41,268 nt of DNA from Deltaproteobacteria bacterium. Lineage in GTDB: Bacteria; Myxococcota_A; Polyangia; JAAYKL01. Positions 1-41,268 of the stretch are shown here, in pieces (position 1 is the first letter of the stretch; every line of letters begins with the position of its first letter). The position numbers were made by a program, and so were the translations under genes. The DNA lies in NCBI GenBank assembly GCA_030621515.1, contig JAUXHN010000012.1, positions 1-41,268 of the forward strand. Reading direction: 5' to 3'. Below the pieces are notes generated by a model. That model worked only from the letters and a program-made list of their open reading frames with translations. It was not told the origin of the DNA and did no database searches.

Positions 1-1149
1 TCGAGCATCGCGGTCAACCAGATGAGAGACGTGGTTCGCCAGAACAAGGACTTGCTGGACTCGTACAAGGAGGGCTCCCAGATAGCGTCCACACGCGATG
101 TCCTGAGCCTCCTGGAACACGCAGTGCAAAAAGCCTGCGTGGAGATCCACGATCTCGCCGAAAAGGAAACCGAAAAGCGAGGGATGGGAACAACCCTGTC
201 GGGCCTCCTGATCTTGGGCAACAAGGGATTCATTGCCCACGTGGGAGACAGCCGGATCTACCTCCTTCGCGGGGGCCGAGTGGTGCAACTGACCGAGGAT
301 CACTCCCTGGTCAACGAGCTCATCAAACGCGGAAAACTGGCCGCGTCCGAAGCCGAGAGCTCCCCGTACAAGAACGCCGTCACCCGCGCCGTGGGCGTGT
401 ACGAGAGCGTTGAAGCGGACACCATGGATTTCGATGTATTGCCGGGCGACCTGTTTCTCCTCGCCTCGGACGGACTCACCGGCTACCTGAAAAACGAAGA
501 GATCGAACCGGTCGTGGAGAGCGTGGATGACCTCAAGGAAATCCCCGCAGCCTTCATCGATATGGCCAACGAGCGCGGGGGCAAGGACAACATCACCAGC
601 ATCGTGGTCCGTCTCGTGGACGCCGAAGGGAAGGCATCCGAGCTCAACAAGGAAATCGAACTGAAGATCGAAACCATCCGGCGCATGCCGGTCTTCAAGT
701 TCCTGACTTACAATGAACTCGTCCTGATAATGAACATCACCACCGTGAAGGATGTCGGCCCCAACGAAAAGATCATCGTGGAGGGTGACGAGGGCGAAGA
801 TCTCTTCATCGTGCTGAAGGGAAACGTCAAGGTGCACAAGGGTGAAACCGAGATCGTGATTCTCCGCGACGGCGACCACTTCGGAGAGATGGCGCTCATA
901 GACAAGGCGCCGCGCTCGGCGAGCGTCACCGCCCTGACCGGCACCAAGCTCCTTCAAATAGGTCGGACAAACTTCTTCGATATCATCAGAAAGAAACCCA
1001 GGCTCGCCACCAAGCTCTTGTGGAGCTTCCTGCAGGTTATCTCCGATCGCCTTCGCACCACCAACCTCGAACTCTCCGGCAGAGCAGACACCATCGTAGA
1101 CCTCACCGAGGAGCTGTTCGAGATCGAGGTGAATGTAGACGAGGATTAG
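1..1149 (+). CDS. PP2C-type Ser/Thr phosphatase fused to cyclic-nucleotide-binding domain (5' end outside window)
   Basis: The frame is open to the first base (seven codons precede the first ATG at 22), and the usual PP2C N-terminal metal motifs are missing, so the gene starts upstream. The visible part runs through PP2C core motifs (GMGTT, then AHVGDSRIYLLR, LTEDHS, a LASDGLTGYL block and a GGKDNITSIVV end) to about residue 200. A second domain at about 225-345 has the cNMP phosphate-binding cassette FGEMALIDKAPRSASV, with the Glu and Arg that normally hold cAMP or cGMP. PP2C enzymes of this type reverse Hanks-type kinase phosphorylation. A fused cNBD suggests that phosphatase activity or localisation responds to a cyclic nucleotide; that link is inference. 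A Hanks-type kinase lies 1.5 kb downstream on the other strand, a plausible but unproven partner. Confidence 0.9.
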   Translation, partial: SSIAVNQMRDVVRQNKDLLDSYKEGSQIASTRDVLSLLEHAVQKACVEIHDLAEKETEKRGMGTTLSGLLILGNKGFIAHVGDSRIYLLRGGRVVQLTEDHSLVNELIKRGKLAASEAESSPYKNAVTRAVGVYESVEADTMDFDVLPGDLFLLASDGLTGYLKNEEIEPVVESVDDLKEIPAAFIDMANERGGKDNITSIVVRLVDAEGKASELNKEIELKIETIRRMPVFKFLTYNELVLIMNITTVKDVGPNEKIIVEGDEGEDLFIVLKGNVKVHKGETEIVILRDGDHFGEMALIDKAPRSASVTALTGTKLLQIGRTNFFDIIRKKPRLATKLLWSFLQVISDRLRTTNLELSGRADTIVDLTEELFEIEVNVDED

Positions 1150-1177
1150 TTAGCCTGGTCGATCTGTAGGTTAATTA

Positions 1178-1426
1178 TCAACACGACGCATCGACAAAAA
1201 GATGCCCGAGGTTCTCGAACCCGGCGAGATCGTCATTCATAAGACGCCTTTTTACGTCGTCCAGCGCACGAATCGCGTCGGGGCCCAGGTATCGTTCGTT
1301 GCAAGAACGGCAAACGGTCATGTCCACCTTGACCACCGCGGCGTTTACCTTTGCGCGCACGATCTTTTCGACACGCCTGGTTTCCAGGTCCGACGACCCG
1401 CACTTGATGCATACTGACATGCTCAT
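1178..1426 (-). CDS. YgiT-type zinc-finger antitoxin
   Basis: A small protein of 82 residues with two Cys-x2-Cys pairs (CIKC near the N-terminus and CRSC about 34 residues later), the pattern of the MqsA/YgiT N-terminal zinc finger. I start it at the ATG at 1426, which overlaps the stop of the upstream toxin gene as ATGA and has a GGAGA ribosome site about 7 bases ahead; an in-frame start at 1462 would lie deep inside the toxin gene. In YgiT-type pairs this protein neutralises the toxin through its zinc-finger half. The helix-turn-helix half of full MqsA is absent, so any autoregulation would have to come from elsewhere. The family call rests on motif, size and neighbour together. Confidence 0.8.
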   Translation of the reverse strand: MSMSVCIKCGSSDLETRRVEKIVRAKVNAAVVKVDMTVCRSCNERYLGPDAIRALDDVKRRLMNDDLAGFENLGHLFVDASC

Positions 1427-1773
1427 TTTATTCTCCGACGTTCTCTGTAATCGCTCGACCATCGTTGAGGGTCGGGCAGATACACTGTAACGATGATAGC
1501 ATATTCTGTTTCCTCATCGTAACCGCAAACGGCATGAACAGGCGTTCGTTCCGCACCGACGTAGATCAACACGAGACAACTGGCGCCGCGCCGATCGTCC
1601 GGATAGTCTTCGATAACTTCACCCCCCGGCAACGTATCGATCACATCAACCATCGAGATGCCGTCCTGGTCGGCTTCATCATACGCGTGTTCTGTTACAT
1701 TAACCTTCCAATGTCTCGCTGATTCACGGATCTTTTCGAATGCCGCGCTGCTGTTATCGTTCACGCTATCCAT
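1423..1773 (-). CDS. DUF4258-family toxin of a toxin-antitoxin pair
   Basis: A protein of 116 residues whose core (about 20-105) matches the DUF4258 pattern: a VTEHAYDEADQDGIS start (the usual T-x-H-x-x-x-R-x-x-x-R/D-G-I type), then two beta hairpins with VCGYDEETEYAIIVTVY. DUF4258 proteins share the BECR/RelE-like fold with MqsR and are commonly encoded just before YgiT-type zinc-finger antitoxins, as here (ATGA overlap). The expected activity is mRNA cleavage or translation inhibition; this is inferred from the family. The start at 1773 has AAAGGG very close ahead; a GTG four codons later would have better spacing and cannot be excluded. The gene lies 78 bases after the mepA-like gene on the same strand. 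Confidence 0.78.
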   Translation of the reverse strand: MDSVNDNSSAAFEKIRESARHWKVNVTEHAYDEADQDGISMVDVIDTLPGGEVIEDYPDDRRGASCLVLIYVGAERTPVHAVCGYDEETEYAIIVTVYLPDPQRWSSDYRERRRIK

Positions 1774-1851
1774 GCCCTTTGAAATCGATGGCGCTTTCTA
1801 TTCGCCACCCCTCACGCACAATACCCCATTTTCAGCGGATGAACGACCTCG

Positions 1852-2658
1852 TTAGTCCAGAGCCAGGGCCAGCAGGTCTTTGGGTGTCCACCGGTTAACA
1901 CCCCCGCCCTTTTCAACCCACGGCCACACTGGTCCCAGGTCCTTGCAGCGGGCGCCGCCGACACCACTCGGACAATAGATTCTCACATGAAAATGATCGT
2001 CGTGAGGTGCTGAATCTCCGGGCTGATGCAGAATCGACGCGGCCCTGCGAATGATCTCGATGTCCCTTCCGTGATTCAGCGCCCACTCCAGCAAGAGCGC
2101 CTTCAATCCGTAGCTCACGAAAATCCATTGAACGCGGCTCTCGTCATCGGCGATGAGGGCCTCCACCAGCATCCAGTTTCTCTCCGAGTCGAACCGGCAG
2201 ACCGTCTCCTCTCTGAGGCCTGCGCCGAAACGGTCGAATTGCGTGAGGGGCCACCCGTGGATCGACTTCCCCGACGGAGAGGTGACGAAGAACGCCAGAT
2301 CCACATCCCGTCCGCTGCGATGGGAGTGATGCTCGCTGATGAACCCTCCACCCTGCCCGCTCAGATCTCCCAGGAGAAGCACCATCCCGGGAAACTCGCG
2401 CTCCAATGTCTCGGATACCCTCTGCACGAGGCCCGTCAGTTCTGGAATCCCGTAACGTCGATCTCGCGCCCGATAAAAGCGAAAATGCTCCCCTCTGATC
2501 GCAAGATGCTCACCGCCCAGGAGGAGCCCGCGCGAAGCGGTCCCCAGTGATCCGGTCTCGCCCCGATTCACCACGCCGGCCCACGGAAGGCACCCGACGA
2601 TCAACATGGACGCGAGGTAAATCAAAACCGACAGGAGCTTGAGATCCGCAAAGATCAT
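1852..2658 (-). CDS. Penicillin-insensitive murein endopeptidase-like protein (peptidase M74, MepA family)
   Basis: The 268-residue length is close to E. coli MepA. The two zinc-site motifs of the LAS-type metallopeptidases are present: a histidine cluster followed by GRDVD (H110, H111, H113, D118, D120) and HDDHFHVR (H219, H222, H224). The N-terminus has a hydrophobic segment (about 8-22) ending VGC at residue 23, so it is probably a lipoprotein or membrane-anchored enzyme facing the periplasm. MepA enzymes cleave D-Ala-mDAP cross-links in peptidoglycan. The start codon overlaps the stop of the upstream kinase gene by four bases, so the two are translated together. Control of the hydrolase by the kinase is possible but is inference only. 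Confidence 0.86.
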   Translation of the reverse strand: MIFADLKLLSVLIYLASMLIVGCLPWAGVVNRGETGSLGTASRGLLLGGEHLAIRGEHFRFYRARDRRYGIPELTGLVQRVSETLEREFPGMVLLLGDLSGQGGGFISEHHSHRSGRDVDLAFFVTSPSGKSIHGWPLTQFDRFGAGLREETVCRFDSERNWMLVEALIADDESRVQWIFVSYGLKALLLEWALNHGRDIEIIRRAASILHQPGDSAPHDDHFHVRIYCPSGVGGARCKDLGPVWPWVEKGGGVNRWTPKDLLALALD

Positions 2659-3590
2659 AGGATCTGCCGCGCGAGATCTTCGATTGCGGCGGCCGCATGT
2701 TCGGCGTCGGGGTATCGATTCTCGGGTATCTTGGCGAGCATCTTGAGGACCACAGGATCTGCTTTCCCGGGCACGGGACGAGATATCGCAGTCCTGGACG
2801 GGGGAACAGGTTGGCTCTTGAACTGGGCGAACAGCACCTTGCCCGGTATCCCGACAAAAGGCGTGCAGCCGGTGAGCATCTCGTAGAACAGAATACCGGC
2901 GGCATACTGATCCGAGGCGGGAGTCGCCTCCCCCCCCGTTGCCTGCTCCGGCGATATATACTCGGGGGTTCCAAAAACCTGCCCGGTAGCGGTGAGTCGA
3001 AGATCGCCCTTCATGCGCGCCAGGCCGAAATCGAGGATCTTGATGCGTTCCCCCCCATCGGAATCCTCGACCAGCATGATGTTCTCGGACTTTATGTCCC
3101 TGTGGACCACTCCCAGAGTGTGCGCCCCGTGCAGAGCCCTCAACACCTGGAGCATGATGTCGAAAACCTGGGAGAGAGGCATCAATCCTCTATCCAGGCG
3201 CCTGGCCAGCGTGATCCCGTCCAGATATTCCATCGCGAAAAACGCATTGCCGTCCGGCAATACTCCGAACTCGAAGATCTCAACGATTCCATCGTGCCAG
3301 GCCGCACGGGCGACCTTCACCTCTCTCAAGAATCTGATGCGCTGTTTGGAGTCCGCAGCAAGCTCGGGCCTCAGTATCTTGACCGCCCTCACCTCATCGG
3401 TATTGAGATCAAGAGCCTTGTAGACAATCGCCATGCCCCCGGCGCCGATCCTCTGCTGCAGTCGGTAACGCTCCGCAATGGTCGTGCCTACGAACTCGTC
3501 TTTCCTGGAGAAAAGCTTCATCCCATCCGCTGGGCAAAACTTCTCCACGTCGGAGTAATTGGTGCGACAGATGGGACAATACATGGTCAT
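2655..3590 (-). CDS. Hanks-type Ser/Thr protein kinase with N-terminal zinc ribbon
   Basis: I choose the ATG at 3590, which puts a zinc-ribbon motif (YCPIC at 4-8, FCPADG at 18-23) at the N-terminus; longer frames add unrelated residues. The 311-residue protein then has a full kinase core: glycine loop IGAGGMA (48-54), ATP-binding Lys71, a helix-C Glu at about 90, catalytic HRDIKSEN (163-170), DFG (187-189) and a GTPEYISPEQ activation-segment end. There is no transmembrane segment or PASTA domain, so it is a cytoplasmic kinase. Kinases preceded by a short zinc ribbon are common in myxobacteria-like genomes. It overlaps the mepA-like gene by four bases and lies 82 bases after rlmN. Confidence 0.92.
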   Translation of the reverse strand: MTMYCPICRTNYSDVEKFCPADGMKLFSRKDEFVGTTIAERYRLQQRIGAGGMAIVYKALDLNTDEVRAVKILRPELAADSKQRIRFLREVKVARAAWHDGIVEIFEFGVLPDGNAFFAMEYLDGITLARRLDRGLMPLSQVFDIMLQVLRALHGAHTLGVVHRDIKSENIMLVEDSDGGERIKILDFGLARMKGDLRLTATGQVFGTPEYISPEQATGGEATPASDQYAAGILFYEMLTGCTPFVGIPGKVLFAQFKSQPVPPSRTAISRPVPGKADPVVLKMLAKIPENRYPDAEHAAAAIEDLARQIL

Positions 3591-3672
3591 GGCATGTATT
3601 CCGAAAGTTATGCGATTCCAGGGACGCACAGGATAACACACTTGACCGCTTTCACCTATAAACATCAAATGC

Positions 3673-4680
3673 TCACGCCAGCAACTGCCCGCACGCGGCA
3701 TTGATGTCGGCGCCCCGCCGCTTGCGCAGGAAGGCGGATACGCCCTTTGACGTGAGGATCTTCTGAAAAGCGGCCACGCGCCCTTTATCGGGAGGTGTCA
3801 GGTCGGTCTTGTCGTGCGGGTTGAGGGGAATCAGGTTAACCTTCACCTTCAGCGACGAAAGGAGCCGCACCAGGTTTCTCGCGTCGACATCACTATCATT
3901 GATCCCCTTTACCAACACGTACTCGATTGTGAAGCGCCGCCGCTTTGGAAGGGGGTATCTCTTCAGCGCTCCTACGATATCCACGAGACTCGCGCTGACC
4001 CCGGGAACCAGCCGTTTCCTGGTTTCCTCGTCGGCCGCGTGGAGGGATATGGCCAGGGCGATCTTCCCCGAGGTGGCCTCGGCGAGCCGATCGATCCCCG
4101 ACGGGATACCTACCGTCGACAAGGTGATCCTTCTGCTGGAGAGCCCGAGACCGTCGGGATGGCCCATGAGTTCGACCGCACGCAGGACCCGGTCGAGGTT
4201 GTGCAGCGGCTCTCCCACCCCCATCAATACCACGTTGCTCAGGCGCTCGCCCGAAAGGTGCTCACCCTTGCCCAGAAAGATCTGCCCCACGATCTCCGCC
4301 GCAGTCAGGTTTCTTTTAAGCCCGTCCTTACCGGAACGGCAGAAGACACAACCCACCGCGCAGCCGACCTGCGTGGAGATACACTGGGTGAGTTTGTTGC
4401 CCTCCGGGATGAGCACCGTTTCCACCCTCGCCTCGTCCGCAAGAACAACCTCCAACTTGCGCGTTCCGTCCGAGGAGCGAAGAACCTCTCCCCCTTTCAT
4501 GGGGAGGATCGGCCCGAGGGTCGCAAGGTGATCCCGCAACACCCTGGGCAAATTGGTCATCTCCTCCGGATCCGTAACCCCCCGCTTGTGAATCCATGAA
4601 AAAAGCTGAGAGCCCCGGTAACCCGGCAACCCCAGGGCAATCGCCGTATCCGCGAGCTTCTCCGGGAGCATCGACAGCAT
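3673..4680 (-). CDS. rlmN: 23S rRNA (adenine2503-C2)/tRNA methyltransferase RlmN
   Basis: A radical SAM dual-specificity methyltransferase of 335 residues, normal for RlmN. It methylates C2 of A2503 in 23S rRNA and of A37 in some tRNAs. The SAM cluster motif is GCAVGCVFC (Cys-x3-Cys-x2-Cys). The conserved C-terminal catalytic Cys is in RGADINAACGQL. The GVGEPLHNLDRV and HAADEETRKRLVP blocks are also typical. I start at the ATG at 4680, whose product aligns with RlmN N-termini (LGLPGYRGSQLFSWIHKRG); no good ribosome site is visible, and the ATG nine bases later is an alternative. It lies 20 bases after the Cys-rich lipoprotein gene, probably in one transcript. Confidence 0.95.
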   Translation of the reverse strand: MLSMLPEKLADTAIALGLPGYRGSQLFSWIHKRGVTDPEEMTNLPRVLRDHLATLGPILPMKGGEVLRSSDGTRKLEVVLADEARVETVLIPEGNKLTQCISTQVGCAVGCVFCRSGKDGLKRNLTAAEIVGQIFLGKGEHLSGERLSNVVLMGVGEPLHNLDRVLRAVELMGHPDGLGLSSRRITLSTVGIPSGIDRLAEATSGKIALAISLHAADEETRKRLVPGVSASLVDIVGALKRYPLPKRRRFTIEYVLVKGINDSDVDARNLVRLLSSLKVKVNLIPLNPHDKTDLTPPDKGRVAAFQKILTSKGVSAFLRKRRGADINAACGQLLA

Positions 4681-4700
4681 GCAGGTTGGGTCGGACAAGA

Positions 4701-5099
4701 TCAGGACGGCGTGGACGTTACTATGCAGTCCCATTGCACGGGGGACGTGCATCCGCTCGGGCTTTCTCCGACTGCTCCGACGCAATTGATGTACGAGGGG
4801 CAATCGGCGGCGCTTGTCCTGCAGTCGAGAATTGTAGCGAGCCAGGCCTTGTCCTCGGTGCAACCCGTGATTGCCGCCACACAACCGCACGGTTCCACTG
4901 TCAGGTTGAAACCGCACAGCTCTTCCACCGCCAGCTTGAAATCATCACAGATCACTATCTGGTTGTTGATGGGAACAGGATCGCACGTGGAATAGTCGGC
5001 ACCTTCTATACTATCGTTCTTTTCTGGTTCCGAACACCCCGTTGTGAATGCAAGAACAATCCCCAAGCTCGCGAATAGTACAAAACTGCGATACAACAT
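4701..5099 (-). CDS. Cysteine-rich putative lipoprotein, unknown function
   Basis: A 132-residue protein with a signal peptide (short basic N-terminus, hydrophobic FVLFASLGIVLAF) and lipobox TTGC, so it is predicted to be lipidated at Cys22. The mature part holds eleven further cysteines, spaced rather evenly, which suggests a small disulfide-stabilised periplasmic or outer-membrane domain. I do not recognise a family. A GGAG site lies 12 bases before the ATG. The gene precedes rlmN by 20 bases, but a functional link to rRNA methylation is unlikely; it probably only shares the promoter in the 157-base gap that divides it from the response-regulator operon. Confidence 0.75.
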   Translation of the reverse strand: MLYRSFVLFASLGIVLAFTTGCSEPEKNDSIEGADYSTCDPVPINNQIVICDDFKLAVEELCGFNLTVEPCGCVAAITGCTEDKAWLATILDCRTSAADCPSYINCVGAVGESPSGCTSPVQWDCIVTSTPS

Positions 5100-5256
5100 T
5101 ATCGTCTTCTCCGTGCTTCAAGGAATCCACTGTCACAAATCCGATGACTGCTTTATGATATCCGGCACGCTGTCGTTGTCAATCAAAGGCCGCCACGGTT
5201 CCGTAATTTTTGTGGACGTTTGACATGGGCCGGGTTTTCAGCCAGCCTGGAAATAG

Positions 5257-5646
5257 ATGACTGACAACAAGAAGAAACCCCTGCTCCTGATCGCCGATGA
5301 CGACCCCGAATTGATCGGGATTCTCCTCAAAAGGCTCCAGGTCCTCGAGTGTGAAATCATCACTGCTTCAAACGGTGCCGACGCACTGGATCTGGTCAAG
5401 GAGAAGAGGCCCGATGCGGTCATTCTCGACGTGATGATGCCCCGGATGAACGGCTGGGAAGTTTGCAAGTCCATCCGATCCGACGAAGAGATATCCGATA
5501 CCCCGGTGATGATTCTCACCGGCATCGGGGAGAACCTCAACGAGATGACCTCACCCCTGTACGAGGCGGACGATCACATAGACAAACCTTTCAATTTCGC
5601 GGACCTCCTGCTCAAGGTCAAGAAACTGCTCGCCAGTCGTTCCTGA
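5257..5646 (+). CDS. Single-domain response regulator (CheY-like receiver)
   Basis: 129 residues forming one receiver domain and nothing else. The acidic pocket (D14-D16), phosphoacceptor D58 in VILDVMMP, the switch Thr88 in MILTG and the invariant Lys110 in HIDKPF are all present, so it should be phosphorylated by a histidine kinase. No kinase is encoded nearby. Without an output domain it must act by protein contact, or as a phosphate relay or sink. The gene is followed after five bases by a lipoprotein and then the M64 peptidase, so the three appear cotranscribed; the reason is not clear from the sequence. Confidence 0.92.
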   Translation: MTDNKKKPLLLIADDDPELIGILLKRLQVLECEIITASNGADALDLVKEKRPDAVILDVMMPRMNGWEVCKSIRSDEEISDTPVMILTGIGENLNEMTSPLYEADDHIDKPFNFADLLLKVKKLLASRS

Positions 5647-5651
5647 TCGCC

Positions 5652-6164
5652 ATGCCCCCTCATTCATCCATAGTGATCGTCGCGATCGTTCTTGTATTGC
5701 TCTGCTCCTGCAGCTCAAGGGGACCGGTGGATCCGGGAGGCACCACCGGCAACGTCCATCCTTCACCCGTCAACGACGTGCATGTTGACGGAAACGAACG
5801 CCCGGACCGCATGTTGCGCCTCACCATCCGCCTCACCGAGGATGGCGCGGAGGTAATCGACGTCGTCGAGGCTCCCAACACCATCAACCGGAGGGATCCT
5901 CATCTGAAATCCAGGGCTTTCTATCGCGCACACGATTCCACAGGCGAGATTCTGGTCGAACGGGGCTTTCGCATCGAGGACCACATTCGTGCAGAGGTTC
6001 CCGGCGAGGACGGTCAGCTCGAGGGACAACTCGTTCCCCTCGAGGAACGGATCATCACCCTGACCGTTCCCGCGTACGACGATCTTCAGGTAATTCACCT
6101 CTACAGATCGACGACGGGCGGCGACCGCAAGGACGCGGAGCTGTTGGCCCAGATCCGACCATGA
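5652..6164 (+). CDS. Putative lipoprotein of unknown function, upstream of M64 peptidase
   Basis: A 170-residue protein with signal peptide and lipobox ending at Cys20 (hydrophobic IVIVAIVLVLLCSC). The mature region is acidic and beta-rich, with blocks such as RLTIRLTEDGAEVIDVVEAPN followed by a region that could form a small beta-sandwich. No family is recognised. Its stop overlaps the start of the M64 peptidase gene by four bases (ATGA), so the two products are made together. It could be an accessory or anchoring protein for the peptidase; this is inferred only from the overlap. Confidence 0.75.
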   Translation: MPPHSSIVIVAIVLVLLCSCSSRGPVDPGGTTGNVHPSPVNDVHVDGNERPDRMLRLTIRLTEDGAEVIDVVEAPNTINRRDPHLKSRAFYRAHDSTGEILVERGFRIEDHIRAEVPGEDGQLEGQLVPLEERIITLTVPAYDDLQVIHLYRSTTGGDRKDAELLAQIRP

Positions 6165-7462
6165 GAGGACTCACCATCGCGGCTTTTCTCTGCGCATCAC
6201 TATTCGCAGTCACAGTTTTGGGGCAACACACTCTCGATATTGTCGAAAACAACGGCCTGTCGGAAAACCGGATAGATCTCGTGATCATGGGTGACGGTTA
6301 CACCTCCGGGGAGCAGCAGGACTTCGCCTCCGACGCGCAGAACGCCGTCGATCATCTATTCGGGAAAAGGCCATCGAAGCAATATCGGGAATTTTTCAAT
6401 ATTGTCACGATCTCGACCGTCTCCAACGAATCCGGCGCGGACCACCCCGCAACAAGTGAATACGTGGACACGTTTTACGACTGTGCCTACGATTGTGCGG
6501 GGCTCGGGCATCTCATTTGCTGCGACTACTCGACCATCCTGTCCGTGGCGGGCGCCCAGTATCCTGCGCACGACGTCGTTCTTCTGCTCGTCAACGACCA
6601 GCAATACGGCGGCTCCGGCGGCCCGGTCGCCATCGCCTCCACCAGCCCGGTATCCAACGACATTCCCTTCCACGAGTTCGGCCACACCTTCGCCGGTCTC
6701 GGAGACGAGTACGATAGCCCTTATCCCGGGTATGTCTGCGAAGACATTTTCCCCAATATTTCGTTCACAGCCGACCGGGACGATCTCAAGTGGAATCATT
6801 GGGTCAACGAAGATACACCGCTCCCCACGCCCGAATCCACCGCCGTAAACAACCAGGAACCCGTGGGCGCGTACGAGGGCGCGTGTTATGAGACCGTCGG
6901 GCTCTTCCGCCCGGTCTACGAATGCGTCATGCGCTCATTGAACAACGACTTCTGCGCCGTATGCACAGAGCAGATGGTGCTTTCCTACTATGGATTCGTG
7001 GAGCCCGTGGACGCCTACTCCCCCGCTCAGAATTCCCATGAAGGCGCCCATGGCGACTCGATCGAGCTCGTAGTCGAAGCGGTCGAGCCCGATCCGAACA
7101 CCCTGGCGTACACCTGGGACCTGGACGGAGAGCTGCTGTCATGGTCCGACTCCGCCGATCTCGAATTCTTTTTTGAATGTGTGGATCAGGGCGAACATCA
7201 GCTCACCGTAACCGTTTCGGATCTCACGAATTTGGTCATGGTCGATCCGGAAAATCTCATGACCATGTCGGTCTCCTGGACCGTCACCCGCACGGACGAC
7301 GGTCCGGTGGAGAACTGCGACGACCCGGACACCGACCCGGATGCCGGAGGCGACGCCTGTCTCGACGGTGGCGACAATCCGAAAAAATCAGGCTGCGGGT
7401 GCCGGGGGATACCGGCGCGCCGCACATTGCTTTCCTCACTTTTGCCCATACTTCTTCTTTGA
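6161..7462 (+). CDS. Secreted M64-family (IgA peptidase-like) zinc metallopeptidase with MYXO-CTERM-like tail
   Basis: A 433-residue secreted protein with an N-terminal signal peptide (1-21). The zinc-peptidase motif HEFGHTFAGLGDEY (H171, E172, H175, with D182) and the early VIMGDGYTSGEQ block match peptidase family M64, named for a Clostridium IgA peptidase; the real substrate here is unknown. After the catalytic domain (about 22-280) comes a PKD/Ig-like beta domain (about 290-380), then an acidic Asp/Pro linker and a C-terminal SGCGC followed by a short hydrophobic stretch. That end resembles the MYXO-CTERM surface-sorting signal but lacks the usual final arginines. It overlaps the upstream lipoprotein gene by four bases. 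Confidence 0.85.
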   Translation: MRGLTIAAFLCASLFAVTVLGQHTLDIVENNGLSENRIDLVIMGDGYTSGEQQDFASDAQNAVDHLFGKRPSKQYREFFNIVTISTVSNESGADHPATSEYVDTFYDCAYDCAGLGHLICCDYSTILSVAGAQYPAHDVVLLLVNDQQYGGSGGPVAIASTSPVSNDIPFHEFGHTFAGLGDEYDSPYPGYVCEDIFPNISFTADRDDLKWNHWVNEDTPLPTPESTAVNNQEPVGAYEGACYETVGLFRPVYECVMRSLNNDFCAVCTEQMVLSYYGFVEPVDAYSPAQNSHEGAHGDSIELVVEAVEPDPNTLAYTWDLDGELLSWSDSADLEFFFECVDQGEHQLTVTVSDLTNLVMVDPENLMTMSVSWTVTRTDDGPVENCDDPDTDPDAGGDACLDGGDNPKKSGCGCRGIPARRTLLSSLLPILLL

Positions 7463-7556
7463 GCCGACAACCCGGCCCAATGAGGTTGTGTTCCCGCCCA
7501 AAAAACAATAAATTGCTGCGGCAAACAACTGGGCCCAAAGACCAAGGAGGAAAACC

Positions 7557-8429
7557 ATGAAGATTCTCATTTCCGACGCTTTTGACCCGTCATTATCCGA
7601 ACGACTGACAAAATTCGGGGAAGTTTTCGACGACAAGGGAAGGCTGAGCGAGGCGGAGGCCGTGCTCGTTCGCTCAAAGACCAAGTGCACAAAAGAGTAC
7701 ATTGACAGCGCCCCGGACCTCAAGCTCATCATCCGCGGCGGTGTCGGCATAGACAATATCGATGTGGAATACGCAAAATCCAAGGGGATCGAAGTTCGCA
7801 ACACCCCGACCGCGTCCTCCGTGGCGGTCGCCGAGGTGGCCATGGCCCTGATGCTGGCGGTTCCCAACAGGCTCCCCTTCGGTCACGAGGGCATGGTCAA
7901 GGGCGACTGGCGCAAGAAACAGATCAAGCGCACGGAGCTGTTCAAGAAGACCCTCGGGCTCATCGGCATCGGCCGTATCGCCACAGAAGTAGCCATTCGG
8001 GCCAGTGCATTCGGAATGAAGGTCATCGCTTACGACAAGTACGTGGATAGCTCGCAACACGCGGAGATGGCGACCCTCGACGAGGTCATCGCCGGAGCGG
8101 ACTACATCTCGCTGCACACCCCGCTGACCGATGAAACCAAAGGGATGCTGAACAAGGACACCATCGCCAAGATGAAGGACGGCGCCGTCATCATCAATAC
8201 CGGGCGAGGCAAGTGTGTGGTGGAGGAGGACGTGGCCGCCGCTCTCGAATCGGGCAAGCTGTCGGGCTACGGCACTGACGTGTGGTACTCGGATCCGCCC
8301 GAGAACACACCTATCTCGAGCGCGCCCAACACGGTCATGCTGCCGCACATCGGCGCATCGAGCAAAGAGAACCTGCTTCGGATCGGCGACATCTGCGTCG
8401 AGATCTTCGAGGAATTCACCGCAAAATAG
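7557..8429 (+). CDS. serA: D-3-phosphoglycerate dehydrogenase, short form
   Basis: 290 residues with the D-2-hydroxyacid dehydrogenase layout. The catalytic residues are in RGGVGIDNID, NTGRGKCVVEE (Arg), the later Glu region around PPENTP, and LPHIGASSKEN (His). The NAD-binding GIGRIATEVA motif and a following acidic residue (AYDKY) indicate NAD use. It oxidises 3-phosphoglycerate as the first step of serine synthesis. It lacks the ACT and intervening domains of longer SerA, so direct serine feedback through ACT is not expected. An AAGGAGG site lies seven bases before the ATG. The assignment over other hydroxyacid dehydrogenases rests on serC, which follows after 12 bases. Confidence 0.9.
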   Translation: MKILISDAFDPSLSERLTKFGEVFDDKGRLSEAEAVLVRSKTKCTKEYIDSAPDLKLIIRGGVGIDNIDVEYAKSKGIEVRNTPTASSVAVAEVAMALMLAVPNRLPFGHEGMVKGDWRKKQIKRTELFKKTLGLIGIGRIATEVAIRASAFGMKVIAYDKYVDSSQHAEMATLDEVIAGADYISLHTPLTDETKGMLNKDTIAKMKDGAVIINTGRGKCVVEEDVAAALESGKLSGYGTDVWYSDPPENTPISSAPNTVMLPHIGASSKENLLRIGDICVEIFEEFTAK

Positions 8430-8441
8430 GGAGGAACCGCA

Positions 8442-9527
8442 ATGGAAAACAGGATCTTCAATTTCGCCGCCGGCCCCTGCACCCTCCCGGTGCCGGCGCT
8501 GAAAATAGCTCAAGAGGAATTTCTGGATTACGAAGGCGCCGGGATGTCCCTTATCGAGATGAGCCACCGAGGCGCGCACTACGATAAGGTACACAATTCG
8601 GCGATGGCCAACGTACGAGAGGTTCTCGGAGTACCTGACAACTACGACGTGCTGCTTCTCCAGGGAGGCGCCACCCTCCAGTTCGCGATGATCCCCATGA
8701 ACTTCCTGACACAAGGGAAGACCGGCGAATACGTCAACACGGGCACGTGGGCCAAGAAGGCCATCTCCGACGGGAAGAAGATCGGCGCGACCCGGGTGAT
8801 ATGGGACAACGAAGCGGACAGATACACCCGCATGCCCGCCGCCGGCGAGATCAAGACTGGCGACGACGCCGCCTACGTCCACTTGTGCAGCAACGAAACC
8901 ATCGGAGGGATCGAACTGCAGGAGTATCCGGACACCGGAGACGTGCCGCTAATAGTAGACATGTCCTCTCACATCTTGTCGCGGCCGGTACCCTTCGAAA
9001 AGATCTCCATGATCTACGCGGGCGCCCAGAAAAACATGGGGCCGGCGGGCCTGGGGGTGGTCATCATCCGCAAGGACCTTGTGGAAAAAGCCGCAGACAA
9101 CCTGCCCGCTTACCTGTCCTACAAGACCCACGCGCCCAAGGACTCCCTCTACAACACGCCTCCCGTGTTTGCCATCTACATGATGAAGCTGACCCTCGAC
9201 TGGATGAAGGATATCGGCGGGCTCGCCGCCCTGGAGGATCTGGCCATCAAGCGTTCGGGCGCGATCTATAACGCCGTCGACGAATCCGACGGCTACTTCC
9301 GCTGCCCTGTCGACAAGGCTTCCCGATCCCGAATGAATGTCGTGTGGAGACTGCCGAGCGAGGATCTCGAAAAGAAGTTCATCGCAGAGGCGCTCAACTC
9401 GGGCTTCTCCGGCCTCAAGGGTCACCGCTCTGTCGGCGGCTGCCGGGCCTCCATGTACAACGCCATGCCCATCGAAGGCGCTGTCAGCCTCGCCCAGTTC
9501 ATGCTCGACTTCAAGAAGAAGAACTAG
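8442..9527 (+). CDS. serC: Phosphoserine aminotransferase
   Basis: 361 residues, typical for SerC. It starts with NFAAGPCTLPVPAL, contains the EMSHRG motif, the PLP lysine in AGAQKNMGPAG and the C-terminal GHRSVGGCRASMYNAMP block, all hallmark SerC sequences. It transfers an amino group from glutamate to 3-phosphohydroxypyruvate to make phosphoserine, and in many bacteria also serves pyridoxal phosphate synthesis. It forms a two-gene serine operon with serA (12-base gap, ribosome site GGGAGG). A strong palindrome right after the stop probably ends the transcript. Confidence 0.96.
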   Translation: MENRIFNFAAGPCTLPVPALKIAQEEFLDYEGAGMSLIEMSHRGAHYDKVHNSAMANVREVLGVPDNYDVLLLQGGATLQFAMIPMNFLTQGKTGEYVNTGTWAKKAISDGKKIGATRVIWDNEADRYTRMPAAGEIKTGDDAAYVHLCSNETIGGIELQEYPDTGDVPLIVDMSSHILSRPVPFEKISMIYAGAQKNMGPAGLGVVIIRKDLVEKAADNLPAYLSYKTHAPKDSLYNTPPVFAIYMMKLTLDWMKDIGGLAALEDLAIKRSGAIYNAVDESDGYFRCPVDKASRSRMNVVWRLPSEDLEKKFIAEALNSGFSGLKGHRSVGGCRASMYNAMPIEGAVSLAQFMLDFKKKN

Positions 9528-9529
9528 GC

Positions 9530-9551
9530 GGGCGGTCACACAGGACCGCCC
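9530..9551. repeat. GC-rich palindrome between convergent serC and slyD
   Basis: A perfect 8-base inverted repeat (GGGCGGTC / GACCGCCC) with a 6-base loop lies between the converging serC and slyD genes. It can act as a two-way transcription stop, though no T-run follows. The form (TAGGGGCGGTC ... GACCGCCC read on the minus strand) also resembles dispersed REP-like palindromes known from many bacterial genomes. One copy in the window cannot decide between these. Confidence 0.6.
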
Positions 9552-9554
9552 CTA

Positions 9555-10049
9555 CTAGTGCTCGCCGCAGCTTTGGCAACCTTGTGAGCCGTCGCAGCCG
9601 GCGTGAGGGTTGAGATCTTCATCCGTCGCATCGCGAACTTCCAGCACTTCCACTTCAAAGTGAAGATCCTTGCCCGCTAGCGGATGGTTGAGAGCGGCGA
9701 CGATGGCATCGTCTTTTACCTCGGCCACTTTGAAAGTCATCATGCCGTGTGGGGTCTGGGCCGTGAACTGCATACCGGGCTCGATAACCAGATCTTCGGG
9801 AAAGCTATTCCGGGGCAACTCCTGAAGCAGTTCCTCTTGCACCTCTCCGTAGCCATCCGCAGCCTTGACATCGATGGTCTTTTTATCGCCGACTTCAAGT
9901 CCCTCGAGCGCCTTGTCGAGCCCGGGGATGATCCGATTCATTCCGGAAACGAACCCGAGCGGTTGATCCGGCGACGACTGATCTGCGACTTCACCATCGA
10001 CGGTCAATTTGTAGCTAATGGCGACGTATTTTTTTTCTGAAACCTTCAT
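9555..10049 (-). CDS. slyD: FKBP-type peptidyl-prolyl isomerase, SlyD-like
   Basis: 164 residues with the SlyD layout: FKBP halves (the early VDGEVADQSS block and the ALNHPLAGKDLHFEVEVLEV end) around the inserted IF chaperone flap (about 70-125), and a short Cys/His tail (HAGCDGSQGCQSCGEH) that may bind nickel or zinc. SlyD proteins catalyse prolyl isomerisation, chaperone folding, and in some bacteria aid hydrogenase maturation. I start at the ATG at 10049 because the sequence from an earlier ATG (10064) itself contains the GGAGAAAG ribosome site at the right distance. The gene converges on serC and is divergent from the lipoprotein gene at 10216. Confidence 0.9.
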   Translation of the reverse strand: MKVSEKKYVAISYKLTVDGEVADQSSPDQPLGFVSGMNRIIPGLDKALEGLEVGDKKTIDVKAADGYGEVQEELLQELPRNSFPEDLVIEPGMQFTAQTPHGMMTFKVAEVKDDAIVAALNHPLAGKDLHFEVEVLEVRDATDEDLNPHAGCDGSQGCQSCGEH

Positions 10050-10121
10050 TTGTTCTTTCTCCATGCGAAACCATCTCGAAGGCGGGCATCACGCCAACCT
10101 TTCTGGCACACAATCAAACGG

Positions 10122-10150
10122 ACCCTACGTTTTAGAAGGTCTGCGGTCAA
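10122..10150 (-). promoter_or_regulatory. Possible promoter for slyD
   Basis: On the minus strand TTGACC (10150-10145) is followed after 17 bases by TAGGGT (10127-10122). The -35 matches five of six consensus bases and the -10 three of six. It would give a leader of about 65 bases before the slyD start. It is seen by eye only. Confidence 0.35.
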
Positions 10151-10178
10151 TATTTGGTTATCCTTCCTCATCTTACGA

Positions 10179-10184
10179 TATAAT
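10179..10184 (+). promoter_or_regulatory. Possible -10 box for the lipoprotein gene at 10216
   Basis: A perfect TATAAT lies 31 bases before the start codon, leaving room for a leader of about 24 bases with an AAGGGGG ribosome site. A weak -35 (TTGGTT at 10154) is 19 bases upstream, longer than usual. The overall placement in a divergent intergenic region supports a promoter. Confidence 0.45.
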
Positions 10185-10215
10185 GCCTTTCAATCATTTG
10201 AGAGAAGGGGGTTCA

Positions 10216-11394
10216 ATGAGTCTGACATTCGAGGCGCAAAGAGTGTTCGTTCTGGGGGCGATCTTCGCCAGTTTCTGCGGTTGCGGGGCTGCTCTGGAAG
10301 AGGTCGAGGAACCGTCTCCCGCACCGGTCAAGGTAACCAAGGACGTTGACGAGCCCACCTTCCGGGTATGGTCATTCGGGGTGCTCGGCGCAGCCACCCG
10401 CGAGGTGCACTTGCCGTATATGATCGGCGGCGACGGCGCCAGGCTCGAAGAGCCGTGCTACCAGCAGGCCCGCGGTCTCAAGCCCTGGGAGACGGAGCGC
10501 ACCGAGGTGCGGGCCAAGCTCGACGAGCACGCCGTCGGCATCGAACAGGCGATCCTGGACTGGGCCGCCGAGGTGCTGCTACCCGATGGGGAGAGCATTA
10601 GCGGCTGGCATGCGAGCTATGAACGACCGGCGGTGGTCCACGCCCCTAACGAGAAGGTTCGACTGGCCGGCGACCAGCAGTGCGTGAGCGAAAAGGGATC
10701 GCTGCCGAAAGGATCGAAGACGGTCACTACCCTGTTCGGCGCCAAGCGGATCCTCTTCACCAGCCCGCAGCCGCTGAGTAAGCAGCTGCTCAAGCGCGTG
10801 CGCAAGACGGCAAAGAAGACCAAATTGTGGCTCAAGCCGCTAAAAGCATATCGTCGGGCAGTGGACGAGGGCGGCGTGCCGAAAAGCGGGTCAGATGGCG
10901 AAAAGCTCTACACTTCTCCCGACGGCAGGTTGGTGCCGGCAAAGCAGATCCCCAAGGGGGCCAGACGCCGCGTCTACGAACTGGAGATCAACTCCTGGCA
11001 ACCGATCTGGTTCGCCTACGGCGACCTGCCGGAAGAAGCGTGGCTCAGGGAGTTCACAACCGATAAGTGCGAGGTCAACCTGGTCTACGATGATCCCAGA
11101 CCCCAGGCGGCCGAGTGCGGCGAACCGAGCGGGGTGGGGTTCGGTGTTGCGTTGGCAGGAGACGACGAGTTGGAGGTCAAGGTCGCGGCGGACGGGTTCA
11201 CCGCCAGGCACGTCGCGAAGTTCGACGATGTGGAGATGATCCCGGTCGGGGGCCGCGTGATCGTCTGGGTCAAACCGAGGAAGATAGATGAGGGCGCCGA
11301 GATCAAGATCAACAGCCTGGTGCTCGATCCCGACAGCGCCGCAGACGCGCCTCCCGGCTCGTTCCCCAAGGCCCAGTGGCCACCCAAACATTGA
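10216..11394 (+). CDS. Putative lipoprotein of unknown function
   Basis: 392 residues from the ATG at 10216, which has an AAGGGGG site five bases ahead; the open frame extends further upstream but into slyD. A hydrophobic segment ends in FCGCG (Cys near residue 20), so it is probably exported and lipidated. The mature protein is mixed in charge, with a Lys-rich central stretch (about 185-240) and a C-terminal beta-rich part (about 315-380) rich in Val and Asp. I recognise no family. It is followed after 38 bases by the AgmX-like gene. Confidence 0.7.
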   Translation: MSLTFEAQRVFVLGAIFASFCGCGAALEEVEEPSPAPVKVTKDVDEPTFRVWSFGVLGAATREVHLPYMIGGDGARLEEPCYQQARGLKPWETERTEVRAKLDEHAVGIEQAILDWAAEVLLPDGESISGWHASYERPAVVHAPNEKVRLAGDQQCVSEKGSLPKGSKTVTTLFGAKRILFTSPQPLSKQLLKRVRKTAKKTKLWLKPLKAYRRAVDEGGVPKSGSDGEKLYTSPDGRLVPAKQIPKGARRRVYELEINSWQPIWFAYGDLPEEAWLREFTTDKCEVNLVYDDPRPQAAECGEPSGVGFGVALAGDDELEVKVAADGFTARHVAKFDDVEMIPVGGRVIVWVKPRKIDEGAEIKINSLVLDPDSAADAPPGSFPKAQWPPKH

Positions 11395-11432
11395 GCGGCG
11401 CGATGCCGTTCGAATGTGTATAATCGCAGGTC

Positions 11433-12041
11433 ATGAAACAGTTCATCATCGGTTTTATCGTAGCGTCGTTTCTCTGGCTGGGCGCGCTATATGCTCAGTC
11501 CGCCGGGTACATCGATTTTTTTGGCGTCGGCAAGGAAGCTGACACCGATCATTTATCTGATGCGCCGGACGCGGGCGTCGATGGAGAAGACCCGCAAGAT
11601 GACAACAAAAAGAAGTCAAAACGAAAAAAGAGGCGCTTCGGTAAAAAACGAAAATCGTTGAGGAGCGCCGCTCATGATATGGGCGAAACCACCGTGGGCG
11701 ATGACCTGGGATCCACCGGCAACGGAGAGATGGATATGAGCAGCCGCGGTGGCGAAGATCAGCTTTCGTCCGCGCGGATAGACCGTGGCATCGACAGCGT
11801 GTTCAACGGAATTCAACGTTGCCTTGTTCTTGTTCCAAGCGACATGCCGGCGACCGGGAAGGTGGTACTGGGGATGCACATCGCATCCAGCGGACGAGTG
11901 ACAAAGGTCAACCTCAAAGGCCCGGGGGCTATTATCCGGGGTGAGTCCGGCGCATGCATACGACGCGTGGTCAAGTCCATCGAGTATCCCTCGTTCGATG
12001 GACCGGATATGATTGCCCATTATCCCATCATCTTTGATTGA
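11433..12041 (+). CDS. Membrane-anchored protein with AgmX/TonB-like C-terminal domain
   Basis: 202 residues: an N-terminal membrane anchor (about 4-22), an acidic then strongly basic linker (KKKSKRKKRRFGKKRK at about 54-70), and a C-terminal domain (about 115-202) with a pair of cysteines (IQRC ... ESGACIRRVVKS) and a GKVVLGMHIASSGRVTKV hairpin. This matches the AgmX/PglI C-terminal domain, a TonB-C relative frequent in myxobacteria and linked there to gliding or envelope energy transduction. The short linker would not span the periplasm, so TonB-like work is uncertain. A perfect TATAAT at 11419-11424 sits only nine bases before the ATG. Confidence 0.72.
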   Translation: MKQFIIGFIVASFLWLGALYAQSAGYIDFFGVGKEADTDHLSDAPDAGVDGEDPQDDNKKKSKRKKRRFGKKRKSLRSAAHDMGETTVGDDLGSTGNGEMDMSSRGGEDQLSSARIDRGIDSVFNGIQRCLVLVPSDMPATGKVVLGMHIASSGRVTKVNLKGPGAIIRGESGACIRRVVKSIEYPSFDGPDMIAHYPIIFD

Positions 12042-12059
12042 TACTCGGGGTACGCTCTT

Positions 12060-13022
12060 TCAGCTTCGCCGGTACCCCACGCCCCTGTCCATTGTGACCT
12101 CCATCGCCTCGCCCCGCGTCACCAGATGTTCGAGATACGCCAGGGTCTGAGACATGGCGAGCCAGCGGCCAAAGACTTTTTTTCGCGCCCCCAGCGCCTT
12201 TTCGCTGAGATCGAAGACCTTGCGAGGCTCGTCGTCGAGCGCCCGCGCCACCCTCTCAATCCGCGCCCGATGATGTCGCACCAGCTGATCCGCTCGCTGC
12301 GAAACGTCAGGTATGGGCTCCCCATGTCCTCCGAGGCCGACCAGGGGACCGAGATCTCGCACCAATTCGAGGGAACGAACGAACTTGCCGAGAGGATCGG
12401 TCCCGTGCACCTCCTCGCGCATGGAGACATGGGTGGCGTCACCGGGAATGATATGGTCACCGGTAAAGATCAGGTTCTCGTCCCTCTGAATCAGGCAGAT
12501 GTGCCCCCGGGTATGCCCCGGAGTGAGCATCACCTCCAACTCGATCCCTCCCATATCGACGATCTGCGCGTCGCCCAGGAAACCATCCGGCTCAAACGAC
12601 TCCTGAAGTTTTCGGAAGAAGGGAAACATGGTTGTCACACGATCGCAAAACTCATCAGGCGCATCGTGGCGGCCGAAAAAAGTTGCGCGTTGCCGGTCCA
12701 TCTCCGGTTTCGAAAGGAACAGCGCAAGGGATCCGGCGTCCGGTTCGGACATCAACACGCGAGCACCAAACTCCTGAAGAGTCTTGCCGATACCACAGTG
12801 ATCGGGATGGTGATGGGTGCAGATCACCTGCTCGATGGACCCGGGATCCACACCTTCCTTCTTCAGCAACCCGAGAAGCTCCTTCACGCTGTTGACGTCG
12901 TCCATGCCGGTGTCGATCAGACCCACGCCCCGCGGTCCTTTCACCATGTACACGTTCACCGCGCCGAGGGTTGCGGGCATGGGCAACTCCAAAACCCTCA
13001 ACCAGGATGGTAGCTCTCTCAT
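12060..13022 (-). CDS. Metallo-beta-lactamase-fold hydrolase (LACTB2-like)
   Basis: 320 residues. The binuclear metal site is complete: THHHPDHCGIG (His-x-His-x-Asp-His), a further His in TPGHTRGHICL, Asp in FTGDHII and His in GLGGHGEP. After the catalytic domain (about 15-235) there is a C-terminal helical, winged-helix-like segment (about 240-315), as in LACTB2-type proteins. Members act as nucleases, thioesterases or glyoxalase-like hydrolases, so the substrate cannot be read from sequence. Its start overlaps the stop of the OmpA-like gene by four bases, placing it last in the purA operon. Confidence 0.88.
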   Translation of the reverse strand: MRELPSWLRVLELPMPATLGAVNVYMVKGPRGVGLIDTGMDDVNSVKELLGLLKKEGVDPGSIEQVICTHHHPDHCGIGKTLQEFGARVLMSEPDAGSLALFLSKPEMDRQRATFFGRHDAPDEFCDRVTTMFPFFRKLQESFEPDGFLGDAQIVDMGGIELEVMLTPGHTRGHICLIQRDENLIFTGDHIIPGDATHVSMREEVHGTDPLGKFVRSLELVRDLGPLVGLGGHGEPIPDVSQRADQLVRHHRARIERVARALDDEPRKVFDLSEKALGARKKVFGRWLAMSQTLAYLEHLVTRGEAMEVTMDRGVGYRRS

Positions 13023-14179
13023 TTTATCTCAGGGATTGGAATCACCAGCACCACGGCGCTGGCTCTTTTCTCGTTCATCAACCGGACGGGACGCGCGAGG
13101 CCGCAGCCGAATGAAGTCACCACGTCCTCCCCCACGCCGGCCTTCACCAGAGCTTCTTCGAGCAGCGCGGCGCGCACGCGCGATTTCTTTTTTGCCGCGT
13201 CTGACACCTTGCTCCAGCGCACGATCACGAGAAGTCGCACGTTTCCCCGTGTGCCACACCATTTCGCCAGATCGGACACCAGCTTCTTCATCCCACCGGA
13301 CAACTTTCCCTTGACCTGCTTGAACTCCACCTTGACCGAAACTCCAAACTCCTCGCGCCCGACCTTGAAACCTGCTGTCTTCAGATCTTTGCCCAGGGCA
13401 TCGATGACCCGTGACGCCTCCTCCTCGGAAGGATCTCCCCATGCCTCCGCCCACAACCTGCGAGTCTCAACCCCCGAGCGCTCCGCGTATTCCTGCTGTC
13501 CGGCCAGGTCTCCCCCGGCCGACCTTTCGCCCGCAATCTCCAGCGCCCCGAGGATGGGCATTAGCCGCTCCTCGGTCATTTTCCCCGCATCCACAAGAGA
13601 ACTGATTACCCGGTAGCCGAGGCGAGAGCGCGCCATCATCTCCCTTCCGATCTGTGCCCGGGCGCCGTCCAACGCCTCGCGCTTTCCCTTCTCCAGCCCC
13701 TCTTCTCTCAACTCCTCCTGCGCTGCAGCCCTTCGCCTGGCCTGGTCAACGGCTCCTTCGAGGTGCTCTCTCATCCGCGCCCGCTCCAGTTCTTCTTCGA
13801 GCCTTGCAATCTGCGCGCTCACCCTTTCCCATTCGAAATCGACCTGACGCCGCCGTTCCCCAATCTCCTCCACGCTTCGCCGCGCTGTGGCCTCGCGGAG
13901 CATGGTCATCGCGAGCTTCGAGCTCAGCATTCCCAGGGTAGCAAACCTGTCGGCCTCCTCCGAATCCCCCCGGGCCAGGGCTCCTCTGGCAAGGCGAAGA
14001 TATCTCTGCGACTCGCTCCAGGATTCCTGAGCAATAACCTTCGCTCGCTGGGCATCGTCGGATTCGACGACCGCCTCCAGCTGCGCCAGGGATGCGGGTG
14101 GTTGGATCTCGGCGCATGCGCCGGGGATAATGAGCGCGATCATCACGAATGCACTGGCGAGATCAGTCCTCAAGGGCAT
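13019..14179 (-). CDS. Lipoprotein with coiled-coil and degenerate OmpA-like C-terminal domain
   Basis: 386 residues. A signal segment ends in PGAC (about residue 23), a plausible lipobox. Residues about 30-100 resemble the DUF4398 helical repeat (Ala/Arg/Leu-rich, with a RGDSEEADRFATLG block). A long charged helix (about 105-215) is probably coiled coil. The last 110 residues follow the OmpA/MotB pattern (a GMKKLVSDLAKW helix, a NVRLLVIVRW strand, an AALLEEALVKAGVGEDVV helix, a FGCGLARPV strand), but the GHTD-type Asp that contacts peptidoglycan is not obvious. It overlaps both neighbours (17 bases upstream, four downstream), so it sits in a tight operon. Function unknown, probably envelope-related. 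Confidence 0.65.
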   Translation of the reverse strand: MPLRTDLASAFVMIALIIPGACAEIQPPASLAQLEAVVESDDAQRAKVIAQESWSESQRYLRLARGALARGDSEEADRFATLGMLSSKLAMTMLREATARRSVEEIGERRRQVDFEWERVSAQIARLEEELERARMREHLEGAVDQARRRAAAQEELREEGLEKGKREALDGARAQIGREMMARSRLGYRVISSLVDAGKMTEERLMPILGALEIAGERSAGGDLAGQQEYAERSGVETRRLWAEAWGDPSEEEASRVIDALGKDLKTAGFKVGREEFGVSVKVEFKQVKGKLSGGMKKLVSDLAKWCGTRGNVRLLVIVRWSKVSDAAKKKSRVRAALLEEALVKAGVGEDVVTSFGCGLARPVRLMNEKRASAVVLVIPIPEIK

Positions 14180-14624
14180 CCTCCCCGCGCGGATACGCCA
14201 GGGTCAGGTTCGCGCCCTTGCGCAACAGCAGCAGCCGGTCGTATCTTAACTGAACCAGTTTTAACTTTCGCTCCAGCTCATCGAGATCTTCCTGCGCGCG
14301 CGCGGCCTCTTCCTGGACGGCCCATGCGGATAGAATTGCCCGAATGAGGTTTATCTGCGCAGGTAAACGCTCCGCCAGTATCGCCGCTGGTCGATGTCGT
14401 CCTTCCCTGAGAAGCGCGAAACCTTTCTCTATCCAGGTCTTCGCCACCTTGATCTCCCCCGCGACGACGTGGGCATCCTCCCGCTGCTCGATTTTCTCCA
14501 GTTGAGCGCTTGCGCGCCGCAAGGCGGCCGCGCTTTCCCTGAGCAGATCTCCTCCCCACGCAACGGACGCCCACAAAACCGTCACGCAGATCGCAATCAC
14601 CAGCGCGGAAATTGTCTTCTTCAT
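14163..14624 (-). CDS. Exported helical protein, DUF4398-like
   Basis: 153 residues from the ATG at 14624, seven bases past the purA stop; a TTG six codons earlier would overlap purA. It has a signal peptide (about 1-24, MKKTISALVIAICVTVLW...) and an all-helical mature part with Ala/Leu/Arg heptads, including an AAAILAERLPAQINLIRAIL-like helix and a final LDELERKLKLVQLRYDRLL coiled coil. The layout resembles the DUF4398 part of the next gene, so the two may have arisen by duplication. No lipobox cysteine is seen. Likely periplasmic, function unknown. Confidence 0.65.
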   Translation of the reverse strand: MKKTISALVIAICVTVLWASVAWGGDLLRESAAALRRASAQLEKIEQREDAHVVAGEIKVAKTWIEKGFALLREGRHRPAAILAERLPAQINLIRAILSAWAVQEEAARAQEDLDELERKLKLVQLRYDRLLLLRKGANLTLAYPRGEDALED

Positions 14625-14631
14625 TGATCGC

Positions 14632-16960
<2,329 letters not shown>

Positions 16961-16964
<4 letters not shown>

Positions 16965-18382
16965 AGCGCAGGGGCAGAAGGAACCACGTTCCTCACCACC
17001 CGTCGCGGCTCGGCGATCTACCCCTCGTGGCCGTACTCGGACGACCCAACGTGGGCAAGTCCACCCTGTTCAATCGCCTGGTGGGACGCGCCGTGTCCAT
17101 CGTGGAGGACCGCCCCGGCGTGACGCGGGATCGGCTCTACGCCGACGCTGACATCGATGACAAGAGATGCACCCTCGTGGACATGGGCGGCTGGGAAATC
17201 TCGCCGGACGGCCCGGTGGAAGAAGGGATCAACAGGCAGTGCCGCATCGCCCTCGAGCAATCGGATCTCATCCTGTTTGTCGTCGATGGGCGCACGACCC
17301 CCACAAACGGAGATCACGAGACCGTGGACATCCTGCGGCGTTCGCAAACGCCGAGCATCATGGTCATCAACAAGATAGACGGCGCGAATCACGAATCGGG
17401 AGCGGGAGATTGCTTCAGCCTGGGACTCGATCCATACGTCATGGTCAGCGCTCTCCACGGCAGGGGATTCGGAGCGCTGGAGGATCTCATCTACGAAAGA
17501 CTGCCCAAAACGGACGACCCGCTGACAGACGACGAGGATGATATTGAACCGGGAGAGGGGGAAGAGGACAACAAGTACGCTCTTCGGGTGGCCATCGTGG
17601 GGCGCCCGAACGCGGGAAAATCCTCGCTGATCAACAAGCTGCTCGAAGAGGACCGCCTCCTCACCCTGGACAAGCCCGGCACGACCAGGGACGCGGTGGA
17701 TTCATTGCTGGAATTGAACGGCAAGTCGTACGTGCTGATAGACACCGCCGGGATTCGTAGAAAGAGCAAGGTGCCCGCCGACAGTCCGGAGCGGATGGCT
17801 GTCGCGTCCGCCGTGAAGGCGATGGAGCGATGCCGGGTCGCGGTGCTCATGCTGGATGCCGCGCAAGGTGTGGCGGAGCAGGACGCCAAGGTGCTTGGGC
17901 TTGCCGTGGACAGGAATCGCGCGGTCGTACTTGCGCTGAACAAGTGGGATCTTATCAAGGGCTCACGCGATGCCCGCAAGAAGCTCGAGGAAGACACCCG
18001 CGACGTGCTCGCCTTCGCGCCGTGGACCAGGATAGTCAACATCTCCGCGCTGACCGGCGCGGGACTCAAGGCCCTCTTTCGGGCAATCGACGACGCTCAC
18101 AATGAGTTCTGCAAGCGGGTGTCCACATCCGAGCTCAACCGACTGTTCGAGGACATCGTCGAGCACCATCCCCCTCCCCTGCGCAAGGGTCGCCCGGTCA
18201 AGCTCTACTACGCCACTCAGGCAAGCGTGAGACCACCTACGTTCGTGGTGCAATGCAGCTATCCCGAGGCGCTTCATTTCTCCTACCAGCGGTACGTCCA
18301 GAACCGCATCCGCGAAACCTTCGGCTTCGAAGGAACCCCCGTGCGCGTCCTCTTCCGCAAACGAAAGAGGCGGGGATCCTGA
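16961..18382 (+). CDS. der: GTPase Der (EngA)
   Basis: 473 residues with two tandem G domains and a C-terminal KH-like domain. The first has GRPNVGKST, DMGG (the usual DTGG with Thr to Met) and NKID; the second has GRPNAGKSS, DTAG and NKWD. An acidic linker (about 185-202) joins them. The end has the KH-like block (HHPPPLRKGRPVKLYYATQ). Der acts in 50S ribosome assembly. The era-der overlap (ATGA) places two ribosome assembly GTPases in one operon. Confidence 0.96.
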
Positions 18383-18480
18383 CGCTCGAATATGGCACCC
18401 AGATGCAAAACAAAGTGATGATTGTCGACGATGTCATAGTGATGTAAAGTCTCATTCATAAACAACGCGGGAGAATTGAC

Positions 18481-19071
18481 ATGACAAAAATGATGACTCG
18501 GTTTGCGATCATGGTCGTCTGCGCGGCTTTCCTGTCATCCGGGGGTTGCAAGGAAGAAACATCAGAGAAAGACGCCGGTGTGGACGCGGGCCCTGCTGCC
18601 ACATGGTACGACTCCACCAGCAATCTGTGCTGGCAAAATCAGCCGTGGAACACCATGACCAACTACCAGGAGGCTTGCGACTACTGCAACGGTCTCACCC
18701 TCGGAGGACGCGAGGACTGGAAGGCTCCCACCATCACCCAGCTTCGATCGCTAATCAGGGATTGTCCTGCGACGGAAACGGGGGGCGCATGCGCCGTGAA
18801 AGTGGGGAGTTCCTTTTCCGATGACTGGTCCGCAGATTGCCTGGGCTGCGACTCCATGGGGGGACCGTCCGCGGAAGGCTGGTACTGGGATCCCGGTCTC
18901 GCGCCCCTGGCGGTCGATGCGGCCAACACATCATTTCAACGCTTCTGGTCCACCTCCCAGCTATCGTCCATAGAGGCCTGGACCGTGCACTTTGGAACAG
19001 CCGAGGTACATTACACTTCCAGCATGGACAACATATACACGCGCTGTGTGATCCTGGGTCAATGTCCATAA
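18481..19071 (+). CDS. Putative lipoprotein with DUF1566/Lcl C-terminal-like domain
   Basis: 196 residues with a signal peptide and lipobox SGGC (Cys near residue 23). The mature part has the features of the DUF1566/Lcl C-terminal fold: a TWYDSTSNLCWQ start, ACDYCNGLTLGGREDWKAPTI, QLRSLIRDC, then FWSTSQ and a final strand. This fold is related to sulfatase-modifying/C-type-lectin-like domains and is common in surface lipoproteins of Deltaproteobacteria, where its function is mostly unknown. Eight or more cysteines suggest disulfides. A GGGAGA site precedes the ATG. Confidence 0.78.
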   Translation: MTKMMTRFAIMVVCAAFLSSGGCKEETSEKDAGVDAGPAATWYDSTSNLCWQNQPWNTMTNYQEACDYCNGLTLGGREDWKAPTITQLRSLIRDCPATETGGACAVKVGSSFSDDWSADCLGCDSMGGPSAEGWYWDPGLAPLAVDAANTSFQRFWSTSQLSSIEAWTVHFGTAEVHYTSSMDNIYTRCVILGQCP

Positions 19072-19129
19072 GCCCTCAAGATGCCTGTATTTAATTAATC
19101 TTTTCATGTTATTGTAGCGACCGAATGGA

Positions 19130-19146
19130 CACTGGGGGGTCCAGTG
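19130..19146 (+). promoter_or_regulatory. Small hairpin in the leader of the GAF/HD-GYP gene
   Basis: A perfect 6-base inverted repeat (CACTGG / CCAGTG) with a five-base loop lies 35 bases before the start of the large sensor gene. It could be an operator half-site pair or a leader hairpin. It does not match the c-di-GMP riboswitch core that I looked for. Confidence 0.3.
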
Positions 19147-19181
19147 AGCCGGGACACGGCTCTTCGTAATCGGCTGAATTG

Positions 19182-22100
19182 ATGATTCATCTGCTGGACC
19201 AGCTAACCAAGCTCGCTGAATCTGGAAGAAAACTTACCGGCGTCAGCGATCTCGACGAACTCTATGAAAACATCTTTGATCTGGTCACGGCCATTTTCGA
19301 TAACCAGACCGCCGCGATACTGCTGCGCAACCCTCGAGACGGAACCCTCTCCATCGTCGCCTCCCGCGGATACGACCCGGAGGTTGTGAAGATGTTCAAG
19401 GCGGCCCCGGGCCAGGGCGTGACCGGCCATGTATTGCAAAGCGGCGAACCCCAGCTCGTCACGGAGACGGTGAACGATCCCAGGTATATCTGCGGTGTGC
19501 CCAAGGCGCTCTCGGAGATAGCGGTTCCCCTGAGATCGGGCAACGAAGTCATGGGCGTGCTCGACATGGAAAGCGCCGAGCATCGCTTCACCACGGCGGA
19601 CCAGACGATGTTCGTAACCCTGGGCGAACAGGTCGTCACGGCCATTCGCAACATTCAACTCCAGGCTAGCCTCGAGGAGCGCGCGCGCAAGCTCGTCTCC
19701 ATCGCCAAGGTGGGGCAATCCCTCATTCAGGAACCCGATCTCGACAAGCTTCTCGAGCGCGTTGTCGACTCGGTTCACGAGGCGCTCAGGCTCGACACGT
19801 CGGCCATCATGATGTGGGACGAAAAGCAGGAGAACATGGTCGTGGTAACGGTCAGGGGCTACGATCGCGACGTGATCGGGCTCTCGGTGCCCAGGGGAAC
19901 CGGTGTGACCGGGAAGGTCGCACAGGAGCGCAAGCCCTGCATCATTGAAGATGTCACACAGATCCAGAACTACATACCCGGACTCGAGGGTTGTCGCTCG
20001 GAGATGGCTGTCCCCCTCATGTTCCAGGGCGAAGTCATCGGGATACTCAACGTGGAGCACAGGGAGGTCAACCGATTCGACGAGACCGATCTGCTCCACG
20101 CCACCATCTTCGCCGATCAGGCGGCCAGCGCCATCGCCACCGCCCGGATCAGAAAAGACCTCACAGCAACCAGGCGGGAGGTCACGCAACTCTCGACCAA
20201 ACTGGGACTACTCGCGAAGACCTCTGCCAAATTGACATCCATTTCAAGCCTGGACACATTGCTCGACCGAATCCTGACCCTGGCGCGGGACATTCTCGGG
20301 TTTGGGCAAATCGCCCTTCTGCTCCCGGAGCCCTCCGGCCTCCATCTCAAGGTCTCCAGATCTGCGGGTTTCGACGCGGGCACCGAGGGCCGGCTGATTC
20401 CGGTGGAGGGATCCATCAGCGGAACCGCATACAACACAGCCACATCCCAGCTCGTGCCGGACGTCACCACGGATCCCAATTACGTCAGCGGCTGCGAAAA
20501 CGCCCGATCGAACATAGCCGTGCCCCTGATAGTCGAGGACGACGCTGTGGGCGTACTCGTTGCCGAGTCCATAGGCGACGAGACCCTGACCGAGGTGGAC
20601 GTCGAGGTTCTGGAAACGCTCGCCTCCCAGGTTGCCTCCGTGGTCCAGGCCGCGCGCCAGAGAACCGACCTGGCCGAAAGAAGCAGGCGCCTGACGATGA
20701 TCCACAGGGCCGCGTGCTCACTCAACGCCATCGAGGATCCCGAGGAGATGTTGACGACCATCCTCCAGATGGCAAAAAAAGCCCTGGGGTTCGACGCCGT
20801 CGCCATCCTCACCCCCTCCGGCGATGGAGAAAACCTGACCGTTCGCAAGGCACTCGACCACGGCGACGTGGAAGGTCTCAAGATGCCCATCGGCACGGGC
20901 TTCGTAGGCGAGATGTTCGTTACCGGCAAGGCTCACATCATCGACGACATCGAGGATTTCGAAAACTACATCCCCGGAACGCCGGGCGCCCGTTGCGAGA
21001 TGGCCGTACCGCTTACCCTTGACGGCAACACCATCGGGATTCTCGACGCGGAGGCGATGGAACCGTACGCGTTCACTATTTCCGATCTCGAACTCTTCAG
21101 GGTCTTCGGTTCCCAGGTGGCAACCGCTCTCAAAAACGCGGGGATGATCCACGATCTGGAAGACCGCGCCAGGAAGCTCACGCTCATCCACAGGGCCGCG
21201 TGCTCACTCAATGCCATCGAGGACCCAGAGGAGATGCTGGCGACCATCCTCCAGATGGCAAAGAAAGCCCTGGGGTTCGACGCCGTCGCCATCCTCACCC
21301 CCTCGCGCGACGGAGAAAACCTGACCGTTCGCAAGGCACTCGACCACGGCGACGTGGAAGGTCTCAAGATGCCCATCGGCACAGGCTTCGTCGGTGAAAT
21401 GTTCGTCACCGGCAAGGCCCACATCATCGACGACATCGAAGATTTCGAAAACTACATCCCCGGAACACCGGGCGCCCGCTGCGAGATGGCCGTCCCCCTC
21501 ACCCTAGACGGCAACACCATCGGGATCCTCGACGCGGAGGCGATGGAACCGTACGCGTTCTCTGCCTCCGATCTCGAACTCTTCAGGGTCTTCGGATCCC
21601 AGGTGGCAACCGCTCTCAAAAACGCGGGAATGATCCAGGATCTGGAAGACCGCGCCAAAAAGCTCACGCTCATCCACCGGGCCGCGTGCTCACTCAACGC
21701 AATCGACGAACCCGACGAGATGCTGGACATCATTCTCAGTCTCGCGCAGAAGGCCCTGGGGTTCGACGCCGTCGCCATCCTCACGCCGGACAAGTATGGC
21801 AAGCACCTGACCGTTCGACGAGCCATCAATCACGGCGACGTGGAGGGCCTCGAGATACCCATCGGCGAGGGCTTCGTGGGCGAGATGTTCATTACCGGCA
21901 AGGCCCAGATCATCGACGATATCGAGGCCTTTGAAGACTACATCCCCGGAACGCCGGGCGCCCGTTGCGAGATGGCCGTGCCGCTTTCCCTGGAAGGCGA
22001 GACGATCGGAATCCTGGATGCCGAATCCATGGAGCCCAACACCTTCACCGAAGAAGACCTGAAGCTCTTCCGAATCTTCGGCTCCCAGGCGGCCACCGCC

Positions 22101-23666
22101 CTGCACAACGCGCAAATGATCGCCAATCTCGAATCGAGGAGCCGGCGCCTGGCCTCACTCAATCAGGCCGCCCGCGCGCTCAACTCCATCCACGATCCCA
22201 CCGAGATCCTCGACAAGATCCTCGAAACCGCATGCGCAGCTCTGGACATCGATCAGTGCGCCCTGTTGCTCACAGACCCGGACGACAATGACCTGATCCT
22301 CCACGCGGCCATCGGATACGGCTACGCCCTGGGCACCCACGTTCCCCTGGGAGAGGGCATCACCGGCCGCGCTGCCCAGACCGGCGAGACCATCCTCATC
22401 AACGACACGTTGGAGGAAGAGAGCTACATCAAGGATGAGGGAAAGGATCCGGCTCGAAGCGAGCTGGCGTCCCCGCTCATCATCCTGGATGAGACCATTG
22501 GGGTCTTCTATACCAAGAGCCCCCATCCGAACGCCTTCGACGAGCAGGACGCGGATATCTTCAAGGCCTTCGCGGCCCAGGCGGCCGTGGCCATCCACAA
22601 TGCGCGGCTCATCAAGGGGCTGGAGGACGCCAACAGGATGCTCGGCGAAACCGTTGCCGAAACCAATCGACTCAACAAGGAACTCGAAAACTACGCCGCT
22701 CAGATCTCCGAAGCAAACGTGAACCTGGAGCGGCAGATCCTGCAGCTCACCACGCTCCATGAGGCAGGGCGAACAATAACGTCGAGTCTCGACCTGGACA
22801 CCACGCTGCACACTATCCTCTCCATGACCTCCAAGATCATCGGCTCCACCGCGGGCGCCATCAAGCTCATCGACGAGGAAACAAAGGAGCTGCGGATAAA
22901 GGCCGAGGAGGGCAAGCTGATGGAGGGTAGCGGCCCCAGATCCGTGCTGGATCTCCCCCTCCGCATCGGTGACAAGACCATCGGCGTGTTCGAGCTTGTC
23001 CGCGAAGCCAGGGACGCCCTCGACGACGACGAGAGGCAGATGCTCGAGACCATGGCGTCACAGGCGGCCATCGCCATAGAGAACGCCCGACTGTTCGAGA
23101 ACACGCAGCGCGTCTATTACGAAACCCTGAAGTCCCTCGCTGGCGCACTCGAAGCCCGTGACGACTACACGCGTGGTCACTCGGAGCGCGTGGCCAAAAT
23201 GTCCAAGGAAATCGCCGTCAAGCTCGACTTGCGCACAGATGATGTGGAAAAGATCCACAACGCGGCCTTGCTTCACGACATCGGCAAGATCGGCATTCGG
23301 GACGAGGTCCTCCTCGCGCCGAGAAAACTGACCGTTGATGAACGCACAATCATCGAACAGCACCCGTCATTCGGCAACACCATCCTGAGGCCGCTCAAGT
23401 TTTTGGGCGATATCCGCAAATACGTGAGGTTCCACCATGAGCGCTGGGACGGCACCGGGTACCCTGATGGGCGCAAGGAAACCGAGATCCCGCTCGCTTC
23501 CAGGATCATTGCCGTGGCGGACACGTATGACGCCATGACCTCCACCCGACCCTACCGCGCCGCGCTATCCGTCGAGACGGCCATCGACGAGATCACGAAA
23601 GCCTCGGGGTCCCAGTTCGATCCCAGTGTGGTCAAGGTGTTCCTGGAAATCGTCAACGCTTCCTGA
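19182..23666 (+). CDS. Multi-GAF sensor with C-terminal HD-GYP phosphodiesterase
   Basis: 1494 residues with no transmembrane segment. Eight GAF domains stand in a row: about 15-160, 175-325, 345-490, then four of 162-residue period (496-657, 658-819, 820-981, 982-1143), and a last at about 1182-1305 after a coiled coil (about 1145-1180). The C-terminal HD-GYP domain (about 1313-1490) keeps HDIGK (1366) and HHERWDGTGYPDG (1418), as in active c-di-GMP phosphodiesterases. It should lower c-di-GMP (or cGAMP) in response to GAF ligands. GAF domains 4 and 5 differ at only a few residues, a recent duplication. A TTG just before the ATG at 19182 is an alternative start. Confidence 0.93.
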   Translation: MIHLLDQLTKLAESGRKLTGVSDLDELYENIFDLVTAIFDNQTAAILLRNPRDGTLSIVASRGYDPEVVKMFKAAPGQGVTGHVLQSGEPQLVTETVNDPRYICGVPKALSEIAVPLRSGNEVMGVLDMESAEHRFTTADQTMFVTLGEQVVTAIRNIQLQASLEERARKLVSIAKVGQSLIQEPDLDKLLERVVDSVHEALRLDTSAIMMWDEKQENMVVVTVRGYDRDVIGLSVPRGTGVTGKVAQERKPCIIEDVTQIQNYIPGLEGCRSEMAVPLMFQGEVIGILNVEHREVNRFDETDLLHATIFADQAASAIATARIRKDLTATRREVTQLSTKLGLLAKTSAKLTSISSLDTLLDRILTLARDILGFGQIALLLPEPSGLHLKVSRSAGFDAGTEGRLIPVEGSISGTAYNTATSQLVPDVTTDPNYVSGCENARSNIAVPLIVEDDAVGVLVAESIGDETLTEVDVEVLETLASQVASVVQAARQRTDLAERSRRLTMIHRAACSLNAIEDPEEMLTTILQMAKKALGFDAVAILTPSGDGENLTVRKALDHGDVEGLKMPIGTGFVGEMFVTGKAHIIDDIEDFENYIPGTPGARCEMAVPLTLDGNTIGILDAEAMEPYAFTISDLELFRVFGSQVATALKNAGMIHDLEDRARKLTLIHRAACSLNAIEDPEEMLATILQMAKKALGFDAVAILTPSRDGENLTVRKALDHGDVEGLKMPIGTGFVGEMFVTGKAHIIDDIEDFENYIPGTPGARCEMAVPLTLDGNTIGILDAEAMEPYAFSASDLELFRVFGSQVATALKNAGMIQDLEDRAKKLTLIHRAACSLNAIDEPDEMLDIILSLAQKALGFDAVAILTPDKYGKHLTVRRAINHGDVEGLEIPIGEGFVGEMFITGKAQIIDDIEAFEDYIPGTPGARCEMAVPLSLEGETIGILDAESMEPNTFTEEDLKLFRIFGSQAATALHNAQMIANLESRSRRLASLNQAARALNSIHDPTEILDKILETACAALDIDQCALLLTDPDDNDLILHAAIGYGYALGTHVPLGEGITGRAAQTGETILINDTLEEESYIKDEGKDPARSELASPLIILDETIGVFYTKSPHPNAFDEQDADIFKAFAAQAAVAIHNARLIKGLEDANRMLGETVAETNRLNKELENYAAQISEANVNLERQILQLTTLHEAGRTITSSLDLDTTLHTILSMTSKIIGSTAGAIKLIDEETKELRIKAEEGKLMEGSGPRSVLDLPLRIGDKTIGVFELVREARDALDDDERQMLETMASQAAIAIENARLFENTQRVYYETLKSLAGALEARDDYTRGHSERVAKMSKEIAVKLDLRTDDVEKIHNAALLHDIGKIGIRDEVLLAPRKLTVDERTIIEQHPSFGNTILRPLKFLGDIRKYVRFHHERWDGTGYPDGRKETEIPLASRIIAVADTYDAMTSTRPYRAALSVETAIDEITKASGSQFDPSVVKVFLEIVNAS
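20667..22124 (+). repeat. Three in-frame tandem 486-bp units encoding GAF domains 4-6
   Basis: The shared TCCACAGGGCCGCGTGCTCA-like segment recurs at 20701, 21187 and 21673 (the third with a few changes), an exact spacing of 486 bases (162 codons). Units at 20667-21152 and 21153-21638 are nearly identical in DNA; the third has diverged more, and the next domain (from 22125) keeps only the period. The order suggests stepwise duplication, with the first pair the youngest or homogenised by gene conversion. Confidence 0.9.
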
Positions 23667-23675
23667 ACGAGGCCG

Positions 23676-24281
23676 TCACCAGATAAACGGCAGGACTCTC
23701 CATCTGACTTTTTTCGAGTATCGCTTGTACTCCAGCTCGCTCGCCAGCACGCGCTCCTCGGCCGTCACCCGTATCATCACCATCGGAAGAGCGGCCGCGA
23801 GCGGCAACGCGGTATCAAACCCGGGCGCACAGAGGCAACAAGCTCCGATCATGAGCAACTCACCCGCGTAGGCCGGATGCCTGACCACGGCGTAAGGCCC
23901 TCTGACCACAATGTCTCGGACAGCCGGCAATATGGCGAAGTTGCGCGAGAGAAAGAGAAAGGACGTAATAGCAATAGCCGCCCCGACGACAAAGACGACC
24001 TGCGCATGAACAGGCCAATCCCCCGGCTCAGGGGCGGACTTCAAGGCCCACCCGGCGACGGCCAGGGCGGGGAGGCAGATCAGCGCGAGGCGCAATCCTC
24101 CGTGGCGTCTCACCTTCGATCGAAAGATGAACAACACGCCCACGCAGAGATTGAGTGCTGAAATGGACAAACGAACCGGCGACAACATGAAGGATCCTTC
24201 GGCATTGAGCACGCCGAGGACAGCCCACGAGATAACGGAGCCCCCGATCAGGAGGTTGCCTATCCGTTCATTAATGAACAA
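23676..24281 (-). CDS. Membrane methyltransferase of the ICMT/PEMT family
   Basis: 201 residues with about five membrane segments. The C-terminal half has the family motif VVRGPYAVVRHPAYAGELL, then a final Glu-containing RVTAEERVL and YKRYSKKVRWRVLPFI, which in isoprenylcysteine and phospholipid methyltransferases bind SAM and substrate. The substrate (a membrane lipid or a small thiol) cannot be told. The only nearby starts are a TTG at 24281 and a CTG two codons earlier, both with poor ribosome sites, so translation may be coupled to the 32-codon gene ending 11 bases upstream. Confidence 0.8.
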   Translation of the reverse strand: MFINERIGNLLIGGSVISWAVLGVLNAEGSFMLSPVRLSISALNLCVGVLFIFRSKVRRHGGLRLALICLPALAVAGWALKSAPEPGDWPVHAQVVFVVGAAIAITSFLFLSRNFAILPAVRDIVVRGPYAVVRHPAYAGELLMIGACCLCAPGFDTALPLAAALPMVMIRVTAEERVLASELEYKRYSKKVRWRVLPFIW

Positions 24282-24292
24282 CCGCAGTCAGA

Positions 24293-24391
24293 TCAATAAA
24301 TCCAGAACGGCCAATCAAGAAAGTAGCTCAGAGCGTTGATCGCGATTATCGCGCCTACGAACACCAGGGTGCCTACGACCTTCTTATTCAT
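24293..24391 (-). CDS. 32-residue membrane peptide upstream of the ICMT-like gene
   Basis: A very short gene with a strong ribosome site (GGAGG five bases before the ATG at 24391). It encodes 32 residues: MNKK, then a hydrophobic helix (VVGTLVFVGAIIAINALSYF) and an aromatic end (LDWPFWIY). This is a classic single-span small membrane protein. It ends 11 bases before the methyltransferase start and shares a promoter-like element with a perfect -35. It could be a regulator or partner of the methyltransferase, or serve mainly to couple translation. No family recognised. Confidence 0.65.
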   Translation of the reverse strand: MNKKVVGTLVFVGAIIAINALSYFLDWPFWIY

Positions 24392-24417
24392 TGTTACCTC
24401 CGTCTCTAGTAGTTTCC

Positions 24418-24446
24418 AGTCTCACTTACAGAGTGATGGATGTCAA
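24418..24446 (-). promoter_or_regulatory. Possible promoter for the small membrane peptide and ICMT-like gene
   Basis: On the minus strand a perfect TTGACA (24446-24441) is followed after 17 bases by GAGACT (24423-24418), which matches the -10 consensus at three positions including the key second A and last T. It lies about 27 bases before the ATG at 24391. Confidence 0.45.
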
Positions 24447-24500
24447 TCCTGACCGCCCACATCACCCATGCTCGACGCTGCTCGCTTACAATGGAAATTC

Positions 24501-25751
24501 ATGTCTGGTACGCTCCCCTTCATGGCGGGCAAAGTGCTACACGTTCTGTCCCAGCAACCCTCGATGACCGGCAGCGGGATCACTCTCGATTCGATGGTCG
24601 ACATCGCCCGCGAGGCCGGATGGGATCAACACGCCGTCGTCGGATCTCCCGCCTCCAATCCCGCTCCCAACGTCGGAGGGCTTCCGCACGGCAGCATCAG
24701 CCCTCTCCTGTTCGACAGCTCACCGCTGAATTTCCCGATCCCCGGGATGAGCGACGTCATGCCCTACCCCAGCACCCGCTTCTCCTCGATGCCCGAGGCC
24801 CGGCTGAAAGTGTACGAAGACTCCTGGCGACGCCACCTCGACGGAGTCATCGATCGCTTCCAGCCCGATATCATCCACTCACATCACATCTGGCTGCTGA
24901 GTTCCATCATCAAGGACGTGGCGCCTCACACACCGGTGATCACACACTGCCACGCGACCGGCCTGCGCCAGATGACCCTCTGCCCGCACCTGGTCGATCG
25001 TGTAGCGCGGGGTTGTTCGAGGAACGAACAGTTCGCCGTGTTACATAGAGAGCACGCGGAGAAGCTCGCCGAGGTGCTCCACCTCCCGGCGCACAGGATT
25101 CACCTCGTCGGCGCGGGATACGACGAAAGGGTCTTTCACTCCGAAGGTCGATCCGACTCCAGGGACAAGAACATCATATACGCAGGCAAGTTCAGTCGGG
25201 CAAAGGGGCTCCCGTGGCTGCTCGACGCGGTGAATAGCCTGGCTCAAAAGCACTCCGGCCTCACCCTCCACGTTGCGGGGAGCGGCGCCGGCGCCCAATC
25301 GGAGGTTCTCCGCGAGCGGATGATCTCCATGTCGCCCACAGTCGTGCTCCACGGGCAGCTCACCCATATAGCTCTCGCGGATCTCATGAGACGCTGCAAG
25401 CTCTGCGTGCTGCCCTCGTTCCATGAAGGACTCCCCCTGGCGCTTGTCGAGGCATTCGCGTGCGGCTGCCGGATCGTATCCACCCGCCTGACCGGCGTGG
25501 AGGACGGTCTCGCACCTTCCCTTGGGGCCGCCCTGGATCTCGTCTCGATGCCGAGGCTCAAAGACGCGGATATACCGCTGGAAAGAGACCTCCCGGCGTT
25601 CGTGGAGGAGCTGACGGACACACTGGACGCAGCTCTGAATGCGCCCCCTGTCGATACTGCCTCCGTCGCTTTCAGTACAAGCCTCGCGCCGTTCACCTGG
25701 CGCGCGGTCTTTGAAAAAGTCGAGAAGATATGGAAATCCGCCATCGGCTAA
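24501..25751 (+). CDS. Glycosyltransferase family 4 (GT-B fold)
   Basis: 416 residues from the ATG at 24501 (GGAA six bases ahead); an ATG at 24522 and one at 24468 are alternatives. The N-terminal half starts with VLHVLSQQPSMTGSG, a typical GT4 acceptor-side loop. The C-terminal half has GKFSRAKGLPWLLDAV and the sugar-nucleotide E-x7-E motif in FHEGLPLALVEAFACG. It should transfer a sugar from a nucleotide donor; the acceptor is unknown. The first of the paralogous small genes follows after 48 bases on the same strand, so it may belong to that system, perhaps acting on Thr-rich tails; this is speculation from position. Confidence 0.88.
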   Translation: MSGTLPFMAGKVLHVLSQQPSMTGSGITLDSMVDIAREAGWDQHAVVGSPASNPAPNVGGLPHGSISPLLFDSSPLNFPIPGMSDVMPYPSTRFSSMPEARLKVYEDSWRRHLDGVIDRFQPDIIHSHHIWLLSSIIKDVAPHTPVITHCHATGLRQMTLCPHLVDRVARGCSRNEQFAVLHREHAEKLAEVLHLPAHRIHLVGAGYDERVFHSEGRSDSRDKNIIYAGKFSRAKGLPWLLDAVNSLAQKHSGLTLHVAGSGAGAQSEVLRERMISMSPTVVLHGQLTHIALADLMRRCKLCVLPSFHEGLPLALVEAFACGCRIVSTRLTGVEDGLAPSLGAALDLVSMPRLKDADIPLERDLPAFVEELTDTLDAALNAPPVDTASVAFSTSLAPFTWRAVFEKVEKIWKSAIG

Positions 25752-25799
25752 CAATTCTTACTTTATCGCCAGTGGATACGATATAGTTGAGGAATAGTC

Positions 25800-26312
25800 A
25801 TGGAACCCAAGATAAAGAGAAACCCAAAGCGGCGACACGGCCCGGTGGACAGGGTCAAGGTTCCGGTGGGCTTGGAGAAGATTCTATACCACGCTGCTGA
25901 TGACGATGAGTTCAAGCAACTGCTGCTGGAAGACAGGGAAGCGGCGATCACGAGCACGAACGTGCGGCTTCGGAAGTCGGAGGAAGCGGTTCTGAAATCC
26001 GTCTCCGACGACGCTCTGGATGCAATGATCGATAGAATAGTCACCAGAAACCCCAAACGGCGCAGATTCATGGGTCTGGTAGCGGCCGCGGCCGCGTCTC
26101 TGGCTGCGGGGACAGCGGTGATTGGCTGCGACGAGGTCGATACCAAGTATGACTATGCTGACGCAGGTGGTTGCGACATCGACTGCGATACAGACACCGA
26201 TACAGAAACGGATACGGATACAGAAACGGATACGGATACAGAAACGGATACGGACACCGATACGGATACAGACCCCGACGCGGGAACCGACGCCGGGCCG
26301 GACGGCGGGTAG
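25800..26312 (+). CDS. Paralog A1: leader-like domain, lipobox-type segment and Asp-Thr repeat tail
   Basis: 170 residues, one of six related genes in this locus. A basic start is followed by the conserved domain (about 20-82: VPVGLEKIL, HAADDDEFKQLLLEDREAAI, SEEAVLKSV, ALDAMI), which resembles leader domains of the NHLP/Nif11-like precursor clan. Next come basic residues (NPKRRRF), an Ala-rich hydrophobic stretch (91-108) and IGC at 110, then an acidic tail of Asp-Thr-Glu repeats ending DPDAGTDAGPDGG. The RRRFM start is Tat-like. It may be a secreted lipoprotein with a long cytoplasmic N-terminal extension, or a modified-peptide precursor. GAGGAA precedes the ATG. No known function. Confidence 0.75.
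   Translation: MEPKIKRNPKRRHGPVDRVKVPVGLEKILYHAADDDEFKQLLLEDREAAITSTNVRLRKSEEAVLKSVSDDALDAMIDRIVTRNPKRRRFMGLVAAAAASLAAGTAVIGCDEVDTKYDYADAGGCDIDCDTDTDTETDTDTETDTDTETDTDTDTDTDPDAGTDAGPDGG
26199..26252 (+). repeat. Three perfect tandem 18-bp units in the tail of paralog A1
   Basis: The unit GATACAGAAACGGATACG (coding Asp-Thr-Glu-Thr-Asp-Thr) occurs three times without change at 26199, 26217 and 26235. Perfect in-frame repeats like this change length easily by slippage, so the tail length probably varies between strains. Confidence 0.92.
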
Positions 26313-26332
26313 ATTACTTATTGAGGTGACTC

Positions 26333-26896
26333 ATGGACAACGATGACATGACTAACGAACCGGATCTCACCATCGTCGGCGGTCAGCCCAGTAAAAGAAA
26401 GAGACAGTCGGCCAAGGTTCAGGTGCCGGTGGGATTGGAAAAGATCCTCTTCCACGCGGCTCGTGACACTAGTTTCAAGAAGTTGCTTCTGGCGGATCGA
26501 GACGCCGCAATCGAGAAGAGCGGTGTGGGCTTGCGACCCTCGGAACGCGCGATGCTCTCCGTGGCGACGGACGACGCCCTCGAGGTGATGATCGCCAAGA
26601 TCAATCCATCCAATCCGAAGAAAAGGAAATTCATGGGCCTGGTCGCGGCGGCGGCCACGTCTCTTGCTGCGGGTACGGCCGTGATTGCCGGCGGCTGTGA
26701 TAATGTCTCGGCCGACAACAAGGAATACGGTGTGGATGCCGGGACCGGCTCGGATATTGATACCGACACGGACACCGACACGGAACAGGATGCCGGGGAC
26801 GACAGCGGGGATACCGATACTGTGGATGTAGATACCGAAACAGATTTTGACGGCATCAGACCGGACACCGACACCAATATGGATTCCGGGCCTTAG
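26333..26896 (+). CDS. Paralog A2: leader-like domain, lipobox-type segment and acidic Asp-Thr tail
   Basis: 187 residues, subfamily A. It shares PDLTIVGGQP near the start with A3, then VPVGLEKILFHAARDTSFKK and LLLADRDAAIEKS, SERAMLSVATD, LEVMI. The basic KKRKF precedes an Ala-rich hydrophobic segment (about 101-119) and AGGC (Cys122), which fits a lipobox. The tail alternates Asp-Thr with some Gly, Glu and Val and ends in DTNMDSGP. The conserved domain is nearly identical to that of A3 at 31717, far more alike than to A1. GAGGTGAC lies four bases before the ATG. It lies 20 bases after A1. Confidence 0.75.
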   Translation: MDNDDMTNEPDLTIVGGQPSKRKRQSAKVQVPVGLEKILFHAARDTSFKKLLLADRDAAIEKSGVGLRPSERAMLSVATDDALEVMIAKINPSNPKKRKFMGLVAAAATSLAAGTAVIAGGCDNVSADNKEYGVDAGTGSDIDTDTDTDTEQDAGDDSGDTDTVDVDTETDFDGIRPDTDTNMDSGP

Positions 26897-26925
26897 GCGT
26901 GAGCGATAAAAAGGACACGAAAAAC

Positions 26926-27411
26926 ATGAGTGACGAGACAAAGCGAGCAGGTCGAAACGGCCCTATCAAGGGCTCATGGAAACGACGTGGGGTTTCGAAC
27001 GACGCCGAGGTGCCTGTAAATCTGGAGCGGATCCTGATCATGGCTGCGCAGGACGAGCAGTTCCGCGAGCTATTGTACGACAATCGCAATGAGGCACTTT
27101 CGAGGAGCGGTATCGTCTTCACTCCGTCTGAAGAGGCCGTGTTCAGTGCGATGCCGCAACAAATGCTGGAGGCGATGATATCGCGGTTCAAACCGGCCAG
27201 GCAGCGCAACCGACGGTTCCTCAAGAACGTCGCAACGGCGGCAATGGTGGGTGGATTGCTCATCGCTTCTTGCGACAATCCCGACGATGCGATTGCCTGT
27301 GGTGGCGTCGGGCCGGATATCGACTCCGACAGCGACGGCGATACGGATACGGACACAGATACGGACACCGATACCGAACCGGACGCCGGAAACGACGGCG
27401 GGGACAACTAA
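26926..27411 (+). CDS. Paralog B1: leader-like domain, lipobox-type segment and acidic Asp-Thr tail
   Basis: 161 residues, subfamily B. It starts MSDETKR with GPIKGSWKRRG, shared with B2. The conserved domain (about 29-88) reads VPVNLERILIMAAQDEQFRELL, then NRNEALSRSGIVFTPSE and LEAMISRF. The hydrophobic part (about 101-113) follows RNRRFLK and ends IASC (Cys116). The tail has GPDIDSDSDGDTDTD repeats, similar to calcium-binding Asp loops, and ends DAGNDGGDN. I prefer the ATG at 26926, which matches the B2 start; a GTG nine codons earlier (26899) is possible. The radical SAM gene starts five bases after the stop. Confidence 0.75.
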   Translation: MSDETKRAGRNGPIKGSWKRRGVSNDAEVPVNLERILIMAAQDEQFRELLYDNRNEALSRSGIVFTPSEEAVFSAMPQQMLEAMISRFKPARQRNRRFLKNVATAAMVGGLLIASCDNPDDAIACGGVGPDIDSDSDGDTDTDTDTDTDTEPDAGNDGGDN

Positions 27412-27415
27412 CTAA

Positions 27416-28864
27416 ATGGCGGACATTACATTCATCAACCTGAACATGCTCTTCGTTCGCTATTCCGATGCGTACGACAAGGAACTCCACCTGCCGCTCG
27501 GTTTGCTCTACCTCACGAGCGTGCTCGAGAACGCGGGTTACGAAGTGGACCTCCGCGACTATCAGACCTGCGAATCCGACGATCCGTTCGATATGGATAC
27601 CTTCGTCGAGTTCTGCTCGGATCCGGCGCCGATCATCGGATTGTCGTGCATGGCCAACCTTCTTCCGTTCACCATACTTGCGGCAAAGAGGCTCAAGGAG
27701 CGCTATCCGGACACAACGATCGTGCTCGGCGGGGTGGGCGCGAAGGCGGTGGAGGAAAAGGTTCTTCAGAGATTTCCCTGGATCGATGTCGTTGCCCATG
27801 GAGAGGCAGAGAACTCGATCATCCCGCTCATCGAGGCGCTCAAGAACGGTGGAGATTTGACCGGTGTTCCCGGGGTGTTTTTCAAAACGGCGGGCGGGAC
27901 CGTGGCGTGCAACGAGCCCCCTGCGAGGATAGAAGACCTCGACACGATTCCCAGGCCCGCCTATCACCGCGTGGACCTGAACGCATATGACGCGTACGGC
28001 ATGGTCTCTTCCAGAGGATGTCCATACAAATGCACGTTCTGTTCGGTCGCTCCCATCTGGAATCACAAATGCTATTTTCGTTCGCCCGAAGATGTTGTGG
28101 CCGAGATGAAGGAGCTTCACGAAGCGGTGGGCGTGGAGCTGTTTTTATTTCAGGACGAGTTCTTTGTTTCCTCCAAGCAGGCGGTCATCCGATTCTGCAA
28201 CGCTCTGGAAAAGAGCGGCCTGGACGTGAAGTGGAAGGCCTTCGCGCGTGTGGATCTCGCAGACGACGAGATGATGGACGCGATGGCGAGAACCGGATGC
28301 CTTGAGATCCGATTCGGCATCGAGACCGGTTCCCAGGCGATGCTGGAGAGGACCTTGAAAGGGTTCACTCCGGAGATGGCAGTCGATGTGGTTTCCAGGG
28401 CCACACAAATCTTCCCCCGGGTGGATACGTTCTTTATCTGGGCCTATCCGGACGAGTCGATGGACGACTTCTACAAATCGCTGTTTCAGATGATCTCGTT
28501 TCGCCTGATGGGCGCCCGGATTCTTCCCTCGCTTCTGTGTCTCTTGCCGCAAACCCAGATGTACATGGATCTGGGCGAGGAGAGGTTGCGGAATCTGGAG
28601 TTCTGCGAGGAACTCTTGCCCGAGTACGTCATCACGGGTCACGAGGTGTGCGAGGTGGGATCGGTATCCATTCAACCCAGGCACGCGCCGATTTTCGATT
28701 TCATAAAGGAGCACAAGGATCTCTTCCCCGGCTTCTTCCTCCTCGACGTGGACGAGAACATCCGACCCAAACTGCAGATCTTGCAGGAGCACGGCTTTTA
28801 TACCAGGGCCGACCGGGAGCTGAGAGATCTCGACTCCTGCGGCGCGCATTCTCCCAGGGTGTGA
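27416..28864 (+). CDS. B12-binding-domain radical SAM protein of the paralog locus
   Basis: 482 residues. The N-terminal part (about 1-145) has the cobalamin-binding-like Rossmann layout (PLGLLYLTSVLENAGYEVDL, IIGLSCMA, TIVLGGVGAKAVEE, VAHGEAENSIIPLIEAL). The radical SAM cluster motif is GCPYKCTFC (Cys202, 206, 209). A further region has RFGIETGSQAMLERTLKGF, usual in this class. Such enzymes methylate or otherwise alter inert carbons; many act on peptides. It lies five bases after B1 and 26 bases before B2, between two potential substrates, which suggests that the six small proteins are its targets. That is inference. Confidence 0.88.
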   Translation: MADITFINLNMLFVRYSDAYDKELHLPLGLLYLTSVLENAGYEVDLRDYQTCESDDPFDMDTFVEFCSDPAPIIGLSCMANLLPFTILAAKRLKERYPDTTIVLGGVGAKAVEEKVLQRFPWIDVVAHGEAENSIIPLIEALKNGGDLTGVPGVFFKTAGGTVACNEPPARIEDLDTIPRPAYHRVDLNAYDAYGMVSSRGCPYKCTFCSVAPIWNHKCYFRSPEDVVAEMKELHEAVGVELFLFQDEFFVSSKQAVIRFCNALEKSGLDVKWKAFARVDLADDEMMDAMARTGCLEIRFGIETGSQAMLERTLKGFTPEMAVDVVSRATQIFPRVDTFFIWAYPDESMDDFYKSLFQMISFRLMGARILPSLLCLLPQTQMYMDLGEERLRNLEFCEELLPEYVITGHEVCEVGSVSIQPRHAPIFDFIKEHKDLFPGFFLLDVDENIRPKLQILQEHGFYTRADRELRDLDSCGAHSPRV

Positions 28865-28890
28865 AAAGCACTGGAAAAGAGGGCGAAGAC

Positions 28891-29355
28891 ATGAGTGACG
28901 AGATGAAACGAGGAGGGCGAAGCGGCCCTATCAAGGGCTCATGGAAACGACGAGGGTTGACGATTGACACCAAGGTGCCTGTCAATCTGGAGCGGATCCT
29001 GATCATGGCTGCGCAGGACGAGCAGTTCCGCACGCTGTTGTACGACAATCGCGACCAGGCGCTTTCAAGGAGCGGGATCGTCTTCACTCCGTCCGAACAG
29101 GCCGTGTTCAGTGCGATGTCCCAACAAGCGCTCGAGACAATGATCTCGCGGTTCAAACCCCAACAACAGCGAAACCAACGGTTCCTCAAGAACGTCACGG
29201 CGGCAGCCATGGCGGGTGGGATGCTCATCGCATCATGCGCTGTTTCTTCCTCTTGTGATGACGGCTGTGGACCAGATATCGACTCCGACACCGACGGCGA
29301 TACCGACACTGATACTGATACTGATGAGGACGCCGGTTCGGATGCGGGCGAATAA
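28891..29355 (+). CDS. Paralog B2: leader-like domain, lipobox-type segment and acidic Asp-Thr tail
   Basis: 154 residues, subfamily B, very close to B1 over the first 90 residues (GPIKGSWKRRG; VPVNLERILIMAAQDEQFR; NRDQALSRSGIVFTPSE). RFLKN starts the hydrophobic segment (about 101-113), which ends IASC (Cys116), followed by three more cysteines in AVSSSCDDGCGPD. The tail has IDSDTDGDTDTD repeats, shorter than its relatives, ending DEDAGSDAGE. GAGGG precedes the ATG. It follows the radical SAM gene by 26 bases and converges on the APC-Usp gene. It is the last gene of the first cluster. Confidence 0.75.
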   Translation: MSDEMKRGGRSGPIKGSWKRRGLTIDTKVPVNLERILIMAAQDEQFRTLLYDNRDQALSRSGIVFTPSEQAVFSAMSQQALETMISRFKPQQQRNQRFLKNVTAAAMAGGMLIASCAVSSSCDDGCGPDIDSDTDGDTDTDTDTDEDAGSDAGE

Positions 29356-29392
29356 ACGATAACCAAACAAACGGTCCGGATCTCACCGCAAG

Positions 29393-31618
29393 CTATTTCA
29401 GGACGGTCGTCGTTCCTTGGCGCACGATCACAACCGAACACTTGGCCTGTTCGGCTATCATGGCGGAGAACGCCCCGATCGAGTCGTCCATGAAAGTGCT
29501 CTCCGACGTGCCCACCACCAGCATGTCCAGATCCGCCGACCGCTTCACCAGCACATCGAGTGGGTTGTCCGACCTCAGTAGCTCCGTGTTGAACGGCACC
29601 AGGCTGGTGTGACGCTCGATGGCGGCCATCTGGATGTGCCTGGAGTGGGCCAGGTGTTCGGTCTCGAATTGCTCGGGTACCACATTCAGGTACGTGACCT
29701 CACCCTGGAAATCCTCCGCAATGGTCATGGCCACCTTCACCATCAACGGCAGGTTCCCCTGACCGCCCAGGGCCACCCCTATCCTCCTGGGGGTCACGTC
29801 GTGAGTGAGCTGGAGGAAGACCAGGTCGTTGCGCACCTTCGTGGCGATCTTCTCGACCAGCTCCGACGGGCCTGCCCCCGGCACGGACGACCACCCCATG
29901 ATGATCATCCGAACCCGCTCCTCTATTGACGCGTGAATTATCCCGTCGGCCAGATCATTAGCCGCTCTCACGACGGGTCTCACGTTGAACCCCTTCACGT
30001 TCGCCAGCTGGTTGGCCATCTCCGTGGCCTCCAGGGCATCGGCGGTGCCGGCTGTGCTCAACAGGGCTTCACGCGGGCTCTTTCCCTGCGCCGTCTTGAC
30101 GACCCGCAGGGCGACCACCTCCCCTCCGTCGGGGGGCAACAGAGCCCTCGACAGTGAAAACAGGGACTCGAGCGTGTCAGGATTGGCCATGGGCACAAGG
30201 ATCCGCTCCCCTTTCCTGAGGAAGTTGAGCGAATGCCCCTCCCGATCGGCGAGGTCCACGCTGAAGCCGGCCCTGCCCCGCTTCTCCGATGCATGGGAGT
30301 AGCTCAGGAACACCGCGCATCCCACGCCGACGATCATTCCCCCGAACATCATCGACTGCCAGTCCAGGGTAAGCAGCAGACTCGCGTTCGCAACCATGGC
30401 CGCCCACGGAACAGCCTTGCGCCATACGGGCAATCTCGCCCCCCCGGCCTTCTCCTCACTGCGGTAGAGCCTGTGCAGGGCCACCGAGATGGGGAGCATG
30501 GAGAACAACAGGGCGAAGTTTGCCGCCTTGGCGATAAACTCCAGATCGGCCAGGAGGATCACCACGATGGTAGCCCCCGCCCCCGCCAGGAGCGCCGGCG
30601 CAGGAACTCCGGACTTCCCCCGGACCGAACCCAGCAAACCCGGCAGCAACCGGTCCCTCCCCATGGCGAAGATCTGCCTGCCCTGGCTGGAGAGCGTGCT
30701 GTTGAGCGCCGCTGCGGACGCCAGGATTCCTCCGACGCCGATTAGCCAGGCGCCCCACGGTCCCACCGCCCTCGATGCCAGCAGCACGAGGGGCGCGTCG
30801 CTGGTCGCCAGATCCTTCCAGTTCACGGCCCCCACCGCGACTGCCGCCACGATCACGTAGAACAGCAGCGCGATACTCATGGAGATCCCCATCGCCCTCG
30901 GAACGGTGCGCTCCGCGTCCCTTATCTCCTCGGCGCTGTTGGCGATGAGCTGGTAGCCGAAGAACGAGATGTAGATGAGCGAGATTGCGGCCCCCACACC
31001 GCCCACACCCTTTGGGAAGACCGGAACGAAATTATCACCGGAGATGAGGGGAGCCGCTACTGCGGCAAGGATTACCAGCACCGCGAGGTTGCCCCAGGTG
31101 AAGATCTGCTGCACCCTGTCTCCGCCCTTGCCCGCGCGCATGCTCATCACGATGAACGTGATCACAAGGAAACCGGCGATGACCTTGTACAACCCATCGG
31201 AGACGTACCGCTCGGGAAGGAACGACGCAGAGTAGGTGGCGAAGCCGTGGGCGTACAGGGCGCAGGCGAAGACGCTCCCCACCGCGAGGTGCCACCCGAC
31301 CATGAATCCCCAGAAGCTGCCCAGCTGGTTGTAAGCGTAAGCGTAACCACCTCCGGAGATTGGGAGGCGACGGGACAGGTCGGCAAACATGATCACCGAC
31401 AGGAAGGTGAGCATGCCGCAGATACCGTACGCGATTGGAAGCCCGGGACCCGCCTGCGCCGACGCGATCCCCACGAGCACGTAGAGTCCCGCACCCATCA
31501 GGGCGCCGACCCCCAGGGTGGTGGACGCCATGAGTCCCATGGCCTTCTTGAAGGTCACCGGCGCGCTCTTCTCGTGCAGCCTCTGCTTCAGGGTCTCGTC
31601 CACGGGCATCTCGTACAT
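29393..31618 (-). CDS. APC-family amino acid permease with two C-terminal universal stress domains
   Basis: 741 residues. The first about 440 hold 12 predicted membrane segments with APC superfamily features (an early GVGALMGAGLYVLVG motif, GGGYAYAYN, and EEIRDAERTVPRAM). Residues about 465-600 and 605-740 are two Usp-like domains; the second ends with MLVVGTSES and SVVIVRQG. APC-Usp fusions are known; the soluble part may gate transport in response to nucleotide or stress. Substrate unknown, probably an amino acid. AAGGA lies six bases before the ATG. It is on the opposite strand inside the paralog locus, separating B2 from A3-B3; no sign that it takes part. Confidence 0.9.
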   Translation of the reverse strand: MYEMPVDETLKQRLHEKSAPVTFKKAMGLMASTTLGVGALMGAGLYVLVGIASAQAGPGLPIAYGICGMLTFLSVIMFADLSRRLPISGGGYAYAYNQLGSFWGFMVGWHLAVGSVFACALYAHGFATYSASFLPERYVSDGLYKVIAGFLVITFIVMSMRAGKGGDRVQQIFTWGNLAVLVILAAVAAPLISGDNFVPVFPKGVGGVGAAISLIYISFFGYQLIANSAEEIRDAERTVPRAMGISMSIALLFYVIVAAVAVGAVNWKDLATSDAPLVLLASRAVGPWGAWLIGVGGILASAAALNSTLSSQGRQIFAMGRDRLLPGLLGSVRGKSGVPAPALLAGAGATIVVILLADLEFIAKAANFALLFSMLPISVALHRLYRSEEKAGGARLPVWRKAVPWAAMVANASLLLTLDWQSMMFGGMIVGVGCAVFLSYSHASEKRGRAGFSVDLADREGHSLNFLRKGERILVPMANPDTLESLFSLSRALLPPDGGEVVALRVVKTAQGKSPREALLSTAGTADALEATEMANQLANVKGFNVRPVVRAANDLADGIIHASIEERVRMIIMGWSSVPGAGPSELVEKIATKVRNDLVFLQLTHDVTPRRIGVALGGQGNLPLMVKVAMTIAEDFQGEVTYLNVVPEQFETEHLAHSRHIQMAAIERHTSLVPFNTELLRSDNPLDVLVKRSADLDMLVVGTSESTFMDDSIGAFSAMIAEQAKCSVVIVRQGTTTVLK

Positions 31619-31716
31619 CCATCCTTCTCGTCGACCCGGGGAGTATATCAGAATAGGCGCTCGCGGCTCGAATATGGTGTAGAATTGGAACAGAGGCAGA
31701 GCACAGTGGGGGAGAC

Positions 31717-32262
31717 ATGAGTGACAAGATGAACAAACCGGATCTCACCATCGTGGGTGGACAACCCGGTAAACGCCATAACTCCGGAGACAAAATCCAG
31801 GTGCCCGTGGGGCTGGAAAAGATCCTCTTTCACGCTGCCCGTGACACGAGCTTCAAGAAGTTGCTCCTGGCGGATCGCGACGCCGCAATCGAAAAGAGCG
31901 CGGTGAATTTGCGACCCTCGGAACGCGCGATGCTCTCCGTGGCGACGGATAACGCCCTCGAAGCGATGATCGCCAGAATAGTTCCCACCAATCCGCGAAA
32001 ACGGAAATTCATGAGCCTCGTCGCCGCAGCGGCAACATCTCTTGCAGCGGGTACGGTGCTCGTCGCAAGCGGATGCGATGCTCAGTCTGTGGTCAAGGGG
32101 TCTACCGCAGATGAAGACATAGACGGGAGCGTAGACAGCGGCGACACCGATACTGAAACCAGTACTGAAACCGATACTGATTCAGATACTGTCGATACGG
32201 ACACCGGTGGCCCATATGCCGACGCCGGCGTGGGACCCGATACCGACACCGATACCGAATAG
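31717..32262 (+). CDS. Paralog A3: leader-like domain, lipobox-type segment and acidic Asp-Thr tail
   Basis: 181 residues, subfamily A. It shares PDLTIVGGQPGK with A2 and is almost identical to it over VPVGLEKILFHAARDTSFKK, LLLADRDAAIEKS and SERAMLSVATD. The RKRKFM start of the hydrophobic segment leads to VASGC (Cys120). The tail is a mix of DTDTETSTETDTDSDT and Gly/Pro-rich residues, ending DTDTDTE. GGGGGAG lies two to three bases before the ATG. A TAGAAT at 31680 could be its -10 box. It is divergent from the APC-Usp gene across 98 bases, so it probably has its own promoter. Confidence 0.75.
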   Translation: MSDKMNKPDLTIVGGQPGKRHNSGDKIQVPVGLEKILFHAARDTSFKKLLLADRDAAIEKSAVNLRPSERAMLSVATDNALEAMIARIVPTNPRKRKFMSLVAAAATSLAAGTVLVASGCDAQSVVKGSTADEDIDGSVDSGDTDTETSTETDTDSDTVDTDTGGPYADAGVGPDTDTDTE

Positions 32263-32272
32263 GGGGCCGACG

Positions 32273-32809
32273 ATGAAGAAACCCAAGAAAGAACGGAGCG
32301 GCGAGTGCCAGGAGTTGGTTGGATCGTGGAAGCGACACAGCGGAGGCTCCAGCATTGATATTCCGGTCAATTGGGAGCGCGTCATGATCGAGGCTGCGCA
32401 AAACCCGGATTTCAAGGAGAGCCTGATTGCAAACCGTGAACAGGCAATCGCACGCGCCGGGTTTCGACTTTCGGACTCGGAGAACGCAATGCTGGCCGCC
32501 CTGTCACCGGAAACCCTCGAGGTGATGATCCGCTCCATCGATCCCGGACGGTCGAAAAATCGACGTTTCGCAAGAACTGTAGCGACTGCAGCGATGGTAG
32601 GTGGGATGCTCATCGCTTCTCACGCATGTGAAGAATTTGATTGCGGAGGCATCGGTCCGGATATCGATTCCGACAACGATACCGATACGGACACTGACAT
32701 AGATACAGATACTGACACCGATACTGATATCGATACGGACACCGATACTGATACCGATACAGGTGTAGATCCTGACGCGGGAAACGATTCCGGTTCGGAT
32801 GCGGGCTAA
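32273..32809 (+). CDS. Paralog B3: leader-like domain, lipobox-type segment and long Asp-Thr tail
   Basis: 178 residues, the most divergent member of subfamily B. It keeps GSWKR, then IPVNWERVMIEAAQNPDFK, NREQAIARAGFRLSDSE and LEVMI. KNRRF leads into a hydrophobic stretch with VATAAMVGGMLIAS as in B1, ending SHAC (Cys119). The tail begins CGGIGPDIDSDNDTDTDTD, shared with B1, and is longer than in the others, ending DPDAGNDSGSDAG. I start at the ATG at 32273 with AGGGGG ahead; longer frames overlap A3 and lack conservation. It lies ten bases after A3, forming a second A-B pair. Confidence 0.75.
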   Translation: MKKPKKERSGECQELVGSWKRHSGGSSIDIPVNWERVMIEAAQNPDFKESLIANREQAIARAGFRLSDSENAMLAALSPETLEVMIRSIDPGRSKNRRFARTVATAAMVGGMLIASHACEEFDCGGIGPDIDSDNDTDTDTDIDTDTDTDTDIDTDTDTDTDTGVDPDAGNDSGSDAG

Positions 32810-32982
32810 TGACTTGTTGAGGTGACCTTCCCAGAAAAAAAGTGACTGGCACCTCCAGAAGCACCTCGAAGCTCTTCCTTAAAGATAATCCATTATAGCT
32901 CTGATATTACAAGCGAATCCCCTGGTTACACAGGAATAAGATTACACCAAACAAATGTGTCTGGCACCCTATCAACACAACA
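32801..32982 (+). repeat. Scar-like intergenic region with relic spacer and repeated GTGWCTGGCACC
   Basis: From 32801 the end of B3 and its spacer (GCGGGCTAATGACTTGTTGAGGTGAC) match the A1-A2 junction at 26305-26330 almost base for base, including the ribosome site that serves A2. The match stops at 32828, where a start codon would follow. Soon after, GTGACTGGCACC (32842-32853) and GTGTCTGGCACC (32957-32968) form a direct repeat 115 bases apart. Such words often flank REP-associated elements. I see no gene between them. Confidence 0.5.
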
Positions 32983-34251
32983 TCAGGCAGTCGGTTTCTT
33001 GCGCCTGATTACCGATATGAAATGGGAAAAGGTCGGAAGGAATCCGTAGAGCAGACTCACCCCCAAAATAACCATGAAGGTGACCTCTTTTTTCCAAAAA
33101 AGATGACCGGCCAGGAGTGCCAGCACGAGAACCGGCATGCCGTAGATGATGCGACGGTTGGAAGCGAGCGCCCTGCCCATGTGCTTGTAGAGCGTGTCGA
33201 AAGACAGCATCTGCATGCATGCAATCCCAACCATGAATCCCAGAATCACCTGGTTATCGGGAAAGAGGATTATGGAGCAAAGAGTGACAAGCGCCCCGAT
33301 AGTGCTCGGCACGCCACAAAAATAGGCCGGATCGGAGTAGGCCTTGTTGAGAGTGAAATAGACGAGCCTGCTGATGGTAAACATGCTGTAAAAAGCACCC
33401 AGCACGACACCCTCCATACCGCCCACGGCGAAGTACAACGCCACACCCGGCGCCACTCCGTAATTGACTCCGTCGGCGATGTCGTCCGAGTAGACACCGA
33501 ACCTGGTTCCGCCATACTTTCTGGCAGCAGCGCCGTCAAAACCGTCGAACGCGGCGCCCAGCATCAGGAAAAGCAGGCTCAGGTCGAACCGCCCCTTCCT
33601 CGCAAACAGCATCGAGAAAACACCGCACAACAGGTTCGCTGCGGAAAGAGCGTCCGCGAGAAAGCGTTTCTGTAGCGCGCCGAGGTTGTACAGGGCCACC
33701 ACCGATGAAAAAGTCACGTTGGTGATGAGCAGGTATCCCACAAGCTCGGGCGTTGCCAACCTTGGGGCCCACCCCTGGCTTACGAGAAGCAGCGAAAGCA
33801 ACGTCGTATAACTCATGGCGGTTCGAAGGCGATTTTCAGTGCTGCCTTTCCCCACGATGAATAGAACCATCAGCAAAAAATCGATGGCCAGCTTCGCGCC
33901 GAGCAACTCCAGGGGCAAGATGTCCACACAGAAGTACGACAGCACCGCGAGGATGGGGTAGTCGGTTACGCGGTCGAAGATTCTGCCGAACCCGGTGGCC
34001 TTGTCCTTCTGGCGGGCGACTACACCGTCGAGATAGTCGAGCGCCGCGAAGAGGACGAACAGACCGATGACAAGCCAGGGCCTCCCGGGGAGTCCGTCCA
34101 CCTGTTTGAGCGCGGCCACAAGCGGAAATATGACAACGAGCTTGGAAGCGGAGAGCACGTTCGGATGCAGGGGCACCAGACCTGCTATCCCGGACTCGAA
34201 TCTGAGCACCCACGCGGGCTTGGGAACCATGCGTCTCGCGTCGTCGTCCAT
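32983..34251 (-). CDS. Tandem CDP-alcohol phosphatidyltransferase (two CAP domains, second PssA-like)
   Basis: 422 residues with many membrane segments and two complete CDP-alcohol phosphotransferase motifs (D-x2-D-G-x2-A-R ... G-x3-D-x3-D): D72 to D97 in the first half and D236 to D260 in the second. The second half has an LSAANLLCGVFSMLF start and the GVNYGVAPG block seen in phosphatidylserine synthase PssA. The first half is less specific (phosphatidylglycerol phosphate or another CDP-alcohol type). It may make two phospholipids or one with an internal relation. The ATG overlaps the SDR stop as TAATG, so translation is coupled. Confidence 0.85.
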   Translation of the reverse strand: MDDDARRMVPKPAWVLRFESGIAGLVPLHPNVLSASKLVVIFPLVAALKQVDGLPGRPWLVIGLFVLFAALDYLDGVVARQKDKATGFGRIFDRVTDYPILAVLSYFCVDILPLELLGAKLAIDFLLMVLFIVGKGSTENRLRTAMSYTTLLSLLLVSQGWAPRLATPELVGYLLITNVTFSSVVALYNLGALQKRFLADALSAANLLCGVFSMLFARKGRFDLSLLFLMLGAAFDGFDGAAARKYGGTRFGVYSDDIADGVNYGVAPGVALYFAVGGMEGVVLGAFYSMFTISRLVYFTLNKAYSDPAYFCGVPSTIGALVTLCSIILFPDNQVILGFMVGIACMQMLSFDTLYKHMGRALASNRRIIYGMPVLVLALLAGHLFWKKEVTFMVILGVSLLYGFLPTFSHFISVIRRKKPTA

Positions 34252-35015
34252 TAACCAGCCGTTTTTTCCAGGGCTCTGCGGGTGGCCCAGACAAACAGGC
34301 CGCGCGGGAGGATCTTTGAGAAAAGGAACGCGGTGAGTTTCATCATGATGCCCTTCACCGAGATCATCTTTCTTTTTTTGGCGTGCCTGAGGGCGAGATC
34401 TGCAACCGCGCCGGGCTTCAGCATGAAGGGTATGTCAGGCACGTCGCCGGCGACGTCGTAGAACTCGGTCTTCATGGGGCCGGGGCAACATACCGTGCAC
34501 CCGATCCCCCGGGACCTCAGCTCCCCGGACAACCCGCAGGAGAAGCTGATCACAAATGCCTTGGAAGCCGAATAGAGACTCCATCCGGACGCGGGGATGA
34601 ATCCGAGCACCGAAGCTACCTGGATGATCGACGCTCCCCTGTTCATCCATTTCAACCCGGCGAGCGTCAGCCGGGCGAGCGACTTGACGTTGAGATCCAG
34701 CATCTGCGAAACGCGCGCGTCTTCCATCTCACCGAAACGACCGTTGTGGCCGAAGCCCGCGTTGTTCACCAGGAGCTTCAGGTCCGGTCGCTCCCGCTCC
34801 ATCCGGTCGATCAACACACCCACCCCCTCGTCCGTTGCGAGATCGGCCACCACCGGCACTCCCACAATCCCCTCGAGAGTAGATGCCAGCTCCTGCATGG
34901 GCTCCTCTCTCCTCGCCACCATCCATATTTCATCCACGTCGAACCACCGGTCGATTCGGCGCACGAACTCAACGCCGAGCCCGGCGGAACCGCCTGTCAC
35001 GATCGCAACTCTCAT
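34251..35015 (-). CDS. Short-chain dehydrogenase/reductase
   Basis: 254 residues from the ATG at 35015, chosen because GGAGG lies seven bases ahead and because it gives the standard SDR start. The cofactor motif TGGSAGLG, the NNAG motif (NNAGFGHNG) and catalytic Tyr-x3-Lys (YSASK) are present, so it should be an active NAD(P)-dependent oxidoreductase. The C-terminal hydrophobic helices (about 215-245) suggest membrane association and a lipid or long-chain substrate, which fits the next gene, a phosphatidyltransferase whose start overlaps its stop. Substrate not known. Confidence 0.88.
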   Translation of the reverse strand: MRVAIVTGGSAGLGVEFVRRIDRWFDVDEIWMVARREEPMQELASTLEGIVGVPVVADLATDEGVGVLIDRMERERPDLKLLVNNAGFGHNGRFGEMEDARVSQMLDLNVKSLARLTLAGLKWMNRGASIIQVASVLGFIPASGWSLYSASKAFVISFSCGLSGELRSRGIGCTVCCPGPMKTEFYDVAGDVPDIPFMLKPGAVADLALRHAKKRKMISVKGIMMKLTAFLFSKILPRGLFVWATRRALEKTAG

Positions 35016-35040
35016 CTCCATACCTCCATTATTCCGCCTG

Positions 35041-36543
35041 TCAGCGACCCCACAAGACTGCCTCCCACAATATCGAAGGACGCGTCGGCGACAGAAACAC
35101 ACGCGCCATGTTGCGCCCCTTGGGCAGCGGAAGAACCCCTCTGCCGTCTTCGTCCAACGCAACCCCCCTCCTCATCAGCACCTTGCCCGCCAGGTTCTGT
35201 GCCTCCACCTGCCAGGGAGTATTCGGCTCACCGAATATCTCCACACGAACCGGGGTCCGTTGCATGTCCTGGATCCTCAACCTCAACCGGGTCGCCGCTT
35301 CGAGCATGGGCCCGGTCTTGAGGAGATATCCGTCGCAGGCCCCGGAAACCTGGCCCGACATCCCCCCGGTCACCGACTCGCACTCCACTTCGATGGGACG
35401 AAGCGGCTCGGAGCGACCGGCCTCGGCCGATCCCTGCCTGGCCTCCACTTCGACCAACAGGCGTTGCGCGTTGCCGCCGAGCACAAGACCTGACTCCCGC
35501 GCGCTGAACCCGGCCCTGAGAAGAGCCGCCGTGAGCGCGGGCAGGCGAGACACATCCTCGAGCCCCTTCGGCGGTCGCACTCCCCCGTAATCCGTCCCGA
35601 TGGCGAGGGAATCGAGGGCGCCGATCTTTTTTACGTGGAGCATGTGCCTCACCACGTCGTCGATGGATGCAACCGGATCCTCCCCGGCCACCAGGAAATC
35701 CGGATTGAACACGATACCCATCACCCCGCCGTACCGGGCGAGGGCGAGGATCTGTACGTCGTTCAGGTTTCGGGGATGTTCTCTCAGGGCGGCAGCCGCC
35801 GTGTGGGTCACCGCCACAAGGTTACCCTGCTCCACCAGCACGTCCCAGAACGTCTTCTGGGACGCATGGGTCAGATCCACCAGGATCCCCTGATCTCGAC
35901 AGATTTGAACCAGCCGGGCTCCCCTCGATGTCAGGCCGCCCGGGTCACAGGGGGTGACCGCCGCTTCCGCAAAGACGTTACTCTTCCCCGCAACCAACCC
36001 GATGATGGCGACGCCGCGACGCCGCAGGTCGTAAAGAAAGCTCGCGGATTCCTCCAGGCCGTCCGCTCCCTCGATCAGCAACATGACGGGCATCACGCCC
36101 TTTTCACGCGCTGCCTGGGCCTGCGCCAGGCTCAATACGATCGAAGCTTCCCCCGCGGTCTGCGCGACCAGATCCGTTGCCTCGACAATGCCCTCCTCGA
36201 GCGAAAGAGACGGCTTCTTGCCCGGCTCGATCTGTACGGCCGAAAATATCAGGTTGAGACCGCCTTGCCGGAGCTTGTCCAGGTTGACGTGAGCACCCGG
36301 CGTCGTGAGGGTCCATCCGTCGCGCCTCTTCCTGAACACAAGGTCCTGGATCAGGTCGATGGAAAATACTTCATGATGAATCGTTCCGGGATCGGGCGCC
36401 TGTGCCACCTGCCCCTCGTCGCCGGGTTCAGGGTGGTGCTTTCCCACCAGATCCAGCTCGGGCTGCGCCTCTTCGCCACCGCACGCGCACGAAAAGAGCA
36501 AGGCTCCTGCAACCGCTGCGAGCAATAGCCTGCGATCGAACAT
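35041..36543 (-). CDS. Membrane dipeptidase-like (M19) lipoprotein with substituted metal ligand
   Basis: 500 residues with signal peptide and lipobox-like SCAC (Cys near 19-21). The M19 renal-dipeptidase fold is clear: Glu158 in LLIEGADGL, His226 in DLTHAS, His247 in VTHTAA, HPRNLND, and Asp318 in GTDYGG. The first ligand motif, normally D-G-H-x-D, reads D-L-I-Q-D (63-67), so the metal-binding His is Ile while the Asp stays. The enzyme may use one metal, or be inactive on dipeptides. A beta-rich extension (about 375-500) follows the catalytic domain. The SDR gene follows after 25 bases. Confidence 0.85.
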   Translation of the reverse strand: MFDRRLLLAAVAGALLFSCACGGEEAQPELDLVGKHHPEPGDEGQVAQAPDPGTIHHEVFSIDLIQDLVFRKRRDGWTLTTPGAHVNLDKLRQGGLNLIFSAVQIEPGKKPSLSLEEGIVEATDLVAQTAGEASIVLSLAQAQAAREKGVMPVMLLIEGADGLEESASFLYDLRRRGVAIIGLVAGKSNVFAEAAVTPCDPGGLTSRGARLVQICRDQGILVDLTHASQKTFWDVLVEQGNLVAVTHTAAAALREHPRNLNDVQILALARYGGVMGIVFNPDFLVAGEDPVASIDDVVRHMLHVKKIGALDSLAIGTDYGGVRPPKGLEDVSRLPALTAALLRAGFSARESGLVLGGNAQRLLVEVEARQGSAEAGRSEPLRPIEVECESVTGGMSGQVSGACDGYLLKTGPMLEAATRLRLRIQDMQRTPVRVEIFGEPNTPWQVEAQNLAGKVLMRRGVALDEDGRGVLPLPKGRNMARVFLSPTRPSILWEAVLWGR

Positions 36544-36587
36544 GCGGCAACTCTATTTTGAAAACCGTAGAACGACAAGGACATCTA

Positions 36588-38900
36588 CTACACATCAGAA
36601 ACGAGTCTGTCGGGGATGAGGGGTGAGGGCTTGGTGGTTGTGATCAGCCAGATCTGGTGGGCCGCACGGGTGATGCCGACGTGGAGAAGATGCCTGGCCT
36701 CTTCGTTGTCGGGGTAGGAGTCGGCGTTGACCTCCACCATGATGACGTAATCGAACTCCAGCCCCTTGACCTGCCTCACGTCGGTCACCTCGACTCCGGG
36801 CGCGAAGGAGAAGTCCTGATCCGTAATGAGCTCCAGCCGGGGCACCTCCGATTTTTGTAACCCGTCGAAATAGAGTTTTGCCTGAGCCTGGTGCCTGGCC
36901 ACTACCGCCACGTTTGCAAGCGGCTCGCGCGCAGCGAGGTCGCGCAACGCGGTGCCGATGAAATCCACGGCCTGGCCCGGATCCGAGAACTGGTGCACCT
37001 CCACCTCGGCGCCGTGGCGATACGCCTCGGATTCCTCCCCACAGAGCGGCCCGAGAACATCGCGAGCCACCTTCATGATCTCTATGGTGGACCTGTAGGC
37101 GATCTTCAACGGCTCGATCCTCGCGCCGCGCACACCCAGGTCACTCAGGAAGCCATCCCAGTCCTCGAAACCGCTCTCGCGAACAATCCGCTGAGCCGTG
37201 TCGCCCGCAAGTGTCACCGGACGATCGCGGCCGACCGTATCCATGAGCACTCCAACCTCCAGCGCGCTGAAGTCCTGCACTTCATCTACCATGAGATGAT
37301 CGTAGTCCAGGCGTCCGTTCCGACCGCGCAGCCATCCCCTCTTGAGCTGGTGGAGCCTGAGCAACAGCGCGTCGTCCTCGCGATCGAGCGCAGGAGGTTC
37401 GTCATCGCCACTGCCCGAAACGGAGGCCTCGTCGATCCTCGAGTACATCCGCACACACCACTGGTGAACCCGATCTATCTCTGCATCGGTGAACTCTGCC
37501 GGGGCGTATGCATCGAGCGCGCTTCCTATCGCCTTGCGGTCGGTGAGCAGATCGGCCCAGTCTGAAACCACGTCCTGCGTCCGGGCCGCCATTCTGTTCA
37601 ACTCCAGCTCGGTCACCATTCCCGTGCGCGAATTCAGGGCATCTCCTCTATCCCGTCCTATGCGTACCTCACCATCGAGCCACCTGAGCATACGCTTGCG
37701 CCTGGAATCCAGAGGCATGTTGCGCAGGGTCTTCCACGCCTCGCGAATCCGCTTCTCGTCCGCAGTTCCCGCAACGGCATCGTACAACCCGGCGGTCAGT
37801 TCCTCGTCCTGGCAATCGACGATATCATCGAGGATTCGCAGCATCGCCGGGTGCTTCTTGAACCTGGTCACGACCGAGGGCGTCCACTCGCTGTACGCTC
37901 TGGGCAATCCGACGATGTGCCTGCGCCTCTGCTCGGACGCCCAGTTTTCGAAAGTTATTACCTTGACGCCGTTGACCCCCAGAGCGGGAAGAACCCCGGA
38001 GACATACGACGCGAGCCCATGGTTGAACACCACCACCAACATACGATGCGGCCGAAATTGCTTCGTTCGCTGGAATGCGAGGTAGGCGATCCGGTGCAAA
38101 CCGACGGTGGTCTTGCCAGAACCGGCGCTCCCCTGCACCACGATCAGGCCGGAGGCCGGGCTGGAGATGAGCTCGAACTGCTCCCTGTCGAGGAGCGAAG
38201 ATATCTCCGGCAGGTGCTTGTCAGTGCGCGCCAAGCCCTGTGCGTCCACGCCGAGCTTCCCTCTGACCGACGTCAGGGTCTCGGCTCTTACGGCAACCCC
38301 CTGCCCTCCCGCAAGCCGCGGACCGTCGCCCTCGAGCCGTATCCATTCTCCCATTCGCCTGACGAAGACTCCCTCCTGATCGGCAACGCGCTTGAGTGCT
38401 CCCTCGGTAACGGTCACCGAACGCCGTGCCGTGATGAGGCCTCGCCTGGTCCGGCCTCCGAACTCCTCCTCGTAATCGTCGCCCACTTCGTAGCAGTAGT
38501 ACATCCGGCTGACCGGAGCGTTTCGCCAATCCACGATACGGATATCGGCGTCAGGAACGAGAAAGGTTCGCTTGCCCAGCAACACATCCCTGGATTCCGT
38601 ATCTTCGCGCAGCCGCAGATGTCCAAAATAGGGACTCGCCCTGTCCACCGGGATCTCTTCTCCCTTGCCTCGCTGGGCAGCGAGGGCTTGAATGCGGGTC
38701 ATGTGCTCTACCAGGGGAGGAATGTCCTCGCCCTTGGCCTCGCCGATGGCGTCTCTCAGTGAAATCAACTCTGCGTCGTAGTCCGAGTAAGAGGACACGA
38801 CACGACCGTACCTGTCCAGGCACTTCTGCACCTTGTCGAGCATCTCCAGCTCTTCCGCCACGGCGGTGGCTGAGATTATCTTGTCGCGACCATCGCCCAA
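36588..38900 (-). CDS. HelD-like superfamily 1 helicase/ATPase
   Basis: 770 residues. Walker A GSAGSGKTTVGLHR (about 257-270), Walker B VDEVQDFS, and the later helicase motifs (LAGDTAQRI, AYRSTIEIM, VKGLEFDYVIMVE, HVGITRA) are in UvrD/Rep order. The N-terminal about 190 residues with a long helical pair and the DWRNAP block match HelD-type proteins, which free stalled RNA polymerase in Gram-positive bacteria; the role here is less sure. I choose the TTG at 38900, with AAAGGAG six bases ahead, over an earlier TTG at 38936 without a site. It is followed by the M19 gene after 44 bases. Confidence 0.88.
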   Translation of the reverse strand: MGDGRDKIISATAVAEELEMLDKVQKCLDRYGRVVSSYSDYDAELISLRDAIGEAKGEDIPPLVEHMTRIQALAAQRGKGEEIPVDRASPYFGHLRLREDTESRDVLLGKRTFLVPDADIRIVDWRNAPVSRMYYCYEVGDDYEEEFGGRTRRGLITARRSVTVTEGALKRVADQEGVFVRRMGEWIRLEGDGPRLAGGQGVAVRAETLTSVRGKLGVDAQGLARTDKHLPEISSLLDREQFELISSPASGLIVVQGSAGSGKTTVGLHRIAYLAFQRTKQFRPHRMLVVVFNHGLASYVSGVLPALGVNGVKVITFENWASEQRRRHIVGLPRAYSEWTPSVVTRFKKHPAMLRILDDIVDCQDEELTAGLYDAVAGTADEKRIREAWKTLRNMPLDSRRKRMLRWLDGEVRIGRDRGDALNSRTGMVTELELNRMAARTQDVVSDWADLLTDRKAIGSALDAYAPAEFTDAEIDRVHQWCVRMYSRIDEASVSGSGDDEPPALDREDDALLLRLHQLKRGWLRGRNGRLDYDHLMVDEVQDFSALEVGVLMDTVGRDRPVTLAGDTAQRIVRESGFEDWDGFLSDLGVRGARIEPLKIAYRSTIEIMKVARDVLGPLCGEESEAYRHGAEVEVHQFSDPGQAVDFIGTALRDLAAREPLANVAVVARHQAQAKLYFDGLQKSEVPRLELITDQDFSFAPGVEVTDVRQVKGLEFDYVIMVEVNADSYPDNEEARHLLHVGITRAAHQIWLITTTKPSPLIPDRLVSDV

Positions 38901-39031
38901 TGCAGGCTCCTTTGTGCTCCTGGCGAACAAAACCAAAGAGATCAGTTTAGCACGGGTTTCGGCGTGTTAACTTGCAATGTTGCGAAAAAGAATGCAGCGG
39001 CCTGATACGGACCTGGACGATGCCCGAGTTT

Positions 39032-41268
39032 TCAGCTTGCCGGAGGCACTATCCGCACATGCCTGCCGGTGATCAGGTTGGGCGCCGAGTTGGAGTAGGT
39101 GAGGCCGTTGTCCACGTCCCCCTGGATCCCCGCCACGGCGTCCGAACCGTTGGCCTCGGCGCCGATATTGGTGTTCACGTAGCAGTAATGTATCACCCCT
39201 GTTGCCATGTCGAGGGCCGCGCGGATATCGTACGCGGAGGTCTCGTTCCAGTTGGGGATCTTCCACTGCACGTGAAAGAATAAGCCGTCGTCCAGGTAGT
39301 AGATGCCGTTGTCTCCCGAAGTGTCCATTTCCAGCTCGTCCCAGTAGACGGCGACAAGAGGGATATTGTTGTAGGGGAGCTCGGCGGTGACTCCGGGATT
39401 GACCAGCTCCGTTTCGAAGGTCATGGCCCCGTTCTCGTTGATAAATACGGAGGTTCTGTCCACACCGTAGAAGCTGAAGGTGGAGATGAGGGAAACCTCC
39501 AGCGAGGCGCTGGACGGCAGGGAGACGGCGATGCCCGTACCGGTGAGATTTGGGCAGATAGAGAGATCCGCGTCCCACAAACCGATATACCCGAAGTCGC
39601 CATATTCTCCCGGGCCGAACATGTTATCGGGGTAATACTCGTAGGCTCCAATGTCGGCCCATGGGGGTCCGTTTCCGGTGTTGGCCGTATCCGGGTCGTC
39701 CACCCTCGGAATAGACAACAGATCTTCCTCCGGCGCGGATGAGCCGTCTGCCGCATCGGTGCATGGCGAGTCCTGGGACAGGCGGTAATCGTCGACGAAG
39801 AAGGAGTCCCCCTCCGCTACGACATCGGTCACATCACCCCAGACGCTGATCGAATCTTCGGTGTTCCCGGCGATCAGGTACCAGCGCTCTTCGGTGCCCA
39901 GCACCCGAACGATTTTGCCCACAAGGGCGTCGTCCTCCCAGTCGTCATCGACACGGGTCATGGTGGTCATGACGGTGGCATCATCGTACGAAACTGAATT
40001 CCAGGTGCCGATGTGGGCCGGGATCCCCTCGAACTGGGGGTCCTGGTTGAGGTTGCCCACACCCGTGGTTCCCCCCTGGTAGACGCTGTAGGTCACCTGA
40101 TCGGACGCCGGCGCGGGGCTGATCTCGGACGGCGCATCTCCCCAGAGGATACTGTTCACCACCGAGATCGCCTGCGTCCCGGTGTCTTCTATTGCCCCGC
40201 CGCTCGTCTCCGCATCGTTGCTTGCGAAGGTGCAGTTGATGAAGCTGGTTTGCCCCTCGCCGGCTGCATTCACTCCTGCGCCCGTGGCGCCTGTATCCAC
40301 CGCGTGGTTTCCGGCAATCAGGCTCGCCTGTATGGTCACGTCGCCGTCGCCCCTCACGGAGACGGCCCCGCCGTTGATGGCCGTGTTGTCAGCAAAGATG
40401 CACGCGGAGATCTGGGAATTGCACGACATGGTGTCCATCCCGCCACCCGACTGTATCGCGGTGTTGCCGTAAAACCAGCTGCCGGCCACCGAGACGGATC
40501 CGATGGCCTCCATCACCGAGAGGCCACCACCCCGGTTAGCCTGGTTTCCGGCGAAGACGGAGCCGATGACATTGACACCGCTCTGGTACGAGATCACGGC
40601 CCCGCCCGTGTCGCTGGCCGTGTTGGAAACGAAGCTGCACTGATCGATGTTGGGGGAGCTGGCATCCTCGCTGAATATGGCGCCCCCCTGTCCGGCGTTG
40701 AGGGAATCCCCTGCCGAGTTCAGGTAAAAAACGCTGCCGCTGATATCGGGAGAGCTGGCGATGTTGTGCATCGCTCCGCCGTTGGTGACTGCGGTGTTTT
40801 CCCGGAACAGGCAGCCATCGAGGACAATCGACGCGCTCTCATTGCTGACGGCCCCTCCGAGCCACGCCGCGTTCTGCGTGAAGGAGGAGTTCAAGACGGT
40901 GGCCTCCGCGCCGTAGGTGAGGAACGCGCCACCGTTGGAGTCGATCTCTGTGTCGGTGGAGTTGCCCTGGAAGACACACGAGTCGACCGTGGGCGCCCCC
41001 TGGAGGTTGTTGACCGCGCCGCCCCCCCATTCGGCCATGTTGTCCAGAAAGGTGCAGCCGGTGATAGCGGGGGATGAGTGGTCGTTGTCGATGGCGCCGC
41101 CGAATCGATTCGCGCTGTTGTCCTGGAAGATGCAATCGATGATGGTCGGGCTGCTCTGGGGCTCCGTGTCGGAAATGTTCTCTATTGCGCCCCCGAAAAA
41201 ACCATGGTTGCCGGCGAATGTGCAATTGGAGATTGTGGGGGAGGTGTTGCTGTTGAGCATCCCGCCTC
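39032..41268 (-). CDS. Large beta-helix surface protein (polymorphic-outer-membrane-type repeats), 5' end outside window
   Basis: The frame is open to the window end, so only the last 745 or so residues are seen. The visible N-terminal about 380 residues consist of repeats of about 25-30 residues built on S-P-x-I-x-x-C-x-F-x-x-N-x-A-x-x-x-G-G-A, as in right-handed beta-helix surface proteins of Chlamydia Pmp type and choice-of-anchor-Q proteins (NSILWGDAPSEI near 390). After it lies a region around 440-560 and a C-terminal beta-sandwich (about 565-740) with LPYNNIPLVAVYWDELE. No C-terminal anchor is seen. Probably secreted or surface-exposed. Confidence 0.8.
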   Translation of the reverse strand, partial: GGMLNSNTSPTISNCTFAGNHGFFGGAIENISDTEPQSSPTIIDCIFQDNSANRFGGAIDNDHSSPAITGCTFLDNMAEWGGGAVNNLQGAPTVDSCVFQGNSTDTEIDSNGGAFLTYGAEATVLNSSFTQNAAWLGGAVSNESASIVLDGCLFRENTAVTNGGAMHNIASSPDISGSVFYLNSAGDSLNAGQGGAIFSEDASSPNIDQCSFVSNTASDTGGAVISYQSGVNVIGSVFAGNQANRGGGLSVMEAIGSVSVAGSWFYGNTAIQSGGGMDTMSCNSQISACIFADNTAINGGAVSVRGDGDVTIQASLIAGNHAVDTGATGAGVNAAGEGQTSFINCTFASNDAETSGGAIEDTGTQAISVVNSILWGDAPSEISPAPASDQVTYSVYQGGTTGVGNLNQDPQFEGIPAHIGTWNSVSYDDATVMTTMTRVDDDWEDDALVGKIVRVLGTEERWYLIAGNTEDSISVWGDVTDVVAEGDSFFVDDYRLSQDSPCTDAADGSSAPEEDLLSIPRVDDPDTANTGNGPPWADIGAYEYYPDNMFGPGEYGDFGYIGLWDADLSICPNLTGTGIAVSLPSSASLEVSLISTFSFYGVDRTSVFINENGAMTFETELVNPGVTAELPYNNIPLVAVYWDELEMDTSGDNGIYYLDDGLFFHVQWKIPNWNETSAYDIRAALDMATGVIHYCYVNTNIGAEANGSDAVAGIQGDVDNGLTYSNSAPNLITGRHVRIVPPAS

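Follow-up and report, generated by a model that had tools for sequence, protein, structure and literature searches.

The gene at 19182-23666 (plus strand) is read in our study as encoding a predicted cytosolic cyclic-dinucleotide phosphodiesterase, most likely acting on c-di-GMP, in which tandem copies of a GAF domain at one slot have lengthened the input rod, and we assign this reading a probability of about 0.6. The gene lies in a window of 41,268 nucleotides, which is the whole stretch of DNA analysed here (Deltaproteobacteria bacterium, Polyangia; JAAYKL01; assembly GCA_030621515.1, contig JAUXHN010000012.1, positions 1-41,268, forward strand). The architecture and the history of the protein are well supported, whereas the functional step is what we infer from them. 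Fusions of GAF and HD-GYP domains, as in PmGH, and a seven-GAF array, as in PtxD, are already known; as far as the literature was searched, what is new is an HD-GYP protein with eight GAF domains, and a single slot that has grown repeatedly. That search, in which subscription papers were sparsely covered, yielded no paper in which a single protein is said to have eight GAF domains or more, none describing this duplication and none for the motif string.

Domain order and predicted output of the protein

The open reading frame encodes 1494 amino acids and its start codon is placed at ATG 19182 (MIHLLDQL), as the N-terminal residues are common to the homologues in G001 (a different metagenome-assembled genome of the same genus, record JAUVAN010000216.1) and G006 (genus g5) and are found at the DNA level in G002, a third genome of the genus. 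The highest Kyte-Doolittle mean over 19 residues is 1.58, with no obvious membrane segment, and the protein is predicted to be cytosolic. The Pfam models GAF, GAF_2 and GAF_3 each match eight stretches, with totals far above the curated cut-off, and these are followed by HD_5/HD, so the original prediction of eight GAF domains before an HD-GYP domain is borne out, with the eighth shortened. It had also been remarked that few sensors carry this many GAF domains, and this is supported locally: in a search of the genome the GAF_2 cut-off was exceeded at eight places in this gene, while the other open reading frames gave at most two GAF_2 matches each. Among the best listed matches of six relatives, the maximum in an open reading frame outside the relatives of this gene was four GAFs (G009:C62 and G006:C36).

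With a unit profile derived from the gene's own eight GAF domains, seven full-length units were recovered, and GAF8 without its middle (profile positions about 61-102). GAF1 (19191-19676), GAF2 (19680-20165) and GAF3 (20190-20675) are orthologous across the family according to the profile and the unit tree. The unit starts from GAF1 to GAF8 are spaced by 163, 170, 163, 162, 162, 162 and 197 codons, and the strict period of 162 codons is thus confined to GAF4-GAF7. The shortened GAF8 (22728-23108), recognised in the profile, the alignment and the predicted structure, leads into the HD-GYP domain (23139-23630), which was delimited by Pfam, the unit search and alignment with PDB 4mcw.

The HD-GYP domain contains HDIGK and HHERWDGTGYP at residues 1369 and 1422, and none of its metal-ligand or motif residues varies among the 13 aligned sequences. 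Its closest solved relative is PmGH of Persephonella marina (PDB 4mcw/4mdz/4me4; E 4.2e-41 with 4mcw), in which a C-terminal HD-GYP domain is likewise joined to a GAF domain by a long helix. The model of GAF8 with HD-GYP, of modest quality (pLDDT 70.6), has a four-stranded GAF8 from which a 49-residue helix runs on towards the HD-GYP domain. Of the metal ligands of PmGH, eight in number, seven are present (H189, H221, D222, H250, H276, H277 and D305 in PmGH numbering), as mapped through the 4mcw alignment, for which we took chain index and published numbering to differ by 6, the ligand list being that of PMC4159591. PmGH differs in having one GAF domain against eight here, and in its Glu185, the position of which is held by Tyr (DDYTRGH) in 13 of 13 sequences in place of the Glu/Asp of the trinuclear PmGH type. 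By its Tyr the present domain falls into the Y/F subgroup of HD-GYP domains, which is presumably dinuclear according to PMC4159591. Seven GGDEF matches were found in the same genome, which makes a source of substrate likely and c-di-GMP the likely substrate of the predicted HD-GYP; 3'3'-cGAMP, which some HD-GYPs favour as stated in PMC8177086, is a possible substrate as well.

The GAF domains were also inspected for three kinds of ligand motif, none of which fits. GAF domains that bind cyclic nucleotides (PDE/CyaB type) carry the motif NKXnFX3DE; no NKFDE-like motif occurs in the whole protein, where F-x3-D is found six times without the NK and the E. In bilin-binding GAF domains the chromophore cysteine is usually followed by His or Tyr, and neither CH nor CY occurs anywhere in the protein. 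The catalytic cysteines of free methionine-R-sulfoxide reductase, which we take to be those of the GVCG and HIAC segments, are replaced by other residues in GAF6 at the positions where 3mmh, 8dgd and yebR have Cys. A long array in a single sensor is shared with PtxD, a cyanobacteriochrome of Nostoc punctiforme, whose seven GAFs are the highest count in the literature searched (PMC6696110 and PMC5812497); at least six of the PtxD domains bind bilin, whereas the present array has neither dipeptide and ends in an HD-GYP output.

The neighbourhood was considered as a clue to function and dropped. The upstream gene for an Lcl_C-domain protein and the downstream gene for an ICMT-like protein are conserved only within the genus, Era-like and Der genes are neighbours in G006 too, and ten window proteins tried near other relatives gave no further neighbour except an Lcl_C-like match in G026. 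The promoter scan of the plus strand before the gene was empty, and the terminator-like matches were all on the minus strand. Short tandem repeats of the GATACG/GACACC type (periods 6 to 30) were seen elsewhere in the window at 26187-26272, 27346-27374 and 32660-32760; one lies inside the open reading frame 25800-26312, which matches twice in one G002 contig.

The 486-nt repeat and its history

Tandem Repeats Finder reported a single array of period 486 with 2.7 copies at 20700-22015, and the head-to-tail copies GAF4 (20679-21164), GAF5 (21165-21650) and GAF6 (21651-22136) measure exactly 486 nt each. A tandem duplication of 486 bp had originally been placed at 20667-21638, and it is confirmed: the units 20667-21152 and 21153-21638 are identical at 442 of 486 nucleotides and 152 of 162 amino acids. 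Its left edge is better moved. Fourteen of the 44 mismatches fall within the first 33 nt, only 30 remain in the 453 nt from 20700, and the similarity to the sequence 486 nt downstream reaches to about 21200, so that the copied segment is better set at 20700-21199. In the frame used for the shuffling test the identity at lag 486 is 446/486, as against a best of 194/486 over 200 codon shuffles of the gene, which excludes chance.

GAF4 and GAF5 (92% DNA identity) differ mostly at synonymous sites (dS 0.285, dN 0.036). GAF6, which matches the two units at 369 and 375 of 486 nucleotides (76% identity) and differs from GAF4/5 at about one quarter of its residues, is a third and older copy of the module. 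GAF7 (22137-22625) was considered as a fourth copy of the array and rejected: it matches the same units at only 223 and 215 of 486 nucleotides, has 25-26% ungapped amino acid identity to GAF4-6 of the same protein and forms a separate old clade in the unit tree. The further claim, that diverged units with the same 162-codon period follow the duplication, therefore holds for the spacing, which continues through GAF7, and fails for GAF7 as a member of the recent array.

The original prediction had suggested comparison with sister strains, and G001 carries the same full-length eight-GAF gene, a 1498-aa open frame with the same eight domains and 96% amino acid identity. Exact runs at lag 486 reach at most 71 nt here and 63 nt in G001, and no 80-mer is repeated. 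GAF4 of G001 is nearest to GAF4 here (95% DNA identity) and its GAF6 to GAF6 here (94%). GAF5 is about equally close to its G001 counterpart (91%) and to its own GAF4 (92%), which dates the split of GAF4 and GAF5 to about the age of the species split; their dS of 0.285 lies near the top of the range for single domains between the species (0.105-0.296). A clade uniting GAF4 and GAF5 of this species, as expected of a duplication confined to it, was rejected on DNA (p-AU 0.0184; reruns 0.0023 and 0.0111) and less decisively on protein (p 0.078). The duplication extends beyond one strain and dates from about the time at which the two species separated; the description of it as recent holds only in part.

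In case of G002, the gene lies on two contigs (C124 and C201; L053 start, L054 end) which break within GAF4/5 and whose ends overlap by exactly 141 identical nucleotides, the k141 of the contig names. An overlap equal to k is expected from a de Bruijn assembler where a branch could not be resolved. A straight read through the overlap would mean seven GAFs, and a loop in the graph eight or more, or a mixture within the population; the two contigs were kept separate.

Matches at E <= 1e-120 were obtained in nine of 14 genomes of the family (none in the other five) and in 14 of 144 genomes of the class, in families f1, f5 and f18. Complete open reading frames contain eight GAFs here and in G001, seven in G006, six in G011 and G009, five in G050, G034, G026 and G042, and four in G008. 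The variation at slot 4 follows the genus: a single GAF4-type copy is present in two genera (G011 and G009), two in one (G006), at least two in another (G003, where the gene is split by contig ends) and three in the genus studied here. Variation in copy number, which had been suggested between cells, was thus observed between genera, at one to three GAF4-type modules. At the high end of contig C93 of G003 (L044), an apparent reverse-complemented GAF4-type piece was read by eye, and it is most simply an assembly chimera. A relative in G007 (L047:6725-8380) has three GAFs, GAF1-like, GAF2-like and a very diverged third, and ends without HD-GYP, and the open reading frame of G017 is truncated by its contig start. 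The five-GAF relatives of f5 (G026, G034, G042) and f18 (G050) share the general plan, with 59-60% identity over GAF8 and HD-GYP, but differ in their five GAFs, which are not simple orthologues of slots 1-3. In G050 (L048:5908-8943) GAF2 pairs with GAF3 (98/88), which may reflect yet another independent duplication.

The unit tree comprised 71 units from 14 of 16 open reading frames (those of G042 and G017 were left out), with G008_1, G007_3, G008_2 and G008_3 as long branches of uncertain placement. GAF1, GAF2, GAF3, GAF7 and GAF8 of the family each cluster by position across genera, whereas GAF4-type units cluster by genus: G006_4 pairs with G006_5 (96/84), the two copies of G003 pair (92/82), and GAF4/5 and GAF6 of this genus fall together (97/92). 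Groupings that join one of the G006 copies to one of the copy types here, as a single duplication common to G006 and this genus would predict, were rejected on DNA; like the other groups put to AU tests, they had been named after the first tree was seen. The values on DNA were low (p-AU 0.0005-0.0008), and also with fewer long rows (0.0002-0.002 for all positions, 0.006-0.019 for codon positions 1+2). The four tests on protein gave weaker values (p-AU 0.0645, 0.0202, 0.0662 and 0.0201). The grouping by genus together with these rejections indicates either repeated expansion of slot 4 or homogenisation of old copies.

Proposed mechanism and competing explanations

In the predicted structure of GAF4-GAF5 (pLDDT 82.5), GAF4 ends and GAF5 begins in one and the same helix of 44 residues (model residues 138-181). 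The left edge of the duplication at 20700 maps inside the corresponding helix connecting GAF3 and GAF4, at residue 12 of the fragment that was modelled. A copy would hence add a module without breaking the frame or the helix. Unequal crossing-over inside the shared connecting helix may thus add or remove whole 162-codon modules, and the protein would tolerate changes in their count as frame and helical register are kept. In structural comparison the model came closest to the GAF-A/GAF-B tandems of PDE5A (3mf0_A, Z 22.6, rmsd 3.7 over 310 residues) and PDE2A (3ibj_A, Z 21.6). The predicted pair superposes over its full length, and a helix likewise lies between the domains, but identity in these matches is 13-15% and the NKFDE-like motif is absent. 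The dimer is envisaged as a rod of parallel chains, like those of PDE2/PDE5 and PmGH, in which each added unit would be one more module in register. The arrangement is unsure, since the model is a monomer with a pTM of only 0.54 and an unsure angle between the domains, and the GAF tandem of cyanobacterial CyaB2 is antiparallel (PMC1592074).

Ligand binding by the GAF domains would be relayed along the helices and across the shortened GAF8, altering the rate at which the HD-GYP domain hydrolyses its substrate. The ten differences between GAF4 and GAF5 among 162 residues comprise eight in predicted helices, two in loops and none in strands. As the whole predicted strand core is shared, GAF4 and GAF5 are expected to bind the same ligand and may provide several equal sites, which could make the response more sensitive or more cooperative without extending it to new ligands; GAF6 has probably begun to diverge. 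The earlier suggestion that the duplication serves the dosage of one ligand is compatible with this predicted placement of the differences.

Near-neutral drift has an appreciable though minor chance of being the explanation instead. In that case crossing-over changes the number of GAFs in a rod indifferent to its length, harmless extra modules are kept and homogenisation maintains their likeness. A copied unit preserves frame and helix, so gain or loss should be mild, and the related proteins range from four to eight GAFs; moreover, the two GAF4-type copies of G006 (L041:5324-9316) are under weaker constraint, with a dN/dS of 0.57, several-fold above that of the window copies. These G006 copies may be diverging in function. 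The copies here are, however, under purifying selection, with a dN/dS of 0.125 between GAF4 and GAF5, and of 0.013, 0.146 and 0.122 between the two species for GAF4, GAF5 and GAF6 respectively, and all three have been retained since the species split.

A single old duplication of GAF4 that evolved in concert by gene conversion within each lineage, in place of repeated independent duplication, has a similar, minor chance and would produce the same trees. Weak signs of homogenisation were indeed found. When GAF4 and GAF5 of the two species are compared, unit positions 143-362 (candidate conversion tract 20821-21040 in GAF4, partner 21307-21526 in GAF5) contain three species-shared and no copy-specific sites, as against one and seven in the rest of the unit interior (one-sided p 0.024 for a tract picked after looking at the data), and the identical 141-nt stretch on both G002 contig ends corresponds to unit positions 166-306. 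On the other hand, the single copy in G011 and G009 then calls for a loss, unless these branched first, and the G006 copies group with no copy here.

Diversification, in which the copies move toward different ligands so that a single enzyme integrates several signals, is improbable: the divergence of GAF6 and the high dN/dS of the G006 pair would suit it, but the few differences between GAF4 and GAF5 spare every predicted strand. An assembly error, which had been raised as a possibility, is extremely improbable for the second copy here, for although tandem repeats do break assemblies of this gene, as in G002 at GAF4/5, and an inverted fragment appears to sit at the G003 contig end, the copies differ at 44 of 486 nucleotides, share no exact run beyond 71 nt and recur in G001 with the same architecture and copy-specific differences.

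Implications for GAF arrays

Growth of the input rod at one slot bears on how GAF arrays are understood. Such arrays are usually read as sensing of multiple ligands, whereas here the growth is confined to one slot, the adjacent slots have remained single, and the most recent copies have the same predicted core. A bolder reading, speculative and quite unlikely at present, is that the count of identical sensors is an evolvable setting of a c-di-GMP enzyme. The slot would then be a recombination hot spot with repeated independent gain and loss of register-preserving modules, perhaps still going on within populations, and cells would tune sensitivity or cooperativity by counting sensors and not by mutating them. 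The related proteins offer a natural series of one, two and three copies, in which it can be asked whether added identical modules alter sensitivity, cooperativity or only length. Further, the unit that preserves both reading frame and helical register provides a way by which such rods may lengthen.
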